Below, in pieces: positions 1 to 64,000 of a DNA stretch of 64,000 bases (its first letter is position 1; each line of letters opens with the position of its first letter). Source of the stretch: Euzebya rosea (GTDB taxonomy: Bacteria; Actinomycetota; Nitriliruptoria; Euzebyales; Euzebyaceae). The notes beneath the pieces were generated by a model. It was not told the origin of the DNA and made no database searches. It saw only the letters and a list, made by a program, of their open reading frames with translations. The stretch covers positions 248,001 through 312,000 of the forward strand of contig NZ_PGDQ01000003.1 in NCBI RefSeq assembly GCF_003073135.1, read 5' to 3'. Position numbers and translations under genes: made by a program.

Positions 1-1252
1 TCTCGGCCATCGTCAGGGGGACGTCGAACGATGACTGGACGACGTCGCGCTGCAGGAAGCCGTGGATGCCGTGGCCGAGCTCGTGGGCGAGGGTCATCAC
101 GTCGTTGTCGGTCCCGGTGAAGCTGAGGTTGATCCACGGGTGCTGTCCGGGCACGGCCACACAGAACGCCCCGGGCTGCTTGTGTTCGCCGGGGACGGCG
201 TCGATCCACCCCTCCTCGAAGTGCATCTCGACGATCTCCGCGGCGACGGGGGAGAAGTCGGCGTAGGCCGCGGTCACCAGCGCGCGGGCTTCGTCCCAGC
301 CGAACCGCTGGGGCGCGTCGCCCAGCGGCAACGGTGCGTAGCGGTCGTGCTCGGCGAGGGTGTCGAGCCCCATCAGGCGAGCCTTCAGGCGATACCAGCG
401 GCCGACCAGGTCGTAGCGTGCGGTCACCGCGTCGACGAGGGTGCGGACCTGCATGTCGCTGACCTCGTTGGCGAGGTTGCGGACGTGCAGCCAGCTGTCG
501 TGCCCCCGGAGCTCGTCGCGGATGGCGTGGTCCTGCACGAGCGTGTCGTAGATGGACGCGCGGATGCGGAGCTCGCCCATCAGGGCCATGGAGATGCCCT
601 CGGTCGCGGTGTCGCGGACACGCCGGTCGGGGGACTGCAGGTCCGCGGTCGCGTGCTCCAGCGGTCGTGGGGGACCGTCGGGACGGGGGACCTGGATGGT
701 GGAGCTCATGTTGGCGAACAGGCGCTGCCACGCCGCTGGGCCCGTGGGGCCGAGGGCGGTCAGGATCCGCTCCTCGGCTTCGCTGAGCACGTGATCGCGC
801 TGGCGACGAAGGGTCGTCAGGTAGTGGCGGTGGCCGGCGAGGGCCGGCTCCTGCAGGACCGTGGCGACCCGGTCGTCGGGCAGGGCCAGCAGCTCCAGCT
901 CGAGGAACAGGACCTCCTGCTGGGCCGTCGCGGTGACCTCGGCCAGCCGTGCGGCCAGGGCCTGGCGGGCCGGGTCGTCACCGTCGGTGGTGACCCGCAG
1001 GTTGGCGTAGGTCGAGGCCCGGCGGACGGGCAGGACCAGCTGCTCGTACTCGGTGATCGCGGCGGCCAGCCGTGGGGCGTCGAGGTCGGCAATCCGCCCC
1101 TTCCACCGGGTCGCGAAGGCCCGTGCGTGGCCCAGGGTGCCGTCGATGACGTCGAGCAGCTCGCGGTCGTCGGGACCGTCGAACAGGTCGGACAGGTCCC
1201 AGGTCGGCGGGTCGTCGTTGGTGCGTGCCGGCGGTGCTGCGGAGGTCGTCAC
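1..1252 (-). CDS. M3 family oligoendopeptidase, 3' end outside window
   Basis: This is the N-terminal ~417 residues of a cytoplasmic zinc oligopeptidase; the rest lies left of the window. Near the left edge (minus strand, about bases 40-90) the reading frame carries HELGHGIHGF, which is the M3 signature HExGHxxH, where the two His and a Glu further on would bind catalytic zinc. The N-terminus has the Trp-Asp-Leu-Ser-Asp-Leu-Phe segment usual for the PepF/M3 group. I place the start at GTG 1250-1252 because the conserved region begins about 17 residues later and no better start is in frame. It probably cleaves short peptides during protein turnover. The large plus-strand open frame over the same DNA is only its shadow. 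Confidence 0.9.
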   Translation of the reverse strand, partial: MTTSAAPPARTNDDPPTWDLSDLFDGPDDRELLDVIDGTLGHARAFATRWKGRIADLDAPRLAAAITEYEQLVLPVRRASTYANLRVTTDGDDPARQALAARLAEVTATAQQEVLFLELELLALPDDRVATVLQEPALAGHRHYLTTLRRQRDHVLSEAEERILTALGPTGPAAWQRLFANMSSTIQVPRPDGPPRPLEHATADLQSPDRRVRDTATEGISMALMGELRIRASIYDTLVQDHAIRDELRGHDSWLHVRNLANEVSDMQVRTLVDAVTARYDLVGRWYRLKARLMGLDTLAEHDRYAPLPLGDAPQRFGWDEARALVTAAYADFSPVAAEIVEMHFEEGWIDAVPGEHKQPGAFCVAVPGQHPWINLSFTGTDNDVMTLAHELGHGIHGFLQRDVVQSSFDVPLTMAE

Positions 1253-1300
1253 GGGCGGCAGCCTATCCGGGCATGGTGTCCGGGTGGCCCGCCCGAGGGG

Positions 1301-1726
1301 TCAGTGCGTCGCGCCTGCACCGTCGGCATCGCGGGCGGCGCCGATCATGTCGTCGAGGCCGCTGGCGGCCAGCGCCGAGTGGACCGCACGGAGGGTGGCG
1401 GCGAGGGTGTGGCGGACCGACACGGTGACCATGCCCGGCTCGGCGTCGACGTCGACATCGACGTCGGCACCGTCGGCGGTCAGCACCGTCGTGGGGGCTG
1501 GCGGCCACACCGGGTCATCCGGGTGGTCCTCGGCCAGGTAGTCCCAGGTCTCGGGTGCGATGGAGTCCAGCAGCTCCGCGACGCGGTCGAGGTCGCCGAT
1601 CAGGCGGGGGAGGGTCTCGCCGACCTCGTGCAGCAGGTCGTCGACCACCGCGGCGTGCTCGCGGCAGTACAGGTGGTCCGGTGGCAGGGACTCCCCGCAC
1701 ACCGCGCAGACATCATCTCGGTACAT
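1301..1726 (-). CDS. small CxxC protein of unknown function
   Basis: A 141-residue protein of unknown function. The N-terminus reads MYRDDVCAVCGESL and continues to YCREH about ten residues later, a Cys-x2-Cys ... Cys-x2-His pattern that would suit one small zinc finger. The rest is Asp/Ala-rich, with a run of alternating Asp and Val at about residue 85, and predicted to be soluble. The ATG at 1724-1726 overlaps the 3' end of the upstream cyclase gene by 14 bases, so the two are probably co-transcribed and translationally coupled. I do not recognise the family. A role tied to the cyclase-ATPase regulator is possible from position only. Confidence 0.7.
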   Translation of the reverse strand: MYRDDVCAVCGESLPPDHLYCREHAAVVDDLLHEVGETLPRLIGDLDRVAELLDSIAPETWDYLAEDHPDDPVWPPAPTTVLTADGADVDVDVDAEPGMVTVSVRHTLAATLRAVHSALAASGLDDMIGAARDADGAGATH

Positions 1727-4700
1727 CGGCGCCGAGGATATCGGGGGGCTGCACGTCGGTGTCCCGCGTGGCCGGGTGCGTGTCGCTGGCCTGTGTGTCG
1801 TCGATCCGGATGTCGAGGGCGCGCAGCCACCCGTCGCCCGTGATGCCGGCGGCGGGCAGGGCCTCCACGGCAGCGGCACGGTCGGTGGGCGTCCCGCACA
1901 GGTCGGCCTCCAGCAGGGTCACCAGGGCGCGGGTCGGCACGTCCTGGGCGTCACCGACGGCGTCGAGGGCGTGGTCGAGGTGGGCACGGACGGCGGCCGG
2001 GCGCCCCCGATGGTGGGCAGCGAGGGCGGCGGCCAGCCTGACCATGGTCCGGTCGAGGTAGCTCGCAACCGGCGATGCCTCCACGAAGTCCACGAGCGGG
2101 GTCACCTGCTGGACTGCGCCCGCACGGGCGTGCACCAACGCTGCGACCGCGCTGTTGGCGACGATCGTGGAGGGGCCGGCATCGGGCCGCAGCGACCTCG
2201 CGGCCACGGCCAGCGCCGTGTCGGTGTCGCCCTCCTGCAGCGCGGCCAGGGCCAGGTGGCGGTCGATGTCGGGACCGGCGGTGGCGGTCAGCGCGTCCGG
2301 CAGCCGGCTTCGTGCGCGCCGGGGTTCGCCCTGGTGAAGGTCCATCCCGGCGGCGGCGATCCGGGCGAGGCTGCCGTGGGCCACGTCCTCGAGGCGGTCG
2401 GCGAGCGTCACGCCGTGGTCGGCCTCGGCCACCGCGTCGGCGGCCCGTCCGAGGTGGGCGAGCGCCCGTGCGAGCACGGCGTGGCCGAGCATCTCCCCCC
2501 AGCGGTGGCCGATACGGTGCAGCAGCCGGATGGCCTCGGTGGCATGGCGGGCAGCGGACACCGAGCACCCCTGCCACGTGTGCACCCCGGCCAGCAGGAC
2601 CTCCGCGAGGCCAGCACCGAACGCGTGTGTCTCGGGGCGCAGGCCGGTGGACAGCGCCTGCTCGGCCTTCTCCATCGCCCCGTCGAGGTCGCCGGCGAGG
2701 AAGTCGATCCAGCCCAGCAAGCCGGCCGTGAACGCCGTGCCCAGCCGGTTGCCCTCGGCGGCGAAGCGGTCGCGGGCACGCACGGCCAGCAGGCTGGCAC
2801 GGGCCAGGTCACCGGCGTTGAAGGCGATCCAGGCCTGGTGCTGCTCGGCCCAGGCCATGCCGGCGACGTCGCCGAGGCGTTCGTGGACCTGCCCGGCCTC
2901 GTGGACGGCGCGGGCGGCCGGATCCTCCATGCCGCGGAAGATCAGCGTCATGCCGAGCATGCGCAGGGCCGTGGCGAGCGCATGTTCGTCCTCGGACCGG
3001 CGGGCCGCGGCGACCGCCTCCTCCAGGGCGTGCGTGGACTCCTCGAGGTGCCCCCGGGACTGCAGGCCCTGCCCGACGACGACCAGCGCGAGGGCCGTCA
3101 CGGCGGGGGAGGGGTCGGCGTCGACGATGGCGCCGGCGGCCGCGGTCGCCTCGTCGATCCGGCCGAGCTCCGAGAGCGCTCGGGCCCGGTGGAGCCTGAT
3201 CGTCCACGGGACGTCGGCGTCGAGGGCGATGGCCCGGTCGGCGAAGACGAGGGAGACCGCGGGGTCGCGCTGGCCAGCCCACTCGGCGGCAGCATCGAGG
3301 GCCTCGACCGCCTCGGTGCGCAGGTCCGCAGGCACCGGCCCCATCGATGCGGCGAGCTCCGCGGCCGTGGCCAGGTGCTGGGCACGGCGACGCAGGGTCG
3401 TGCCGCCGCCGGAGGGGTGTGCCAGTCGACGCCCGATGTCGCGGTGCCGCTCGACCCGTTCGCGCTTGGGCAGGCGCAGGTAGGCGGCCTCGCGGAGGGC
3501 ATCGGTCTTGAAGCGATAGCTGTCGCCCTCGATGACGAACAGGTCGCGGTCGACGAGGGCCTCCAGCAAGGCGGCCGCCCCGGCCTCTCCGCGGTCGGCG
3601 GCGACGGCCAGGAGCATGTCGACCGGGCCCGTCCAGCCGATGACCGCGGCGTCCTCGACGATCCGCCGTTCGGCGGGTTCGAGGACGTCGAGCCGTGCCG
3701 ACAGCAGCCCCCGCAGGGTCAGGGGCATGTCCTCGACGCCGTCGGCCTGGCCGCCCTCGCCGGCCAGCGCCGCGATCTCCTCCAGCATCAGCGGGTTCCC
3801 CCCGCTGCGACGGACCGCGGCGGCCACGGCGTCGTCGGTGGCGGACGGCCCGAGCAGCTCACGGGCCAACGCGCTGGCGTCGTCGTCCTGCAGGGGGCCG
3901 AGCCGCAGCCAGGTCACGTTCACGGCGTCGGTGAAGGCCGAGATGTCGGGGACGTGGTCGTTCGGGTCGCCCACCCGGCTGGTGGTGACGGCCATCACCG
4001 GCATGCGACGCAGGCCCATCAGCACGTCGGTCATCAGGTCGATGATCGCTTGGTCGGCCCACTGGATGTTCGCGAGGACCGCCACGATGGGACGCCGTTC
4101 GGCGAGGTGGCGGACCAGCGTCACGATCGCGGCGGTGGCGGCAGCCCGCGCGGCCTCGACGTGCTCGGCGCCGTCCGGTGACATCTCCATCAGCTCGTGC
4201 AGGGCCGACGCCATGCGAGCGGCTTCGGGGTCGTCGGCACGCATCCCCATCGCACCGGCCACCACCGTCGTCATCGCCGCCTCGTCGTCGAGGTCGATGT
4301 CCAGCCCCACGGCGTTGCGGAGCATGTCCGCAGCGGGGGTCCACATGCTGGCCTCGCCGTACGGCGGGATACGGGCCTCCAGGACCAGCGCGTCGTGCCG
4401 CTGTCGGGCCCGCTCGACGAAGGCGTCGGCCAGCATCCGCTTGCCGACACCGGCGTCGCCGATCAGCTCGACGAGGTGGGCGCGACGGCGGACCACGGCG
4501 ACGTCGAGGACCGCGTCCAGCAGCCGCTCCTCGGCCTCCCGGCCGACCACCGGCCCTCGGCGTCGGCCGAGCTCGTTTCCCGGGTCGCCGATCGGACGCA
4601 GGGCCACCCAGGTCTCGATGGGTTCCCGACGACCCCGGACGGCCAGGGGGCCCCGGCGACGGAAGGTGATCCGGTGCTGGGTCGCCCGGTGGGTCTGCTC

Positions 4701-5261
4701 GCCGACGAGGACCGCGCCCGGGTCCGCCGCGGACTCCAGCCGGGCCGCCACGTTGACCGCGTCGCCCATCGCGGTCCACGAGTCGTCGGCGGCGAGGCCG
4801 CCGACCAGCACCTCACCGGTGTTGACGCCGATCCGCATCCGCAGGTCGACGTCCTCCTCCAGGCCGACCCGGCGCACGGTCCGCTGCATCGCCAGCGCCG
4901 CACGGACGGCCCGCTCGGGGTCGTCCTCGTGGGCCACCGGGGCGCCGAAGAGCGCCACGATCGCGTCGCCGACGACCTTGTCGACCGTGCCCCCGTGCGC
5001 GGTCACGTCAGCCGCGATGCGGCCGAACAACCGGTCGACCAGCTGCTTGACCCGTTCGGGGTCCAGCGCCTCGGCCAGCGACGTGAAGCCGGCGAGGTCG
5101 CCGATCACGACCGTGGCCAGCCGCCGCTCGTCCGGAGGTGGCCCGGCAGGGGCCTGTCGTGGCGTGCCGCACGCGGGGCAGAACCGGGCCTCGTCGGCCA
5201 GCGCACCGCCGCACCCCGCGCAGGTCGAGGAGACAGCGGCGGCCGGCTCAGGAAGGGGCAT
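1713..5261 (-). CDS. class III adenylate/guanylate cyclase fused to STAND-like ATPase and TPR region
   Basis: A 1182-residue multidomain signalling protein. Residues ~15-35 form a zinc ribbon (CAGCGGAL ... CPACG). Residues ~45-210 are a class III nucleotide cyclase: GDLAGFTSL and KVVGDAIVALFG supply the two metal-binding Asp, and AMGDAVNVAARLE supplies the Asn/Arg transition-state pair. A STAND/AAA-like ATPase follows (~235-560), but its P-loop reads GDAGVGKRM, with Arg where Ser/Thr should be, and its Walker B position reads VLANIQWAD instead of an acidic pair, so ATP hydrolysis is doubtful. The C-terminal half is helical TPR-like repeats. ATG 5259-5261 is used, as the frame's earlier codon is TTG; the gene overlaps the S9 peptidase end by 14 bases. 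Likely a cAMP-producing sensor with unknown input. Confidence 0.88.
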   Translation of the reverse strand: MPLPEPAAAVSSTCAGCGGALADEARFCPACGTPRQAPAGPPPDERRLATVVIGDLAGFTSLAEALDPERVKQLVDRLFGRIAADVTAHGGTVDKVVGDAIVALFGAPVAHEDDPERAVRAALAMQRTVRRVGLEEDVDLRMRIGVNTGEVLVGGLAADDSWTAMGDAVNVAARLESAADPGAVLVGEQTHRATQHRITFRRRGPLAVRGRREPIETWVALRPIGDPGNELGRRRGPVVGREAEERLLDAVLDVAVVRRRAHLVELIGDAGVGKRMLADAFVERARQRHDALVLEARIPPYGEASMWTPAADMLRNAVGLDIDLDDEAAMTTVVAGAMGMRADDPEAARMASALHELMEMSPDGAEHVEAARAAATAAIVTLVRHLAERRPIVAVLANIQWADQAIIDLMTDVLMGLRRMPVMAVTTSRVGDPNDHVPDISAFTDAVNVTWLRLGPLQDDDASALARELLGPSATDDAVAAAVRRSGGNPLMLEEIAALAGEGGQADGVEDMPLTLRGLLSARLDVLEPAERRIVEDAAVIGWTGPVDMLLAVAADRGEAGAAALLEALVDRDLFVIEGDSYRFKTDALREAAYLRLPKRERVERHRDIGRRLAHPSGGGTTLRRRAQHLATAAELAASMGPVPADLRTEAVEALDAAAEWAGQRDPAVSLVFADRAIALDADVPWTIRLHRARALSELGRIDEATAAAGAIVDADPSPAVTALALVVVGQGLQSRGHLEESTHALEEAVAAARRSEDEHALATALRMLGMTLIFRGMEDPAARAVHEAGQVHERLGDVAGMAWAEQHQAWIAFNAGDLARASLLAVRARDRFAAEGNRLGTAFTAGLLGWIDFLAGDLDGAMEKAEQALSTGLRPETHAFGAGLAEVLLAGVHTWQGCSVSAARHATEAIRLLHRIGHRWGEMLGHAVLARALAHLGRAADAVAEADHGVTLADRLEDVAHGSLARIAAAGMDLHQGEPRRARSRLPDALTATAGPDIDRHLALAALQEGDTDTALAVAARSLRPDAGPSTIVANSAVAALVHARAGAVQQVTPLVDFVEASPVASYLDRTMVRLAAALAAHHRGRPAAVRAHLDHALDAVGDAQDVPTRALVTLLEADLCGTPTDRAAAVEALPAAGITGDGWLRALDIRIDDTQASDTHPATRDTDVQPPDILGADVPR

Positions 5262-7371
5262 CGAGGCCAAGCGTGCGCTGCAGGAAGGCCAGCTGCAAGG
5301 CCGTCAGGTTGGCGTTGACCGCCTCGTTGGGGGTGAAGTGGGTCACGCCCGACAGCGGCAGGACCTCGTGGGGCCGTCCGGCTTCCAGCAGCGCCCGGCT
5401 CAGGCGCAGGGTGTGGGCCGCGACGACGTTGTCGTCGGCCAGCCCGTGGATCAGCAGCAGCGGGCGGGTGAGCGCCGGGGCATCATCGATGATCGAGGAG
5501 CTGGCGTACGGCGCCGCGGTCGCGTCGACGCCCAGGTACCGCTCGGTGTAGTGGGTGTCGTACAGCGTCCAGTCGGTGACCGGTGCGCCGCTGACGGCGG
5601 TGTGGAACACGTCCGGTCGGCGCAGGACGGCCAGCGCCGCGAGGTACCCGCCGAACGACCACCCACGGATGCCGACCCGATCGAGGTCCAGCAGTCCGGG
5701 ATGGTCCTGCGACGCCCGGTGCAGGGCGTCGACCTGCCCCTGGAGGGGCGGGCCGGCGAGATCGTGGTGGATGGCGGCTTCCCACGACACCGACTGGCCG
5801 GGCGCCCCGGGCCCGTCGGTCACGAGCACGGCGAAGCCGTTGGCGGCGAACCACGCGGGGGTCAGGTGCGCGGCGCCGGCTGCCAGGACCCGGCGGGCAT
5901 GGGGGCCGCCGTAGGAGTCGACCAGGACGGGCAGCGGACCGTCCTCGGGGGTCCAGCCGGAGGGGTGGAGCAGCAGGCTCGCCGGGGTGTCGCCACCGCC
6001 GACCGGGCCGACGACGGTCACGGGCAGCTCGGGCGCCTCCTGGGCGTTGGAGGTGAGCGCGACCCCGTCGACGGTCACGGTCGTCGTCGTGTCGGACAGG
6101 CGTCGCTGGACGATCGCCAGGCGATCGGGGCGACCGGTCGCCCCGGCCACACCGTCGGGGTCGGACAGGACGGTCGTCGTGCCGTCGGTGCCCAGCGTCG
6201 CGACGACCGTGCACCACGGGGTGGCACGCACGTGGGCGGTCACGGTGACCGCGTCGTCGCTGGTGCACACGATGCTGGCGACCATCAGGTCCGGGTCCCC
6301 GAGCAGCTGTTGGTCCGCGCCGGTGCCGAGGGCGATCCGTCGGGTGTCGTCGGCCTGGACGACGCGGACCAGCCGACCGTCGGGGGTGCGGGTGGGACTG
6401 CCGGGGACGAGCTCGATCCACGGGTCGGCGACGTCGTCGACCAGGACCTGGGTCGTGCCGTCTCCGGGGTCGACGGACAGCACGGCGACCCGGCGCTGGT
6501 CACGGCTCTGGACGACGAGCAGGGGCGGTCCGGCGGCGGTCCAGACGACGTCGGCGACGTAGGGCAGCGCCTCGCGGTCCCACTCGATGTCGATCCGGTT
6601 GCCGCCGAGGTCGACCAGCGCGAGGGTGACCTCGGCGTTGGGCGTGCCCGCTGCGGGGTAGCGGATCTGGACGGGGCGGGCGTCGGGGTCGACGGGACCC
6701 GCGATCCACCAGCGGTGCACCGGGCCCGTGTCGACCCGCGCGGCGACCAGCGAGCGGCCGTCCGGCGCCCACCAGTACCCACGGGTGCGGCCCATCTCCT
6801 CGCCGGCGACGAACTCCGCCAGCCCCCAGCTGACATCGGGGGAGCTGTCGCGGGCCAGCATGCGGGGGGCGTTGGTGCCGTCGGCCCGGACGACCCACAG
6901 GGCCTCGTCCTCGACGTAGGCGATCATGCCGCCGTCGGGGCTCGGGCGCGGGTCGACCACGGGGCCGTCGACGGCCAGCTGCTCGGTGAGGCCGGTGGCG
7001 ACGTCGCAGACCATCAGCTTGCCGGACAGGGCGAAGACGGCGATGTCGGCGTCGGTGTCGGTGGCGTAGGCCACGATGCCGCTGCCGCGCTCGCGTGCCC
7101 GTTCGCGACGTGCACGTTCCTCGGCAGGGATGTCCTCGGGCAGGTCCGCCGGCATCAACGAGGCGGCGTCGGCCAGCAGTCGCTCACCGTCGTCGTCGAG
7201 GCACCACAGGGCCTGCTCGGGACGGTCGCCGTCACCGCGGAGGAACAGCGTCCGCTCGCTGGCGACCGTCAGGCTTCGCGGCACCCCGAGGGAGAACCCC
7301 TGGGTGCGGGCGTGGAGACGGGGAAAGTCCGGCACCGTCGTGTCGACGGGCCGGACCTCCTCTTGGCTCAC
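5248..7371 (-). CDS. S9 family (dipeptidyl-peptidase IV-like) serine peptidase
   Basis: A 707-residue prolyl-oligopeptidase-family enzyme. The first ~450 residues are the beta-propeller (DPP-IV N-terminal region, with YWWAPDG blades); the C-terminal ~250 are an alpha/beta hydrolase with nucleophile Ser in GWSFGGY, a catalytic Asp in GLADDN and His in THFTPNE. No signal peptide is evident, so it probably acts in the cytoplasm on proline-containing peptides. GTG 7369-7371 overlaps the TGA of the upstream gene in a GTGA arrangement, so translation is coupled. It sits between the zinc-ribbon gene and the cyclase gene in one minus-strand transcription unit. Confidence 0.92.
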   Translation of the reverse strand: MSQEEVRPVDTTVPDFPRLHARTQGFSLGVPRSLTVASERTLFLRGDGDRPEQALWCLDDDGERLLADAASLMPADLPEDIPAEERARRERARERGSGIVAYATDTDADIAVFALSGKLMVCDVATGLTEQLAVDGPVVDPRPSPDGGMIAYVEDEALWVVRADGTNAPRMLARDSSPDVSWGLAEFVAGEEMGRTRGYWWAPDGRSLVAARVDTGPVHRWWIAGPVDPDARPVQIRYPAAGTPNAEVTLALVDLGGNRIDIEWDREALPYVADVVWTAAGPPLLVVQSRDQRRVAVLSVDPGDGTTQVLVDDVADPWIELVPGSPTRTPDGRLVRVVQADDTRRIALGTGADQQLLGDPDLMVASIVCTSDDAVTVTAHVRATPWCTVVATLGTDGTTTVLSDPDGVAGATGRPDRLAIVQRRLSDTTTTVTVDGVALTSNAQEAPELPVTVVGPVGGGDTPASLLLHPSGWTPEDGPLPVLVDSYGGPHARRVLAAGAAHLTPAWFAANGFAVLVTDGPGAPGQSVSWEAAIHHDLAGPPLQGQVDALHRASQDHPGLLDLDRVGIRGWSFGGYLAALAVLRRPDVFHTAVSGAPVTDWTLYDTHYTERYLGVDATAAPYASSSIIDDAPALTRPLLLIHGLADDNVVAAHTLRLSRALLEAGRPHEVLPLSGVTHFTPNEAVNANLTALQLAFLQRTLGLDAPS

Positions 7372-9371
7372 GACCCCTCTGGGGCCGCCGGCTGCTGCGC
7401 GGCGGGTGCCGGTGCCTGCTCGGGCTGTTCCTGCTCGGGCTGGGCCTGCTCGGGCTGGGCCGGCTCGGGCTGGGCCTGCTCGGGCTGTGCCTGCTCGGGG
7501 GTGGCAGGGCTGGCGTCGTTGGTCGTCGCCGCGCCTGCAGGGGCAGACGGGGGCGGGGGAGCGGACGGACGTTCCCCGACCTCCGGCTTGGGCATCGGCG
7601 GGTCCACCTGCATGCCGGCCGGGTCGATCGTCGACACGGCAGCGTCGACGGCCTCGACCGCCTCGGCGGCCTGCTGCTCGGGGTTGCTGCCCAGGGGCAT
7701 CCCGTCGTGCGGGCAGCGCGACTCGTGGCCCGGGCGCACCCAGGTCCAGGCCTGGCAGGCCGGGCACCGGGTCTCGGGGCGGACCATCGGGTTGCCCTCG
7801 AGGACGAGCGGCAGGTGGATGTCGGTGAAGCCGGCGCACACGAACGCCTCGTAGGCCTTCTCGCCCAGCATCCGGTTGTCGGCGGCCACGCCGTCGAGGA
7901 TCTCCTGCGGCACCAGGTCCGCACCGTCGTCCACCAGCGCCTTGATGAGGTCGGCCGACTCGGGACGACCCAGGTCCAGGCCCTCGAGGGTCGGGACGCG
8001 GAGGGACTCGGGCATCTCCAGCTCGACACCGCGGGAGGTCCACGACTTCCAGCGGGCGAGGCCCTCGGCGCGGTTCTCCGCCGCGGCGCTGCGGACGTCC
8101 TCGGCGATGCGGCCGACCAGCTGGTCGCCGTGGCCGTGGTCACGCGCCCATGCCAGGACGGCCGCGATGTCGTTTGCGCCGAGGTCGACGCGGTCGATGA
8201 GCGCCGGCACCCGGTCGGGGTACTGGTCGTGGGTCATCGACAGCGTGGCGAGGGTTGCCGGCAGGCGGTCGGCGAAGCGGCCGAGGAGCGTGTCGATCGG
8301 CTCGGGGACGTCCTTGCCGGACTCGCGCAGGGCAGCGGCCTCGGCCAGCCAGCGGTCGCTGGGGTCCTCGGGCACGTTGGCCTCGAAGCTGGGGTCCTTG
8401 CGGAGCATCGCCGCGAGCACGACGGGACGCTGGCGGATGGCAGGGCCCATCGGCTCGAGGATCTCCTTGAGCCAGCGCCAGGGCAGGCCGGCCGCACGGT
8501 CGATGTCGCTGGCGACGCGGTCGGCCGAGCCGAGCAGGCCCAGGTGCGTGGCCGTCTGCATCTTCTTGCGGGCCTTCTCCTGCGCCTTCTGGCGCGAGGC
8601 CAGGACCGGCTTGCACTCCTCGGGGAACAGCTTGAAGAGCTCCCAGAGGTGGAACAGGTCGAGGTAGCGGCCTGCGGCGGCGCTGGCGAGGAAATGCCGG
8701 CAGAGGGCGTCGGGGCCGAGCAGCGCTCCGGCGGTGACCGGTGGGATCTCGGAGATCACGGCTTCGCGGTGCTTGCGTGCCATGCGGGCGAGCTTGGGGT
8801 CGGGGTTGACCACGTACTCCAGCGCCGCCTCGCTGGTGGCGCCGATCCGCTTGACGATCGCCGAGGGGTCGGGGCCCGTCGGCTTCTTCTTCTTCTTTTT
8901 CTTCTCCGCCGGCTTGGCGTCGGCACCGTCGCCGGACGCCTGCGCCTCGCCTGCGGTGGCCTCGTCCGTGGGAGCCTCGCCCGTGGGGGCCTCCGCCTCG
9001 GACGCCTGGGCCTCGTCGGCTGCCGGTGCGTCCGTGGTGTCCTGCGCGTCGGACTCCTCGGCTGCGGGCTGTTCGTCAGCGACCTGGGTCTCGGCAGGCG
9101 CCGACTCCGCAGCGGGCTGCGCCTCGGCGGGCGCGGCGTCCTCGGCAGGCGCGGCGTCCTCGGCCGGCGCGTCGGCAGCGGGGGCCGAGGCAGCTGGGGC
9201 GTCGGCAGCGGGCGCCTCGGTCGTGGGGGCCTCGGAGGCCGTGGCCTCGACAGGGGCCGCCTCAGCGGGCGCCTCGGCGGGGGTCGCCCCGTCCGAGTCG
9301 GTGACCGGTGCCGGCGGTGCGGGCTCCTGGTCGGTGGTGGGCTCGGGCGAATCGGACGGCGTTGCCGTCAT
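7368..9371 (-). CDS. Ala/Glu-rich protein with Lys tract and C-terminal zinc ribbon, unknown function
   Basis: A 667-residue protein that I cannot assign to a family. Residues 1-150 are low-complexity Ala/Glu/Pro/Thr; then comes a stretch of consecutive Lys; residues ~165-550 are a globular, helix-rich region with alternating charged and hydrophobic residues; a zinc ribbon (RCPACQAW ... RCPHDG) follows at ~565-590; the tail is Pro/Gln/Glu repeats (PEQAQ, PEPAQ) encoded by near-identical 15-base units at 7420-7500. The start ATG 9369-9371 has a clear AGGAGG upstream. The architecture, acidic disordered tail, basic patch and folded core, suggests a nucleic-acid or ribosome-associated protein, but this is inference. 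It heads the S9-peptidase/cyclase unit. Confidence 0.8.
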   Translation of the reverse strand: MTATPSDSPEPTTDQEPAPPAPVTDSDGATPAEAPAEAAPVEATASEAPTTEAPAADAPAASAPAADAPAEDAAPAEDAAPAEAQPAAESAPAETQVADEQPAAEESDAQDTTDAPAADEAQASEAEAPTGEAPTDEATAGEAQASGDGADAKPAEKKKKKKKPTGPDPSAIVKRIGATSEAALEYVVNPDPKLARMARKHREAVISEIPPVTAGALLGPDALCRHFLASAAAGRYLDLFHLWELFKLFPEECKPVLASRQKAQEKARKKMQTATHLGLLGSADRVASDIDRAAGLPWRWLKEILEPMGPAIRQRPVVLAAMLRKDPSFEANVPEDPSDRWLAEAAALRESGKDVPEPIDTLLGRFADRLPATLATLSMTHDQYPDRVPALIDRVDLGANDIAAVLAWARDHGHGDQLVGRIAEDVRSAAAENRAEGLARWKSWTSRGVELEMPESLRVPTLEGLDLGRPESADLIKALVDDGADLVPQEILDGVAADNRMLGEKAYEAFVCAGFTDIHLPLVLEGNPMVRPETRCPACQAWTWVRPGHESRCPHDGMPLGSNPEQQAAEAVEAVDAAVSTIDPAGMQVDPPMPKPEVGERPSAPPPPSAPAGAATTNDASPATPEQAQPEQAQPEPAQPEQAQPEQEQPEQAPAPAAQQPAAPEGS
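7408..7503 (-). repeat. in-frame 15-bp tandem repeats coding PEQAQ units
   Basis: Imperfect 15-base units (on the plus strand gctcgggctgggcct-like) run head to tail and encode five-residue PEQAQ/PEPAQ/PEQEQ repeats in the C-terminal tail of the zinc-ribbon protein. The unit is a multiple of three, so copy number can change without frameshift. Confidence 0.8.
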
Positions 9372-9390
9372 GGCGGACCTCCTGCCTTTC

Positions 9391-9408
9391 GCGAGCGCTG
9401 ACGCTCGC
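9391..9408. other. perfect 7-bp inverted repeat in 5' leader
   Basis: The arms gcgagcg and cgctcgc, separated by four bases, lie 20 bases upstream of the ATG of the Ala/Glu-rich gene and next to its AGGAGG ribosome site. It could be an mRNA hairpin or an operator; the rest of the 257-base gap up to 9628 holds no gene I can support. Confidence 0.45.
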
Positions 9409-9628
9409 AGCCTGGACCTGTGATCTCGCGGGTGGGTCGACGGTCGGGCACTGGTGCCCCCTTCAACCGGTCGCCCTGCGCGAGGGTCGAATCGATGACC
9501 ACCGCTGGTGCGGTGGTCGCCGCAGAATACTCGACTTCGTGTTCGGCACCAGCGTGCCGACGAACGGGTGCCACCACCGACGGTCGGTTCACGCGTGTGA
9601 CCCGAGCCCTGGTGGACCCAGCTCTGGA

Positions 9629-10141
9629 TCAGCCGTCGGGGTTGGCGGGGATCTGCAGCTCCTGCCCGACCTGCAGCGGATTGGTGTCGGTGATCCCGTT
9701 GGCGCTGGCGATCGCACCGAACTGCAGCGGGTCGCCGTACACCGCCTCGGCGATGGCGGAGAGCGTGTCGCCCTCCTTGACCACGTAGATCTGGCCGCCG
9801 GTGGCGTTCGGCGTGGCCGTCGTCCCGTCGGTGGTCGCGCCGTCGGTGGGCGTCGTGCCGTCGCCGGTGATCGTCGATCCACCGTCGGCCGACGCGATCT
9901 GGGCGTTCAGGGTCACGATCTCCTGCTGCAGCGACGTGATGTCGGCCTGCAGCTGGGCGGTCGTGGCCTGTTCGGAGGCGAGCTGGGCCTCCAGGCTCGC
10001 CTGGACCTCGGGGTCGACACCGCCTCCCGCGGAACAGCGTCCGAAGAGGAAGAAGATCAACACCGCGAGGCCGAGGACGCCCACCCTGCCCCACAGGATG
10101 CGTCCTCCGAGGTCGTCGGCTCCGTCATACTCGAAGTCCAT
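9629..10141 (-). CDS. membrane-anchored coiled-coil LysM protein
   Basis: A 170-residue single-pass membrane protein. A short cytoplasmic N-terminus precedes one hydrophobic helix (~residues 17-36, VGVLGLAVLIFFLF), then a Gln/Ala coiled coil (~45-85), a Thr/Gly linker and a C-terminal LysM domain (~115-165: YVVKEGDTLSAIAEAVYGD, ending in LQVGQELQIP). LysM binds the glycan chains of peptidoglycan, so the protein probably tethers membrane to wall. A GATAAT -10 box at 10150-10155 puts the transcript start next to ATG 10139-10141, which supports this start over the GTG two codons upstream. Confidence 0.88.
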   Translation of the reverse strand: MDFEYDGADDLGGRILWGRVGVLGLAVLIFFLFGRCSAGGGVDPEVQASLEAQLASEQATTAQLQADITSLQQEIVTLNAQIASADGGSTITGDGTTPTDGATTDGTTATPNATGGQIYVVKEGDTLSAIAEAVYGDPLQFGAIASANGITDTNPLQVGQELQIPANPDG

Positions 10142-10149
10142 GAACACCG

Positions 10150-10170
10150 ATTATCCACGGATTGTCCACC
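10150..10170. promoter_or_regulatory. leaderless promoter with two DnaA-box-like sites
   Basis: On the minus strand GATAAT (10155 to 10150) is a good -10 box for the LysM gene. Read on the plus strand, the same DNA contains TTATCCACG (10151-10159) and TTGTCCACC (10162-10170), each one mismatch from the DnaA-box consensus TTATCCACA/TTGTCCACA, in tandem and 11 bp apart. DnaA control of the LysM gene is possible; there is no sign of an origin. Confidence 0.4.
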
Positions 10171-10245
10171 GACGTGTGGAAGCAGCACGCATCGATGTGC
10201 GAGTCCGTGCGGTGTGCACCCCCTCCACCTAGCCTTTCGAGCCCA

Positions 10246-10974
10246 ATGCTCGACCGTGAATGGGTCAGCCTGACCGACCCCGACGAACCGCACGAGCGGT
10301 ACCTGTTCGACGTCTCCTTCCTGACCTCGAGCTACTCCTGCATCTACGGGCAGGGATGTCCCGGCACCGACGGCGTGCCCGGGGACGACCGGGGGTGCTG
10401 CCGGTTCGGTGCGCACTTCGTCGACGACGAGGACCGCGACCGGACCATCGAGATGGTCGAGGTGCTGGGGCCGGAGTACATGCAGCACTACGACAGGGCG
10501 GTGAAGAAGGGGATCGTCGCCACCGAGTCCGACGGCGCCGAACGCACCCGCAAGGTCGACGGTGCCTGCATCTTCCTCAACCGCACGGGATGGCACCGGG
10601 GCGCGGGCTGCGCGCTGCACCACTACGCCATGGACCGCGACGCCCACTTCGTGGACTACAAGCCGGAGGTGTGCTGGCTGGTGCCGCTGCGGCGCGAGAT
10701 CGTCACCGACGTCGCCGACGACGGCGAGGAGCGGGTCACGACGACCATCACGTCCTACGACCGTGGCGCCTGGGGCGAGGGCGGGGCGGACTTCGACTGG
10801 TGGTGCACCACCGACGACGACCGGGCCTACGGCGGGTCGACGCCGGTGTACGAGTCCATGAAGCGCGAGCTGACGGTGATGACCTCGCCGAAGGTCTACG
10901 CCGAGCTCAAGGCGTACCTTGACGATCGCCGGCCGACGGGCCGCCGTCCGCTGCCCCTGCTGCCGCCGCGGTGA
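10246..10974 (+). CDS. Cys-rich protein, YkgJ/DUF3109-like (uncertain)
   Basis: A 242-residue soluble protein with eight conserved-looking cysteines, including a CIYGQGC cluster followed by GCC within the first 60 residues, then ACIFLN, GCALHH, VCWLVP and WWCTTDD. The spacing suggests a bound zinc ion or iron-sulfur cluster, as in YkgJ/DUF3109-type proteins, but I cannot place it firmly. The ATG at 10246 lies about 10 bases after a TAGCCT -10 box (10231-10236) with no ribosome site, so the message is probably leaderless. The next gene starts in the GTGA overlap at its stop, so the two are translated together. Confidence 0.75.
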   Translation: MLDREWVSLTDPDEPHERYLFDVSFLTSSYSCIYGQGCPGTDGVPGDDRGCCRFGAHFVDDEDRDRTIEMVEVLGPEYMQHYDRAVKKGIVATESDGAERTRKVDGACIFLNRTGWHRGAGCALHHYAMDRDAHFVDYKPEVCWLVPLRREIVTDVADDGEERVTTTITSYDRGAWGEGGADFDWWCTTDDDRAYGGSTPVYESMKRELTVMTSPKVYAELKAYLDDRRPTGRRPLPLLPPR

Positions 10975-11285
10975 GCTCCACCGGGTCCTCGGCCGGCAGC
11001 CTCGATGCGCCGCAGCTTCGCGAGACCGCCGACATCTGGTGGGACTCCGGGACCGACCCGCGGATCGCGTGGGACGGACGCGGCCGACGGTTCTGGCTGG
11101 TCGACGGCGTCGATGCGGGGAAGCGCCTGACCCTGCTGGAGCTGCATGATGACCCGGCCGAACCGGCGGTCATCGCCGCCGCGCTGCGCGACGGGCTGGC
11201 GGCCTGCGACTTCCCGCCGACCGCGGACGGCGTGGCCCCGGCGCGCGCCGCAGCGACGCTACGCGCTGCCGGCCTCGAGGTCTGA
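10971..11285 (+). CDS. small hypothetical protein coupled to the Cys-rich gene
   Basis: A 104-residue protein of unknown function. GTG 10971 overlaps the upstream TGA by four bases, indicating translational coupling. It has a Trp-rich segment (IWWDSGTD, then RFWLVDG) and otherwise Ala/Asp-rich helices, with no signal peptide, membrane helix or known motif. Its last 27 bases overlap the 3' end of mobA on the opposite strand, so the two transcription units converge here. Confidence 0.6.
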   Translation: MSSTGSSAGSLDAPQLRETADIWWDSGTDPRIAWDGRGRRFWLVDGVDAGKRLTLLELHDDPAEPAVIAAALRDGLAACDFPPTADGVAPARAAATLRAAGLEV

Positions 11286-11831
11286 GGGCCGGTTGAGGTT
11301 CCACGCCCAGCGGTCATGATCGACCAGCGCGGCCGTCTGGGCCTCGCACAGGATCGTGGCGTCGAGCTGTCGGGCGGCGTCGACCAACGACCGTGTGCCG
11401 CTGGCGGCCAGCAACGACAGGGCGGGGGCGCACGAGGTCGCCCACACGGCGTGGAGTGGCTGGGGGTACCCGGCGGCCGTGGGCACGATCGCCGCCTCGC
11501 CCTGCCAGTACGCCGCCAGCCGGGCGAGGAAGTCCAGGTCGGGCTCGGGCAGGTCCACCGCGAGCACGAACGCCACGTCCCCCTCGGCCTCGGCCAGCCC
11601 GGCCGCGAGCCCGCCGAGCGGCCCGGTGCCGGTCGGTCGGTCGGGGACCTGGGGCACGCGCAGCTCTGGGATCACCCGTGGGCCGGCGGCCACGACCACG
11701 TCGTCGCAGAGCCGCTGGAGGTGCGCCACGGCTCGGTCGACCAGGCGTGTGCCCTCGTACCGCAGGAGCGCCTTGTCGGTGCCCATGCGGACCGAGCGCC
11801 CGCCCGCGAGCACGATCCCTGACGTCGTCAC
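11259..11831 (-). CDS. mobA: molybdenum cofactor guanylyltransferase-type nucleotidyltransferase
   Basis: A 190-residue nucleotidyltransferase that attaches a nucleotide to molybdopterin. The N-terminus has the signature LAGGRSVRMGTDKALL (GTP-binding loop with Arg and Lys), and GTGPLGGLAAGL and LAVDLPEPD follow the usual MobA order; length is typical. MobA makes the guanine dinucleotide form, while the related MocA makes the cytosine form used by xanthine-oxidase-family enzymes. The only molybdoenzyme in this window (29795-32603) belongs to the latter family, so specificity deserves a check, although GPLGGL favours MobA. Tail-to-tail with the preceding plus-strand gene. Confidence 0.9.
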   Translation of the reverse strand: MTTSGIVLAGGRSVRMGTDKALLRYEGTRLVDRAVAHLQRLCDDVVVAAGPRVIPELRVPQVPDRPTGTGPLGGLAAGLAEAEGDVAFVLAVDLPEPDLDFLARLAAYWQGEAAIVPTAAGYPQPLHAVWATSCAPALSLLAASGTRSLVDAARQLDATILCEAQTAALVDHDRWAWNLNRPSDLEAGSA

Positions 11832-11904
11832 ACCAGCGACAGTAGCGCGGTCGCCGGGTGCGGTTGGGACAGGTTTTTCGTCGAAGTCGAGCTTCCGGGC
11901 GTGG

Positions 11905-12741
11905 TCAGCCCAGCCGGGCCAGGAGGTAGCCGGTCACGTCGGCCAGCACCCGCTCCTGCTCGGGCTCGTTGAAGACCTCGTGGTACAGGCCCTCGTAGAG
12001 CTTCAGCTCGACCTGGCCGCCCAGCTCGTCGGCCAGCCGCCTGGACCCGGCCGGGTCGGCGAGCTGGTCGGCGGTGCCGTGCACGACGAGGGTCGGCTCG
12101 GTGATGGACCCGACCCTCCGCATGATGCGGTCCTCGAACTGCAGGAGGGTCGCGCCGGTGGCCGCGGGGATCTTCCCGTGGAACACCAGGGGGTCGTCCT
12201 CATAGGCGCGGACGACGGCGGGGTCGCGGCTGACCGTCTCGGCGGGCAGGCCCTGCGTCGGTGCCGTCGGCAGGAACCGACCGAGGATCGGTGCGAGGGT
12301 GCGCAGCACCCCGGGGACCTCGGCGGCGTTGCGGACGTAGGGGGCGCTCAGCACGACGGCCTCGACCGGCGCGTGGTCGCCCGCCAGGTGCTCCAGCACC
12401 ACCGCGCCGCCCATGGAGTGGCCGAGCAGCACCTGGGGCAGGGCCCCGTCGGCGGTGTCGGCGAGCTCCTCGCGGAACAACGACAGGTCGTGGGCCAGGG
12501 ACGGCATGTCGCGGACGAGCGCGCGCGGCCCGCCCGAGCGACCGTGGCCACGCTGGTCGTAGGTGGCCACGACGTATCCGGCGGCCGTCAGCGCCTCGGC
12601 GACGTGGGTGTAGCGGCCGGAGTGCTCTCCGAAGCCGTGCACCAGCACCACCCGCGCACGGGGTGGGGCCTCGGGCCGCCAGGTCTGGGTGAAGACGGTG
12701 ACGCCGCCGCGGGCGATGAAGCTGCCGGTGGAGTGGTCCAT
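11905..12741 (-). CDS. monoacylglycerol-lipase-type alpha/beta hydrolase
   Basis: A 278-residue cytoplasmic alpha/beta hydrolase of the lysophospholipase/monoacylglycerol lipase group. VLVHGFGEHSGRY gives the oxyanion region, YDQRGHGRS the following strand, GHSMGG the nucleophile Ser (about residue 113), VVHGTADQLADP the Asp region, and LYEGLYHEVFNEP the catalytic His. These motifs and the length match the family closely. It probably releases free fatty acid from monoacylglycerols or lysolipids. It is third in a minus-strand run with DUF2087 and rhodanese genes (gaps of 34 and 12 bases). Confidence 0.9.
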   Translation of the reverse strand: MDHSTGSFIARGGVTVFTQTWRPEAPPRARVVLVHGFGEHSGRYTHVAEALTAAGYVVATYDQRGHGRSGGPRALVRDMPSLAHDLSLFREELADTADGALPQVLLGHSMGGAVVLEHLAGDHAPVEAVVLSAPYVRNAAEVPGVLRTLAPILGRFLPTAPTQGLPAETVSRDPAVVRAYEDDPLVFHGKIPAATGATLLQFEDRIMRRVGSITEPTLVVHGTADQLADPAGSRRLADELGGQVELKLYEGLYHEVFNEPEQERVLADVTGYLLARLG

Positions 12742-12775
12742 GCCGCGATCGTAGGACCGCGGCGACCACCACGTG

Positions 12776-13327
12776 TCAGTCCAGCCCGGTCACCCGGCCA
12801 CCGGCCCGCCAGTACTCGCCGCCGCCCCGGTCCATGAACCCCTCGTCGACCAGGGCCCGCCGCAGGGCGGCGTAGTCGGGATGCCACAGCGAGAGCATGC
12901 CGTTGACCCGGCGCTCCTCGTACCGCTCGCCGGGGTCGAACTCCAGGGCCAGGCGCTCCAGGACGACGAGGCGGTGCGACCGCTTCGACGGGATCTCGCT
13001 GAGCCGGTTGCCGGTGGTGTAGCGGGCCAGCACCTCGCCCTCCTCGGTGGTCATGCCGAAGAAGACGCGCGGCGCCGGCGGTGGGGGTCGGTGCAGCTGC
13101 TCGGCGACGGCCACGAGCCCCGACTCCTGCAGGACCCAGCCGTCGGCGTCGTCCCGGGCGACCAGCCCCTCGACCGCCAGGACCCCGAGCGCCTCCAGCA
13201 CGGCGCGCCGGTCCTGTCCGGTCGCCTCGACGAGGGCGTCGGTGTCCTGCGCGCCGACGGCGAGCAGCCCGAGGACCGCAAGCCGGCCCCGGTCGAGGGC
13301 GAACTTTGCGAACTCCTCGGGCGTCAT
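12776..13327 (-). CDS. winged-helix-like protein with DUF2087 domain
   Basis: A 183-residue putative transcriptional regulator. The N-terminal ~70 residues look like a winged helix (LAVLGLLAVGAQDTDALVEATG, then ALGVLAVEGLV) and the C-terminal ~80 residues are a DUF2087 domain: VLERLALEFDPGERY, RRVNGMLSL, DYAALRRALVDEGFMDR and YWRAGG in the family order. DUF2087 domains are often joined to ArsR/MarR-type helix-turn-helix regions, and a DNA-binding role is inferred from that. It lies 12 bases after the rhodanese gene in the same unit. Confidence 0.82.
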   Translation of the reverse strand: MTPEEFAKFALDRGRLAVLGLLAVGAQDTDALVEATGQDRRAVLEALGVLAVEGLVARDDADGWVLQESGLVAVAEQLHRPPPPAPRVFFGMTTEEGEVLARYTTGNRLSEIPSKRSHRLVVLERLALEFDPGERYEERRVNGMLSLWHPDYAALRRALVDEGFMDRGGGEYWRAGGRVTGLD

Positions 13328-13339
13328 GGGTGGGTAGTG

Positions 13340-14191
13340 TCAGCCCTTCTCCACCGGCACGTCCACGAGGGAGCCGTACTCGGTCCAGGACCCGTCGTAG
13401 TTGCGCACCCGGTCGTAGCCCAGCAGCTCGTGCAGGACGAACCACGAGTGGGCCGACCGCTCGCCGATCCGGCAGTAGGCGACGATCTCGTCGTTGCCGT
13501 CCAGGCCCTTGCCCTCGTAGATCTCCTTGAGCTGGTCGATCGACCTGAACTCACCGGTGTCGGGGTTGACCGCGGTCGCCCACGGGATGTTCGTCGCGCC
13601 GGGGATGTGCCCGGGCACCATCGCCGCTTCCAGCGGCAGGTGCGGCGGGGCGGTCGTCTCGCCGGAGAACTCCGCGGGCGAGCGAACGTCCACGAGGGCC
13701 ACGCCGTCGGGGGCGCCGACGAACTCGGCCAGGACCTGCTCGCGCCGCGCCCGGATGTCGGCGTTGGGTTCCTGCGTGACGTACCCGGAGGTCGCGGTCA
13801 CCGCGGTGGTCTCGTCGGTCAGCTTGCGACCCTCCAGCTCCCACTTCTTGCGGCCGCCGTCCATCAGCGAGACGGTCTCGTGGCCGTAGACCTTGAAGTA
13901 CCAGTAGGCGTAGGCGGCGAACCAGTTGTTGTTGCCGCCGTACACCACGACGTGGGTGTCGTTGGTGATGCCGTTGGCGTCCATGAGGGCGGCGAAGCCG
14001 TCGGGGCCCAGGAAGGTCCGGCGGACCGGGTCCTGAAAGTCGGCCTTCCAGTCGAAGCCGATGGAGCCGGGGATGTGGCTGCGGCTGTAGGCCTCGATGT
14101 CCTCGTCGACGTCGATGACGACGACACCGGGGTCGTCGGCGTGGTCGGCAACCCAGTCGGTGGTGACGAGCGCGTCGGGATTGGTTGGCAT
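13340..14191 (-). CDS. thiosulfate sulfurtransferase (two-domain rhodanese)
   Basis: A 283-residue tandem rhodanese. The first domain (~1-125) is catalytically silent and carries VVVIDVDEDIEAYSRSHIPG; the second (~150-283) holds the active-site Cys in YCRIGERSAHSW, the CRIGERS loop usual for actinobacterial thiosulfate sulfurtransferases (SseA/CysA type). It transfers sulfane sulfur from thiosulfate to cyanide or to thiol acceptors. ATG 14189-14191 is used, with a GGCGGGG stretch as a weak ribosome site; a TAGGCT -10 box on the minus strand at about 14261-14266 may drive it. First gene of a three-gene minus-strand unit. Confidence 0.93.
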   Translation of the reverse strand: MPTNPDALVTTDWVADHADDPGVVVIDVDEDIEAYSRSHIPGSIGFDWKADFQDPVRRTFLGPDGFAALMDANGITNDTHVVVYGGNNNWFAAYAYWYFKVYGHETVSLMDGGRKKWELEGRKLTDETTAVTATSGYVTQEPNADIRARREQVLAEFVGAPDGVALVDVRSPAEFSGETTAPPHLPLEAAMVPGHIPGATNIPWATAVNPDTGEFRSIDQLKEIYEGKGLDGNDEIVAYCRIGERSAHSWFVLHELLGYDRVRNYDGSWTEYGSLVDVPVEKG

Positions 14192-14345
14192 GGCGGGGTC
14201 CTTCGGTCGAGATCGGCGAGCCGGCGGCGGGCAGCGGGCCCACGCGGCAACGGCGCGGAGCCTAGTCCCGGTCGTTGGTTCGATCGCCCGTGGGAACGGT
14301 GGCAAACCGCTGGCGGGACAGGGGGAACGGTGGGAACGATGCGGG

Positions 14346-16094
14346 GTGGCAGACTCCGCCGACATGCCGTCCCCTGCCGTTCCCCCGCCCCCACCTGCCG
14401 ATGCCCTGCCGGAGGATCCCGCCCGCGACAACGCCACGGCGCTCGCCGAGCTGGCCGAGGCGTATCACCAGCTGCAGATGTCGGCGGACCCGCTGATGGC
14501 GACCTACTACGGGCTGGACGTCCACCGCGACCGGTTGCCGGACACGACCACCGAGGGACGCGACCGGGTCCGCCGGGACACCGCAGCCCTCCGACATCGG
14601 GTCGGGAGGATCGATCCCGCCGGGCTGTCCCCGACGGAGGAGACCACGCGGCTCGTGCTGCTGCGGCTCACGGGCGACGACCTGGCGGCGCTCGACGGTC
14701 GCTGGTCGGCCCGGTCGGTCGACGACTTCGCGTTCGGGCCGTCGGCGGAGCTGCTGTACCACCTCGGGCGCACCCAGGTCCTCGACGACGTCCACGGCCA
14801 CGAGCACGTGCACCGTCTGGCCGCCGTGGGTGCCTACCTCGACGGGGCGCTGGCCGAGCACCGGCGAGCCGTCGGCGACGGCATGACCCCGACTGCCCGA
14901 GGTGTCGCCGAGGCCGTCCGGCGGGTCCGGCGGGTGGCCGGCACGCCTGCCCAGACGAGCCCCCTGCTCGCGCCGTTGTCCGACCGCGATCCGGTGGTGC
15001 GCGCGCAGGCCGCCAACGCCTACCGGGAGGTCGTCGTGCCGGCCCTGCACCGCTACGCCGACGGCCTCGAACGCCACGTCGCCCCCGGCGCGCGTCCAGA
15101 CGACCGGTCGGGCCTGTGCTGGACCGACGACGGGGCCGAGGTGTACGGCGCGATGTTGTCGCACTTCACCACGCTCGACCGTCCGGACCCGGCCGCGATC
15201 CACGACCAGGGACTCGAGATCGTGTCCGCGCTGCAGGAGGAGATCGCGGAGGTGGGGCAGCGGCTGATGGGGCTGTCGGACCCCGCGGCGATCAGCGAGC
15301 GGCTGCTGAACGACCCGTCGCTGGACTACGCCGACCCCGCCGAGATCGTGCCGCACGCCCAGGCGATCTGCGACCGGGCGGCCGAGGCCGCGCGTGCCGT
15401 CTTCGGGCGGCTGCCGACCACGCCCTGCATCGTCAAGCCCGTCCCCGAGGACGAGACCGGGGCGGGCGCGGCCTTCTACGACCCGCCGACGCCGTCGCGC
15501 CCGCACGGCATCTACTGGGTCAACACCGTCGACCCGCGGCTGCACCGCTACGAGGCCGAGGCAACCGCGTTCCACGAGGCGGCGCCCGGCCACCACACCC
15601 AGCTCGGGCTGCAGGCCGAGCTCGACCTGCCGGCCTTCCGGCGCATCGGGACGTTCCTGTCGGGCTACGGCGAGGGCTGGGGCCTGTACACCGAGCGCCT
15701 CGCCGACGAGCTGGGGTGGTACTCCGGGGACCTGGACCGGCTCGGCATGCTGGCCACCGACACGATGCGGGCCTGCCGGCTGGTGCTGGACACCGGCCTG
15801 CACCACCACGGCTGGTCACGCCAGCAGGCCATCGAGTGGTTCACCGCCCATGCCCCGCTGTCACCGGAGCTGATCGTCAGCGAGGTCGACCGCTACATCG
15901 CCTACCCGGGCCAGGCATGCAGCTACATGCTCGGCCGGCTGGAGATCGTCCGGCTGCGCGCGCAGGCCACCGAGCAGTTGGGCGACCGGTTCGACCTGTC
16001 CGGTTTCCACGACACCATCCTCGGCGAGGGGGCCGTCCCGCTGGCGGTGCTCCAGCCGATGGTCGACCGCTGGGTCGCGTCGCTCGTCGAGTGA
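14346..16094 (+). CDS. DUF885 family (M32-like zinc peptidase fold) protein
   Basis: A 582-residue protein with the DUF885 hallmark FHEAAPGHHTQ (about residue 410), an HExxxGH-like zinc motif, followed by a Gly-rich GYGEGWGLYTERL and a C-terminal YIAYPGQACSYMLG segment, all in the usual order and length for the family. Family members are thought to be zinc carboxypeptidase-like enzymes, sometimes periplasmic, but there is no signal peptide here. Both GTG 14346 and ATG 14364 are possible starts; neither has a strong ribosome site. The upstream gap contains three copies of GGGAACG, of unknown meaning. The 3' end converges with the TerB-like gene, leaving nine bases. Confidence 0.86.
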   Translation: MADSADMPSPAVPPPPPADALPEDPARDNATALAELAEAYHQLQMSADPLMATYYGLDVHRDRLPDTTTEGRDRVRRDTAALRHRVGRIDPAGLSPTEETTRLVLLRLTGDDLAALDGRWSARSVDDFAFGPSAELLYHLGRTQVLDDVHGHEHVHRLAAVGAYLDGALAEHRRAVGDGMTPTARGVAEAVRRVRRVAGTPAQTSPLLAPLSDRDPVVRAQAANAYREVVVPALHRYADGLERHVAPGARPDDRSGLCWTDDGAEVYGAMLSHFTTLDRPDPAAIHDQGLEIVSALQEEIAEVGQRLMGLSDPAAISERLLNDPSLDYADPAEIVPHAQAICDRAAEAARAVFGRLPTTPCIVKPVPEDETGAGAAFYDPPTPSRPHGIYWVNTVDPRLHRYEAEATAFHEAAPGHHTQLGLQAELDLPAFRRIGTFLSGYGEGWGLYTERLADELGWYSGDLDRLGMLATDTMRACRLVLDTGLHHHGWSRQQAIEWFTAHAPLSPELIVSEVDRYIAYPGQACSYMLGRLEIVRLRAQATEQLGDRFDLSGFHDTILGEGAVPLAVLQPMVDRWVASLVE

Positions 16095-16103
16095 CCCGAC
16101 GGG

Positions 16104-18077
16104 TCAGGCGGGCGGGAGCGGGGGTGGCTGCCCGGGCCCCGTGGGATGCTGCCCGGGGTTGGGCGGGGGCGGCATGTGCTCGGCCCGGGCGATGACGTCC
16201 TTGGCCTCGCCGTAGAGGTCCTTGCGGGTGGCCTTGATCGACCGGCTGATCTCCCGGGCGGTCCAGCCGACCTGCGCGCCCACGCCGACGAGGAGCTTGC
16301 GCTCCTCGCGGCTGATCATCCCGTCGATGAGGGCGGCGCGGATCAGCTGGACCATGAACGCCTGGGCCTGCTCCTGGCCCTTCGGGAGGGCCACCGGCTG
16401 CGACTGGTCCATCGAGGTGTTGATGATCTGCTCCAGCCGCTGCGGCCCGACCCCTCGGCTCTGCGCGAGGTGGATCAACATCTGGCGTTCGCGGTCGTGC
16501 AGGACGCCGTCGCTCATCGACATGCGCGCCACGGCGACCAGCAGGTCGGGTTCGTTGAGGAAGCGGTCGGTCTCCAGGCGTTCGTGCCCGCCGGCGGCGA
16601 CCGTCCGACGGTCCTGCGCCTGCTCCTGGACGAAGGCCCGCATCGCCGAGAACGGCTGCACGTCCTCCAGCACCCAGTCGGTCGAGCCGTCGTTGATCGG
16701 TGTGCCGCAGAAGCGGCATTCGCTGGCCTTGCCGACGTCGAGCGGCCCGGCGCAGTTGGTGCACGAGAAGGAGGTGAAGGTGTGGGCCAGGTTGCTGGTC
16801 ACCCCGACCTTGCGCTTGAGGACCAGCACGTGGGTGTAGATGCGCTGTGGCGTCAGCTCGCGCGGCTTGGTCCGGTCGCCGGTCGACTGGATGCCCGACC
16901 ACCGGACCTGGACCTGGACCCGGTCGAACGCCTCACCGGGTCCGGCGGGCAGGGCGCCCTTGACCTCGACCGATCCGACGGCCGGGTTGGACCAGAACGA
17001 CCCGGTGGACGCGCGCCAGAGCTGCGGGACGTCGACGGCGTCGGGCTGCAGGATCGGCCGCGCCAGGTCCAGGTCGTCGTGGTAGATCGCCATCATCGAT
17101 CGCCAGTAGACGACCGAAGCGCGGTCCTCGAGGTGCTGCACGTTCAGGCCGGGGTCGCGGCCGGCAAGCTCGGCCCATCCCGGGACGTCGTGGCGGGCGG
17201 GCGGCACGATCCACTCCTCGTCCTGGGTGATCTCCGACAGCACCCAGTCGTACTCACCGGAGTTGACGATCGCCCGGCAGGCCGTGCACTGCGCGCGGTC
17301 GGCGATGTGCAGGACCTCCCCGCAGTTGGGGCACGACCCCTGCAGCAGTCCGGCACCCTGACGGGTGCGCACCCCCGGACGGCGGGAGAACGACCAGATC
17401 TCGGTGAAGGTGATGGGGGAGGAGTCTGAGTTGCCCGACACCCGTCGCCCGGTGGTCAGGCTCTCGTTGTAGCTGATCGCCCGCGCCGTGAACCTGACGT
17501 GGATGGTGTCGTAGTGGGTGTCGGAGGTGATCGCCACGGTCCGGGCGTCGGTGACGACCACGTCCTTCATCCGGTTGCGGATGCCCTCGACCTTCTGCAT
17601 GTCGATGTACAGCCCGAACCGCTCGTGGACACCGTCGGAGACGAACGGTCGGCTGGGGGTCAGGTCCTGCTCGGACCATGCGTACTGGGTGGTGATGAAG
17701 CCACGGGCGACGTCGTTGAGGAAGCGGTGCTCGTCGAACCCCGGGTCGCGCTGGACGATGGCGGCCAGGGCCCGCTGTCGCAGCATCTCCTCCTGCACCT
17801 TGCGGCCCTGCCGGATCGTCCGGGTCACCTTCTGCGACTGCTGCTTCTTCGTCGCGCTGCCGATCAGGGCGAAGACGCCCCAGATCACGAGGAAGACGAT
17901 GACCGTCGTCGGGGACAGGTCGCCGCCCCCGCCGCTGCCCCCGCCGAAGCTGGACCCGCCACCGAAGCTGGACCCCCCGCCGCCGCTGAAGCCGCCGCCG
18001 CTGCTGCCACCGCCGAAGTTCCCACCACCGCCGGCCTGGGCGATGACGATGGCCGCATGTCCGAGCAGGTCCCACAT
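16104..18077 (-). CDS. membrane protein: Gly-rich N-terminus, Tim44-like, two zinc ribbons, TerB-like domain
   Basis: A 657-residue protein of mixed architecture. Residues ~15-52 are almost pure Gly/Ser/Phe; one hydrophobic helix follows (~56-75, VIVFLVIWGVFALIG); residues ~90-235 resemble a Tim44/MBA1-like fold (FITTQYAWSEQDL, ending in FTEIWSFSR); a zinc ribbon lies at ~247-270 (SCPNCGEVL ... QCTACRAIV) and a second at ~437-460 (CTNCAG ... CRFCGTPI); the C-terminus has a TerB-like helical domain (~500-605, MSDGVLHDRERQML, then IDGMISREERKLL with acidic metal-binding positions). The last 20 residues are Pro-rich. It probably sits on the inner membrane with its domains in the cytoplasm; function unknown. 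One copy of each zinc ribbon precedes the same DWVLxxxQ sequence, suggesting an internal duplication. Confidence 0.8.
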   Translation of the reverse strand: MWDLLGHAAIVIAQAGGGGNFGGGSSGGGFSGGGGSSFGGGSSFGGGSGGGGDLSPTTVIVFLVIWGVFALIGSATKKQQSQKVTRTIRQGRKVQEEMLRQRALAAIVQRDPGFDEHRFLNDVARGFITTQYAWSEQDLTPSRPFVSDGVHERFGLYIDMQKVEGIRNRMKDVVVTDARTVAITSDTHYDTIHVRFTARAISYNESLTTGRRVSGNSDSSPITFTEIWSFSRRPGVRTRQGAGLLQGSCPNCGEVLHIADRAQCTACRAIVNSGEYDWVLSEITQDEEWIVPPARHDVPGWAELAGRDPGLNVQHLEDRASVVYWRSMMAIYHDDLDLARPILQPDAVDVPQLWRASTGSFWSNPAVGSVEVKGALPAGPGEAFDRVQVQVRWSGIQSTGDRTKPRELTPQRIYTHVLVLKRKVGVTSNLAHTFTSFSCTNCAGPLDVGKASECRFCGTPINDGSTDWVLEDVQPFSAMRAFVQEQAQDRRTVAAGGHERLETDRFLNEPDLLVAVARMSMSDGVLHDRERQMLIHLAQSRGVGPQRLEQIINTSMDQSQPVALPKGQEQAQAFMVQLIRAALIDGMISREERKLLVGVGAQVGWTAREISRSIKATRKDLYGEAKDVIARAEHMPPPPNPGQHPTGPGQPPPLPPA

Positions 18078-18096
18078 GGGGCCTCACGCTAACGGA

Positions 18097-19074
18097 TCAG
18101 GGGCCCGGCGAGAGTGACGGTTCGATCACGGTGCTCGAGCCCTGCTCGGCCACGGCCCTCGTGTCGGTTCGCTGCGCCAGCCAGACCCCGCCGATCAGCA
18201 CGATCGCGCCGACCAGCACGTTCGGGCCGAACCGCTCGCCGCGGACCAGCGCTCCGGAGATCAGGCCGACGACCGGCACGATGTAGGTGACCATGGAGGC
18301 GTTGGTCGCACCCACGCGTTCGATCAGCGTGAAGTAGATGAGGAAGGCCAGCCCGGTGCCGAGCAGGCCGAGGGCGCTGAGGGCCAGCACGGGCACCAGC
18401 GGCAGGTCCCATGCGGGTGGGGGCGGGCCGGAGGTCCCAAGGGCCACCATCGTCAGGACGCCGGCACCCATCGCCAGCTGCACCGCCGTCGCCGGCAGGG
18501 GGCGGTACCGGCCCGAGACGGCGGCGCGGGTCACGACCGTGCCGAAGCCGTAGCCGACGGTCGAGCCGACCGCGGCGAGCAGGGCCGGGACGGGGCCGCC
18601 GGCCTGGACCTCGCCGCCGACGATGACGACCGTCCCCGCGATGGCGATCAGCAGGCCGAGGACCCGCGAGAGGTACAGCCGTTCCTGTCCGGCGGCCACG
18701 GCCAGCGCCAGGGTCGCAGCCGGTGTGGTGGAGTTGAGGACCGCCGTCAGGCCCGAGTCGAGGAACTGCTGGGCCCAGGCCTGCAGCGCCCAGGGCAGCC
18801 CGCTGCCGACGCTGCCGATGAGCAGCAGGGCGAGCAGGGTGCGTCGGCCGCGCGGCAGCCCCAGGTCACGGTCGCCTCGCCACCGCGCCCTGGCCAGGAC
18901 GATCGCGGCGACCAGCAGGCTGCCGATGGTCAACCTGCCGGCGACGATCCACGTCGGCGGGATCGCGTCGACAGCCAGCTTCACGAACAGGAAGGAGTTG
19001 CCCCAGAACAGCGCCAGCAGCAACAGCAGCAGCGCATCGCGGGTGGTGAAGGCGCTCGACCCCGGACGTGACAC
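18097..19074 (-). CDS. EamA/DMT family transporter
   Basis: A 325-residue ten-helix inner-membrane transporter with the two EamA repeats of the drug/metabolite transporter superfamily. The first repeat contains ALLLLLLALFWGNSFLFVKL, the second VGYGFGTVVTRAAV and LGLLGTGLAFLIYF, and the end of repeat two gives ALVRGERFGPNVLVGAIVLIGGV. Such proteins export amino acids, metabolites or drugs; the substrate cannot be told. The start is uncertain: GTG 19072-19074 is chosen because it leaves a normal short N-terminus, but the frame stays open to GTG 19119. Confidence 0.88.
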   Translation of the reverse strand: MSRPGSSAFTTRDALLLLLLALFWGNSFLFVKLAVDAIPPTWIVAGRLTIGSLLVAAIVLARARWRGDRDLGLPRGRRTLLALLLIGSVGSGLPWALQAWAQQFLDSGLTAVLNSTTPAATLALAVAAGQERLYLSRVLGLLIAIAGTVVIVGGEVQAGGPVPALLAAVGSTVGYGFGTVVTRAAVSGRYRPLPATAVQLAMGAGVLTMVALGTSGPPPPAWDLPLVPVLALSALGLLGTGLAFLIYFTLIERVGATNASMVTYIVPVVGLISGALVRGERFGPNVLVGAIVLIGGVWLAQRTDTRAVAEQGSSTVIEPSLSPGP

Positions 19075-19179
19075 GCCGCTGCAGTCTGCCCGGGGGGACC
19101 GGACCTTTCCGCATGCCACTGCTCGGCCACCCGGTCACGAGACCCGGTCCCGAATCGACCGAGCCGGCCGACCGCCGCC

Positions 19180-20295
19180 TCAGATGACGGCGGTCTCGAT
19201 GGTCAGGTCCGCGCCGTCGAACCGGTCCAGCCGGAAGGGCGACAGGTCGACGGAGTGCGCCTCGCCGTCCAGCACCTCCTCGGCGATGACCAGCCCGGCG
19301 GCAGGGGCGTGCATGACCCCGTGGCCGGAGAACCCGCAGGCGTTGACGAAGCTCGGGGCCGTCGGCACCCGGCCGAGGACGGGTGAGTAGTCGGGGGTCA
19401 CCTCGTAGTACCCCCACCACGACGCCTTCTGGTCCAGCTCCTCCTCCTCGAACCAGGGGTACCGCTCGAAGGCCGCCTCCATGATCTGGTCGAGGTGGTC
19501 CCAGTCCACCCCGGTCAGGAACCCGGTCGGGCCGTGGTGGTCGTGGTGCCCGATGAGCAACCGGTTGCCCTCCGAGCGGAAGTACACCCCCGACGGCAGG
19601 TCGATGGTGAGGGGCAGGACCCGCTCGCGGTCCCTGGGGGCGGTGACGAAGACGTCGTTGCGGAAGGGCACGACCGGGACCTCGAGCCCCGCGAGGGCGG
19701 CGACCTCGCCGCCCCAGGCCCCCGCGGCGTTGACGACGACGTCGGCGCGAAGGGTGTCCTTGTTGGTCGTCAGCATCCAGCCGTCGCCGTCGGGGTCGAT
19801 GGCCGTGACGGTCTCGAGGCGGTGGAAGACGGTGCCCTGCTCGCGGGCCCGGGCCATCAGCAGCTGGGCGGAGCGGTCGGGGTCGACGAAGCCGTCGTCG
19901 GGGCCGAACGTGGCGCCGTGGATGCCATCGGGCACGAAGTCGACGATCTCGCGCGCTTGGTCGACGGTCAGGATGTCCACGCGCGCACCCTCGGCGCGCT
20001 GCATCTCCACCTGCGCCAGCCGTTCCTCCCAGCGGTCCTCCGGCACGAGGAAGAGGTAGCCCTGCGGCTGGTAGCCAGAGTCGTTGGCCCGGTACCACTC
20101 GAGGGACTTCAGCGACAGCTGGACGTTGGGTGGGGTGGAGAACTGCACGCGGAACCCGGCGGCGCTGCGCCCGGTGGAGCCCATGGCCACGCCCTCCTCC
20201 CGCTCGATGACGGTGACCTCGGCCCCGCGAGAGGCCAGGTGGTAGGCGCAGGAGGCGCCGATGATGCCGGCGCCGATGATCGCAACGTGGGTCAT
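19180..20295 (-). CDS. FAD-dependent amine/amino-acid oxidoreductase (DAO family)
   Basis: A 371-residue flavoprotein of the D-amino-acid oxidase/sarcosine oxidase family. The N-terminus is a dinucleotide-binding fold (VAIIGAGIIGASCAYHLASRG, then VIEREEG), TGRSAAGFRVQF is the flavin-proximal loop, ADVVVNAAGAWG the middle FAD motif, and NACGFSGHGVMHAPAAG near the C-terminus closes the FAD site. It probably oxidises a secondary amine or amino acid such as sarcosine or proline. ATG 20293-20295 lies only 18 bases from the divergent acyl-CoA dehydrogenase start, so both promoters must overlap. Confidence 0.88.
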   Translation of the reverse strand: MTHVAIIGAGIIGASCAYHLASRGAEVTVIEREEGVAMGSTGRSAAGFRVQFSTPPNVQLSLKSLEWYRANDSGYQPQGYLFLVPEDRWEERLAQVEMQRAEGARVDILTVDQAREIVDFVPDGIHGATFGPDDGFVDPDRSAQLLMARAREQGTVFHRLETVTAIDPDGDGWMLTTNKDTLRADVVVNAAGAWGGEVAALAGLEVPVVPFRNDVFVTAPRDRERVLPLTIDLPSGVYFRSEGNRLLIGHHDHHGPTGFLTGVDWDHLDQIMEAAFERYPWFEEEELDQKASWWGYYEVTPDYSPVLGRVPTAPSFVNACGFSGHGVMHAPAAGLVIAEEVLDGEAHSVDLSPFRLDRFDGADLTIETAVI

Positions 20296-20300
20296 GGCCG

Positions 20301-20306
20301 TATCGT
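20301..20306 (+). promoter_or_regulatory. -10 box of a leaderless promoter for acyl-CoA dehydrogenase
   Basis: TATCGT (TANNNT) ends seven bases before the ATG at 20314, with no ribosome site between, so transcription probably begins on the start codon. The 18-base divergent gap and the first codons of the opposite gene must hold the -35 region. Confidence 0.5.
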
Positions 20307-20313
20307 TGCACGC

Positions 20314-21462
20314 ATGCAGCGCACTCTGTTCTCCGACGATCACGATCTGTTCCGCGAGACCGTCCGGGGCTTCGTGGCCGACCGGGTCGTGCCGTTCCAC
20401 GACGCGTGGGACGACGACGGCATCGTGCCCCGGTCGTTGTTCACCGAGGCCGGCGAGCTCGGCATGCTCGCCTTCAGCGCGCCGGAGGAGTTCGGCGGGG
20501 CCGGCATGGCCGACTTCCGCTTCAACCAGGTGCTCAACGAGGAGTTCTACTACGCGGGGGTGGCGTCGGCGGGGCTGGCCCTCACCCTCCACAACGACAT
20601 CATCCTCCCGTACTTCGCCGAGCAGACCAACGACGAGCAGCGTGCCCGCTGGCTGCCGGGCATCTGCACCGGCGAGACGATCACCGCCGTCGCCATGACC
20701 GAGCCCGGGATCGGATCGGACCTGGCCGGCATGGCGACCACCGCGATCCGCGACGGCGACCACTACGTCGTCAACGGGGCCAAGACGTTCATCTCCAACG
20801 GCATCAACGCCGACCTGGTCGTCACGGCCGTGAAGACCGACCCGTCTGCCCGCCACGCCGGGGTGTCCCTGCTGGTGATCGAGCGGGGCATGGAGGGCTT
20901 CGAGCGGGGCCGGAACCTGGACAAGATCGGCCTGCACGCCCAGGACACCGCGGAGCTGGCCTTCGACGACGTCCGGGTGCCCGTCGAGAACCGCCTGGGG
21001 GAGGAGGGGGAGGGCTTCGCGGTCCTGACCCACAACCTGGCGCAGGAGCGGCTCTCGATCGCCATCTCGGGCGTGGCGGCTGCTCGGGCCGCCATCGGCT
21101 GGACGGTGGACTACGTCAAGGAGCGGGGCGCCTTCGGCAAGCGCATCGCCGACTTCCAGAACACCAAGTTCGTCCTTGCGGAGTGCGACACCGAGGTGGC
21201 GCTGGCGGAGTCCTTCACCGACCAGTGCGTGCTGGCCCTCAACGAGGGCAGTCTGACCCCTGCGGACGCCAGCCGGGCCAAGTGGTGGTGCACCGAGCTG
21301 CAGAAGCGGGTGCTGGACCGATGCCTGCAGCTGTTCGGGGGCTACGGCTACATGCGTGAGTACCCGATCGCCCGTGCCTACGCCGACGCCCGCATCACCA
21401 CGATCTACGGCGGTACGACGGAGATCCAGAAGACCATCATCGCCAAGGACCTGGGCCTCTAG
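20314..21462 (+). CDS. short-chain-type acyl-CoA dehydrogenase
   Basis: A 382-residue FAD enzyme that introduces the alpha-beta double bond in acyl-CoA esters, the first step of beta-oxidation or branched-chain amino-acid breakdown. VAMTEPGIGSDL is the substrate/FAD loop, NGAKTFISNG the second signature, KRIADFQNTKF the FAD-contact helix, LQLFGGYGYMREYP the C-terminal signature, and YGGTTEIQK contains the catalytic Glu. Length and order are typical. The start ATG appears leaderless. It is divergent from the FAD oxidoreductase and followed by a tandem-repeat gap, so probably monocistronic. Confidence 0.94.
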   Translation: MQRTLFSDDHDLFRETVRGFVADRVVPFHDAWDDDGIVPRSLFTEAGELGMLAFSAPEEFGGAGMADFRFNQVLNEEFYYAGVASAGLALTLHNDIILPYFAEQTNDEQRARWLPGICTGETITAVAMTEPGIGSDLAGMATTAIRDGDHYVVNGAKTFISNGINADLVVTAVKTDPSARHAGVSLLVIERGMEGFERGRNLDKIGLHAQDTAELAFDDVRVPVENRLGEEGEGFAVLTHNLAQERLSIAISGVAAARAAIGWTVDYVKERGAFGKRIADFQNTKFVLAECDTEVALAESFTDQCVLALNEGSLTPADASRAKWWCTELQKRVLDRCLQLFGGYGYMREYPIARAYADARITTIYGGTTEIQKTIIAKDLGL

Positions 21463-21521
21463 GTCGTCCTGTAGGTCGTCCTGGCACTGGGTCGTCCTGG
21501 CACTGGGTCGTCCTGGCACGG
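21462..21521. repeat. 16-bp tandem repeat, about 3.75 copies
   Basis: The unit ggtcgtcctggcactg occurs at 21474, 21490 and 21506 (last copy ends cacgg), preceded by a shortened copy at 21462-21473 that begins inside the stop codon region of the acyl-CoA dehydrogenase. The array is intergenic, ends 100 bases before the next start, and has no hairpin potential. Confidence 0.9.
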
Positions 21522-21623
21522 TCGCGGCCGGTGAGGTCGGCCGCCCGGGGCGGGGAGGAATGCGGAGGGGGGGGTGTCGAACTCCCGCTCGACCGCCCGC
21601 TGTCCAACCCCGAGGAACCCGTC

Positions 21624-22349
21624 GTGCATCGTCCCCTTCGCATCGTGCTGGCCACCGTGCTCGCCCTGTCGGCGCTGGCCGGCCCCGCCGCCGCCTACTA
21701 CGACGAGGAGCGGGAGGTGGAGTTCGTCGAGTCGACCGCCTGGTTCACCTCCACCACCACCGGCGTCAGCAACATCGACACGGAGGTGCTCGGCGAACGG
21801 ATCGGCTGGAGCCAGGACGCGCCGACCGGCTCGGCCGGTCGCACCGTCGCCACCGCGCACGCCGGCCTCCTGAGCATCCTCTCCGAGGACTACTACGAGT
21901 CGCAGTCCTTCACCGCCGAGGGCGTCGTCACCGGCTACATGGAGAACATCGCCCTCCAGCTGTACTACACGAGCCCAGTGCAGAACCTGTGCGGCATGGG
22001 CCTGTCGATCGACGTCGTGATCGACGGCAAGCGGGTCATGGACATGGCAGGGATCGGCAACACCGAGGACGTCGTGACCTACCAGATCTCCGACGACCAC
22101 TACGTCGCGCAGGTCGCCATCACCAACATCGCCGAGCAGATGGAGTCCATGGGCATCTTCGGCGCGGCCGACACCGAGCACGCCGTGGAGATCGTCGCCG
22201 AGCAGTACCCCCTCTGCCAGGAGGCGATCTGGACCTACGGCGCGGCGGAGACCCCCTCCAACCTGACCGTCAACCTCGAGCCGGGCAGCGCGGCCCTGCG
22301 CCAGTACACCCAGTTCGACGCCACCAACCCGCCGGTCTCGGCGGAGTAG
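21624..22349 (+). CDS. secreted protein of unknown function
   Basis: A 241-residue protein with a clear signal peptide: basic start, hydrophobic run IVLATVLALSALAG and an AAA cleavage site before YYDEE. The mature part is acidic, rich in Tyr/Thr, and has two Cys (at about residues 130 and 193) that could form one disulfide; secondary structure looks mostly beta. The Thr/Ser/Asn composition of the mature N-terminus suits an extracellular protein. GTG 21624-21626 is used because the signal peptide begins there and a GAGGA lies about eight bases upstream. I do not recognise a family. It stands alone between two repeat tracts. Confidence 0.82.
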   Translation: MHRPLRIVLATVLALSALAGPAAAYYDEEREVEFVESTAWFTSTTTGVSNIDTEVLGERIGWSQDAPTGSAGRTVATAHAGLLSILSEDYYESQSFTAEGVVTGYMENIALQLYYTSPVQNLCGMGLSIDVVIDGKRVMDMAGIGNTEDVVTYQISDDHYVAQVAITNIAEQMESMGIFGAADTEHAVEIVAEQYPLCQEAIWTYGAAETPSNLTVNLEPGSAALRQYTQFDATNPPVSAE

Positions 22350-22387
22350 CCGGCAGGCCCGGAGCAGCCCGGCAGGCCCGGAGCGGC
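22350..22387. repeat. 19-bp direct tandem duplication
   Basis: ccggcaggcccggagcagc at 22350-22368 is followed directly by a one-mismatch copy at 22369-22387 and a partial third. It fills the 50-base convergent gap between the secreted-protein gene and the esterase gene. Confidence 0.85.
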
Positions 22388-22399
22388 CCCGCAGGCGGC

Positions 22400-23428
22400 T
22401 CAGGCCCTCGCGATCGCGTCGACGAGGGCCCGGAGCTCGCGGCGGCTGACCGCCGCGTCGGGTGCGAAGCCCATCGAGCCGTGGAAGGTGCCCGGAAAGG
22501 CGTGCAGCTCGGTGGGCACCCCCGCATGCATCAGCCGCTGGGCCCAGGCGATCCCCTCGTCCCGGAGGGGGTCGTGCTGGTCGACGGTGACCGTCGTCGG
22601 CGGCAGGCCAGCGGGATCGATCACCCGCATGGGTGCGGCGTAGGGCGACACGTCGTCGGTGCCGTGGGCGTTGCCGAGGTAGGCCTGCCACGAGAGCTCG
22701 GCCATGCCGCGGTTCCAGATGCGGGGGTCGGTCACCTCGTGGCTGGACGGGGTGACCAGCCGGTCGTCGGTGACGGGGAACCCCATGACCAGCGCGTCGA
22801 TGGTCGGCCCGCCGTGGTCGCGGGCGTGGAGGGCGAGGCCTGCGGCGAGCGCCCCACCGGAGGAGACGCCGAAGGCCACCAGGCGGTCGACGTCGGGCTG
22901 GTCGGCCAGCCAGGCCAGCGCCGCCCGGCAGTCGTCGAACGCCGCCGGGAAGGGGTGGGCCGGAGCCAGCCGGTAGGTCGGGGCGACGACGACGGCGTCC
23001 AGCTCGCGGGCCAGGTCCCGCAGCGTCGGATCGGCCAGGCCGACCCCGCCGGACACGAACCCGCCGCCGTGGAGGACCAGCACCCCTCGCCCGGCGTCCG
23101 GGGTGCGCTCGCGACGGCGGTAGGTGCGGGCGGGCACGGCCGGGTTGCCGTCCAGCCCGGGCAGCTGCAGGTCGGTGATGTCGAGGGTGTCGTCGTCGGG
23201 TGGGGGCACCGGCCGCTCGTCGGGTACGAACGCCGTTACCCCTCGGCGGGCGTCCAGCGCCGGCGGCAGGTCGTCCAGCGCCGCGGCGATCTCCGGGTCC
23301 AGGACCGCCCGCAGCCGGTCGTCGTGCGTCGGCCCGTTGCGCTCGGGGTCGGGCCGGTCGGGGTCGGGCCGGTCGGGGTCGGGCCGGTCGTGGTCGGGCC
23401 GGTCGTGGTGGTCGGGAGGGGGCGTCAT
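22400..23428 (-). CDS. hormone-sensitive-lipase-family esterase with repeat N-terminus
   Basis: A 342-residue carboxylesterase. The oxyanion hole HGGGF (about residue 122), nucleophile loop GVSSGG (the family usually has GDSAGG), Asp in DQHDPLRDEG and His in GTFHGS follow the HSL order. The first ~30 residues are a DRPDP repeat encoded by 15-base units, probably disordered. It would hydrolyse short-chain esters in the cytoplasm. The second residue of the nucleophile motif is Val rather than Asp, unusual but tolerated in related enzymes. Start ATG 23426-23428; upstream lies a hairpin repeat region shared with the divergent Dabb gene. Confidence 0.9.
   Translation of the reverse strand: MTPPPDHHDRPDHDRPDPDRPDPDRPDPERNGPTHDDRLRAVLDPEIAAALDDLPPALDARRGVTAFVPDERPVPPPDDDTLDITDLQLPGLDGNPAVPARTYRRRERTPDAGRGVLVLHGGGFVSGGVGLADPTLRDLARELDAVVVAPTYRLAPAHPFPAAFDDCRAALAWLADQPDVDRLVAFGVSSGGALAAGLALHARDHGGPTIDALVMGFPVTDDRLVTPSSHEVTDPRIWNRGMAELSWQAYLGNAHGTDDVSPYAAPMRVIDPAGLPPTTVTVDQHDPLRDEGIAWAQRLMHAGVPTELHAFPGTFHGSMGFAPDAAVSRRELRALVDAIARA
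23336..23412 (-). repeat. 15-bp coding repeats (RPDPD units) in esterase N-terminus
   Basis: Plus-strand units of the type tcggggtcgggccgg recur with small changes and encode RPDPD-like repeats near the start of the esterase. Like the repeats at 7408-7503 they keep the frame. Confidence 0.8.
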
Positions 23429-23443
23429 GGCGGCCGGCACCCT

Positions 23444-23568
23444 ACCCCTGGGTGTGTCGTCGTAGCGGCCACAGGTCGTGGTTGGCCGACACACCCAGGG
23501 GTGGGCGGGCCGGTCCCGCGAGTGGCGTGTCGTCGAAGCGGCCACAGGTCGTGGTTGGCCGACACACC
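23444..23568. repeat. two copies of a palindromic (hairpin) intergenic element
   Basis: A ~45-base unit occurs twice with a 73-base period (23451-23495 and 23524-23568), differing at few positions. Each unit is an imperfect palindrome: outer arms ggtgtgtcg / cgacacacc, inner arms ccac / gtgg round a five-base loop. In copy one the outer arms extend to a perfect 16-base inverted repeat (23444-23459 with 23487-23502). The pair lies between the divergent esterase and Dabb genes. It resembles a REP/BOX-type repeat rather than a terminator, as there is no T run and no converging gene. Confidence 0.85.
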
Positions 23569-23591
23569 TCGGGGCACGAGAGACTCGCCGC

Positions 23592-23873
23592 ATGCTGACC
23601 CACATCGTCCTGTTCGACGTCGACACCCCCGACAACGCCGAGGAGGTCGTCCGCCGCCTCACCGAGATGGCGCCGAAGATCGACGTCGTCGAGTCCCTGG
23701 AGGTGGGTCGGGACGTCGTCGGCTCGGACCGCTCGTGGCAGATCGGCCTGATCGTCAAGCTTGCCGACCGCGAGGCCCTCGACACCTACGCCGCCCACCC
23801 CGAGCACGTGGTCGTCCTCGACTTCATCCGCTCCTGCGTGACCCGCTCCGCCGCCGTCGACTTCGTGAGCTGA
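23592..23873 (+). CDS. Dabb (stress-responsive alpha/beta barrel) domain protein
   Basis: A 93-residue single-domain protein. The opening MLTHIVLFDVDT, the central LEVGRDVV and the Ser-Trp-Gln-Ile-Gly-Leu strand, followed by Tyr-Ala-Ala-His-Pro-Glu-His (the conserved YxxHPxH of the family), identify a ferredoxin-like Dabb dimer. Members act as small enzymes or stress proteins; no substrate can be named. It ends one base before the GTG of the ornithine cyclodeaminase homologue, so the two form an operon. Confidence 0.88.
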   Translation: MLTHIVLFDVDTPDNAEEVVRRLTEMAPKIDVVESLEVGRDVVGSDRSWQIGLIVKLADREALDTYAAHPEHVVVLDFIRSCVTRSAAVDFVS

Positions 23874-23874
23874 C

Positions 23875-24822
23875 GTGCGGTTCCTCGACGCCGACGCCGT
23901 CCGCGCGGCGCTGCCGATGTCCAGGGCGGTGGAGGTGGCTCGGGCGACCTTCGAGGCGCTGGCGGCCGGGATCGTCGAACAACCCGCCCGTCGGTGGATC
24001 CAGCTCGAGCAGCCGTCCCTCCTGGCCGGGTTGATGCCGTGCGGCGTCGGCGGCGACGAGCCCGTCTACACCGTGAAGCTGGTCACCCTCGTCCCGGAGA
24101 ACGTCCAGCGGGGGCTGCCCTCCATCAACGGCATCGTCACGTTGTTCGACGGCGTCACCGGGGTGCCGACCGCCGTGCTGGACGGGGGTGCGATCACGGC
24201 GATCCGGACCGCGGCGGTCAGCGGGCTGGCGACCGACCTGCTGGCCGCTCCCGACGCGGGTGACCTCGGCATCGTCGGCGCCGGCGTCCAGGGTCGGGCC
24301 CACCTCGAGGCGATGGCCGCCGTCCGCACCCTTCGCCGGGTCCGGGTGTGGAACCGCACCCGTGCACGTGCCGAGGCGCTGGCGGAGTGGGGGAGGGGGC
24401 TCGGGCACGACGTCACCGTGGTCGACGACGTCGCCGAGGCCACCCGTGGCGCCGACCTCGTCTGCGTGTGCACCAACAGCCACGAGGCCCTCGTCCACGC
24501 CGCCGACATCGACGACGGCACCCACGTCAACGCCGTGGGGGCGTTCACCCCGACCACCCGCGAGCTGGCCGCCGACCTGATCGCCCGTGCGCGCGTGGTG
24601 GTCGACGATCGCGAGGCGGCGCTGGAGGAGGCCGGCGACATCCTGCTGGCGATCCACGACGGGACCGTCGGCGCCGATCACGTCAGCGCTGACCTGACCG
24701 AGCTGGTCGCCGCCGGTCCGCCACCCCGCCGGGACGGTGAGGTGACGGTCTTCAAGTCCGTCGGCGTGTCGGCGGAGGACGCCTTCGCCGCCGCGGCGGC
24801 CGCCGGGGCCGCCGCCGGCTGA
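23875..24822 (+). CDS. ornithine cyclodeaminase/mu-crystallin family protein
   Basis: A 315-residue NAD(P)-dependent enzyme of the OCD family. The substrate half contains LVTLVPENVQRGLPSINGIV and LDGGAITAIRTAAVSGLAT, a characteristic pair, and the Rossmann half begins LGIVGAGVQGRAHLEAM, then WNRTRARAEALA and NAVGAFTP. Relatives cyclise ornithine to proline or reduce cyclic imines and keto acids; which applies here is open. GTG 23875 is one base after the previous stop. The C-terminus ends in a poly-Ala tail. Confidence 0.9.
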   Translation: MRFLDADAVRAALPMSRAVEVARATFEALAAGIVEQPARRWIQLEQPSLLAGLMPCGVGGDEPVYTVKLVTLVPENVQRGLPSINGIVTLFDGVTGVPTAVLDGGAITAIRTAAVSGLATDLLAAPDAGDLGIVGAGVQGRAHLEAMAAVRTLRRVRVWNRTRARAEALAEWGRGLGHDVTVVDDVAEATRGADLVCVCTNSHEALVHAADIDDGTHVNAVGAFTPTTRELAADLIARARVVVDDREAALEEAGDILLAIHDGTVGADHVSADLTELVAAGPPPRRDGEVTVFKSVGVSAEDAFAAAAAAGAAAG

Positions 24823-24837
24823 CCCAGCCGGGGACCG

Positions 24838-25629
24838 TCAACGACCCTCGAACGTGGGCTTGGCCTTGTTGAGGAACGAGTCGATGCCGTGCAGCGCGTC
24901 GCGCGTGGCGCCCATCCGGGAGATCCACTCCGACTCGTCGGCCATCTGCGCCTCCAGCGACTGCTGCATCGAGGTGCGCAGCAGCTTCTTGACGCCGGCG
25001 TAGGCCTGCGTCGGCCCCGCGGCCAGCTGCGTGGCCAGCTCCATCGCCCGGCCCGCCAGGTCCTCGTCGGCCACGACCTCGGTGACCAGCCCCCACTCCA
25101 GCGCCTCGGCCGCGCTCAGGCGGCGGTTGGTCAGCATCAGCTCCTGCGCGCGACGCAGCCCGACCAGGCGGGGCAGGTACCAGGAGGAGGAGAGGTCGGG
25201 CGTCAGGCCCGCAGCGGTGTAGGCCATCGTGAAGGCCGCCGACTCACCGGCCAGGACGATGTCGCCGCCCAGCACGAAGCTCATCCCGCCACCGGCGGCC
25301 ATGCCCTGCACGGCGATGATGACGGGCGCCGGACCGCGGCTCAGCCGCTCGGCCGCCGCGTGGGCGAACGCGGTCAGGGTGCGCAGCGCCGCCGCGGTGT
25401 CGTCGACTCCGGCGAAGTACGACAGGTCACCGCCGACGTGGAAGGCCTTGCCCTCGGCGTCGACGAGGACACAGCGGACCTCGGGGTCGGCGGCGATCGA
25501 CGCGGTGACGGACTCGAGGTCCTGCACCTGCGCGAGGTCCAGCGCGTTGTGCTTGTCCGGACGGCAGAAGGTGATGTGGGCGATGCCGTCGGACTTGTCG
25601 TAGCGGAGGCTCGTGTACTCGTGGCTCAT
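24838..25629 (-). CDS. enoyl-CoA hydratase/isomerase family protein, PaaG-like
   Basis: A 263-residue crotonase-fold protein. HNALDLAQ and [12 protein letters not shown] form the CoA-binding/oxyanion part, [18 protein letters not shown] the second oxyanion loop. The two hydratase Glu positions are replaced (GGGMS where hydratases have GGGCE, and Tyr in place of the Glu before the next helix), while GLTPD keeps an Asp at the position used by PaaG, an epoxyphenylacetyl-CoA isomerase. I therefore expect an isomerase rather than a hydratase. Its ATG overlaps the pgi stop by four bases (ATGA), so they are translated together. Confidence 0.88.
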
Positions 25630-27257
25630 GGCCGCAACCTACCGTCCCGGTACCGGGCGAGCAGGGTCTGGGTGGACGAGTCGTGCGTCCCCTCCGCCCC
25701 GTCGATCTCCGCCACGATCCGCTTCGCCAGCACCTTGCCGAGCTCCACGCCCCACTGGTCGAAGGAGTTGATGCCCCACACGGCACCCTGGACCAGCACC
25801 CGGTGCTCGTACAGCGCGATCAGCTGGCCGAGCACCGATGGGGTCAGGCGGTCGGCGAGGATCGTCGTGGTGGGGATGTTGCCGGGGAACGTCCTGTGGG
25901 CGACCAGCGCCTCGTCGACGCCCTCGGCCCGGACTTCCTCCGCGGTCTTCCCGAACGCCAGCGCCTCGCCCTGGGCCAGCAGGTTGGCGATCAGCTGGTC
26001 GGCGTGCGCCCGGGCGGTCTCGGCGGGCAGGTCGACGTCGGGGGAGACGATGCCGATCAGGTCGCACGGCACCGTCGTCGTGCCCTGGTGGATCAGCTGG
26101 TAGAAGGCGTGCTGGCCGTTGGTACCGGGTTCGCCCCACACGATCGGGCCGGTCTCGGTTCCGACCGGCTGGCCGTCGAGCCCCACCCGCTTGCCGTTGG
26201 ACTCCATGTCGAGCTGCTGCAGGTAGGCGGGGAAGCGGGCCAGGTCGTGGCTGTACGGCAGCACCGCGTGGGTGGGGAAGTCGAAGAAGTTGCGGTACCA
26301 GATGCCGATCATCGCCAGCAGCACGGGCACGTTCTCGCGCAGCGGGGTGTCGCGCAGGTGTTCGTCGACGGTCCGCATGCCGGTGAGGAAGTCCCGGAAC
26401 CCGTCGGGGCCGATGGCCAGCATCAGGGACAGGCCGATCGCCGAGCCGACGGAGTACCGGCCACCCACCCAGTCCCAGAACTCGAACATGTTGTCGGTGT
26501 CGATGCCGAAGTCCGCCACTCCCTCGGCGTTGGTCGACAGCGCCACGAAGTGCTTGGGGATGGCGTTGCGGTCACCGCCGAGGCCATCGAGCAACCAGTC
26601 CCGGGCGGACGAGGCGTTGGTGATCGTCTCGATCGTCGTGAAGGTCTTGGAGGCGATGACGAACAGCGTGGTCGCCGGGTCCAGCCCGGCCAGGTTGCGC
26701 GCCAGGTCGGCCGCATCGACGTTGGACACGAACCGGCAGTCCATCGTGGCGTGGGCGGCCAGCGCCCGGTAGGCCATCGCCGGCCCGAGGTCGGACCCGC
26801 CGATGCCGATGTTGACGACCGTCTCGATCGGACGGCCGTCGTGGCCACGCCACTCGCCGCCACGGACCCGGTCGGCGAAGGCCGCCATGCGGTCCAGCAC
26901 CGCGTGCACGTCGGGTACGATGTCGTGGCCGTCGACCACGATCGAGGTGTTCCGTGGTGCCCGCAGGGCCGTGTGCAGGACGGCCCGGTCCTCCGTGGCG
27001 TTGATGTGCTCGCCGGCGAACATGGCTGCGACCTTCTCGGGCACCCCGGCGGCCTCGGCGAGGGCGACCAGCGCGTCCAGCACCTCGTCGGTCAGCCGGT
27101 GCTTGGCGATGTCGACGTACAGGTCGCCGACGGTGCCGTGCAGCCGCGTGCCCCGGTCGGGATCGTCGGCGAACAGCTGGCGAAGGTGGGTGTCGGCGAG
27201 GGTCGCGTGCAGGCGGGCGACCTCGGCCCATTCAGCGGTGGCGGTGATGGCGGGCAT
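25626..27257 (-). CDS. pgi: glucose-6-phosphate isomerase
   Basis: A 543-residue enzyme interconverting glucose-6-phosphate and fructose-6-phosphate in the cytoplasm. [27 protein letters not shown] (phosphate and sugar binding), [14 protein letters not shown] (PROSITE-type signature one), [14 protein letters not shown] and [13 protein letters not shown] (signature two, catalytic Lys) are all present; length is that of the long bacterial form. Start ATG 27255-27257. A downstream acyl-CoA hydratase/isomerase gene overlaps its stop. An ArgA-like gene is divergent 92 bases upstream. Confidence 0.97.
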
Positions 27258-27349
27258 GGTGCTCCCGGCGTTCGGAGGTTGCGGTGAGGGTGGGTTGTAG
27301 CGCACCCGGGTGGGCCCCGGGTGACCGGCCGGCCGATACCCTGCCGCGC

Positions 27350-28348
27350 GTGGACACCAGTGAACGCGCCGAACAACGCTTCTACCTCGAGCACTTCCGG
27401 CAGCGCAGCCTGGTCGTGGCCGGTGGCGAGGAGGACCCCTCGGTGACGGCGGCCCTCGAGACCCTCGTCGAGGGCGGGGCCAGGGTGGTGCACGTCCACA
27501 CCGCCGACGTCACCAGCCGACGGACCGACGACGACTTCGTGGGGGAGTGCTGGGCGGCCCTGCGCCGTCACGGACAGGTGGCGGTGCCCGTGCCACGCGA
27601 GGAGGACGTGCTGGAGGTGGCCACGGAGCTCGCCGGGCGACTGCGTCCCTTCAAGCTGGTCCTGCTGGACCCCGACGCCCCGGTGCACGGCGACCGGCCG
27701 CCGCCGTTCGTGGTCCTCCGCGAGCGCGAGGGGGACGGACCGTCGATCGAGCTCGCGCGCACCGCGCTGGCCGCCGGGGTGGGCTCGGTCAACGTGTGCC
27801 GCCCCGCCGACCTCGCGGAGGAGCTGCTGACCTACCACGGGGCCGGCGTGCTCTACACGAGCGAGCAGTACTGCCACGTCGAACCCCTCCGCCTGGACGA
27901 CTACGAGGGAGCCCACCGCCTGATCGAGCAGGGCGTGGCCGAGGGGTTCCTGCTGCCACGGTCGGCCGGGGCGACGGCCCGGCTGCTGCTGAACGGCTAC
28001 GGCGCCCGGTTCGGCGACGACCACCTGGCGGGCTTCGCGGCGCTGCGTCCCTACCCCGAGGACGGGACGGCCGAGGTGTCGTGCCTGACCACGATCAGCC
28101 GGTTCGGCGGTGGGGGTGTCGGCGGCATGATCGTCAGGCGGATGCTCGAGGACGCGGCGGCGGAGGGCCTGGACGCCGTGTTCGCGTGCACGACCTCCGC
28201 CGACGCGGTCGGGTTCTTCCGGGCGCTCGGGTTCGTCGAGGTGTCCGTCGACGCGCTGCCGGCGGCGAAGTGGGACGGCTACGACCCGGCGCGACGCCGA
28301 CGGCTGGTCGCCCTCCGCCACGACCTGACCGGGCGCGCGCAGCCGTGA
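27350..28348 (+). CDS. N-acetylglutamate synthase-like GNAT acetyltransferase (ArgA-type, short AAK part)
   Basis: A 332-residue protein whose C-terminal half matches Arg[22 protein letters not shown] opens the GNAT domain, [46 protein letters not shown] and [14 protein letters not shown] follow in the same order as in E. coli ArgA. The N-terminal part (~190 residues) corresponds to the amino-acid-kinase-like domain but is about 100 residues shorter and degenerate. It should acetylate glutamate, the first step of arginine synthesis, or a related amino acid. GTG 27350 is used; GTG 28345 of the next gene overlaps its stop. Confidence 0.85.
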
Positions 28349-28608
28349 TCCTCGTCGACGACGCCGTGTGGCCGTGGCGCGGCCGGCTGTGGGCACACCT
28401 GATCAGCGACACGTCGTTGGAGGAGCTGCACGACTTCGCCGACCGGCTCGGCATGCCGCGCCACACCTTCCAGGGCGACCACTACGACATCCCCACGCGC
28501 ATGCGGGACGAGGCGATCGAGCTCGGCGCCACCGCGGTCGACGGCCGCGAGCTGGTCCGCCGACTGCGCGCATCGGGCCTGCGCCGCCCGCGACCGGGCG
28601 CTCGCTGA
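28345..28608 (+). CDS. DUF4031 domain protein
   Basis: An 87-residue protein with the DUF4031 pattern: [19 protein letters not shown] at the start, a short helix LEELHDFADRLGM, then DHYDIPTRMRDEAI and a basic tail. The family is a small, widespread actinobacterial protein of unknown function. The GTGA overlap with the ArgA-like gene means they are co-translated, which may connect it with acetylation or arginine metabolism. Confidence 0.88.
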   Translation: MILVDDAVWPWRGRLWAHLISDTSLEELHDFADRLGMPRHTFQGDHYDIPTRMRDEAIELGATAVDGRELVRRLRASGLRRPRPGAR

Positions 28609-28624
28609 GTCGCCGGCCGGCCGG

Positions 28625-29458
28625 TCAGTCCGGCCGTCGGGCGCTGGTCAGGCGGACGGTGACGTGGAAGCCCAGGCGTCCGTCCGGCAACGCGTTGGCG
28701 GCGAGGTCGGCCGCGACCGCCTCCTTGAACGCGGCGTGGCGGGCCTCGGGGATCAGCTCGAGGGCAGACCGCATGCCCTGCGACCACGCCCATCGCCACC
28801 ACTGCTCGACGTCCTCGAAGCCCGTCGCGTGCCGTACCTCGACGGCGTCGATGTCGACCAGTCCCGCAGCGGCGATCGCGCCGTCCAGCCACGTCACGTC
28901 CTTGACCAGCTCGAAGGACGTGGGCCGGTCGGGCTGCGGTTGCGGCTCGATGTCGTCGGGCACCTCCACGAACGCCTGGACGAGCTCGCGGAACCGCTCG
29001 TCGTCACCATCGGGCAGGAAGGTGCACAGGCCGAGCCGGCCACCGGGTGACACGAGCCGGGTCCAGCGCCGGATCCCCGCAGCCGGGTCGTCGAGGAAGA
29101 ACAGCACGAGGCTGGACAGGACGGCGTCGAACCCCTGGTCCGCCAACGGCGGGTCGGCCGCGTCGCCGAGCACCACCCGGACGTGCTCGAGCCCACGGTC
29201 GGCGACCTCCGCCGAGGTGAGCTGGACCATGCCGGGTGCCAGGTCGAGCCCGAGGACGTGCCCGTCCGGCCCGACGGCTGCTGCGGCGGGGAACAGCACG
29301 GCCCCGCGGCCCGTACCGATGTCGAGGACCCGTTCGCCGGAGGCGACGCCGGTGTGCTCGACCAGCAGTCGTCCGAAGGTGGTGAAGAAGTCAACGCCGA
29401 CCCGGTCGTAGGTGGCGGCGGCACGGTCGAAGACCGCGGCATGGGGGTTGTCGGTCAT
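28625..29458 (-). CDS. class I SAM-dependent methyltransferase
   Basis: A 277-residue methyltransferase. The fold begins with YDRVGVDFFTTF, then the SAM loop VLDIGTGRGAVLFPAA, the acidic VLGLDLAPGM, DAADPPLADQGFDAVLSS and LVLFFLDD, all in family order. The C-terminal part is helical with several Trp. The substrate cannot be told; small-molecule or quinone methylation would fit. Start ATG 29456-29458. It converges with DUF4031 and is divergent from the molybdoenzyme genes. Confidence 0.88.
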   Translation of the reverse strand: MTDNPHAAVFDRAAATYDRVGVDFFTTFGRLLVEHTGVASGERVLDIGTGRGAVLFPAAAAVGPDGHVLGLDLAPGMVQLTSAEVADRGLEHVRVVLGDAADPPLADQGFDAVLSSLVLFFLDDPAAGIRRWTRLVSPGGRLGLCTFLPDGDDERFRELVQAFVEVPDDIEPQPQPDRPTSFELVKDVTWLDGAIAAAGLVDIDAVEVRHATGFEDVEQWWRWAWSQGMRSALELIPEARHAAFKEAVAADLAANALPDGRLGFHVTVRLTSARRPD

Positions 29459-29607
29459 GGCGCGATCCTGCCAGAGGGCCCGCGTCGGCTGATCCGATGT
29501 GCGATCGGCCGCCAGCGCGCAACGTCGGTGCACGGGGGATGAACCAGACGATGCGGGGCATCCCCGCCGCTGGGGTGAACGATCGGCATGGAAAAGCGGT
29601 TCAACCC

Positions 29608-29640
29608 TTTACGACTTGACATCCATTGACTAGTGTCAAT
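29608..29640 (+). promoter_or_regulatory. promoter with overlapping palindromic operator
   Basis: TTTACG (29608-29613) and TAGTGT (29631-29636), 17 bases apart, are a good -35/-10 pair. A palindrome ATTGAC-tagt-GTCAAT (29625-29640) covers the -10 box, and a second half site TTGACA (29616-29621) lies just upstream. A repressor or Crp/Fnr-type regulator could bind here. Confidence 0.5.
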
Positions 29641-29644
29641 CGGT

Positions 29645-29674
29645 AGGTCGCCATCCTCCGCAGTCGGGCGACCT
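29645..29674 (+). other. leader hairpin 1 (perfect 8-bp stem)
   Basis: Arms aggtcgcc (29645-29652) and ggcgacct (29667-29674) enclose a 14-base loop, right after the predicted transcript start. Confidence 0.55.
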
Positions 29675-29740
29675 GTCAGAGCCGATCCCGCCTTGGAGGC
29701 CCGCCGTGTGCATGACGCTTGGTTCCGCCTGTCCGCGTTC

Positions 29741-29762
29741 GGTGACTGGACGTTCAGTCACC
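29741..29762 (+). other. leader hairpin 2 (perfect 8-bp stem)
   Basis: Arms ggtgactg and cagtcacc enclose the six-base loop gacgtt, about 30 bases before the start codon region. Together with hairpin 1 it suggests a structured, possibly regulatory leader; a molybdenum-cofactor riboswitch is one possibility not shown by the sequence alone. Confidence 0.55.
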
Positions 29763-29794
29763 GGCGTCGTCGATCCCCTGGGGGTGTGGAGCTG

Positions 29795-32101
29795 ATGGAT
29801 CGCCGACGGTTCCTGACCCGCATCCTCCCGGGGACCACCGCGCTCGTCGTGGTCGGGGGATGGACGACGCCCGCCACGGCGCAGCTGCCCGGATTCCCCC
29901 CGGTCGACAGCCTGCTTCCCGACGGCGACGGCCTGCCGGGGGTCGCCGTCGATGACTTCTACGACCTCGGCGACAACCTGATCCAGGCCGCTGCGCCCAC
30001 GATGACGCTGATGCGCCTGGAGATGACCGAGGACGGCAGGGCGCTGTTCGAGCTGCCGCGCGCCGAGGTCGGGCAGGGCATCGACACCACCGTGGCGATG
30101 ATGATCGACGAGGAGCTCGACATCGGCATGGACAACATCGTGGTGACGTTGTCGGACGCACGACCCGAGCTGATGTTCAACCAGATCACCGGTGGCTCCA
30201 CGAACACGCGAGCCCTGTACCAGCCCGTGTCGCGGATGGCCGCCGCGGCTCGCGAGGCGATGGCGCAGGAGGCAAGCGCCCGTCTGGGGGTGCCCACGAG
30301 CGCCCTGGTGGTCGGCGGCGGCGGGATCGCCGGCCCCGACGGCATCGCCATCCCCTACGGCTCGTTGTCCCAGGCGACGATGGTGCTGGGCACGCCGCTC
30401 GGCAGCGCCACCAAGCCGGTCGCCGACCACCGACGCCTCGGGACCTTCCAGGCACGGACCGACGCGCTGGCCGCGGTGACCGGCCGCAAGCAGTACGCCA
30501 TGGACCTCGACGTGGTCGAGGATCCCCTGCACTGCGTGGCCGTCCACTCGCCGCAGATCCGGGGAACGCTGGCGTCCTATGACGAGGCGGCCATCCGCGC
30601 CCTGCCCGGTGTCGTCGACGTGACCGCCATCCGCAGCGTCCCGACGCTCGGCATCGGTGAAGCACCCTCCTACGGCCTGTCCACCAACCCGACCGCCCTG
30701 ATCGTCGCCGGGCGGACCTTCGGTGACGCCCTGAAGGCAGAGGCCACGATCGAGGCCCGGGGGCTGGCCACGTGGACGCCGGGCACACAGGCCGGCCGGG
30801 GGGACGCCGATCACCGCCAGGACCTCGTCGCCGCGACGCTGCCGATCAGCCCCGACCTGCCGGGCGTCGAGGCGGTGTCGGGCGAGTTCGAGTTCAACCA
30901 CATCGCCCACGCCCCGCTGGAGACAATGACCGCGGTGGCCCACACCACCGACTCCTCGTGCGAGGTCTGGTCGGCCATGAAGATCCCCATCCCCGCGCAG
31001 GAGGAGATCGCGGCCCAGCTCGGGCTGCCCATCACGTCGGTGACCTGCCACGTCGTCACGGGCGGCGGATCATTCGGCAGGCGGCTGTTCCACGAGGCCG
31101 CCGCAGAGGCCGCCATCGCCTCCCGGGCCCTCGACCGTCCCGTCAAGCTGATGTGGAGCCGTCAGGAGGACATGCGGGGCGACCGGCTCCGTCCACGGAC
31201 CTTCCATCGCATCAAGGTCACCAAGGCGCTGGGGAAGGCGGTGGCGTTCGAGCACCGCTTCACGTCCGGCTTCACCAGCTTCTCCCACGGCTTCGGGGAC
31301 GCGGTGACATCCCTGATCGGCCACACCACCCCTGCCCAGTACACCTTCGCCCAGTACATCTTCGAGCTGATGATGAACCAGCCCTACGACCTGGGGCTCA
31401 ACACCCAGCTGCTCAACGAGGTCGACCACGAGATCAACACCGGGTCCTGGCGCGCGGTCTACACCGGCACCGGCCGGGCCGCGGAGGAGATCATCATCGA
31501 CGAGCTCGCGGCGTCCTTCGACACCGACCCGCTGGAGTTCAGGATCCGCAACGCCAAGGACGAGGGCTTGGTCCGCTGCCTCGAATGGGTGCGCGACAAC
31601 GGCGGCTGGGGGAACCCCACGCCCGGTACCGCGCAGGGCATCGGCGCCAACTCCGAGCACCGGTCCAACATGGCGGTGATGGTCGAGCTGGCCGAGGTCG
31701 AGGACCCCTACCCGGCCCCACCGGGCGCTCGTGGCGGACCGTCGAACTACCGGGTCACCAAGGCGGTCATGGCGTTCCAGACCGGCATCGTCATGAACCG
31801 TGCGGGCCTGGAGGCCCAGATGCTCGGGCACCTCAACGACGGCATCTCCTCGATCCTGCGCGCCTCGATCCACATCGAGGACGGCGCGATCCAGGAGTCG
31901 GCCTTCTCCGACTTCCGCTACGCCCGCATGGCCCATCACCCGCCCGAGGTGCTGATGCACGTCTTCGGATCGACCACCGCGGAGTCCGCCGAACCGGGTG
32001 GTGCGGGCGAGACCGGTATCGCTGCCGCTGCCGGCGCGGTCGCCAACGCCTACGCCCGCCTGACCGGCACCGCCCCGCGCACGTTCCCGATCAACCACTG
32101 A
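29795..32101 (+). CDS. Tat-exported xanthine-oxidase-family molybdopterin subunit (isoquinoline 1-oxidoreductase beta type)
   Basis: A 768-residue large subunit of a molybdenum hydroxylase. DRRRFLTR followed by a hydrophobic stretch and an AQ-type cleavage site is a twin-arginine signal, so it is exported folded. EVGQGIDTTVAMMIDEEL, NQITGGSTNTRAL and VTGGGSFGRRLFHEAA bind the cofactor, and GAGETG near the C-terminus carries the catalytic Glu of the family. No [2Fe-2S] or FAD domain is present; these are supplied by the next gene. It would hydroxylate an N-heterocycle or oxidise an aldehyde on the outer face of the membrane. ATG 29795 follows a GGAG site. Confidence 0.92.
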   Translation: MDRRRFLTRILPGTTALVVVGGWTTPATAQLPGFPPVDSLLPDGDGLPGVAVDDFYDLGDNLIQAAAPTMTLMRLEMTEDGRALFELPRAEVGQGIDTTVAMMIDEELDIGMDNIVVTLSDARPELMFNQITGGSTNTRALYQPVSRMAAAAREAMAQEASARLGVPTSALVVGGGGIAGPDGIAIPYGSLSQATMVLGTPLGSATKPVADHRRLGTFQARTDALAAVTGRKQYAMDLDVVEDPLHCVAVHSPQIRGTLASYDEAAIRALPGVVDVTAIRSVPTLGIGEAPSYGLSTNPTALIVAGRTFGDALKAEATIEARGLATWTPGTQAGRGDADHRQDLVAATLPISPDLPGVEAVSGEFEFNHIAHAPLETMTAVAHTTDSSCEVWSAMKIPIPAQEEIAAQLGLPITSVTCHVVTGGGSFGRRLFHEAAAEAAIASRALDRPVKLMWSRQEDMRGDRLRPRTFHRIKVTKALGKAVAFEHRFTSGFTSFSHGFGDAVTSLIGHTTPAQYTFAQYIFELMMNQPYDLGLNTQLLNEVDHEINTGSWRAVYTGTGRAAEEIIIDELAASFDTDPLEFRIRNAKDEGLVRCLEWVRDNGGWGNPTPGTAQGIGANSEHRSNMAVMVELAEVEDPYPAPPGARGGPSNYRVTKAVMAFQTGIVMNRAGLEAQMLGHLNDGISSILRASIHIEDGAIQESAFSDFRYARMAHHPPEVLMHVFGSTTAESAEPGGAGETGIAAAAGAVANAYARLTGTAPRTFPINH

Positions 32102-32111
32102 GGAGACACCA

Positions 32112-32603
32112 GTGCCTGACTACAGCTTCACCGTGAACGGCCGCACCGTGTCGGTTGCCGACGTCGAACCCGACATCGGCCTCCTCCACGTCCTGCGGGA
32201 CCTGCTCGGCATCACCGGCCCCAAGTACGGCTGCGGCCTCGACGTGTGCAAGGCCTGTACCTGCCACGTGAAGGAGGACGACCGTTGGGTCGCCACGACG
32301 ACCTGCAACTACTCCGTCGCCGACGCCGACGGACGCGAGTTCCGCACCATCGAGGGCCTCGGCGAGGGTGGTCTGCATCCGGTCCAGCAGGCCTGGCTGG
32401 ACCTCGACGTGGCGCAGTGCGGGTTCTGCCAGCCCGGTCAGATCATGACGGCGGCGGCCATGATCGACAACGGCGATCCCATCGACGACGAGGCCATCGA
32501 CGGCATCGAGAACATCTGTCGTTGCGGGACCTACTGCCGGATCCGCAGCGCCATCAAGGCGGCGGCCGGCGCCAGCGGCCCCATCGCCCGCCGGGTGACC
32601 TGA
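32112..32603 (+). CDS. [2Fe-2S] subunit of molybdenum hydroxylase (isoquinoline 1-oxidoreductase alpha type)
   Basis: A 163-residue iron-sulfur subunit. The N-terminal plant-ferredoxin cluster site reads GCGLDVCKACTC (usual form CGxGxCGAC, here Lys in place of Gly) with the fourth Cys at about 67; the C-terminal helical domain has QCGFCQPGQIM and CRCGTYCRI, the second cluster. It passes electrons from the molybdenum site of the upstream subunit. It lacks its own signal and would be carried out by the partner. Gene order large-then-small is the reverse of the textbook iorA-iorB order. The gap is ten bases, so it is the same operon. Confidence 0.92.
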   Translation: MPDYSFTVNGRTVSVADVEPDIGLLHVLRDLLGITGPKYGCGLDVCKACTCHVKEDDRWVATTTCNYSVADADGREFRTIEGLGEGGLHPVQQAWLDLDVAQCGFCQPGQIMTAAAMIDNGDPIDDEAIDGIENICRCGTYCRIRSAIKAAAGASGPIARRVT

Positions 32604-32622
32604 CCCCTCCGGCCTCCGGCCG

Positions 32623-33219
32623 CTACCCGGGGTCCAGGAGGCGCTCCAGCTCGGCGGCGATGTTGGTCCGCGCCCGCTGCTCCCAGCGATCGTGGGCGGT
32701 GTCGGTGAGGAACAGCCGCGGTCGGTCGAGCAGCCGACGAAGGACCGCGGCACGTCCGGTCCGCCACGCCTCGTCGGGCACCGCGGCGTACTCCTCGCGG
32801 ACCGCCCTGCGGTAGGCCTCGTAGCCGGCGGGGTCGCTGCCGAGGACCGACAGGTCGGCATCGCACAGCACGGCCGCCATCGTGTCCCCCGGGTCGACGT
32901 CGTGGGTAGCGGTCAGCCGGATCAAGCGGGCCGCCTCTTCGACATCGGGGTCGTCCGGCAGGCGGTCGAGCAGCCACGCGGCCGACGCGTCCTCGTTGTC
33001 GGGTTCGCCCGGCCGGTACACGACGTCGTGGGCCCACGACGCCAGCAGGCAGGCCCGGTCGGCACCGAGGTCCGCGGCGATCCGGGCCACGCGCGCGGCG
33101 TGGTCCAGGGAGTGGTAGGCCCGGGGCGGCAGCGCGTAGGCCGCACGGAGGGCCGTTGCCACGGCCACCGGCATGACCGACTCCGGCACGGGATCCGTGG
33201 AGTCGAGGGCGTCGGTCAC
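32623..33219 (-). CDS. HD-domain metal-dependent phosphohydrolase
   Basis: A 198-residue protein of the predicted HD hydrolase group. YHSLDHAARV supplies two His, SWAHDVVYRPG the HD pair, ENED-like NEDASA a further acidic contact, and CDADLSVLG the last Asp, in the usual order. Its ATG overlaps the stop of the M20 peptidase gene by four bases, so the two are one translational unit. The substrate is unknown; relatives act on nucleotides or phosphate esters. Confidence 0.87.
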   Translation of the reverse strand: MTDALDSTDPVPESVMPVAVATALRAAYALPPRAYHSLDHAARVARIAADLGADRACLLASWAHDVVYRPGEPDNEDASAAWLLDRLPDDPDVEEAARLIRLTATHDVDPGDTMAAVLCDADLSVLGSDPAGYEAYRRAVREEYAAVPDEAWRTGRAAVLRRLLDRPRLFLTDTAHDRWEQRARTNIAAELERLLDPG

Positions 33220-34349
33220 GACGAGCCGTCATCCAGCAGGTCGGCCAGCAGCCCGGCGAGCAGCCGGGTGCCGTCGAGCGTTGCCTGCAACGTGATGTGC
33301 TCGCCCTCGGCATGGGCACCGTCGCCGACCGCGCCGAGCCCGTCGAGGGTGTCGGTGCCCACCCCCGCGGTGAAGTTGCCGTCCGACCCGCCCCCGGAGG
33401 TCGCCGGTGGGGGCAACACGATCCCGAGCCGCTCACGCACGACGTCGTGGCGGGCCAGCAACGCCGCCGACCGCACCCCCTCCAGCGGCGGACGGGTGCC
33501 CAGGTGCTCGACGGCGACCGTCGCGCCGGGCCGCGTCGGCCGCAGTCCGGCGAGCGCACCTCTGAGCCGGTCCAGCTCGTCGGTCCGGGCCGCGCGCACG
33601 TCGATGCGGAACATCGCCTCGGCCGGGACGGTGTTCATCGTCGTGCCCGCTGCTGCCACCGTCGGGGTGACCGTCGTCCCCAGCGCCGGGTCGGCCAGCG
33701 CGGCCACGGCGGGCACCTGGGCGGCCAGCTCCATCAACGCGTTGATCCCCTTCTCCGGTTCGAGGCCGGCGTGCGCGGCCCGACCGGTGATGTCGGCCCG
33801 GTACAACGAGACGCCCTTGCGGACGTGCTTGACGGCGCCTCCCGGCGCGGAGGGCTCCAGCACGAGGACGGCGTCGCAGCCGCGGGCCACCTCCTCGATC
33901 AGGGCCTGGGACGTGGCCGATCCGGTTTCCTCGTCGGTGGTGACCAGCATCCCGATCCCGTCAGGGCACCCCACCGCCGCGGTGGCGTGCAGCCCCATGA
34001 CCAGCCCGGCCTTCATGTCGAACACCCCCGGCCCGGTGACGTGGTCACTGTCGACGGTGAACGGCCAGCGCGCGAGGGTGCCCAGCGGCCAGACGGTGTC
34101 GATGTGGCCGAGCAGCAGGACGGTCGTCGACCCGTGCGGCCGGACGAGCGCATGGGGCCGTCCCTCGACGGTGACCAGCTCGGCCCGCCGACCGGTCCGC
34201 TGGGCGGCGAGCTCCACGAACCGGTCCAGGGCGACGGCGCACGCCGCCGGATCGGCGGTGGGCGACTCGATGCCGACCAGGTCGGCGGTGTCGGACAGGA
34301 ACACGTCGGCGTCGACGGCATCGGCGTCGGGGACGGAAGCAGCAGCCAT
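33216..34349 (-). CDS. M20 family metallopeptidase (glutamate-carboxypeptidase-like)
   Basis: A 377-residue di-zinc peptidase. LLLGHIDTVWPLG gives the first His/Asp, GPGVFDMKAGLV the bridging Asp, VTTDEETGS the catalytic Glu pair, EPSAPGG the next acidic ligand, and GAHAEGEHI the final His. The inserted dimerisation domain begins at VSLYRADITGRAAHAG. This matches carboxypeptidase G2/succinyl-diaminopimelate desuccinylase relatives; it probably removes a C-terminal residue such as glutamate from small peptides or conjugates. No signal peptide. Coupled with the HD hydrolase downstream. Confidence 0.92.
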   Translation of the reverse strand: MAAASVPDADAVDADVFLSDTADLVGIESPTADPAACAVALDRFVELAAQRTGRRAELVTVEGRPHALVRPHGSTTVLLLGHIDTVWPLGTLARWPFTVDSDHVTGPGVFDMKAGLVMGLHATAAVGCPDGIGMLVTTDEETGSATSQALIEEVARGCDAVLVLEPSAPGGAVKHVRKGVSLYRADITGRAAHAGLEPEKGINALMELAAQVPAVAALADPALGTTVTPTVAAAGTTMNTVPAEAMFRIDVRAARTDELDRLRGALAGLRPTRPGATVAVEHLGTRPPLEGVRSAALLARHDVVRERLGIVLPPPATSGGGSDGNFTAGVGTDTLDGLGAVGDGAHAEGEHITLQATLDGTRLLAGLLADLLDDGSS

Positions 34350-34376
34350 GGGGGCAGTCTCGCGCAGCGACGTGGG

Positions 34377-35198
34377 TCAGCAGTCCACGACGAGCGGCAG
34401 GTGGTCGCTGGGACCGGCGGGGCCGACCGATACCCGCACCCCACGCGGCATGTGTCGAACGAAGACCTGGTCCAGCTGGACCCGCGGCTTCCACGACGGG
34501 TAGGTCGCCTCGCCGCGCAGGTAGCGCCAGCCCGCGTCCCTGGTCGCGCCGTCGGGCCAGCCGACGGGGTTCAGCCCGCGGGCGTGCAGCGCCAGCCAGC
34601 CACCCCACATGGGCAGGTTGATGTCGCCCACGAGCACGCCGGGACCGTCGTGGTCGGCGACGGCCGCGTCCAGCGCCCGTCCCAGCTGGGGCACCGCCCA
34701 CCAGAACATGTACGACAGGTGGGTCGTCGTCACCCGGACGCCATCGCCCACCGTGGCCGAGAGGGTGACGCGCGGCTCGTTGTCCCTGCCCGGGTTGACC
34801 GCCGACCCGCCGGGTTCACGCGATCCGGGTCCCCCGAAGGGCAGCCGCCGGCGCACCACGTCGTCCAGACCCACCCGCGAGAGCAGGCCGACCCCGTAGG
34901 CGGGTTCGACGACGTCGGGCGACGCCTCGTCCCATGCCTCGTCGGGGCTGCCCGCCAGCGCCGGGGCGAACACCCCCTCCATGCCGAGCCGGTCGGCCAG
35001 CCACGCGACCTGATCGCGTTCGCCCGACCGCATCAGCAGGCGGTCGACCTCCTGCAGCGCGACGACGTCGGCGTCCAGCGACGCGATCCACGTGGCCACC
35101 GCCTCGAGGTCGATCGCGTCCGGCGGAAGCGGCGCGCCCGGTCCCGACAGCCGGCGGATGTCGATGCCGTGCAGGATGTTGCAGGACGCGATGCGCAC
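34377..35198 (-). CDS. endonuclease/exonuclease/phosphatase family protein
   Basis: A 273-residue EEP-fold hydrolase. RIASCNILHGID, ALQEVDRLLM (metal-binding Glu), GVGLLSR, VTTTHLSYMF, GDINLPMWGG (Asp/Asn) and SDHLPLVVD (terminal Asp-His) occur in canonical order. It may be a metal-dependent phosphatase/nuclease acting on nucleic acid or phospho-lipid; specificity is open. GTG 35196-35198 is used, 8 bases after the stop of the upstream gene. Domain begins at once after the start, so no signal peptide. Confidence 0.9.
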   Translation of the reverse strand: MRIASCNILHGIDIRRLSGPGAPLPPDAIDLEAVATWIASLDADVVALQEVDRLLMRSGERDQVAWLADRLGMEGVFAPALAGSPDEAWDEASPDVVEPAYGVGLLSRVGLDDVVRRRLPFGGPGSREPGGSAVNPGRDNEPRVTLSATVGDGVRVTTTHLSYMFWWAVPQLGRALDAAVADHDGPGVLVGDINLPMWGGWLALHARGLNPVGWPDGATRDAGWRYLRGEATYPSWKPRVQLDQVFVRHMPRGVRVSVGPAGPSDHLPLVVDC

Positions 35199-35206
35199 CC
35201 GGCTGA

Positions 35207-35608
35207 TCAGTCCCGCTCGTGGACCGCCACGGCGGACGCGAGCTTCATCGCGACCGGCCCGAAGGCCAGGTCCCACACCCGTCCGCCGGCCGACAGGACG
35301 GCGTCGCGCCACAGCGGCCAGCGGTCCGCGGCCGTGCGGGGGATGAGCAGGTCGATCGACGGGGGGAGGGCCGTCGAGGGGGGCAGCACGCCGACGCTCG
35401 GGTAGCCCAGGAGCGCCACCGCGTCACCGTGCTCGGCCTCGACGTCGGGGTCGGAGAACGCCACGGTGATGCCGGCGCCGGTCGGCATCGGCGGCAACGA
35501 CTCGGCCCAGGTGGGCGAGGTCACCGGAATCCGCAGCAGCAGCGGGGCGGCGCTGACGGGCAGTCGCAGCAGCTGACCGGGGGAGGGCGGAGACGTGGCG
35601 CGGGCCAT
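35207..35608 (-). CDS. hypothetical protein
   Basis: A 133-residue protein of unknown function, first in a run ending in the EEP and M20/HD genes. It has a Pro-rich start, a hydrophobic LLRLPVSAAPLLLRIPV segment (about residues 12-28) too broken by Pro to be a good membrane helix, and a C-terminal WPLWRDAVLSAGGRVW-like stretch. No motif is recognised. ATG 35606-35608 is used; divergent from the MoxR-type gene over 158 bases. Confidence 0.6.
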   Translation of the reverse strand: MARATSPPSPGQLLRLPVSAAPLLLRIPVTSPTWAESLPPMPTGAGITVAFSDPDVEAEHGDAVALLGYPSVGVLPPSTALPPSIDLLIPRTAADRWPLWRDAVLSAGGRVWDLAFGPVAMKLASAVAVHERD

Positions 35609-35730
35609 GGATTGACCAGCATGGACGATCGAGCGCTCCGATCCACGCAGGCTGCACCGGAGGACTCCCGCGGAGGCAGGGACTCGGCCACATCCGACGC
35701 CCGACGCCTGCGTGGTCCACGTCGCCCGAC

Positions 35731-35764
35731 TACTGTTCGCCGCCGGCACCCCCACGAGGAGCAG
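35731..35764 (+). promoter_or_regulatory. promoter and ribosome site of the MoxR-VWA operon
   Basis: TACTGT (35731-35736) is a -10 box and GAGGAG (35755-35760) a strong ribosome site seven bases before ATG 35767, so this unit has an ordinary short leader, unlike the leaderless genes nearby. Confidence 0.5.
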
Positions 35765-35766
35765 GT

Positions 35767-37182
35767 ATGGACTCGAGTTCCGTCGCCCGACCCACGACGC
35801 TGGGTGGCCTCCGCGCCGCCGGCTACCCGGATCGGACCGTCAAGGAAGAGGTCGCGATCAACGCCGCCGCACGGCTGCGGGAAGGGGTGCCGCTGGTGGA
35901 CGGCCTCGTCGGCTTCGAGGACACCGTCGTGCCGGCGCTCGAGACGGCCCTGCTCGCCGGCCACGACCTGATCCTCCTGGGCGAACGCGGTCAGGCGAAG
36001 AGCCGGATCGTCAGGTCCCTCACCGCGCTGCTCGACGACGCCGTGCCGGTCGTCGCGGGCAGCGAGGTCAACGACCACCCCTACCACCCCTTCACGCCGG
36101 CGGCTCGACGCCTGATCGACGAACGTGGCGAGGACACCCCGATCGAGTGGATCGGCCGCGACCAGCGCTACGCCGAGAAGCTGGCGACCCCCGACATCGC
36201 CGTCGCTGACCTCGTGGGCGACGTCGACCCGATCAAGGTGGCCGAGGGCCGGTACCTCGGTGACGACGAGACGATCCACTTCGGCCTCATCCCGCGGCAC
36301 AACCGCGGCATCGTCGCCATCAACGAGCTGCCCGACCTGGCCGAGCGCATCCAGGTCGCCCTGCTGAACGTGATGGAGGAGCGCGACATCCAGGTCCGCG
36401 GGTACTCCCTGCGCCTGCCGCTGGACCTGCTGGTCGTCGCCACCGCCAACCCGGAGGACTACACCAACCGCGGCCGGATCATCACCCCGCTCAAGGACCG
36501 TTTCGGCTCGGAGATCCGCACCCACTATCCGCAGACGGTCGACCAGGAGGTCACCGTCATGCGGGCCGAGGGGAACCTGCCCGCCCACGATGGACTGCCG
36601 GCCGTGGTCGTGCCCACGTTCATGGCCGAGATCCTCGCCGCGTTCACCCGGTCCCTGCGGACCGCAGGGGAGGTCAACCAGCGCTCCGGGGTCAGCGTCC
36701 GCTTCTCCACGGGCAACTACGAGACGCTGGCCGCCAGCGCCGCACGCCGTGCCGTGCGCTGCGGCGAGGACACCGCCGTGGCCCGGCCCTCTGACCTGCC
36801 GGCCGTGATCGCCGCGGCGATGGGCAAGATCGAGTTCGAGTCCTTCGAGGAGGGACGCGAGGCGGAGATCATGACCCGCCTGCTGCGCCGGTCCATCCTC
36901 GAGGTGTTCCGACGGCGCGTCCGCGGACCGGACGTCGCGGGCCTGCTCGACGCCTTCGAGACGGGGCTGGAGGTCACCACCGGCGACCTGATGAGCGGTC
37001 GCGACCTGATGGCGCAGCTCGACCGCATCCCCGGGTTGGCTGCGGTCCTCGGCAGCCTCGACGTCGAGGAGACCCCGGCGATGGCGGCGGCTGCCGTCGA
37101 GCTCTGCCTCGAGGGGCTCCACCTGTCCCGCCGACTGGACCGCTACGAGTCCGACACCGGCTACACCTACACCCAGCCATGA
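35767..37182 (+). CDS. MoxR/magnesium-chelatase-I-type AAA ATPase
   Basis: A 471-residue AAA protein. The Walker A is GERGQAKSR (Ala in place of the third Gly, usual for this subgroup) and the Walker B region reads VAINELPDLAERIQ with Asn before Glu; NVMEERDIQVRGY and ATANPEDYTNRGRIITPLKDRFG form the sensor and pre-sensor loops, matching ChlI/BchI-like ATPases paired with VWA proteins. It should be a hexameric chaperone that remodels or inserts metal into a target. The VWA gene follows 10 bases on, and the pair is the standard chaperone couple. Confidence 0.9.
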   Translation: MDSSSVARPTTLGGLRAAGYPDRTVKEEVAINAAARLREGVPLVDGLVGFEDTVVPALETALLAGHDLILLGERGQAKSRIVRSLTALLDDAVPVVAGSEVNDHPYHPFTPAARRLIDERGEDTPIEWIGRDQRYAEKLATPDIAVADLVGDVDPIKVAEGRYLGDDETIHFGLIPRHNRGIVAINELPDLAERIQVALLNVMEERDIQVRGYSLRLPLDLLVVATANPEDYTNRGRIITPLKDRFGSEIRTHYPQTVDQEVTVMRAEGNLPAHDGLPAVVVPTFMAEILAAFTRSLRTAGEVNQRSGVSVRFSTGNYETLAASAARRAVRCGEDTAVARPSDLPAVIAAAMGKIEFESFEEGREAEIMTRLLRRSILEVFRRRVRGPDVAGLLDAFETGLEVTTGDLMSGRDLMAQLDRIPGLAAVLGSLDVEETPAMAAAAVELCLEGLHLSRRLDRYESDTGYTYTQP

Positions 37183-37192
37183 GCGTCCAGCC

Positions 37193-39157
37193 ATGAGCGG
37201 CCCGATCCGCTACGGCCGGTGGAGCGGCACACAGGACCCGTGGGGGTCCGACCTGTCGCCCGACGAGGTCCTGGCCGAGATCGCCGACGACCTGCTGGAC
37301 GGTGTCGACCCCTCCGAGGCCATCGAGGACCTCCTGCAGCGCGGCATCGACGGCCGGCTCGAGGGCCTGCAGGCACTGCAGGAACGGCTGCGTCGGGCCC
37401 GCGAGGAGGAGCTGGCCCGCATGGGGCTGACCGGCCCCCTCCAGCGGGTCGCCGAGCAGCTCGAGGAGATCGTCGAGCTCGAACGGACCGCCCTGCAGTT
37501 CGCCGAGGACCAGCTGTCGGCGGACGAACGGCGCGCCCGCCTCGACGCCATGCCGACCGACCCGGCCGGGATGCTCTCGGCCCTGCAGGACTACGACTTC
37601 CACGACGCCGGTGCCCAGCAGGCCTTCGACGACCTGCTGGCCGAGCTGCGCAACGACGTCGCCCAGGCCACGTTCGGGCGACTGGCCGATGCGATCGACG
37701 CGACCGACCCGGCGGACCTTGCCCGCATGCGGGACATGATGGCCGAGCTGAACGGCCTCATCGCCCGCCAGGAGGCAGGGGAGGACGTCCAGGAGGCGTT
37801 CGAGGCCTTCAAGGACCGCTACGACGACATGATCCCCGGCGACCCCGAGACGCTGGAGGACCTGCTGGAGGAGATGGCCCGTCGCATGGCGGCCATGAAC
37901 CGCCTGCTGGCCGGCATGAGCCCCGAGCAGCGCCAGCAGCTGGCCGACCTCGCCGCGCAGATGCTCGGGGACGCCGCCGACCTGCAGATGCAGGCCGACC
38001 AGCTCGCCTCGAGCCTGCAGGGCATGTTCCCCGACATGGGGTGGGGCCAGGCCATGCCGGGCGCGCAGCCCACGGGAGAGGGGATGGGCTCCCTCAGCGA
38101 CACCGTCGACTGGATGCAGCGGCTCCAGCAGCTCGACGACCTGGGACAGGCGCTCGGCCAGCGCTACCCGGGGGCACGGCTGGAGGACATCGACGCCGAC
38201 GCACTGCGGTCCGTGCTGGGCGACGAGGCCGCCCAGAACCTGCGCGGCCTCCGGGACATCGAACGGCTGCTGGAGCAGTCCGGCGCCGTCCAGCGCAAGG
38301 GCGGCAGGCTCGAGCTGACCCCCAAGGGCGTTCGACGACTCGGCGAGCAGTCCCTCGCACGCATCTTCCGTCGGGCGTTCGAGGGCGCCGCGGGCGGCCA
38401 CCGCACCGACACCACCGGCGGCGACGCGGAGCTGACCGGCTCGACCCGCGAGCTCCGCTTCGGCGACCCCTTCTCCGTCGACATCCCCAGGAGCATCAGG
38501 AACGCCGTCCTGCGCGAGGGCCCGTCCGACAGCGGGCGCGTGCGCCTGTCGGCGGAGGACTTCGAGCTCGCCGAGGCCGAACGGCGGGTCAGGGCCGTCA
38601 CCGTGCTCCTGCTGGACATGTCCTACTCCATGCCGCTGCGCGGCAACTGGGACCACGCCAAGCGGCTGGCCCTCGCCCTGCAGTCGCTGATCGCCAGCCG
38701 GTTCCCGCAGGACCGCTTCCACATCGTCGGGTTCAGCGACTACGCCCGCCGGCTGCAGCCGGGTGACCTGCTGGTCTCCGGCTGGGAACGCGTCTGGGGC
38801 ACCAACATGGAGCACGCCTTCCGGATCGCCCGCCGACTCCTGGCAGCCGAACCCGGCACCGAACGCCAGGTGATCATGGTCACCGACGGCGAGCCGACCG
38901 CGCACCTGACCGACGACGGCCAGGCGTTCTTCTCCTGGCCCCCGCATCCGATGACGTTCCGCAAGACCATGGCCGAGGCCATGCGGCTGACCCGCACGGG
39001 CTGCGACCTCAACGTCTTCATGCTCGATCACGACCCCGAGTCAGGGGACTTCGTCGAGGGTATGGTCCGTCGCGCCGGCGGGCGGGTCTTCTACCCGGAC
39101 CTGACCGACCTCGGATCAGTGGTGGTCCGTGACTTCCTGAAACAACGATCGGCGTGA
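37193..39157 (+). CDS. VWA domain protein, MoxR partner
   Basis: A 654-residue protein. Residues ~25-400 are mostly charged, heptad-like helix rich in Met, Gln and Leu, with probable coiled coils; the C-terminal ~200 residues are a von Willebrand A domain with a complete MIDAS: LLLDMSYSMP (DxSxS), GTNMEHAF (Thr) and MVTDGEPT (Asp). It is the usual partner of the AAA ATPase just upstream, as CoxE or ChlD are for theirs. No signal or membrane helix. A small duplication ccagccatgagc brings the two start-like ATGs at 37179 and 37193; the second is the real one. Confidence 0.9.
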   Translation: MSGPIRYGRWSGTQDPWGSDLSPDEVLAEIADDLLDGVDPSEAIEDLLQRGIDGRLEGLQALQERLRRAREEELARMGLTGPLQRVAEQLEEIVELERTALQFAEDQLSADERRARLDAMPTDPAGMLSALQDYDFHDAGAQQAFDDLLAELRNDVAQATFGRLADAIDATDPADLARMRDMMAELNGLIARQEAGEDVQEAFEAFKDRYDDMIPGDPETLEDLLEEMARRMAAMNRLLAGMSPEQRQQLADLAAQMLGDAADLQMQADQLASSLQGMFPDMGWGQAMPGAQPTGEGMGSLSDTVDWMQRLQQLDDLGQALGQRYPGARLEDIDADALRSVLGDEAAQNLRGLRDIERLLEQSGAVQRKGGRLELTPKGVRRLGEQSLARIFRRAFEGAAGGHRTDTTGGDAELTGSTRELRFGDPFSVDIPRSIRNAVLREGPSDSGRVRLSAEDFELAEAERRVRAVTVLLLDMSYSMPLRGNWDHAKRLALALQSLIASRFPQDRFHIVGFSDYARRLQPGDLLVSGWERVWGTNMEHAFRIARRLLAAEPGTERQVIMVTDGEPTAHLTDDGQAFFSWPPHPMTFRKTMAEAMRLTRTGCDLNVFMLDHDPESGDFVEGMVRRAGGRVFYPDLTDLGSVVVRDFLKQRSA

Positions 39158-39161
39158 CCCA

Positions 39162-40442
39162 GTGCTCCAGCTCAGCGCGCTGCGCGACCGCATCCGCAGC
39201 AGCCTGTTCTGGGTGCCGATGCTGTTCGTGCTCGGCGGCGCCCTCCTGGGACAGGTCGCCCTGGAAGTCGACTCGCGCATCGACGGGATCGCCGACGGGC
39301 TGACCGCCACGGTCGACAGCGCCCGAGCCGTCCTGCAGGTCGTGGCCGGAGCGACCCTGAGCTTCGCCGGTGTGGCGTTCTCCGTCAGCCTGCTGCTGAT
39401 CTCCCTGGCGTCCAGCCAGTACTCGCCACGTGTCGTGCACGGGCTGTTCCGCGACCCGTTCAACAAGCGGATCATGGGCGTGGTCGTCGGCACGTTCACC
39501 TACTGCCTCATCGTGCTGCGCGCGGTCCGCGGTCCGCTGGAGGACAGCGGCTCCGCGCCGGTCGTGCCGAGCATGTCCATCGTCGTGGCCGTCGTCCTCG
39601 GCGTGGTGGCGATCCTGTCGATCGTGGCGTTCATCAGCCACAGCGCCCACTCCATGGACGTCTCGCGCATCCTCGAGCGGGTGACCGAGGAAGCGCTCGG
39701 TGAGGTGCACGCGCAGTGGCCCGAGACCGGCGCGACCCCCGAGCAGGGGGTGCTCGACGTCGCCGGGGACGAGGCCTTCACCGTCCGCTTCGACACCCAC
39801 GGCTGGGTCCAGCAGGTCGACGTCGACCGGCTGCTCGGCGCGGTCGAGCCGGGCGCGATCGTGCACGTGGAGACCGTCGCCGGTCGCTACGCCATCGCCG
39901 GGACGCCCATCTGCCGCGTCGTGCCCACCCCCTCGGACCCCGACGGCGTCCGGGAGGCCCTCACCGGCGCGGTGACCATCGGGCCGACCCGCACGATGCA
40001 GGACGACGTGACCTACGGCGTCCGGCAGCTGGCCGACGTGGCGCTCAAGGCCCTGTCGCCCGGCATCAACGACCCGACCACCGCCCAGGACGCGATCTTC
40101 CACCTGGGCGCGGTCGTGGGCGAGCTGCTGCGCCGGCGTCCGCCGGATCGTCGGCGCGACGGGGAGGACGGCCGGGTGGTGTACCTCCACGAGGGCGTCA
40201 CCCACACCGACGTCGTCGACCTCGCCTTCGACGAGATCCGCCTCGCGGCGCAGGACCTTCCCAGCGTGCAGGTCTACCTGCTGGAGGTGCTGCGCCTGCT
40301 GCGCGACGTGGTCGAGGACCCCGAGGTCGTCGGGGCCCTGACCGCGCAGGCCGACCGCATCCGCGACGACGCCGACCGGACCGACGCCGCCGAGGAGGAC
40401 CAGGACCGGATCCGCGAGGCCCACCGCCGTCGGTTCGGGTGA
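39162..40442 (+). CDS. DUF2254 family membrane protein
   Basis: A 426-residue inner-membrane protein with four predicted helices in the first ~170 residues (SLFWVPMLFVLGGALLG, VVAGATLSFAGVAFSVSLLLISLAS, IMGVVVGTFTYCLIVL, SIVVAVVLGVVAILSIVAF) and a soluble C-terminal half. SSQYSPRVV and LALKALSPGINDPTTAQ-like ALSPGINDPTTA are the DUF2254 signatures. The function of the family is unknown; it is often next to AAA/VWA genes only by chance, but here the GTG start is 4 bases after the VWA stop, so it is clearly in the operon. Possible membrane target of the MoxR-VWA pair. Confidence 0.9.
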   Translation: MLQLSALRDRIRSSLFWVPMLFVLGGALLGQVALEVDSRIDGIADGLTATVDSARAVLQVVAGATLSFAGVAFSVSLLLISLASSQYSPRVVHGLFRDPFNKRIMGVVVGTFTYCLIVLRAVRGPLEDSGSAPVVPSMSIVVAVVLGVVAILSIVAFISHSAHSMDVSRILERVTEEALGEVHAQWPETGATPEQGVLDVAGDEAFTVRFDTHGWVQQVDVDRLLGAVEPGAIVHVETVAGRYAIAGTPICRVVPTPSDPDGVREALTGAVTIGPTRTMQDDVTYGVRQLADVALKALSPGINDPTTAQDAIFHLGAVVGELLRRRPPDRRRDGEDGRVVYLHEGVTHTDVVDLAFDEIRLAAQDLPSVQVYLLEVLRLLRDVVEDPEVVGALTAQADRIRDDADRTDAAEEDQDRIREAHRRRFG

Positions 40443-40482
40443 CCACCTGCTGTCGATCGGACCGGCAGGCAGACTCGCGGGC

Positions 40483-40689
40483 ATGGACTCCATCCCCATC
40501 ACCGGCGACCGCATCAAGCTCGGCCAGTTCCTGAAGCTCGCCAACCTGGTCGAGCAGGGGGCCGACGCCAAGCTGCTGCTGGCGGAGGAACGAGTCCTGG
40601 TCAACGGCGAGGTCGACGTCCGCCGTGGACGACAGCTGGTGAAGGGCGACACCGTCAGCGTCGACGACATGGCCTTCGAGGTCGGCTGA
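40483..40689 (+). CDS. S4 RNA-binding domain protein
   Basis: A 68-residue protein that is one S4 domain: IKLGQFLKLANLVEQGADAK, then LLAEERVLVNGEVD, RRGRQLVKGDTVSV. It belongs to the YbcJ/YaaA-type group of stand-alone S4 proteins that probably bind structured RNA in ribosome or tRNA context. It starts 40 bases after the DUF2254 gene and may be the last gene of that unit. Confidence 0.9.
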   Translation: MDSIPITGDRIKLGQFLKLANLVEQGADAKLLLAEERVLVNGEVDVRRGRQLVKGDTVSVDDMAFEVG

Positions 40690-40731
40690 ACATCGCGCCG
40701 GCCGCGCCGCGGGTCCGCGGCCGGCGTCGGG

Positions 40732-41571
40732 TCAGACGGCCGTCAGGTACCCGATCAGCACGATGACGGCGAGCAGCGTGTTGAAGGTCGCGTGCCACAC
40801 CGTCGCGGCCATGACCGCCTCGCGTCGGGCGTGCCCCCGGTCGACGGTGACGATCGGCGCGGGTGGCCCCAGCACCAGGCGGCTGAACCCCTCTTCGTCG
40901 ACGGCCAGCGGCAACCTGCCCGTGGGGAACACGACCCGTGGGGTGGCCTCCCGGCGGTAGGTGGCCAGGTAGATCCGACCGTAGGCGAACCCGGCGACGC
41001 CCACCGCGAGCGCGGCCCCCACTGGGATGAACATGATCAGGTGCACGAGGCCGAACCGCAGCGCCGACAGGACCTGACGGCCGAGCGACAGGTCTTCCCA
41101 GCCCAGCCGGAACGCCAGCTCCTCGGCATGGGCCAGGAGGGGGAACATCGCCACGAGCACGCCCAGGAACGCCGTGACGCCGAGGACGTCGACCCATGGC
41201 ACCCCGGGGGGCGGGGAGGGGGCGCCGTCCGCGGCTGGCTCGGCCTGCTGGATCGGCGCCTCCAGCGCGGACTCGATCGGGGCGAAGATCACGTTGCCGT
41301 CCAGGCCCACCAGGGACCCGACCCCCAGCCGGGTGACCGGCACGAAGGTCCACAGCGACAGCGCGACGGTCAGGACCAGCACCATCAAGCCGAGCGCCCC
41401 GACCACGTGACGGAGCCGGATCGCCCGCCAGACGGCCAGCGCCAGGTCCCGGCGCTGCCATGCGGTGCGGGCGCGGACGGCAAGCAGGGCCACCACCCCA
41501 GCGATCACGAGCAGCCGAACCGTCTCCACGTCCGCCACGGTAGCCATCCACAGGAGGCCGGGCGACGTCAC
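40732..41571 (-). CDS. CPBP-type intramembrane metalloprotease
   Basis: A 279-residue membrane protein with six or so helices. The CPBP motifs are present in order: AEELAFR (motif 1 EExxxR), FGLVHLIMFIP (motif 2 His) and TVWHATFNT (motif 3 His/Asn), separated by a charged 70-residue cytoplasmic insertion. Members are CAAX-protease relatives involved in membrane protein processing and, in some, immunity to self-made peptides. The start may be ATG 41571 or ATG 41547; it is divergent from recD2 over 37 bases. Confidence 0.85.
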   Translation of the reverse strand: MTSPGLLWMATVADVETVRLLVIAGVVALLAVRARTAWQRRDLALAVWRAIRLRHVVGALGLMVLVLTVALSLWTFVPVTRLGVGSLVGLDGNVIFAPIESALEAPIQQAEPAADGAPSPPPGVPWVDVLGVTAFLGVLVAMFPLLAHAEELAFRLGWEDLSLGRQVLSALRFGLVHLIMFIPVGAALAVGVAGFAYGRIYLATYRREATPRVVFPTGRLPLAVDEEGFSRLVLGPPAPIVTVDRGHARREAVMAATVWHATFNTLLAVIVLIGYLTAV

Positions 41572-41608
41572 GGAGGTCGGGGACCCGGCGGCTAGCCTTC
41601 AGGGGATC

Positions 41609-43849
41609 GTGGAGAACACGCTGCTGCCCGCCCCCGAACGTGTGGCCGGAGAGGTCGTCTACGTCGTGTACGCCGACGACGCCTCCGGCTTCGGCGTGGT
41701 GTCCATGGACGAGGACCGCGACGGCGCGATCAAGGCATCCGGGCCGCTGGCCAGCCTGACGCCGGGACAGGCGGTCACGCTCGTCGGGCGCTGGACCGAC
41801 CATCCCAAGCACGGCCGCACCTTCGAGGCGGACTTCTACGAGCTGGCGACCCCCCGGACGAAGAAGGGCCTGAAGACCTTCCTGGCCAGCGACCGCTTCC
41901 CCGGGGTGGGGGACGCCATCGCCGAACGGCTGGTCAAGACCTTCGGGACGGGTTTGGCCGAGGTCATCGCCACCCAGCCCGAGCGGCTGGCGGGCGTCAC
42001 CGGCGTCTCCACGGCCCTGGCCGGCCGGATCCACGGGTCCTGGGTGTCGGCTGGCCTGCTGCCACAGGTGGTGCAGCTGCTCGCTGCCGTCGACCTCGGC
42101 CCGGCGGTCGCCCGCGCGGCCGTCAAGCGGTTCGGCGACGAAGCCGCCGAGCTGCTCACCACCGACCCCTACGCCTACCTCAGCCTGCCGGGTGTCCGCT
42201 GGAAGCACGCCGACGCGCTGGGACGCGCCGCCGGCATCGACGACGACGACCCGCGACGCCTCGCTGCCGGTGCCGCCGGGTTCCTGCGGGGGGCCTGCTG
42301 GCGGGGCGGACACACGGTGATGGCGGAGGAAGAGCTGCTCGCCCGGCTGCCCAGCGCCCTCGGTGGCGGGCTCGAGCGGGCCCGCCGGGCCATCGACGAG
42401 GCCGTGGAGAACGGCGAGATACGGCGCGAGGACCATCCGCTGGCCGACCTGCCGGTCCCGCGGGTCTCCCCGCCGCCGCTGCACGACGCCGAGCTCGCCG
42501 TGGCCGACCGCATCACCGTGCTGACCGCGGCCGACGGCTCGGGCAACCCGCTGCGCAACGCCGACGGCAACGACGACCGCCTGACCGACGAGCAGGCCCA
42601 CGCCGTGGAGGCCGCCACGACGCACGCCGTCACGATCCTCACCGGCGGCCCGGGCACGGGCAAGACCTACGCGGTCACCGAGCTGGTCCGTCGGGCGACG
42701 GCAGCGGGGGCCAACGTCGCGCTCTGCGCCCCCACCGGCCGGGCGGCCAAGCGGCTGGAGGAGGTCACCGGCCACGCCGCCACCACGGTCCACCGGCTGC
42801 TCGAGGCCCGCCCCGAACCGGGGGAGGGGTTCGTGTTCGGCCGTACCGCCGACAACCCGCTGCCCCACGACCTCGTCGTCGCCGACGAGTGGTCGATGGC
42901 CGACGTGCACCTGGCGGCCGCGCTGCTCGACGCGCTGGCCCCACCGAGCCACCTGCTGCTCGTCGGTGACCCCGACCAGCTGCCCCCCGTCGGTCCCGGG
43001 GCGACGCTCCGGGACCTCCTGGCCGCCCGGAACGTCCCGGTCACCCGGCTGACGAAGGTGCACCGGCAGGCCGCGCAGAGCCGCATCGTCACGCTCGCCC
43101 ACGAGCTGAACGCCGGCGGCGAGCCGATCGTGGTCGGCCGGGACGGTGACGTCTTCGCCGTGCCCGAGCGCACTCCGGCGATCCCGGCCCGCATCGCCGA
43201 GATCGTGGCCGAGCGCGCGCCGGCCTACTTCGACTGCACCCCCGCTGACGTGCAGGTGCTGGCCCCCATGTACCGCGGTGCGGCGGGGGTCGACGCGCTG
43301 AACACCGCGCTGAAGGACCGGCTGAACCCGGCAGGCAGCCGACGGGCGGTCTCGGGCTGGCACGAGGGCGACCGGGTCGTCGCCACCCGCAACGACCCGG
43401 AGGTGGACATCGCCAACGGCGACATCGGCGAGGTCGCGGCCACCGACGCCAAGGACGGCGTCGTCAGCGTGGCCTTCCCGCAGGGTGTCGTCGAGCTGAG
43501 CGGTGATCGCCTGAACCACCTGGCGCCCGCGTGGTGCCTGACGGTGCACAAGTCACAGGGCGGGGAGTGGCCCGTCGTCGTCCTCGTCCTGGATCGCAGC
43601 CAGATGTCGATGTTGACCCGTGAGCTGGTCTACACCGCCATCACCCGTGCCCGTCGTGGCCTGCTGCTGGTCGGCGATGCCGGGCTGCTGGTCCCGGCGG
43701 CCCGGCGGGTGGGCGGCGGCATGGCCGCACGCCACACGACGCTCGCCGCCCGGCTCGCCGCCGGTGACACGGATGCAACGGGAGCCGGCGATGATGCGGG
43801 TGCTCAAGGCGATGGGGATACAGTCGATGAAGAAGGACAGGAGGAATGA
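41609..43849 (+). CDS. recD2: RecD2-type SF1B DNA helicase
   Basis: A 746-residue 5'-3' helicase not part of RecBCD. An N-terminal OB/HhH region (~1-300, with VGDAIAERLVKTF and VSTALAGRIHGS) precedes the motor: Walker A TGGPGTGKTYAVTEL, Walker B VVADEWSMADV, LVGDPDQLPPVGPGA (motif III), VHRQAAQSRI and LTVHKSQGGEWP (motif V) and LVYTAITRARRGL (motif VI). It probably unwinds DNA during repair. GTG 41609-41611 follows AGGGGA and a TAGCCT -10 box at 41593-41598. The Asp/Gly tail is typical filler. Confidence 0.94.
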   Translation: MENTLLPAPERVAGEVVYVVYADDASGFGVVSMDEDRDGAIKASGPLASLTPGQAVTLVGRWTDHPKHGRTFEADFYELATPRTKKGLKTFLASDRFPGVGDAIAERLVKTFGTGLAEVIATQPERLAGVTGVSTALAGRIHGSWVSAGLLPQVVQLLAAVDLGPAVARAAVKRFGDEAAELLTTDPYAYLSLPGVRWKHADALGRAAGIDDDDPRRLAAGAAGFLRGACWRGGHTVMAEEELLARLPSALGGGLERARRAIDEAVENGEIRREDHPLADLPVPRVSPPPLHDAELAVADRITVLTAADGSGNPLRNADGNDDRLTDEQAHAVEAATTHAVTILTGGPGTGKTYAVTELVRRATAAGANVALCAPTGRAAKRLEEVTGHAATTVHRLLEARPEPGEGFVFGRTADNPLPHDLVVADEWSMADVHLAAALLDALAPPSHLLLVGDPDQLPPVGPGATLRDLLAARNVPVTRLTKVHRQAAQSRIVTLAHELNAGGEPIVVGRDGDVFAVPERTPAIPARIAEIVAERAPAYFDCTPADVQVLAPMYRGAAGVDALNTALKDRLNPAGSRRAVSGWHEGDRVVATRNDPEVDIANGDIGEVAATDAKDGVVSVAFPQGVVELSGDRLNHLAPAWCLTVHKSQGGEWPVVVLVLDRSQMSMLTRELVYTAITRARRGLLLVGDAGLLVPAARRVGGGMAARHTTLAARLAAGDTDATGAGDDAGAQGDGDTVDEEGQEE
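43839..43844 (+). promoter_or_regulatory. ribosome site that fixes the next start
   Basis: AGGAGG inside the end of recD2 lies only one base from ATG 43846 (the ATGA overlap) but seven bases from ATG 43852, so the latter is the better start and the genes are translationally coupled. Confidence 0.7.
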
Positions 43850-43851
43850 CC

Positions 43852-44316
43852 ATGAGCAGCTGGCCGGTGTCGGGCACACGTCGATTCGGATCGACGGCGC
43901 TTCCGCCCGAGCTGGAGGTCAGCCTCGTCCCGCTGCTGGAGGACGCACACGCCGACGACCCCTTCGTGCCGCACCAGCCCCGCGAGGGGATCACCCGTGC
44001 GGCCGAGCTCGTCCGGTCCGTGGGGCTGGAGGTCGTCACGATCCGCGGCTCCCTGCTGGTCGGCGGGGTCGAGGTCGACCACGTGTGGTTGGCCGTCACC
44101 GACCACAGCGGCGAACCGTGGGTGCTGGACACCGCCTTCCCGCTGCATCGCGAGTCGTTCCTCGCCGTCCTCCCGGGCTGGGTCGCCGGCGACGCCTCCA
44201 CCGATGACCTCGTGGCCGCGGCGGACGGGGCGGCCCTGCTGGACCGAGTGCTCGCGTCGTTCCCGACGGGCACGGGCTACATCGGCGGACCCGTCTGGAC
44301 CACCGGGCGTCGCTGA
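43852..44316 (+). CDS. transglutaminase-like-fold protein without catalytic Cys (uncertain)
   Basis: A 154-residue protein. The centre reads ITRAAELVRSVGLEVV, IRGSLLVGG, then DHVWLAVTD and WVLDTAFPL, which copies the transglutaminase-core layout (helix, strand, HxW strand, D strand) and keeps the His and Asp of that triad, but no Cys occurs in the whole protein. I therefore see a possible pseudo-enzyme; the match is by pattern only. It is coupled to recD2 and read from the ribosome site at 43839. Function unknown. Confidence 0.65.
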   Translation: MSSWPVSGTRRFGSTALPPELEVSLVPLLEDAHADDPFVPHQPREGITRAAELVRSVGLEVVTIRGSLLVGGVEVDHVWLAVTDHSGEPWVLDTAFPLHRESFLAVLPGWVAGDASTDDLVAAADGAALLDRVLASFPTGTGYIGGPVWTTGRR

Positions 44317-44361
44317 GTCGGTGACCTCCGTGACGGGGGTCCGGCCGAGGCTGCACGCCTG

Positions 44362-44403
44362 TACTAGGTTGTCGCGCGATCACCCGATCGCCGACCCCAG
44401 GAG
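44362..44403 (+). promoter_or_regulatory. promoter and ribosome site of dienelactone hydrolase gene
   Basis: tactaggtt at 44362-44370 contains two overlapping TANNNT boxes; AGGAG at 44399-44403 sits six bases before ATG 44410. Confidence 0.45.
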
Positions 44404-44409
44404 CCCCCG

Positions 44410-45114
44410 ATGGCAGACCGCACGCCCCACCAGAACGTCACCTTCCCCTCCAACGGCCACGAGGCCCACGGGTACCTGACCACGCCCGACAACGGCAGCG
44501 GCCCCGGCCTGATCGTGATCCAGGAGTGGTGGGGCCTGACCGACCACATCGCCGACGTCTGCGACCGGTTCGCCCGTCAGGGCTACGTGGCGCTGGCGCC
44601 CGACCTGTACGGCGGTTCGATCACCCACGACGCCGACGAGGCCGGTCAGATGATGCAGGACCTGCCCGAGGAGAAGGCGGCCACCGACCTCGCCGGTGCA
44701 GTCGACTACCTGCTGTCGCTGGATGCGGTGACGACCGACCGGGTCGGCGTCGTCGGCTTCTGCATGGGCGGCGGGTTCGTCATCCAGCTCGCAGCCCAGC
44801 AGGGTGACCGCATCGGTGCCGCCGTCCCGTTCTACGGCGTCCTGCAGTCCGAGCCCGACTTCTCCGCCATCACCGCCCCGGTCCTCGGCCACTACGCGGA
44901 GACCGACGACTTCGCGCCGCCCACCAAGGCGCTGGAGATGGGGCAGTCCATCCGTGATGCCGGCGGGTCGGCGGCGATACACGTCTACGGCGGGACCAAC
45001 CACGCGTTCTTCAACGACGAGAACCGGCTGGGGACCCACGACCCCGACGAGGCGGCCGTCGCCTGGGCCCGGACCCTGTCGTTCCTCAACACCCACCTGG
45101 GCGCGGAGGGCTGA
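44410..45114 (+). CDS. dienelactone hydrolase family protein
   Basis: A 234-residue alpha/beta hydrolase. Cys in GFCMGGGFV is the nucleophile, with Asp (TDDFAPP) and His (NHAFFND) completing the triad, and QEWWGL carries the Glu that holds Cys inactive in the resting state. Length is typical. It opens a lactone ring of an aromatic breakdown product or a similar ester. A small gene follows 68 bases downstream. Confidence 0.93.
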   Translation: MADRTPHQNVTFPSNGHEAHGYLTTPDNGSGPGLIVIQEWWGLTDHIADVCDRFARQGYVALAPDLYGGSITHDADEAGQMMQDLPEEKAATDLAGAVDYLLSLDAVTTDRVGVVGFCMGGGFVIQLAAQQGDRIGAAVPFYGVLQSEPDFSAITAPVLGHYAETDDFAPPTKALEMGQSIRDAGGSAAIHVYGGTNHAFFNDENRLGTHDPDEAAVAWARTLSFLNTHLGAEG

Positions 45115-45182
45115 ACGGACCGTCACGCGACGGTGGGTCGGTCGTTGGAGTGGATGTCCCCCCGATTCCAGGAGCATCCACG

Positions 45183-45383
45183 ATGGACAACGTCACCCCG
45201 AAGCTGCGCAGCATCACGGGCGTCGCCCGCGCCCTGATCGCCACCGTCGGGGTCGACGAAGCCGTCACCATCCTGGTCACGCAGTTCGGCTGGGACGTTG
45301 CCTTCAGCGCGATGTCCCACGTCGAGGGCCCCGAGGGCTCCCGCGGGATGTGGCTGACCCTCGAGCGCGCCGGCACGTCCTGA
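45183..45383 (+). CDS. small hypothetical protein
   Basis: A 66-residue protein of unknown function, with ATG 45183 preceded by AGGAG at 45171-45175. It is amphipathic, with a hydrophobic middle (ARALIATVGVDEAVTILV) that is too polar to be a good membrane helix. No Cys. Probably real because start, ribosome site and codon bias agree. Confidence 0.65.
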   Translation: MDNVTPKLRSITGVARALIATVGVDEAVTILVTQFGWDVAFSAMSHVEGPEGSRGMWLTLERAGTS

Positions 45384-45422
45384 CGTCACGCCTGCCCTGT
45401 CATCGGGCGGACGGGAGGGTGG

Positions 45423-45866
45423 TCAGCCGCCCAGCCGGTGGGTGACCGCCAGGACGTCACCGCAGCGGGCGGTCCCGTCGGTGGAGAACCAGCACTCGCC
45501 GGTGGGGTGGGCCTGCCGCCGGCAGTGGAAGACGGCGGTGGAGGCGGCGCGGAGCGCCTGTACGTACAGCATGGCCGCGCGGTGGGCGTCCATGGTGGTG
45601 TTGCGCGGCGTGTCCGGTGCGAGCTCGCTGGCGAGGTGGCAGGCGGCGAACCCGCCGTCGTAGCTGGCCAGGGGACAGGCTGCGGCGCAGCCGTCCGGCC
45701 CGCACGAGGTGGCGGCGCAGAACGCGGCGGCGGCGGAACGAACCTGGGCGGCGAGGTGGTGTCCGCGGGAGACGGCGTCAGCGCCGTCCGTGGTGCCGAT
45801 GGTGAGGCCGCTGATCTCCAGCAGCCACTCGGCGGTGGTGGTGGTCACGTGTTCCACAGTACGCAT
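45423..45866 (-). CDS. Cys-rich hypothetical protein
   Basis: A 147-residue protein with eight Cys grouped in two clusters: FCAATSCGPDGCAAACPL (residues ~52-70) and ACHLA, then VFHCRRQAH, GECWFS and ARCGDV near the end. This could hold zinc or Fe-S, or form disulfides; there is no signal peptide. ATG 45864-45866 is chosen (GTG 45935 is the other option). It is divergent from mscL. Confidence 0.65.
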   Translation of the reverse strand: MRTVEHVTTTTAEWLLEISGLTIGTTDGADAVSRGHHLAAQVRSAAAAFCAATSCGPDGCAAACPLASYDGGFAACHLASELAPDTPRNTTMDAHRAAMLYVQALRAASTAVFHCRRQAHPTGECWFSTDGTARCGDVLAVTHRLGG

Positions 45867-45903
45867 ATCGGCAGGTGGAGCGGTGGACCTGAGGTCGTCC
45901 TCG

Positions 45904-45932
45904 TGGACAACCGGACCTGTACGCTGTTTACT
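45904..45932 (+). promoter_or_regulatory. promoter of mscL
   Basis: TGGACA (45904-45909) and TTTACT (45927-45932) are 17 bases apart, a good sigma-70-type pair; the transcript would start near 45940, leaving a ~26-base leader with an AAAGGG ribosome site before GTG 45966. Confidence 0.5.
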
Positions 45933-45965
45933 CACGGTGCGTGCACATTACTGAAAGGGAATGCA

Positions 45966-46349
45966 GTGATCAAGGAGTTCAAGGAGTTCCTCATGAAGGG
46001 GAACGTCATCGACCTGGCCGTGGCCGTGGTCATCGGCGCCGCCTTCGCAGCGATCATCACCGCCCTGGTCGAGGGGATCATCAACCCGATCATCGCCGCC
46101 ATCGTGGGCCAGCCCGACATCACCGAGGTCACGACCAGCATCGGCAGCGCCGAGCTGCTGACCGGGCAGGTCATCGGCGCGATCATCAACTTCGTCCTGG
46201 TCGGCCTGGTCCTGTTCCTGCTCGTCAAGGCCGCCAACAAGGCCATGGACGCCCGCAAGAAGGAGCCGGAAGAGGTCGAGGTGGTGGCCGACCCGGAGGA
46301 GATCGTCCTGCTCCGCCAGATCCGCGACTCCCTGTCCACCCGGGCCTAG
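45966..46349 (+). CDS. mscL: large-conductance mechanosensitive channel
   Basis: A 127-residue homopentameric channel that releases solutes under hypo-osmotic stress. FKEFLMKGNVIDLAVAVVIGAAF is in the first membrane helix region (shown here only to residue pattern: FLMKGNV then IDLAVAVVIG), followed by NFVLVGLVLFLLVKAANK as the second helix and a short acidic tail. Length and helix spacing are standard. GTG start with AAAGGG upstream. Its stop overlaps the stop of the convergent Sua5 gene in one CTAG. Confidence 0.95.
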   Translation: MIKEFKEFLMKGNVIDLAVAVVIGAAFAAIITALVEGIINPIIAAIVGQPDITEVTTSIGSAELLTGQVIGAIINFVLVGLVLFLLVKAANKAMDARKKEPEEVEVVADPEEIVLLRQIRDSLSTRA

Positions 46350-47392
46350 CGCTCGGGCGTTCCCCCCACATCGGGCCCGAGCGGTCCGAGAGACGACCCC
46401 GCTGCGGCGGGGTCGTTCGTCGTCCCGGCCCGACGCAGCCGATCCATGATCGCGCGGCCGACGCCGGTGTCGGTGACCGACTCGACCACGACCACGTCGA
46501 GGCCGAGGTCGTCGGCCCGGCGCAGCGCGGCGTACAGCTCGCGGGCCATCGCGTCGTCGTCGGCGGGGGCGGCCAGCAACGTGACGTCGGCCGGCAGGCC
46601 CAGGGCGTCGCCGGTCACCACTCCCACGCGGACACCGCTGGAGGCCACGTCGGCGGCGACCTCCTGACCGCGGCCCACGGGGGCGATCCGCACCGCTGCC
46701 CGTGGCTGGTAGTGGGCATGGCGGGTCCCGGGCGACCGGGAGGGGTCACCTATGGCGCCGCGGTCGCCCAGCATCTCGCGGGTGACCGATCCCTCCCGCA
46801 GCACCACGGGGGCGTCGCCGCGGGCGTCGACCACCGTCGACTCGATCCCGATCGCGCACGGCCCGCCGTCGATGATCCAGTCCAGCTCCTCACCGAGGTC
46901 CGTGGCGACGTGCGCAGCGGTGGTGGGGGAGGGGCGGCCCGACCGGTTGGCGCTCGGGGCGGCGACCGGGGTGCCGGCGGTGTCGATCAGCAGCCGGGCG
47001 ACCCGGGAGGCGGGCACCCGCACGGCCACGCTGTCCAGCCCGGCCGCGGTGGCCGTCGGCACGGAGTCGAGCCGGTCGAGGACCAGGGTGAGCGGGCCCG
47101 GCCAGAACCGTTCGGCCAGCGACGCTGCCAGGGGCGTGACCACGGCGACCCGCTGCATCCACGAGGCGTCGGCGAGGTGGACGATCAGCGGGTTGTCCGA
47201 CGGCCGCCCCTTGGCGAGGAAGATCCGCTCGACGGCCGTGGTCGACAGCGCGTCGGCGCCCAGCCCGTAGACCGTTTCGGTGGGAAAGGCCACCAGCCCC
47301 CCGCTGCGGAGGGTCGCCGCCGGCGAGGTCAGCAGCGCCCGGAGGTCGCCGTCGGGCAGGTCGTCGGGGATGGAGAGGACGCTGGCGGTCAC
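46346..47392 (-). CDS. L-threonylcarbamoyladenylate synthase (Sua5/YrdC/YwlC)
   Basis: A 348-residue enzyme making threonylcarbamoyl-AMP for tRNA t6A modification. The YrdC domain has GGLVAFPTETVYGLGADAL, KGRPSDNPLIVHL, WPGPLTLVL, VAVRVPAS and SANRSGRPSPTTA; the C-terminal ~130 residues form the Sua5 extension. GTG 47390-47392 is used; GTGA overlap with the upstream gene gives coupling. Convergent with mscL: the two genes share the palindromic CTAG at 46346-46349 as their stops. Confidence 0.94.
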   Translation of the reverse strand: MTASVLSIPDDLPDGDLRALLTSPAATLRSGGLVAFPTETVYGLGADALSTTAVERIFLAKGRPSDNPLIVHLADASWMQRVAVVTPLAASLAERFWPGPLTLVLDRLDSVPTATAAGLDSVAVRVPASRVARLLIDTAGTPVAAPSANRSGRPSPTTAAHVATDLGEELDWIIDGGPCAIGIESTVVDARGDAPVVLREGSVTREMLGDRGAIGDPSRSPGTRHAHYQPRAAVRIAPVGRGQEVAADVASSGVRVGVVTGDALGLPADVTLLAAPADDDAMARELYAALRRADDLGLDVVVVESVTDTGVGRAIMDRLRRAGTTNDPAAAGSSLGPLGPDVGGTPER

Positions 47393-48027
47393 CGCGTCGC
47401 TTGGTCGTCGATGATGCGCGACGGGGCGGGGGGCATCAGCGCGAAGACCAGGTAGCGGACGACCGCCTCGACGTCGAGGTGGCGACCGATGCGTCCTCGC
47501 ACGGCACGGACCAGCGAGCTCGATCCCTCCGGCAGTCCCTCCGCGCCCGGCACCATGCGTTCGGCCAGGGCGTCGAAGCGCTCCAGGCGGGCCTCCGGTC
47601 CACGGTCGGGGTCGGTGACCACGGCGCGCAGGCGGGCAAGCCAGCGACGGCCGCCGTTGAGCTCGAGGTGGTCGGCGAGGTTCCGTGTGGCGGTGTACAG
47701 CGGTTGCTGCGGGATGTCGATGGAGCCGAGCCCCAGCTCGAGGCGGGACAGGGCGCTGTCGATGTCCTCCGCGCAGCCGGCCCGGCGCAGGTCGCCGGTG
47801 TCGCGCAGTCGGACGAGCTCGACGGTGAGGTGCTGCTGCCGGGCCAGCGACGTCGGGGCGTCGAGGCACGCGCGGATACCGGCGGCCCACAGGTCCAGCC
47901 CAGCGCGATCGAGGGCCTTGGCCACGTCGAGCGCGAGCGTGTAGACCTCGCGGCCTTCCTCCAGGCGGGAGGGGGCCGGACGGGTCCTCCGCCAGTTCGC
48001 CACGTGGGTCACCTGCCGATCACGCAC
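47389..48027 (-). CDS. hypothetical helical protein coupled to Sua5 gene
   Basis: A 212-residue soluble, mainly helical protein of unknown function. Residues ~20-110 repeat Leu/Asp-rich helices (LALDVAKALDRAGLDLWAAGI) and the C-terminus is Arg-rich with RYLVFALMPPA. It overlaps the Sua5 gene by four bases. The start is unsure: GTG 48027 lies inside a GAAGAGG-type site; GTG 48009 and GTG 48000 are alternatives. No family recognised. Confidence 0.6.
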   Translation of the reverse strand: MRDRQVTHVANWRRTRPAPSRLEEGREVYTLALDVAKALDRAGLDLWAAGIRACLDAPTSLARQQHLTVELVRLRDTGDLRRAGCAEDIDSALSRLELGLGSIDIPQQPLYTATRNLADHLELNGGRRWLARLRAVVTDPDRGPEARLERFDALAERMVPGAEGLPEGSSSLVRAVRGRIGRHLDVEAVVRYLVFALMPPAPSRIIDDQATR

Positions 48028-48063
48028 CTCTTCCCCGCTCGTCCTCCAACGTCAAGAGGCCGA

Positions 48064-48094
48064 CGCTCCCCGGAACGGGGGAGAACGGGGAGCG
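48064..48094 (-). terminator. intrinsic-type terminator after acyl-CoA dehydrogenase
   Basis: Arms cgctccccg (48064-48072) and cggggagcg (48086-48094) give a perfect nine-base stem with a 13-base loop, extendable outward. It lies 37 bases after the stop of the minus-strand acyl-CoA dehydrogenase gene; the tail has only a weak T content (CTCTTG). Confidence 0.6.
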
Positions 48095-48131
48095 CCGACC
48101 AGAACGGAGTGTACGTGAAACTGCCGCCGAA

Positions 48132-49955
48132 TCAGAAGGCGGCGTCAGCGATCTCCATGACCTCCATGGACGTCGCGGCCATGATCTCGCGACGGGACGT
48201 GAGCTGGGGCAGCACGTTGTGGGCGAACCAGCGGGCGGCGGCCACCTTGCCGGTGTAGAACTCGCGGTCCGCGTCGCTGACGTCCTCGCTGTTCAGCTGG
48301 GTCAGGGCCACGTCGGCACCGCGCAGCGACAGCCAGCCGACGACGACCTCCGACAGGCTCATCAGGAACGGCGTGGTGGACAGGCCGACCTTGTACAGGT
48401 CCTCGCCGAGGAACTGCACGAGGCTGCCGAGCATGCCCTGCACGTCCTCGAGTGCCGTCGCCAGGCGCTGGCGCTCGGCCTGCAGGCCGTCGTCGGGCTT
48501 GCCGTCCTTGGCGAAGTTCTGGACCTCCGTCAGCAGGCGGGTCAGGGTCGCGCCCTGGTCCTTGCCGATCTTGCGGAAGAACAGGTCCATGCCCTGGATG
48601 CCGGTCGTGCCCTCGTAGAGGGTGTCGATCTTGGCGTCGCGGATGTACTGCTCGAGCGGCACGTCACGGGTGAAGCCGGACCCACCGAAGACCTGCAGCG
48701 CGACGGCGAGCAGCTCGTAGGACTTCTCCGAGCCGTAGCCCTTGACCATCGGGAGCAGCAGGTCGTTCATCTGCTCCCAGCCCTCGGCGGCCTCGGTGTC
48801 GCCGTTGTGGCGCGCCATGGCGATCTGGTCCTGGACCCAGCCGGTGTACATGACGAGGGCACGCATGCCCTCGACGTGGGCCTTCTGCATCATCAGGTTC
48901 CGGCGCACGTCGGGGTGGCGAATGATCTCCACCCGCGGGGCGGTCTTGTCCATGGCCTTCTTCAGGTCCGGCCCCTGGACGCGCTCCTTGGCGTACTCCA
49001 GCGCGTTGAGATAGCCCGTGGAGAGGGTGGAGATGGCCTTCGTGCCGACCAGCATGCGGGCGTACTCGATGACGCGGAACATCTGGGCGATGCCGTCGTG
49101 CACCTCGCCGACGAGGATGCCGCGGGCCGGGACGTCGGTGTCGGAGAAGTACAGCTCCGCCGTCGCCGAGGCCTTGATGCCCATCTTGTCCTCGATCGCA
49201 CGGACCCAGACGCCGTTGCGTTCGCCGAGGGAGCCGTCCTCGTTGACCCAGTACTTGGGGACGACGTAGAGGCTGAGGCCCTTGGTGCCGGGGCCGGCGC
49301 CCTCGGGACGTGCCAGGACCAGGTGGATGACGTTGTCGGGCCAGTCGAAGTCACCGGAGGTGATGAACCGCTTGTTGCCCGTGATGGTCCACGTGCCGTC
49401 GCCGTTGTCGACCGCCTTGGCCCGCCCGGCCCCGACGTCGGAACCGGCCTCGGGCTCGGTGAGCACCATCGTGGCGCCCCACTTGTGCTCGATCATCGGC
49501 TCGACGAAGCGGGTGCGCTGCTCGTCGTTGCAGACCGAGTCGAGGATGGTCGCGAAGAACGGCCCGGCGGTGTACAGCATCGCCGAGGCGTTGGCGCCCA
49601 GCAGGAGCTCGCTGGCCGACCACGTGATGGACGGCGACGCGCCGTAGCCGCCGAGGTGGGGCGGCACGTACAGCAGGTGCCAGTCGTTGTCGAAGAACGC
49701 GTCGAGCGTCTCGTTGATCTCCGGCGGGAGGGTGACCTCGCCCTTCTCGGCGTCCAGCTGCAACGGCGTGCGATCGCCGGCGACGAAGCTGGCGGCGAAG
49801 TCCTCGCGGGCCAGCCGGTCGACCTCGCGGAGCACGTCCATGGCCGAGTCGGCATCCATCTGCTCGTAGGGGCCGGTGCCCAGGTGGTCCTGGACCCGGT
49901 TGACCTCGAACAGGTTGAAGAACATGTCGCGGAGGTTGCTCTTGTAGTGCGTCAT
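48132..49955 (-). CDS. long acyl-CoA dehydrogenase, DmdC-type (3-methylmercaptopropionyl-CoA dehydrogenase-like)
   Basis: A 607-residue acyl-CoA dehydrogenase of the ~600-residue class that includes DmdC. LTEPEAGSDVG, ITGNKRFITSGDFD and KASATAEL identify the middle domain, KKAMDKTAPR and GFTRDVPLEQYIRDAKIDTLYEGTTGIQ the FAD-binding and catalytic region (the Gly-Ile-Gln replaces the usual Glu-Ile-Gln, as in this class, where the base is elsewhere). The N-terminus YKSNLRDMFFNLFEV is also diagnostic. It probably oxidises a methylthio- or fatty acyl-CoA. ATG 49953-49955; palindromic operators lie just upstream. Confidence 0.92.
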   Translation of the reverse strand: MTHYKSNLRDMFFNLFEVNRVQDHLGTGPYEQMDADSAMDVLREVDRLAREDFAASFVAGDRTPLQLDAEKGEVTLPPEINETLDAFFDNDWHLLYVPPHLGGYGASPSITWSASELLLGANASAMLYTAGPFFATILDSVCNDEQRTRFVEPMIEHKWGATMVLTEPEAGSDVGAGRAKAVDNGDGTWTITGNKRFITSGDFDWPDNVIHLVLARPEGAGPGTKGLSLYVVPKYWVNEDGSLGERNGVWVRAIEDKMGIKASATAELYFSDTDVPARGILVGEVHDGIAQMFRVIEYARMLVGTKAISTLSTGYLNALEYAKERVQGPDLKKAMDKTAPRVEIIRHPDVRRNLMMQKAHVEGMRALVMYTGWVQDQIAMARHNGDTEAAEGWEQMNDLLLPMVKGYGSEKSYELLAVALQVFGGSGFTRDVPLEQYIRDAKIDTLYEGTTGIQGMDLFFRKIGKDQGATLTRLLTEVQNFAKDGKPDDGLQAERQRLATALEDVQGMLGSLVQFLGEDLYKVGLSTTPFLMSLSEVVVGWLSLRGADVALTQLNSEDVSDADREFYTGKVAAARWFAHNVLPQLTSRREIMAATSMEVMEIADAAF

Positions 49956-49990
49956 CGACGGACTCCTTGGTTCCGGAGGGCGGAGGAGGC

Positions 49991-50037
49991 TGACCTGACC
50001 GAGGTCAGTTACCGACCGGTATGTTACCGCGTAGTAA
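49991..50037 (-). promoter_or_regulatory. operator cluster upstream of the DmdC-type gene
   Basis: Three palindromes lie within 50 bases: TGACCT-n5-AGGTCA (49991-50007), TACCG-ac-CGGTA (50010-50021) and GTTAC-n6-GTAAC (50023-50038). The middle one looks like a TetR-type operator often found before fatty-acid genes. The exact promoter boxes are unclear. Confidence 0.55.
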
Positions 50038-50103
50038 CAAGCTCGCCAACTCCATGGGCGGGACCTGGGGAACCCCGATCCCGGCGGAGGCGGATCGGGG
50101 TCG

Positions 50104-50425
50104 CGGCGGGGCGGGCCGAGTCGAGCCTGGCCTTCGGCTGCAACGTCTCGTGCACTTCGCCCGACATGGGCGTCGAGCTGCACGAGGGCCGCGTGGACTC
50201 GTGCACCTCAGTGCACCCGTGAACCGAGCTGCACAGTTCCGCCGGCGGTTCAGACGTACCGGGGGAGGCGGGTTGGCGTTGCGGCGGGGTCGGCCCGGGT
50301 CGAGGCTGGCCTTCGGCTGCCACGTCTCGTGCACTTCGGCCGACATGGGCACCGAGCTGCACGAGGGCCGCTTGGACTCGTGCACCTCAGTGCACCCGTG
50401 AACCGAGCTGCACAGTTCCGCCGGG
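50104..50425. repeat. 143-bp direct repeat, two copies
   Basis: Copy one is 50104-50246, copy two 50283-50425. The second half is almost identical, including cgtctcgtgcacttc, gagctgcacgaggg and cagtgcacccgtgaaccg; the first third has drifted. Each copy contains an inverted repeat ctcgtgca/tgcacgag and about six TGCA cores, so it could fold into a multi-stem RNA. Confidence 0.85.
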
Positions 50426-50439
50426 TGGTGCACGCGTCC

Positions 50440-50569
50440 CCAGACCGCCGGTAGGGCGTCCTGCGGTCCTCCTCCGTCGTGTCCTCAGACGCGCTGTGTG
50501 CCTGGTGCAGGCGCCTCCAGACCCCCGGTGGGGCGTCCTGTGGGCCTCCTCCGTCGTGTCCTCAGACGC
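50440..50569. repeat. 53-bp direct duplication including the 3' end of the sugar transferase gene
   Basis: ccagaccgccggtagggcg... at 50440-50492 is repeated at 50517-50569 with a few changes. The second copy holds the stop codon and last two codons of the sugar transferase gene (stop at 50562-50564), so the gene end itself was duplicated outward. Confidence 0.8.
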
Positions 50570-51401
50570 CCTTGTGCGCGCCCAGCGCGGCGAACGGCGT
50601 CGCGAAGAGGATGCGGAGGTCCTCGCGGAGGCTGACGCGGTCGACGTAGTCGAGGTCGACGTCAACATGTTCGTGCATGTCGCCCTCGCCGCGCATGGAG
50701 ATCTGCCACAGGCCGGTCACGCCGGGCTTCACGGCGTGGCGGCGGTGCATCCACGGTTCGTAGTGGCGGTTGATCACGACCGGCAGCTCCGGGCGGGGGC
50801 CGACCAGGCTCATGTCGCCGCGGACGACGTTGATCAGCTGCGGCAGCTCGTCGATGGACAGCTTGCGCAGCGTGCGGCCGACCGCGGTGTGGCGGGGGTC
50901 GGCGTCGGTCTTGTGGGTCTGGCGACGCTCGATGCCGTCCCAGCGGCCCTCCGCCAGCGCCTCGAGGTCCTTCTGGCTCGTGGACCTGCGGTCGTGGCCC
51001 ATGGTGCGCAGCTTCAGCACCGTGAACCGCCGGCCGTTCAGGCCGATGCGCTCCTGTCGGAAGATGACGCCCCTGCCCATCGTCATCCGCACGGCCAGCA
51101 TGCCGGCCAGGAGGAGGGGCAGGGTCAGCAGGAGCAGAAGACCTCCAGCAAGGCGGTCCAGCGCAGGCTTGACCACCTTCACGTACACACCGTCGGGGCG
51201 GTCGGTGCCGTCGACCTGGGCCTGCAACCGCGCGATCGTGGCCTTCTCGTCCTCCGAGACGGTGCGTGGCGCGGCGACGACCGTCACGGCGTCGTAGGCC
51301 GGGCGGGCGTGGGCGGTCGGGCGTGCATCGACGTCGACGGCGGTGCCATCGATCACGTCGGCGGACGATCCGCTGGGGCTGTTGTCGGGATGGACGAGCA
51401 T
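50562..51401 (-). CDS. bacterial sugar transferase (priming glycosyltransferase)
   Basis: A 279-residue enzyme that transfers a sugar-1-phosphate to undecaprenyl phosphate, starting polysaccharide or glycoprotein glycan assembly. One hydrophobic helix (LAGGLLLLLTLPLLLAGML, about 83-101) precedes the catalytic part: RIGLNGRRFTVLKLRTM, LRKLSIDELPQLINVVRGDMSLVGPRPE and VKPGVTGLWQI are the family signatures. The first ~75 residues are variable. It stands alone; no other polysaccharide genes are near. ATG 51399-51401 with AAGGA upstream. Confidence 0.93.
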   Translation of the reverse strand: MLVHPDNSPSGSSADVIDGTAVDVDARPTAHARPAYDAVTVVAAPRTVSEDEKATIARLQAQVDGTDRPDGVYVKVVKPALDRLAGGLLLLLTLPLLLAGMLAVRMTMGRGVIFRQERIGLNGRRFTVLKLRTMGHDRRSTSQKDLEALAEGRWDGIERRQTHKTDADPRHTAVGRTLRKLSIDELPQLINVVRGDMSLVGPRPELPVVINRHYEPWMHRRHAVKPGVTGLWQISMRGEGDMHEHVDVDLDYVDRVSLREDLRILFATPFAALGAHKGV

Positions 51402-51556
51402 GGGTACGCAGGAGTCCTTGGGTTCTCACTCAGTGTGCCACTACGTTGCGTGTTTCGACAGTGCAGAGCGGATTCTTGAGTGCCATGTGCAGCGGTTCGC
51501 TGATGCAGGCGGGGCGGATGGGGGACGACCCGACCGGACATGCAAGGATCGGGGAC

Positions 51557-52444
51557 GTGACGTTCACCGATTACGACTCCGTGTTCCGCAAGAAGTTGTT
51601 CGCCGATCGGGTGGCCCTGGTCACCGGTGGTGGGACGGGCATCGGCAGGGCCATCGCCCACGAGCTGGCAGCCCTCGGCGCCACGGTGGTCATCGCCGCA
51701 CGCCGGGAGGAGCCGCTGCGGGAGACCGTGGCCGAGATCGAGGCGGCGGGCGGCTCGGCCGACCACGTGATCGCCAACATCCGCGATGCCGACGAGGTCG
51801 AGGCCATGGTGGCCACCGTGGTCGAACGGCACGGCCGGCTGGACCTGCTGGTCAACAACGCGGGGGGCCAGTTCCCCTCACCTGCGGAGCAGATCTCGCC
51901 CAACGGGTGGCGCACCGTCGTCGACCTCAACCTCAACGGCACGTTCCTCGTGACCCGTGCGGCCTTCAACGCCTGGATGGGGAAGCACGGAGGGGCCATC
52001 GTGTCGGTCGTGGCCGACATGTGGAACGGCTTTCCCTACATGTCCCACACGGCGGCGGCGCGAGCGGGCGTGGTGAACATGACCATGAGCCTCGCGGTGG
52101 AGTGGGGGGCCAGGGGCGTGCGGATCAACGCGGTCGCGCCCGGCACGATCTACTCCAGCGGCATGTCCACCTACGACGAGGAGTTCCAGCGGACGGCGGC
52201 CCAGCAGTCCTCCCGCATACCGGCCGGCCGCGTGGGCACGGAGTCCGAGACCTCGGCCGCGGTGGTGTTCCTCCTCTCCCCGGCCGCATCCTTCATCACC
52301 GGCGAGACCCTGCGCGTCGACGGCGGCGGATCGCTCCTCAAGGCGCCCATGGTCCCGGTGGAGGCCCACCGCAACATGCCGACCTACGACGGGTTCCACC
52401 TCGCTCGGGAGATCCCCGAGGAGTGGCTGCCCCCGCAGGCCTGA
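51557..52444 (+). CDS. SDR-family reductase, PECR-like (trans-2-enoyl-CoA reductase)
   Basis: A 295-residue short-chain dehydrogenase. LVTGGGTGIGRAIAHEL is the NADP loop, NNAGGQFPSP the middle motif. The C-terminal part follows the peroxisomal trans-2-enoyl-CoA reductase closely: HTAAARAGVVNMT, VAPGTIYSSG and FLLSPAASFITGETLRVDGG. In this group the usual YxxxK becomes TxxxR, so the mechanism differs from normal SDR enzymes. It probably reduces enoyl-CoA. GTG 51557 has GGGGA upstream. Divergent from the sugar transferase over 155 bases. Confidence 0.9.
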   Translation: MTFTDYDSVFRKKLFADRVALVTGGGTGIGRAIAHELAALGATVVIAARREEPLRETVAEIEAAGGSADHVIANIRDADEVEAMVATVVERHGRLDLLVNNAGGQFPSPAEQISPNGWRTVVDLNLNGTFLVTRAAFNAWMGKHGGAIVSVVADMWNGFPYMSHTAAARAGVVNMTMSLAVEWGARGVRINAVAPGTIYSSGMSTYDEEFQRTAAQQSSRIPAGRVGTESETSAAVVFLLSPAASFITGETLRVDGGGSLLKAPMVPVEAHRNMPTYDGFHLAREIPEEWLPPQA

Positions 52445-52509
52445 CTCGAGGGCGGTCGGCACTGAGCGTGTCGGATTCGGTGCCGCCCATCGCAGGACCC
52501 CGACACGCG

Positions 52510-53298
52510 TCAGAGGCCGGCGCCAACCTCCAGGGCGACCAGCAGCGCCAGCACCGCTGCGTCGGCCAGCAGGATCATCGCCCCGATGATGTCGCCGGTC
52601 AGCCCGCCCAGTCGCCGAACGGCGCTGACCCTGACCGCGAACGCCGCAGCCCCTGCTGCCAGCACCACCGGGATGGCCTCGAGGCCGGCGAACGCCGTGG
52701 TCGCGGCCACCGCGGTCACCCCGGCAGCGAGGGCGGGGGCGACACGGAGGTGGTCCAGCAGGACCGCGCCCGACCCCTCGCCGCGGGCGGGCACGGCGTT
52801 GAGCATCGCGACGGCCGTGGCGCCGCGGCTGAGGCTGCCGGCGACCACCAGCGCCGCCGCTCCCGCCACCGGGCTGAGCGCGGCCAGCAGGTTGACGCGC
52901 AGCAGGACGACCAGGACGAGCGCCAGCACCCCGTAGGCCCCGGTCGCGGAGTCCTTCATGATCCGCAGCCGGTCAGCGGGCGTGCGCCCGCCGAACAACC
53001 CGTCGGCGGTGTCGGCGAGGCCGTCCTCGTGCAGCGCACCGGTCAGCATCACGGTGGCCACGACGGCCAGGACCGCGGCAGCCCGGGTCGGCAGGGCGAG
53101 CGCGGCCATCCACCACACGAAGCCGGACAGCCCGCCCACCAGGGCGCCCACGACCGCGTACCAGGCCACGCTGTCGGCGACGTCGCGATCGTCCTCCAGG
53201 GGGTCGCCGACGGGCAGCCGGGTGAGCAGCTGCAGGGCCACGAGGAACAGACGGGGATGCACGGGTATGGCCATCATCGCCGGTCGGTGGGCGATCAT
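52510..53298 (-). CDS. cobS: adenosylcobinamide-GDP ribazoletransferase (cobalamin synthase)
   Basis: A 262-residue inner-membrane enzyme that joins alpha-ribazole to adenosylcobinamide-GDP, a late step of vitamin B12 synthesis. LTRLPVGD at the start, VMLTGALHEDGLADTADGLFGG (the acidic metal/phosphate motif; key residues His, Asp and Asp) and ATGAYGVLAL are the family marks; the chain has about seven membrane helices. The start may be ATG 53298 or ATG 53274, the latter nearer to typical CobS proteins. No other cob genes are in the window. Divergent, eight bases away, from its degenerate paralogue. Confidence 0.93.
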   Translation of the reverse strand: MIAHRPAMMAIPVHPRLFLVALQLLTRLPVGDPLEDDRDVADSVAWYAVVGALVGGLSGFVWWMAALALPTRAAAVLAVVATVMLTGALHEDGLADTADGLFGGRTPADRLRIMKDSATGAYGVLALVLVVLLRVNLLAALSPVAGAAALVVAGSLSRGATAVAMLNAVPARGEGSGAVLLDHLRVAPALAAGVTAVAATTAFAGLEAIPVVLAAGAAAFAVRVSAVRRLGGLTGDIIGAMILLADAAVLALLVALEVGAGL

Positions 53299-53306
53299 GC
53301 AGATCG

Positions 53307-54038
53307 ATGCGCGCTGTCCTCGCCCTGTTCACCGCCCTGCCCGTCGAGTGGGACGGCGACGACCTCGACCGGTCGTGGCTGCTGGCCCCCGTGGTCGGGA
53401 TGCTCATCGGGCTGGTGTGGTTCGTGTTCCACCAGCTGACGGTCGGACTGGTCGGCCCGGTCGTCGCCGGGGCGTTCGTCGTGGCGGTCAGCGCCGCGCT
53501 GACGGGCAGCCGCGGGTTCCGTGGGCTCGTGGGCCTGGCCGACGCGATGGGCGGCGCCCCTGCCGTGCCCGGTGCGCCGCCGATGGCGGGGGTCGGGGCG
53601 CTGGCGGTGGCGCTGGTCGTCGTGGTCGAGGCCAACCTCATCCAGCGGGTGAACCTGGCCCCGGAGATGATCGTGGTCGTCCCGCTCGTGGCGAGGGGAG
53701 TGCAGGCCCTCCTGCTGCGCGCCGGGGACGACATGGTCGGCGTCACCCCACCCAGCCCCCGGGCCAAGCTCGGCCTGGGCCTCGTCCTGCTCGCCCTGCT
53801 GGCCCTGCCGATCCCCCTGCACTCGCTCGTCCGTCCGGAGCGGCTGAACGGCCCGCTGGACGCGGTCGGGTACCTGACGCTGGGCGTGGCGGCGCTGGCG
53901 GGCGCCTTCGTGGTCGGTGGGATCACCCGCGCGTGGACCATGGCGCGCTTCGGTCCCCTCGACCCGCGCGGATGGCACACGATCGGCCTGTTCGCCGAGG
54001 TCGCAGCGCTGGTCGTCGTGGCGGTCCGGATCGACTGA
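53307..54038 (+). CDS. membrane protein, degenerate CobS paralogue
   Basis: A 243-residue membrane protein that aligns by eye with the adjacent CobS: ALFTALPVEWDGDDL with LLTRLPVGDPLEDD, LAPVVGMLIGLVWFV with YAVVGALVGGLSGFVW, SAALTGSRGFRGLVGLADAMGG with MLTGALHEDGLADTADGLFGG, and the C-terminal FGPLDPRGWHTIGLFAEVAALVVVAV with LGGLTGDIIGAMILLADAAVLALLVAL. The HEDGLADTADG motif is lost (only one Asp kept), so it is not an active synthase. Length and helix number are kept. It may be a regulatory subunit or a repurposed transporter-like protein. Confidence 0.75.
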   Translation: MRAVLALFTALPVEWDGDDLDRSWLLAPVVGMLIGLVWFVFHQLTVGLVGPVVAGAFVVAVSAALTGSRGFRGLVGLADAMGGAPAVPGAPPMAGVGALAVALVVVVEANLIQRVNLAPEMIVVVPLVARGVQALLLRAGDDMVGVTPPSPRAKLGLGLVLLALLALPIPLHSLVRPERLNGPLDAVGYLTLGVAALAGAFVVGGITRAWTMARFGPLDPRGWHTIGLFAEVAALVVVAVRID

Positions 54039-54087
54039 TCCCGACCCGTTCCTGCGCCCGGGGGAGGGGTGGGTGGCTGGCCGCTGC

Positions 54088-54146
54088 TAGGCTGGGGTGC
54101 AACGTTGCCGGCCGATTCCGGTCGGCGTTCTCGAAATCAGAAGGAG
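54088..54146 (+). promoter_or_regulatory. promoter and ribosome site of infA
   Basis: TAGGCT (54088-54093) is the -10 box; AAGGAG (54141-54146) is the ribosome site, 13 bases before ATG 54160, longer than usual. A short hairpin (ggccgattccggtcggc) lies between. Confidence 0.5.
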
Positions 54147-54159
54147 CACGACTCACCAC

Positions 54160-54468
54160 ATGGCCAGGCGACGCAGCGGCCGCCGCCCCTCACAGTCGAG
54201 GCGGTACATCGACGAGGAGACCCGCGCAAAGCGCGAGGCTCGCTCGGGCAACACCAAGGAAGACGCGCTCGAGATGGAGGGCGTCATCGAGGAAGCCCTC
54301 CCCAACACCATGTTCCGCGTGAAGCTGGACAACGGGCATTCCATCCTCGGACACATCTCCGGGAAGATGCGCAAGCACTACATCCGGATCCTCCCGGGCG
54401 ACCGGGTCACCGTCGAGGTGTCCCCCTACGACCTGACTCGCGGCCGGATCACCTACCGGTACAAGTAG
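54160..54468 (+). CDS. infA: translation initiation factor IF-1 with N-terminal extension
   Basis: A 102-residue protein whose last ~72 residues are IF-1 almost to the letter: [37 protein letters not shown] and [17 protein letters not shown]-1 blocks the ribosomal A site during start-codon selection. The first ~31 residues ([15 protein letters not shown], then a charged helix) are an Arg-rich extension not found in usual IF-1, and no alternative start lies nearer the conserved core except one Met at the core itself (MEGV). The gene is alone instead of in the ribosomal-protein operon, so it may be an additional copy. Confidence 0.92.
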
Positions 54469-54505
54469 ACCCCTTCGGGCCCGTCCTGCGGCCCTGAACG
54501 ACGCA

Positions 54506-54531
54506 CGGCTCCCCGATCACTCGGGGAGCCG
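54506..54531 (+). terminator. intrinsic terminator of infA
   Basis: Perfect 11-base stem CGGCTCCCCGA / TCGGGGAGCCG with loop TCAC, followed by TTCTGGTTC. It also lies 32 bases after the convergent quinone reductase stop and may serve both strands. Confidence 0.85.
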
Positions 54532-54562
54532 TTCTGGTTCAGGTGCGACCGGTCCTGCCGGG

Positions 54563-55546
54563 TCAGTCGACGACGAGGAGGATCTTGCCGACGTGGGTGC
54601 TGGACTCCAGCTCCTCGTGGGCGGCGGCGACGTCGGACAGGGTGTGGCGTGAGTGGATGATCGGGCGCAGGGTGCCGTCGGCGAACCCCGGCCACACGTC
54701 GGTGACGAGCCGATCGGCCAGCGCCGCCTTGGCGTCCACCGGTCGGGCACGAAGGGTCGACCCCATGACGCTGAGCCGCTTGGACAGCACGAGGCCCAGG
54801 TTGATCTCGGCCTTCGCGCCGCCCATCAGCCCGATGGTCACCATCCGGCCGTCGGGCTCGAGAACCGACAGGTTCTGGGCCAGGTAGGGCCCGCCGATGA
54901 TGTCGAGCACGACGTCGACGCCCCGGCCGTCGCGTGCGTCTCGGATGGCGTCGGCGAAGGAGTCCACGTCCCTGTAGTTGATCGCCAGGTCCGCGCCGAG
55001 CTCCCGACAGGCCTCCAACTTGTCCTCGGTGCCCACCGTGACGACCACCTCGGCGCCGGCACGCGTCGACAGCAGGATCCCCGCCGTGCCCACGCCGCTC
55101 GAGCCGCCGTGCAGCAGCACCGTCTCGCCGGCCGTCAGGCCCGCCCGCAGGAAGACGTTGTCGTAGGCGGTGGCGTACACCTCGGGCACCGCGGCGGCCG
55201 ACACCACGTCAAGGCCCGGGGGGAGGGGCATGGCGGTGCGGGCCGGCACCACGGCCATGGAGGCGTAGCCGCCGCCCCCGACGACGGCGCAGACCTCGTC
55301 GCCCTCGCGCCAGCCGGTGACGGCCACCCCCATCCCGACGACGCGGCCGGAGAGCTCGAGCCCCAGCGTGTCGGGGGCGCCGGGCGGTGGTGGGTACATG
55401 CCGCGACGCTGCAGGATGTCGGCGCGGTTGACCGCCGTGGCGGCCACCTCCACCAGCAGGTCCTCGGGACCGGGTTCGGGATCGGGGAGCTCGACCAGCT
55501 CCAGGGCTTCGACGCCTCCGGGTGACGGGGCGATGACGGCGCGCAT
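54563..55546 (-). CDS. zinc-free MDR quinone oxidoreductase (PIG3-like)
   Basis: A 327-residue NADPH-dependent reductase of the medium-chain family. VNRADILQRRGMYPPP is the PIG3/quinone reductase marker, LHGGSSGVGTAGILLSTRAGAEVVVTVGTEDK-type GGSSGVGT is the NADPH loop, and INLGLVLSKRLSVMGSTLRAR follows. No zinc-binding Cys/Glu pattern. It probably protects against quinones by reduction. It converges with infA. The upstream start is ATG 55544-55546. Confidence 0.92.
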   Translation of the reverse strand: MRAVIAPSPGGVEALELVELPDPEPGPEDLLVEVAATAVNRADILQRRGMYPPPPGAPDTLGLELSGRVVGMGVAVTGWREGDEVCAVVGGGGYASMAVVPARTAMPLPPGLDVVSAAAVPEVYATAYDNVFLRAGLTAGETVLLHGGSSGVGTAGILLSTRAGAEVVVTVGTEDKLEACRELGADLAINYRDVDSFADAIRDARDGRGVDVVLDIIGGPYLAQNLSVLEPDGRMVTIGLMGGAKAEINLGLVLSKRLSVMGSTLRARPVDAKAALADRLVTDVWPGFADGTLRPIIHSRHTLSDVAAAHEELESSTHVGKILLVVD

Positions 55547-55598
55547 GTGTGGTGACGGACCTCCGGGTGGGCCATGACTCGGCCCGGCAAGCGGCTGC

Positions 55599-55604
55599 TA
55601 GGAT
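55599..55604 (+). promoter_or_regulatory. -10 box before S1-domain gene
   Basis: TAGGAT (TANNNT) starts 76 bases before ATG 55675, so this gene has a longer leader than most here; the -35 is unclear. Confidence 0.4.
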
Positions 55605-55674
55605 ACGGCCCAACTCTACGTACTCGAACGAGCTGCAGCGTGCCTCCGACCGGGGGCAGGTCAGCGGAAGGAGC

Positions 55675-56043
55675 ATGGTGTCAGCACAGGTAGGTGACGT
55701 CGTCACCGGCAAGGTAGTGAAGCTTCAGGACTTCGGAGCGTTCGTCGAGATCGACGCCGAAACGACTGGCTTGGTCCACATCTCCGAGGTCCACCGTGAC
55801 TTCGTCGACAACATCCACGCCTACCTCACGGAGGGCCAGGAGGTCGAGGTGAAGGTCGTCGGCATCAAGGAGGACGGCCGCATCGACCTGTCGATCAAGC
55901 GTGCTGAACCCGACTGGAGCGACGAACCGAAGCCACGCCCCACGGCGAAGGTCGACAAGGAGTTCAACCAGCGCCTCCGGAAGTTCATGCACCAGTCCGA
56001 CATGATCCAGGGCGAGGTGCGCAAGCGGAAGCGCTCCACCTGA
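55675..56043 (+). CDS. S1 RNA-binding domain protein
   Basis: A 122-residue protein with one S1 domain (residues ~5-75: VGDVVTGKVVKLQDFGAFVEI, TTGLVHISEV, LTEGQEVEVKVVGI, GRIDLSIKRAE) and a basic, helical tail. It resembles small S1 proteins of the YugI/GSP13 type that bind 30S ribosomes. The start may be ATG 55675 or GTG 55678; the AAGGAG at 55668-55673 is close to both. The lone receiver gene follows 26 bases on. Confidence 0.9.
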   Translation: MVSAQVGDVVTGKVVKLQDFGAFVEIDAETTGLVHISEVHRDFVDNIHAYLTEGQEVEVKVVGIKEDGRIDLSIKRAEPDWSDEPKPRPTAKVDKEFNQRLRKFMHQSDMIQGEVRKRKRST

Positions 56044-56069
56044 GCCTTCTGCGACGAGGGGACTGAACC

Positions 56070-56555
56070 GTGGTCAGGGTGCTCGTCGTCGACGACGACG
56101 CGAACGTGCGGTTCACCGTCCGCGTGGCGCTCGAGGGATCGCCACCGAGCGGACAACCCATGGCGGTCATCGAGGCCGCCAACGGTGTCGAGGCGTTGCA
56201 GGCAACGCAGCACGACACCTTCGACCTCGTCCTGCTCGACATCATGATGCCGGGCCTGGACGGGTTCGCGGTGCTGCACGCCCTGCGACAGCACGGCGAC
56301 GACCCGCCGGTGGTCATGCTGACCGCCCGGGGGCGCGAGGTCGACATCGTCAACGCCTTCAGGGCGGGGGCAGACGGGTACGTCACCAAACCCTTCGACG
56401 TCGACGAGCTCGCGAACCTGGTCGCCGACCTGACGGGCCTGGAGGTCAGCGAACGTCGGGCGCTGCGGGTCAAGGAGCTCGAACGTGCCGAGCTGCTGCT
56501 GCAGCTCGAGCACGGCTTCGGCGCCGGGCCGCCGGAAACGTCGAACCCCGCCTGA
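56070..56555 (+). CDS. stand-alone response-regulator receiver
   Basis: A 161-residue protein with a receiver domain: VLVVDDDANVRF holds the acidic pocket, LLDIMMPGLDG the phosphorylated Asp, MLTARGRE the Thr, and GYVTKPFDVDEL the Lys. A ~40-residue helical tail (rich in Glu/Leu/Ala) follows with no DNA-binding domain. It could act by protein contact. GTG start; the stop TGA at 56553-56555 lies inside the stem of the terminator. Confidence 0.92.
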   Translation: MVRVLVVDDDANVRFTVRVALEGSPPSGQPMAVIEAANGVEALQATQHDTFDLVLLDIMMPGLDGFAVLHALRQHGDDPPVVMLTARGREVDIVNAFRAGADGYVTKPFDVDELANLVADLTGLEVSERRALRVKELERAELLLQLEHGFGAGPPETSNPA

Positions 56556-56569
56556 GGACAGGCGGGGTT
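56544..56569 (+). terminator. terminator overlapping the stop codon of the receiver gene
   Basis: Perfect 11-base stem AACCCCGCCTG / CAGGCGGGGTT with loop AGGA. The last codons and the TGA stop of the receiver gene form the left arm, so a terminating ribosome would cover it. Confidence 0.85.
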
Positions 56570-56592
56570 CGTCAGGTGTGGGGGCGAGGGCG

Positions 56593-57579
56593 CTAGCCCA
56601 GCACGCCCTGGTCGGTGAGGAAGGTCTCGGCGACCTCGGCCGGGTCGGCCAGGTCGACGCGAAGCTGCCGGATCATCTCCGTCACGTTCTCGGTGGTCAG
56701 GACCGCCGACACGGCGTTCAGCGCCTCGGTCGCGGCGTCGGTGTTGGCGTCGGTGCGGATGACCGGGACGATGTTCTCGGCCGGCTGCAGGTCCTGGTCG
56801 TCGTCGAGCAGCACCCAGTCGTTGGCCGCGATGACCCCGTCGGTGGTGAACAGCAGCGCCACGTCGATCTCGCCCGCGGACAGGGCCTCGATGGTGACCG
56901 GACCGCCGGCGTCGAGCGAGCGGAAGTCCCCGAAGGTCACGCCGTAGGTCGACTCGTAGCCCGGGATGCACAGCGGACGCTCCGGGCACTCCGGCGGGCC
57001 CCCGAGGGTCAGGTCGCCGGCGACGTCGGCCAGGTCGCTGACGGTGGACAGGCCGTACTCGTCGGCGGTCTCCTGCCGGACGACCAGGCCGTTCTTGTCC
57101 TGGGCGTCGGAGGGCTCCAGCACGTCGACGCCCTGCTCGGCGAAGCGCTCGCGCAGCAGCTCGGTGGTGGCCTCGGTGTCGCCGGTGGCCTCGCCAGCAC
57201 CCTCGTTGAGGAACTCCAGCGCCGTCCCCACGTACTCGGGGTACACGTCGATCTCGCCGGAGGTCAGCGCGGGCAGCACGACCTCGCGTGACCCCAGCTG
57301 GTAGCGGCGCTCGACGGTGTACCCGGCGTCCTCCAGGGCCAGGGCGTACATCTCGGCCACGAGCTCCTGCTCGTCGAAGTTGGTGGAGCCCACGGTGATG
57401 TCACCGAGCTCCTCGGGGGTGTCGGCACCTTCGTCGGTCGTGCCGTCGGTCGCCTCCTCGGCGTCGTCGGCGGCGTCCTCGGCGCCGTCGTCGTCGGAGG
57501 AGCAGGCGCTGGCCACGAGGGCCAGCACCAGCATCAGCAGGAACACCGCCATGCGGCTGCGGGTGAACGAGGTGGTCAT
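56593..57579 (-). CDS. glycine betaine/choline ABC transporter substrate-binding lipoprotein
   Basis: A 328-residue extracytoplasmic lipoprotein of the OpuC/ProX/ QAT type. The signal peptide ends in a lipobox (LVASAC) with an acidic linker (Asp/Glu rich) after it. VGSTNFDEQELVAEMYALAL, YQLGSREVVLPALTSGEIDVYPEYVGT and KNGLVVRQETADEYGL are typical of the betaine/choline binders. It delivers the osmolyte to the permeases encoded upstream. Last gene of a four-gene minus-strand operon. Confidence 0.93.
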   Translation of the reverse strand: MTTSFTRSRMAVFLLMLVLALVASACSSDDDGAEDAADDAEEATDGTTDEGADTPEELGDITVGSTNFDEQELVAEMYALALEDAGYTVERRYQLGSREVVLPALTSGEIDVYPEYVGTALEFLNEGAGEATGDTEATTELLRERFAEQGVDVLEPSDAQDKNGLVVRQETADEYGLSTVSDLADVAGDLTLGGPPECPERPLCIPGYESTYGVTFGDFRSLDAGGPVTIEALSAGEIDVALLFTTDGVIAANDWVLLDDDQDLQPAENIVPVIRTDANTDAATEALNAVSAVLTTENVTEMIRQLRVDLADPAEVAETFLTDQGVLG

Positions 57580-57605
57580 CAGGGTCTTCCTTCGGGTCAG
57601 TACGG

Positions 57606-58388
57606 CTAGGGGGAGGGTTCGGGCTGGAGGGTCGGTTCGCTGAGGGCGTCGGCACGCGCCTCACGGGCGGCGTCGCGCAGGCGAAGCCCCTCGGGCACGA
57701 TGCGGGCCTGCAGGAGCCCGAGCACAGCCTCGGTCCCGATGGAGAGCAGTGCGACCAGCAGGGCGCCGCCGATGGCGAGCGTCCGGGCCGAGGCGGAGAA
57801 CTGCAGACCGCGGCTCAGCCCCGCGATGATCGGGAAGCCCAGGCCGCCGAAGCCGACCACCGCCGCCAGCGTCACGGTGGCCACGATGTTGACCGCGGCG
57901 GTCCGCACGCCGGCCATGAGGACGGGCGAGGCCAGGGGCAGCTCGACGTCCATCAGCACCTGCCGGCCGGTCAGGCCCATGCCGACCGCCGCGTCGACGA
58001 TCTCGGGGTCGACCTGCCGCACGCCGATGTAGGCGTTGGCGAAGATCGGTGCGATACCGACGAGCGCGAAGACGACGACCAGGAGCGGCAGCGAGAACCC
58101 GCCGAGCTGGAAGGCGACCAGCAGCAGCCCGAAGGCCGGGATGGCCCGGAAGGCGTTGGCGGCGTTGATCGACAGGACCGGCGCACGATGGCCATGGGCC
58201 AGGTACAACGCCAGCGGGATGGCGATGGCGCAGGCGAGGCCCAGGGCCGCGGCGCTGAGGGCCAGGTGGTCGCCGATCAGCTGCGGGACCCCGTCGACGG
58301 ACCGGAAGTCCTCTCCACGAAGCCATGCGAGGACCTCGTCGGTCAGGGACTGCTCGGCCGCCTGGGCCAGGACGATCGCCGGGCTCAT
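57606..58388 (-). CDS. betaine/choline ABC transporter permease (second)
   Basis: A 260-residue membrane protein. Five or six helices surround the permease loop VDAAVGMGLTGRQVLMDVELPLASPVLMAG (EAA region), and FRAIPAFGLLLVAF and FANAYIGVRQVDPEIVDA match OpuCB/OpuCD-like proteins. It forms half of the channel with the next permease. ATG 58386-58388 overlaps the stop of the first permease gene (ATGA). Confidence 0.93.
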   Translation of the reverse strand: MSPAIVLAQAAEQSLTDEVLAWLRGEDFRSVDGVPQLIGDHLALSAAALGLACAIAIPLALYLAHGHRAPVLSINAANAFRAIPAFGLLLVAFQLGGFSLPLLVVVFALVGIAPIFANAYIGVRQVDPEIVDAAVGMGLTGRQVLMDVELPLASPVLMAGVRTAAVNIVATVTLAAVVGFGGLGFPIIAGLSRGLQFSASARTLAIGGALLVALLSIGTEAVLGLLQARIVPEGLRLRDAAREARADALSEPTLQPEPSP

Positions 58389-59056
58389 CGCGACTTCGCC
58401 CAGGGGGAGAGGCGGCGTTCGAGGCCGACCAGCGCGAGGTCCAGCACGATCGCCAGGGTCACGCTCAGCAGGAACCCCAGGAGGGTCGGGGTCAGGTTCT
58501 GCCGCTGGAAGCCGTCGCTGTACATCATCTGGCCCCACCCGCCCTGGCCGATGACGGCCGTGACGACGACCAGGCCGATGGTGGTCACCGTGGCGATGCG
58601 CACGCCCGCGATGATCACGGGGAGCGCAAGCGGCAGCTCGACGGACCGCAGCAACGTCCACTCGCGGTACCCCATCGCCCGGGCGGCCTCGACGACCTCC
58701 GTCGGCACGCTGTCGAGGCCAGCGATGGTGTTCCGCACGAGGATCAGCAGCGTGTAGAGCGTCAGCGGGATGAGGGCCGTGGTCGTGGACAGGCCCGTCA
58801 GGGGGACCAGGCCGACGAACAACGCCAGGGACGGGATGGTGAACAGGATCCCGGTCACCTGCAGCACCGGGGTCTGCAGCCGGCGTCGGCGCGAGGCCAG
58901 CACGGCGAGCGGGAACGCGACGAGGAAGCCGATGGTGACCGCCATGAGGGTCAGCTGGACGTGCTCGATGCCCTGCTCGAGGATCGTGTCGCCGTTGCGG
59001 CGGATCCATTCCCAGTCGGGGAATGGCCTGCTCTGGGCGAGGAGGAGGGGCGTCAT
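58385..59056 (-). CDS. betaine/choline ABC transporter permease (first)
   Basis: A 223-residue membrane permease. LTLMAVTIGFLVAFPLAVLAS, TGILFTIPSLALFVGL, RNTIAGLDSVPTEVVEAARAMGY and ELPLALPVIIAGV, including the EAA loop, match the OpuC family. It lies 11 bases after the ATPase gene and overlaps the second permease by four bases. Confidence 0.93.
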   Translation of the reverse strand: MTPLLLAQSRPFPDWEWIRRNGDTILEQGIEHVQLTLMAVTIGFLVAFPLAVLASRRRRLQTPVLQVTGILFTIPSLALFVGLVPLTGLSTTTALIPLTLYTLLILVRNTIAGLDSVPTEVVEAARAMGYREWTLLRSVELPLALPVIIAGVRIATVTTIGLVVVTAVIGQGGWGQMMYSDGFQRQNLTPTLLGFLLSVTLAIVLDLALVGLERRLSPWAKSR

Positions 59057-59067
59057 CGCGTCGAACG

Positions 59068-60153
59068 CTAGCGGAGCGCTTCGGTGACGAGCTCGCGGGT
59101 GACCAGGCCCTCGTAGCTGCCGGAGGGGCCGACGCGGACCGCGACCCCGTTGGGGGAGGCGACCAGGACGTCCAGGGCCGTGCGAAGCGAGTCGCCCGCC
59201 ATGACCGTCGCCGCGAAGGGTCGTGCGTCGGCGACGGCGACGACGCCGTTGAGGTCGGTGACGTAGCTCCAGCCGGCCACCGACCGATCGTCGTTGACGA
59301 TGGCGATCCAGTCGGTCCCGGCGTCGGTGGCGATCCGTGCCGCCTCGTCGGTGTCCGTCCCGGGGCTGACGACGGGGCCGCGGTCGGCGGTGACCTCGCT
59401 GACGGGGATCAGGGCCAGTCGCCGCAGCTCGCGTTCGGCGCCGAGGAACTCCTCCACGAAGGCGTTGGCGGGACGGGCCAGGATCTCCACCGGGGTGTCG
59501 AGCTGCTGGAGGACACCGCCCTCGGCCAGGATGGCGATGCGGTCGCCCATGACGATGGCCTCGTCGATGTCGTGGGTGACGAAGACGATGGTCTTGCGGA
59601 CCTCTGCCTGCAGGCGCAGGAACTCCTCCTGCAGCTTCCCGCGCACGATCGGGTCGACCGCCCCGAAGGGTTCGTCCATCAGCAGCACCGGCGGGTCGGC
59701 GGCGAGCGCCCTGGCCACGCCGACGCGCTGGCGTTGGCCGCCGGACAGCTGATGGGGGTACCGCTGTGCGAGCTCGGCCCGGAGGCCGACGACCTCGACC
59801 AGCTCCTCCACCCGCTCGTCGGTCCGGTCCTGCTGCCAGCCGAGCAGCCGCGGGACCGTGCCGATGTTGTCGGCGACGCTCCGGTGGGGGAACAGCCCGA
59901 TCTGCTGGATGACGTAGCCGATGCCCCGACGGAGCTCTGCCGGGTCGGTCGCCATCACGTCGTGGCCGTCGACGCGGATCACCCCCGAGGTGGGCTCGAT
60001 CATCCGGTTGATCATCCGCATGGACGTCGTCTTGCCGCAGCCGGATGGTCCGACGAGGACGAGGATCTCGCCCTCCGGGACCTCGAATGAAAGGTCGTCA
60101 ACGGCCACCGTCCCGTCGGGATAGCGCTTGACGACGTGCTCGAAGGTGATCAC
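59068..60153 (-). CDS. betaine/choline ABC transporter ATP-binding protein with CBS domains
   Basis: A 361-residue ATPase. Walker A GPSGCGKTTSMRM, QIGLFPHRSVADNIGTV, the signature LSGGQRQRVGVARAL, Walker B VLLMDEPFGAVDP and VTHDIDEAIVMGDRI belong to the OpuCA/ProV group. The C-terminus (~245-361) has two CBS-like segments (SYVTDLNGVV, LVTRELVTEAL) that sense ionic strength in relatives. GTG 60151-60153 has a TAGGCT -10 box at 60163-60168, so the message is nearly leaderless. First gene of the importer operon. Confidence 0.94.
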   Translation of the reverse strand: MITFEHVVKRYPDGTVAVDDLSFEVPEGEILVLVGPSGCGKTTSMRMINRMIEPTSGVIRVDGHDVMATDPAELRRGIGYVIQQIGLFPHRSVADNIGTVPRLLGWQQDRTDERVEELVEVVGLRAELAQRYPHQLSGGQRQRVGVARALAADPPVLLMDEPFGAVDPIVRGKLQEEFLRLQAEVRKTIVFVTHDIDEAIVMGDRIAILAEGGVLQQLDTPVEILARPANAFVEEFLGAERELRRLALIPVSEVTADRGPVVSPGTDTDEAARIATDAGTDWIAIVNDDRSVAGWSYVTDLNGVVAVADARPFAATVMAGDSLRTALDVLVASPNGVAVRVGPSGSYEGLVTRELVTEALR

Positions 60154-60162
60154 GGTCGGGTG

Positions 60163-60168
60163 AGCCTA
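60163..60168 (-). promoter_or_regulatory. -10 box of betaine importer operon
   Basis: TAGGCT on the minus strand lies ten bases upstream of GTG 60153, giving a near-leaderless transcript. The -35 is not recognisable. Confidence 0.45.
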
Positions 60169-60247
60169 CCCAGACGCGGTCCTCCCGCACACCCCCTCGG
60201 TGAGGGCCGGGATCCACGGGCAGTGCGGCGCTCGTCCGCTCGGTCGC

Positions 60248-60276
60248 GTTGCGACTTTCGCAACTTCTCATAGACT
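60248..60276 (+). promoter_or_regulatory. sufR promoter with palindromic operator
   Basis: A perfect inverted repeat GTTGCGA-ctt-TCGCAAC (60248-60264) contains the -35 box TTGCGA (60249-60254); the -10 box TAGACT (60271-60276) follows after 16 bases, so transcription starts at about the ATG 60286. A repressor bound to the palindrome would block RNA polymerase. SufR itself is the likely ligand-controlled repressor. Confidence 0.75.
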
Positions 60277-60285
60277 TAAGTGTCC

Positions 60286-61008
60286 ATGACGACGCGGCCC
60301 GCACAGTCCCTCGCCGACCTGCTCGGCGACACCCGTGCGCGCATTCTCGAGATCGTGCAGCGGGGAGGGGCCACGGCCCCCGAGCTCGCGGAACGGCTCG
60401 AGATCTCGCCGGCTGCCGTCCGGCGCCACCTGACGGCCATGGAGGCCGACGACCTCGTCGACTCCGCCCCCGTCCACGACGGTGGCATGGGGCGTCCGGC
60501 CGACCGCTGGCGACTGACCGCCAGGGGCAAGCGCCTGTTCGCCGACCGGTCCGCGGAGTTCGCCGACCAGCTGCTGGACCACATCGAGGCCACCTACGGA
60601 CGACCTGCGGTGGCGGAGTTCCTCAAGACCCGCAACGCCGCACAGGCCGACCGGTACGCCGAGGCGCTGACCGACGTCGACGACCCCGTCGAGCGCGCGA
60701 AGCTGCTGGCCGAGGCGTTGTCCGACGACGGATTCGCGGCTCGCGTCGAGGACGGCGACAATGGGCGCACCCTCGTCCTGCTGCAGTCCCACTGCGCCAT
60801 CGAGGGCATCGCCACCGAGCACCCCGAGATCTGCGCCCACGAGGCTGCGCTCTTCACCCGGGTCCTCGGGACGAAGGTGTCCCGCCGGGAGACCATCGCC
60901 AAGGGCGCGACCGCCTGCGTCTGCCGCATCGACCTCGACGGGTCCACGCCCGCCGCCCAGACCCGAACAGCCCACCAAGACCCCGACAATGCCGACAGGA
61001 GTGCCTGA
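60286..61008 (+). CDS. sufR: SufR-type Fe-S cluster transcriptional repressor
   Basis: A 240-residue regulator. The winged helix (residues ~14-70) has [36 protein letters not shown]; the C-terminal sensor has four Cys in [24 protein letters not shown], the arrangement that ligates an Fe-S cluster in mycobacterial and cyanobacterial SufR. When holo it represses the suf operon; loss of the cluster derepresses it. ATG 60286 is used and the GTG two codons before is not. It is leaderless and lies right upstream of sufB. Confidence 0.93.
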
Positions 61009-61012
61009 GCAC

Positions 61013-62446
61013 ATGGCAGCACCCACCCAGGACGTCCGCGCCGAGGACCTCGTCGAAGAGGACGGCTCGAAGAGCTACAAGTACGGCTGGTCCGACGAGT
61101 CCAAGCCCGTCAACACGATCAAGAAGGGCCTCTCCGAAGAGGTCGTTCGCGAGATCTCCGCGCTCAAGGACGAGCCGCAGTGGATGCTCGACATGCGCCT
61201 CAAGGGCCTGAAGCACTTCCGCGAGCGCCCGATGCCCAGCTGGGGTTCGGACCTGTCGGGGATCGACTTCGAGGACATCTACTACTTCGTGCGCTCCACG
61301 GAGAAGCAGGCGAACTCGTGGGACGACCTTCCCGACGACATCAAGAACACCTACGACCGCCTGGGCATCCCGGAGGCCGAGAAGCAGCGGCTGATCGCCG
61401 GTGTGGCTGCCCAGTACGAGTCCGAGGTCGTCTACCACAAGGTCCGCGAGGACCTCGAGGAGCAGGGCGTGCTGTTCCTCGACACCGACTCGGCGCTGCG
61501 CGAGCACGAGGACCTGGTCCGGGAGCACTTCACCAAGGTGATCCCGATCAACGACAACAAGTTCTCCGCGCTGAACACGGCCGTGTGGTCCGGCGGGTCC
61601 TTCATCTGGATCCCCGAGGGCGTCAAGGTCGACATCCCGCTGCAGGCCTACTTCCGCATCAACCAGCAGAACATGGGCCAGTTCGAGCGGACGCTGATCA
61701 TCGCCGAGCCCGGCTCCTACGTGCACTACGTCGAGGGCTGCACCGCGCCGATCTACTCCTCGGACTCCCTGCACTCCGCGGTCGTGGAGATCATCGTCAA
61801 GCCGGGCGCCCGCGTCCGCTACACGACGATCCAGAACTGGTCCAACAACGTCTACAACCTGGTGACCAAGCGTGCGGCGGCCTACGAGGACGCCACCATG
61901 GAGTGGATCGACGGCAACATCGGTTCCAAGGTCACCATGAAGTACCCGGCCGTGTGGCTGATGGGCCGCGGTGCCCGCGGTGAGGTGCTCTCGGTGGCAT
62001 GGGCCGGCGACGGCCAGCACCAGGACGCCGGCGCCAAGATGGTCCACCACGCCCCCGACACCTCGTCCTCCATCGTCTCCAAGTCGGTGGCGCAGGGGGA
62101 GGGGCGCACCTCCTACCGTGGGCTCGTCGAGATCCACGAGGGTGCCGAGCGCGTGAAGTCCAGCGTCGTCTGCGACGCGCTGCTGCTCGACGAGCACGCC
62201 CGCTCCGACACCTACCCGTACATGAACATCGCCGAGGACGACGCCCAGATCGGCCACGAGGCCAGCGTCTCCAAGATCGGTGAGGACCAGCTGTTCTACC
62301 TGCAGTCCCGCGGGATCGAGGAGAGCGAGGCCATGGCGATGATCGTCCGTGGCTTCATCGAGCCCATCTCCAAGGAGCTGCCGATGGAGTACTCCGTCGA
62401 GCTGAACCGCCTGATCCAGCTGAACATGGAGGGGTCGGTCGGGTAA
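61013..62446 (+). CDS. sufB: Fe-S cluster assembly scaffold SufB
   Basis: A 477-residue scaffold on which Fe-S clusters are built with SufC and Suf[65 protein letters not shown] (the cluster-related Cys), [17 protein letters not shown] and [32 protein letters not shown] are classic SufB. ATG 61013 follows AGGAG at 60997-61001. sufR ends four bases earlier; sufD follows after 56 bases. Length is that of actinobacterial SufB. Confidence 0.96.
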
Positions 62447-62502
62447 CCCCCGGCCACCCGCCCTCCCCGCGTTCCCCCACGAGCAAGTAGGTCTACCTCA
62501 CC

Positions 62503-63876
62503 GTGTCCACAGCCCCCACCCCCAAGGCCCTCACCGAAACCGACGTCCTGGCCATCAGCGCCGGCGCCGACGACCCCACCTGGCTTCGTGACCACCGCCA
62601 GGCGGCGTTCAAGGCGTTCAGTGACCTGCAGTGGCCGCAGGTGCGCGACGAGGACTGGCGCTTCACCAACCCGCGTCGCATCCCGCTGGACCGTCCCGTC
62701 CTGACCGAGGCCACCGCAGGTGTTGCCCCGCGCGACGCCGGCATCACCGTGTCCTCCGACGAGACCGCCGCCCGTGTTCGCATCGTCGACGGCGGCTTCG
62801 CCGGCGTCGAGGCGACCGCCCTGCCCGAGGGCGTCATCGTGGCCGACCTGGCCACCGCCGCCGCCGAGCACCCCGAGCTGGTCCAGCGCCACCTGGGGAC
62901 GGCCGTGGGCAACGACGAGGTGTACGCGGCCTTCGCCGCGAGCGCCTGGACGACCGGTGCGTTCGTCTACGTGCCCGCCGAGGTCGAGATCGAGGCGCCG
63001 CTGGCCATCACCGTGCAGGCGGCCGCCGACGGCACCCACGTCCAGTGGGTCCTGCTCGTCGCCGAACGCCACAGCAAGGCCACGGTCCTGCTGGACCAGT
63101 CCGGTGACGCCGAGGCGACCGTGATCAACGTCGTGGAGTCCGTGATCGGTGACGGGGCCACCCTCAACGTGGTCACCGCCCAGGACTGGGGCGACCACGT
63201 CAGCCACGTCACCACCCACCGTGGGCGCGTCGGCCGCGACGCCACCTACCAGCAGTCGGAGATCACGCTGGGCGGCAACACCGTCTACGTGCGTCCCGAC
63301 GTCTGGCTGGACGGCAAGGGCTCCAACGCCGAGATGCTGGGCGTGTACTTCCCGACCGGCAAGGAGAAGTTCGAGCACCGCTCGCTGATCTTCCACGACG
63401 CCGACCACTCCACGTCGGACTACGTGCACAAGGGCGCGCTGTCCGACGACGGCCACGCCACCTGGTACGGCAACATCCGGATCGCCCCGGACGCCAAGCA
63501 GACCGTCAGCGACGAGACCAACCGCAACCTGATCCTGTCGCCCGGCGCAAAGGCCGACACGCTGCCGTTCCTCGAGATCGAGACCGCCGACGTGGCCGCC
63601 TGCGGGCACCACTCCTCGGTCGGCCAGGTCGACGAGGTGCAGCTGTGGTACCTGCAGTCGCGCGGCATCTCCCGCGACGAGGCCGCCCGCATGCTGGTCT
63701 TCGCCTTCTTCGCCGAGGTCCTGGAGCGCATCGACGCCCCGGGCGTCGCCGACACGGTGCTCGCCGACATCGAGACGGCCGTCCGGCAGGCCCCGGCCAC
63801 GCTGATGGACCCCCGCCGCGACGCTGCGGCCCGCCACTGGGCAGCCGAGTCGACCGCTGCGGAGGCGAACGCCTGA
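62503..63876 (+). CDS. sufD: Fe-S cluster assembly protein SufD
   Basis: A 457-residue partner of SufB in the SufBC2D complex. The N-terminal ~130 residues are variable and the beta-helix core has FVYVPAEVEIEAPLAI, TLNVVTAQDWGDHVSHV and VDEVQLWYLQSRGISRDEAARMLVFAFFAEVL. GTG start at 62503. Gly-rich and His-containing GHHSSVG near the end aligns with the conserved His of SufD. The stop overlaps the ATG of the next gene in TGATG. Confidence 0.95.
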   Translation: MSTAPTPKALTETDVLAISAGADDPTWLRDHRQAAFKAFSDLQWPQVRDEDWRFTNPRRIPLDRPVLTEATAGVAPRDAGITVSSDETAARVRIVDGGFAGVEATALPEGVIVADLATAAAEHPELVQRHLGTAVGNDEVYAAFAASAWTTGAFVYVPAEVEIEAPLAITVQAAADGTHVQWVLLVAERHSKATVLLDQSGDAEATVINVVESVIGDGATLNVVTAQDWGDHVSHVTTHRGRVGRDATYQQSEITLGGNTVYVRPDVWLDGKGSNAEMLGVYFPTGKEKFEHRSLIFHDADHSTSDYVHKGALSDDGHATWYGNIRIAPDAKQTVSDETNRNLILSPGAKADTLPFLEIETADVAACGHHSSVGQVDEVQLWYLQSRGISRDEAARMLVFAFFAEVLERIDAPGVADTVLADIETAVRQAPATLMDPRRDAAARHWAAESTAAEANA

Positions 63877-64000
63877 TGGCCTTCGAGAAGGCGATCGACC
63901 TCGACGAGCTGAAGGTCGGCTCGGCCATGCAGGTCGAGCTCGGCGGCGAGCCCATCTGCCTGGTCCGCACCGACACCGACACCGTCAAGGCCGTCCACAA
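63876..64000 (+). CDS. Rieske-type [2Fe-2S] protein of the suf operon, 3' end outside window
   Basis: The first 41 residues of a protein that begins MAFEKAIDLDELKVGSAMQV with ELGGEPICLVRTDTD following, the typical N-terminal strand pair of the non-heme-oxygenase ferredoxin subunit found after sufD in actinobacteria. The Rieske CxH and CxxH motifs would lie beyond the edge. TGATG overlap with sufD. sufC and sufS are not in the window and would be expected further right. Confidence 0.85.
   Translation, partial: MAFEKAIDLDELKVGSAMQVELGGEPICLVRTDTDTVKAVH

Follow-up and report, generated by a model that had tools for sequence, protein, structure and literature searches.

In Salmonella CobS (PF02654, TIGR00317), D82, D86 and D89 of the loop-2 motif HxDxxxDxxD and D229 of the loop-6 motif GxxGDxxG are each essential (PMC8092220). 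The reason why CobS is always membrane-bound has been stated as an open question (PMC8092220, PMC8749415). Salmonella CobS in E. coli has been proposed to act as the anchor of a multienzyme complex, and inactive CobS still affects the membrane of this host (PMC8749415). Apart from canonical CobS, there is an infA-linked clade, here termed type II CobS, which carries the motif HLDALADVADG; in genomes of related families (G018, G023, G024), intact-motif type II cobS genes are found in the row cobT-cobS-infA. Membrane pseudoenzymes in general retain the scaffold of an enzyme, have lost its catalytic residues and are under purifying selection; a search for known cases derived from CobS found none.

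The window analyzed here, a stretch of 64,000 nucleotides from Euzebya rosea (genome G000), contains a canonical cobS and, divergently oriented, a gene for a CobS-like membrane protein that lacks the catalytic motifs, hereafter the motif-less protein (Table 1). The listed ATGs are 8 bases apart, a gap that is also found in the close relative G003; cobS has additional in-frame ATGs about 20-25 bases inside its listed start, so that the true intergenic gap may be about 30 bases. A single bidirectional promoter serving both genes, as assumed in the preliminary description of the locus, is not borne out, since the start spacing is kept in one close relative only and in the congener G002 the motif-less gene instead begins within the end of the upstream short-chain dehydrogenase (SDR) gene, its start overlapping the SDR stop codon.

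Table 1. Coordinates of cobS, the motif-less gene and neighboring features in the window
Feature	Position	Strand	Remarks
Short-chain dehydrogenase (SDR)	51266..52444	+	true start probably further in
cobS, canonical (adenosylcobinamide-GDP ribazoletransferase)	52510..53298	-	262 aa; all listed essential residues present
Motif-less CobS-derived membrane protein	53307..54038	+	243 aa; slot upstream of infA
Former loop-2 catalytic motif site in motif-less protein	53514..53546	+	GFRGLVGLADA, residues 70-80, replaces HxDxxxDxxD
Former loop-6 motif site in motif-less protein	53949..53987	+	FGPLDPRGWHTIG, residues 215-227, replaces GxxGDxxG
infA (translation initiation factor IF-1)	54160..54468	+	conserved neighbor downstream of motif-less gene

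The motif-less protein is homologous to CobS, with which it shares length, hydropathy layout, predicted helices and an N-terminal TxLP segment in addition to profile similarity. The adjacent cobS product matches Pfam CobS with 164 bits; for the motif-less protein, hmmscan with default filters yielded no Pfam match, and a six-frame search scored it at 26.3 bits against PF02654, above the family cut-off of 23.2 bits. It differs from CobS in that both catalytic motifs are missing and in that its weak N-terminal match to TIGR00317 (21 bits, E 2e-4) falls far below the equivalog cut-off of 110 bits. The profile-profile check was run with hhalign and identified a genuine full-length CobS homologue, with a probability of 98.4% against type II CobS (E 7.5e-15, 220 columns) and 94.3% against canonical CobS (E 1e-7, 98 columns).

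The loss of the motif HEDGLADTADG, on which the preliminary description was based, is confirmed: the motif-less protein has GFRGLVGLADA at this position, and the second motif, which had gone unmentioned, is lost too, with GPLDPRGWH in place of GGLTGDxxG. An alignment of 27 proteins, for which eight conserved positions were tabulated, shows that a single one of these positions is left in G000 and G003 (the last D of the first motif) and none in G002. All other CobS proteins in this alignment keep the H, D, D and D of the first motif, the exceptions being the four motif-less copies (G000, G003, G002 and G016); the G016 copy has lost D86 and the loop-6 GD but retains the H and the two outer D of the first motif. 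Judged by these residues, the motif-less protein is probably catalytically dead. Candidate replacement motifs were sought between the G000 and G002 copies (LPxEWD, ARFGxxDxxxWHxIG); the identity is not clustered beyond chance, and therefore no new conserved motif is claimed.

The motif-less gene is of separate ancestry from the adjacent cobS. In a maximum-likelihood tree, a branch with 100/100 support separates the motif-less proteins together with type II CobS from canonical CobS, and the AU test rejects a topology in which the motif-less proteins are sister to the group of the adjacent cobS (p-AU 0.009). Removal of the motif columns leaves this result unchanged, again with 100/100 support and with this sisterhood rejected (p-AU 0.0068). 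The tree and the AU test thus rule out a recent tandem duplication of cobS, and the plus-strand protein can no longer be described as a locally arisen paralogue of its neighbor. The placement depends on long branches, so its finer details are tentative, and the motif loss in G016 may or may not have been independent.

In the genus of the window, the genes at this locus follow one another as acyl-CoA dehydrogenase (-), sugar transferase (-), SDR (+), cobS (-), motif-less gene (+), infA (+), quinone oxidoreductase-like (-) and S1 (+). In related families, canonical cobS lies directly before infA with a divergent acyl-CoA dehydrogenase gene (ACAD(-)/cobS(+)/infA(+) in G005 and G011), and G016 has the order ACAD(-)/motif-less(+)/infA(+), which the genus of the window shows with additional intervening genes. 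Given this conserved order around infA, the motif-less gene sits at the place expected for an old cobS. It thus resembles the type II genes of G018, G023 and G024 in clade and in its slot upstream of infA, whereas these keep HxDxxxDxxD and the loop-6 GD and have cobT adjacent.

Several further observations concern this neighborhood. cobT and/or cobS immediately upstream of infA (L048, L049, L052, L054, L055, L059) are found in many genomes of the order, and the location of B12 nucleotide-loop genes beside a translation factor gene is unusual. The G016 copy (L038:1483-2223), from another family, is a second infA-linked CobS with the partly broken motif HLDAAARLADE, and this genome also carries a separate canonical cobS that is intact. 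A search for cobT in G000 gave no match (G000:C7, L108 about 1-6225), which reflects either a deletion or an assembly break; in G003 (L109 about 13913-14935), cobT follows shortly after cobU, and the alignment of G000 with G003 ends just before cobT.

The motif-less gene could be a decaying relic of a displaced infA-linked cobS that stays open by chance in GC-rich DNA, a reading suggested by its position in the old cobS slot, its absence from the congener G001, its strong divergence in G002 and the second erosion in G016. Against it stands the selection that acts on the gene. Between G000 and G003, the single close pair on which this estimate rests, dN/dS is 0.098 (bootstrap 0.053-0.157), compared with 0.095 for cobS, and 17 amino-acid changes are observed, versus an average of 54 when the 85 nucleotide changes are placed neutrally. 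Neutral simulations gave a minimum of 41 amino-acid changes, none of the 2000 being as conserved as observed, and a stop codon arose in 39% of them; together with the codon-position pattern, these simulations rule out a chance open reading frame. The gene is therefore under purifying selection between these two genomes, and the earlier view that it is kept holds, with a rounded dN/dS of 0.10 (0.05-0.16) equal to that of cobS. The frame is full-length in G002 as well, although this copy is 33% identical, with a tree distance about twice that of cobS within the genus, and the comparison is saturated at synonymous sites and carries little information on selection. Such divergence implies that constraint on the longer scale is weak or changing. 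On balance, we consider the relic reading unlikely.

The preliminary description suggested a dead CobS that acts as a regulatory subunit of the active one or has a new membrane function, of which the second possibility fits better. If the motif-less protein were a regulatory or structural subunit of its CobS neighbor, and the two genes were co-expressed from their divergent starts, this would agree with the head-to-head layout kept in G003, with the equal constraint on both genes and with the proposal that CobS belongs to a membrane-anchored multienzyme complex (PMC8749415). The distribution of the genes argues against it. The pair is present in two of four congeners (this genome and G003), so its expected conservation in relatives holds for G003 and breaks down in G001, which has cobS only, the motif-less gene being absent at the cobS locus, and in G002, which has the motif-less gene only. 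Among the genomes compared, adjacency is thus seen in just two, which are close relatives of each other. In G002, whose genome is 98% complete, a search for the late B12-assembly genes found no match to CobS, CobT, CobU or CobD/CbiB, so that the motif-less protein, in a further difference from CobS, persists in the absence of its supposed partner. This genome retains six B12-binding domains and is therefore probably a B12 auxotroph and importer within the genus. Since G001 and G002 each hold one gene alone, the motif-less protein does not co-occur with CobS as a partner subunit would; an obligate partner is ruled out, regulation of CobS cannot be the general role, and even a role as subunit in the present genome appears quite improbable.

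The structure of the motif-less protein was predicted with AlphaFold2. With the 27-row alignment, which includes CobS sequences and makes the result partly CobS-guided, a confident helical model was obtained (pLDDT 89.1, pTM 0.87); with the four motif-less copies only, pLDDT was 64.5. No solved CobS relative was found by sequence search, and Foldseek of the model against PDB and BFVD gave no match at E <= 0.001. An altered transferase using another substrate and other residues would suit the predicted CobS-like scaffold (pLDDT 89) and the constraint on the protein, but a single essential aspartate is left in G000 and in G003 and none in G002, and no replacement motif stands out, which makes it a very doubtful alternative.

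Wider searches added no further members. Neither the motif-less protein nor the alignment A1 gave a match in the genome-contig search, and a profile search with A1 across 396 genomes of the phylum, with up to seven candidates scored per genome, identified no additional one. In the phylum survey for motif-less CobS, second matches in five genomes were split or frame-broken gene fragments or a weak sub-cut-off match; since this survey failed to detect the motif-less gene of G000 itself, it gives only weak support for rarity outside the order.

We therefore favor, with a probability of about 0.6, the reading that the plus-strand gene encodes a former CobS repurposed as a non-catalytic membrane protein, in a role that does not need B12 synthesis. 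Its ancestor would be the infA-linked CobS of the order, from a clade distinct from canonical CobS. The canonical enzyme, now adjoining on the opposite strand, would perform the B12 chemistry, and the old copy would have lost its catalytic aspartates, retained the polytopic membrane scaffold and assumed a pseudoenzyme role independent of cobamide synthesis. Because selection keeps the gene, even in G002, where no late B12 gene was found, a different membrane job is probable, and the combined evidence suggests a loss of activity together with a gain of new function. The protein resembles membrane pseudoenzymes in its scaffold, residue loss and selection, and differs from them in having no known partner or regulated enzyme. 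A putative role as membrane scaffold or anchor is our guess by analogy, as Salmonella CobS is the proposed anchor of a complex and has a membrane effect even when inactive. More tentatively, such a B12-independent pseudoenzyme, for example a protein anchor, may have arisen more than once in the order in the same slot upstream of infA.

A CobS scaffold that selection maintains although the catalytic residues are lost, and although one genome apparently lacks the pathway, would amount to a natural experiment showing that the scaffold itself can be useful. Automatic annotation may label such genes cobS, and B12 synthesis would then be overstated.
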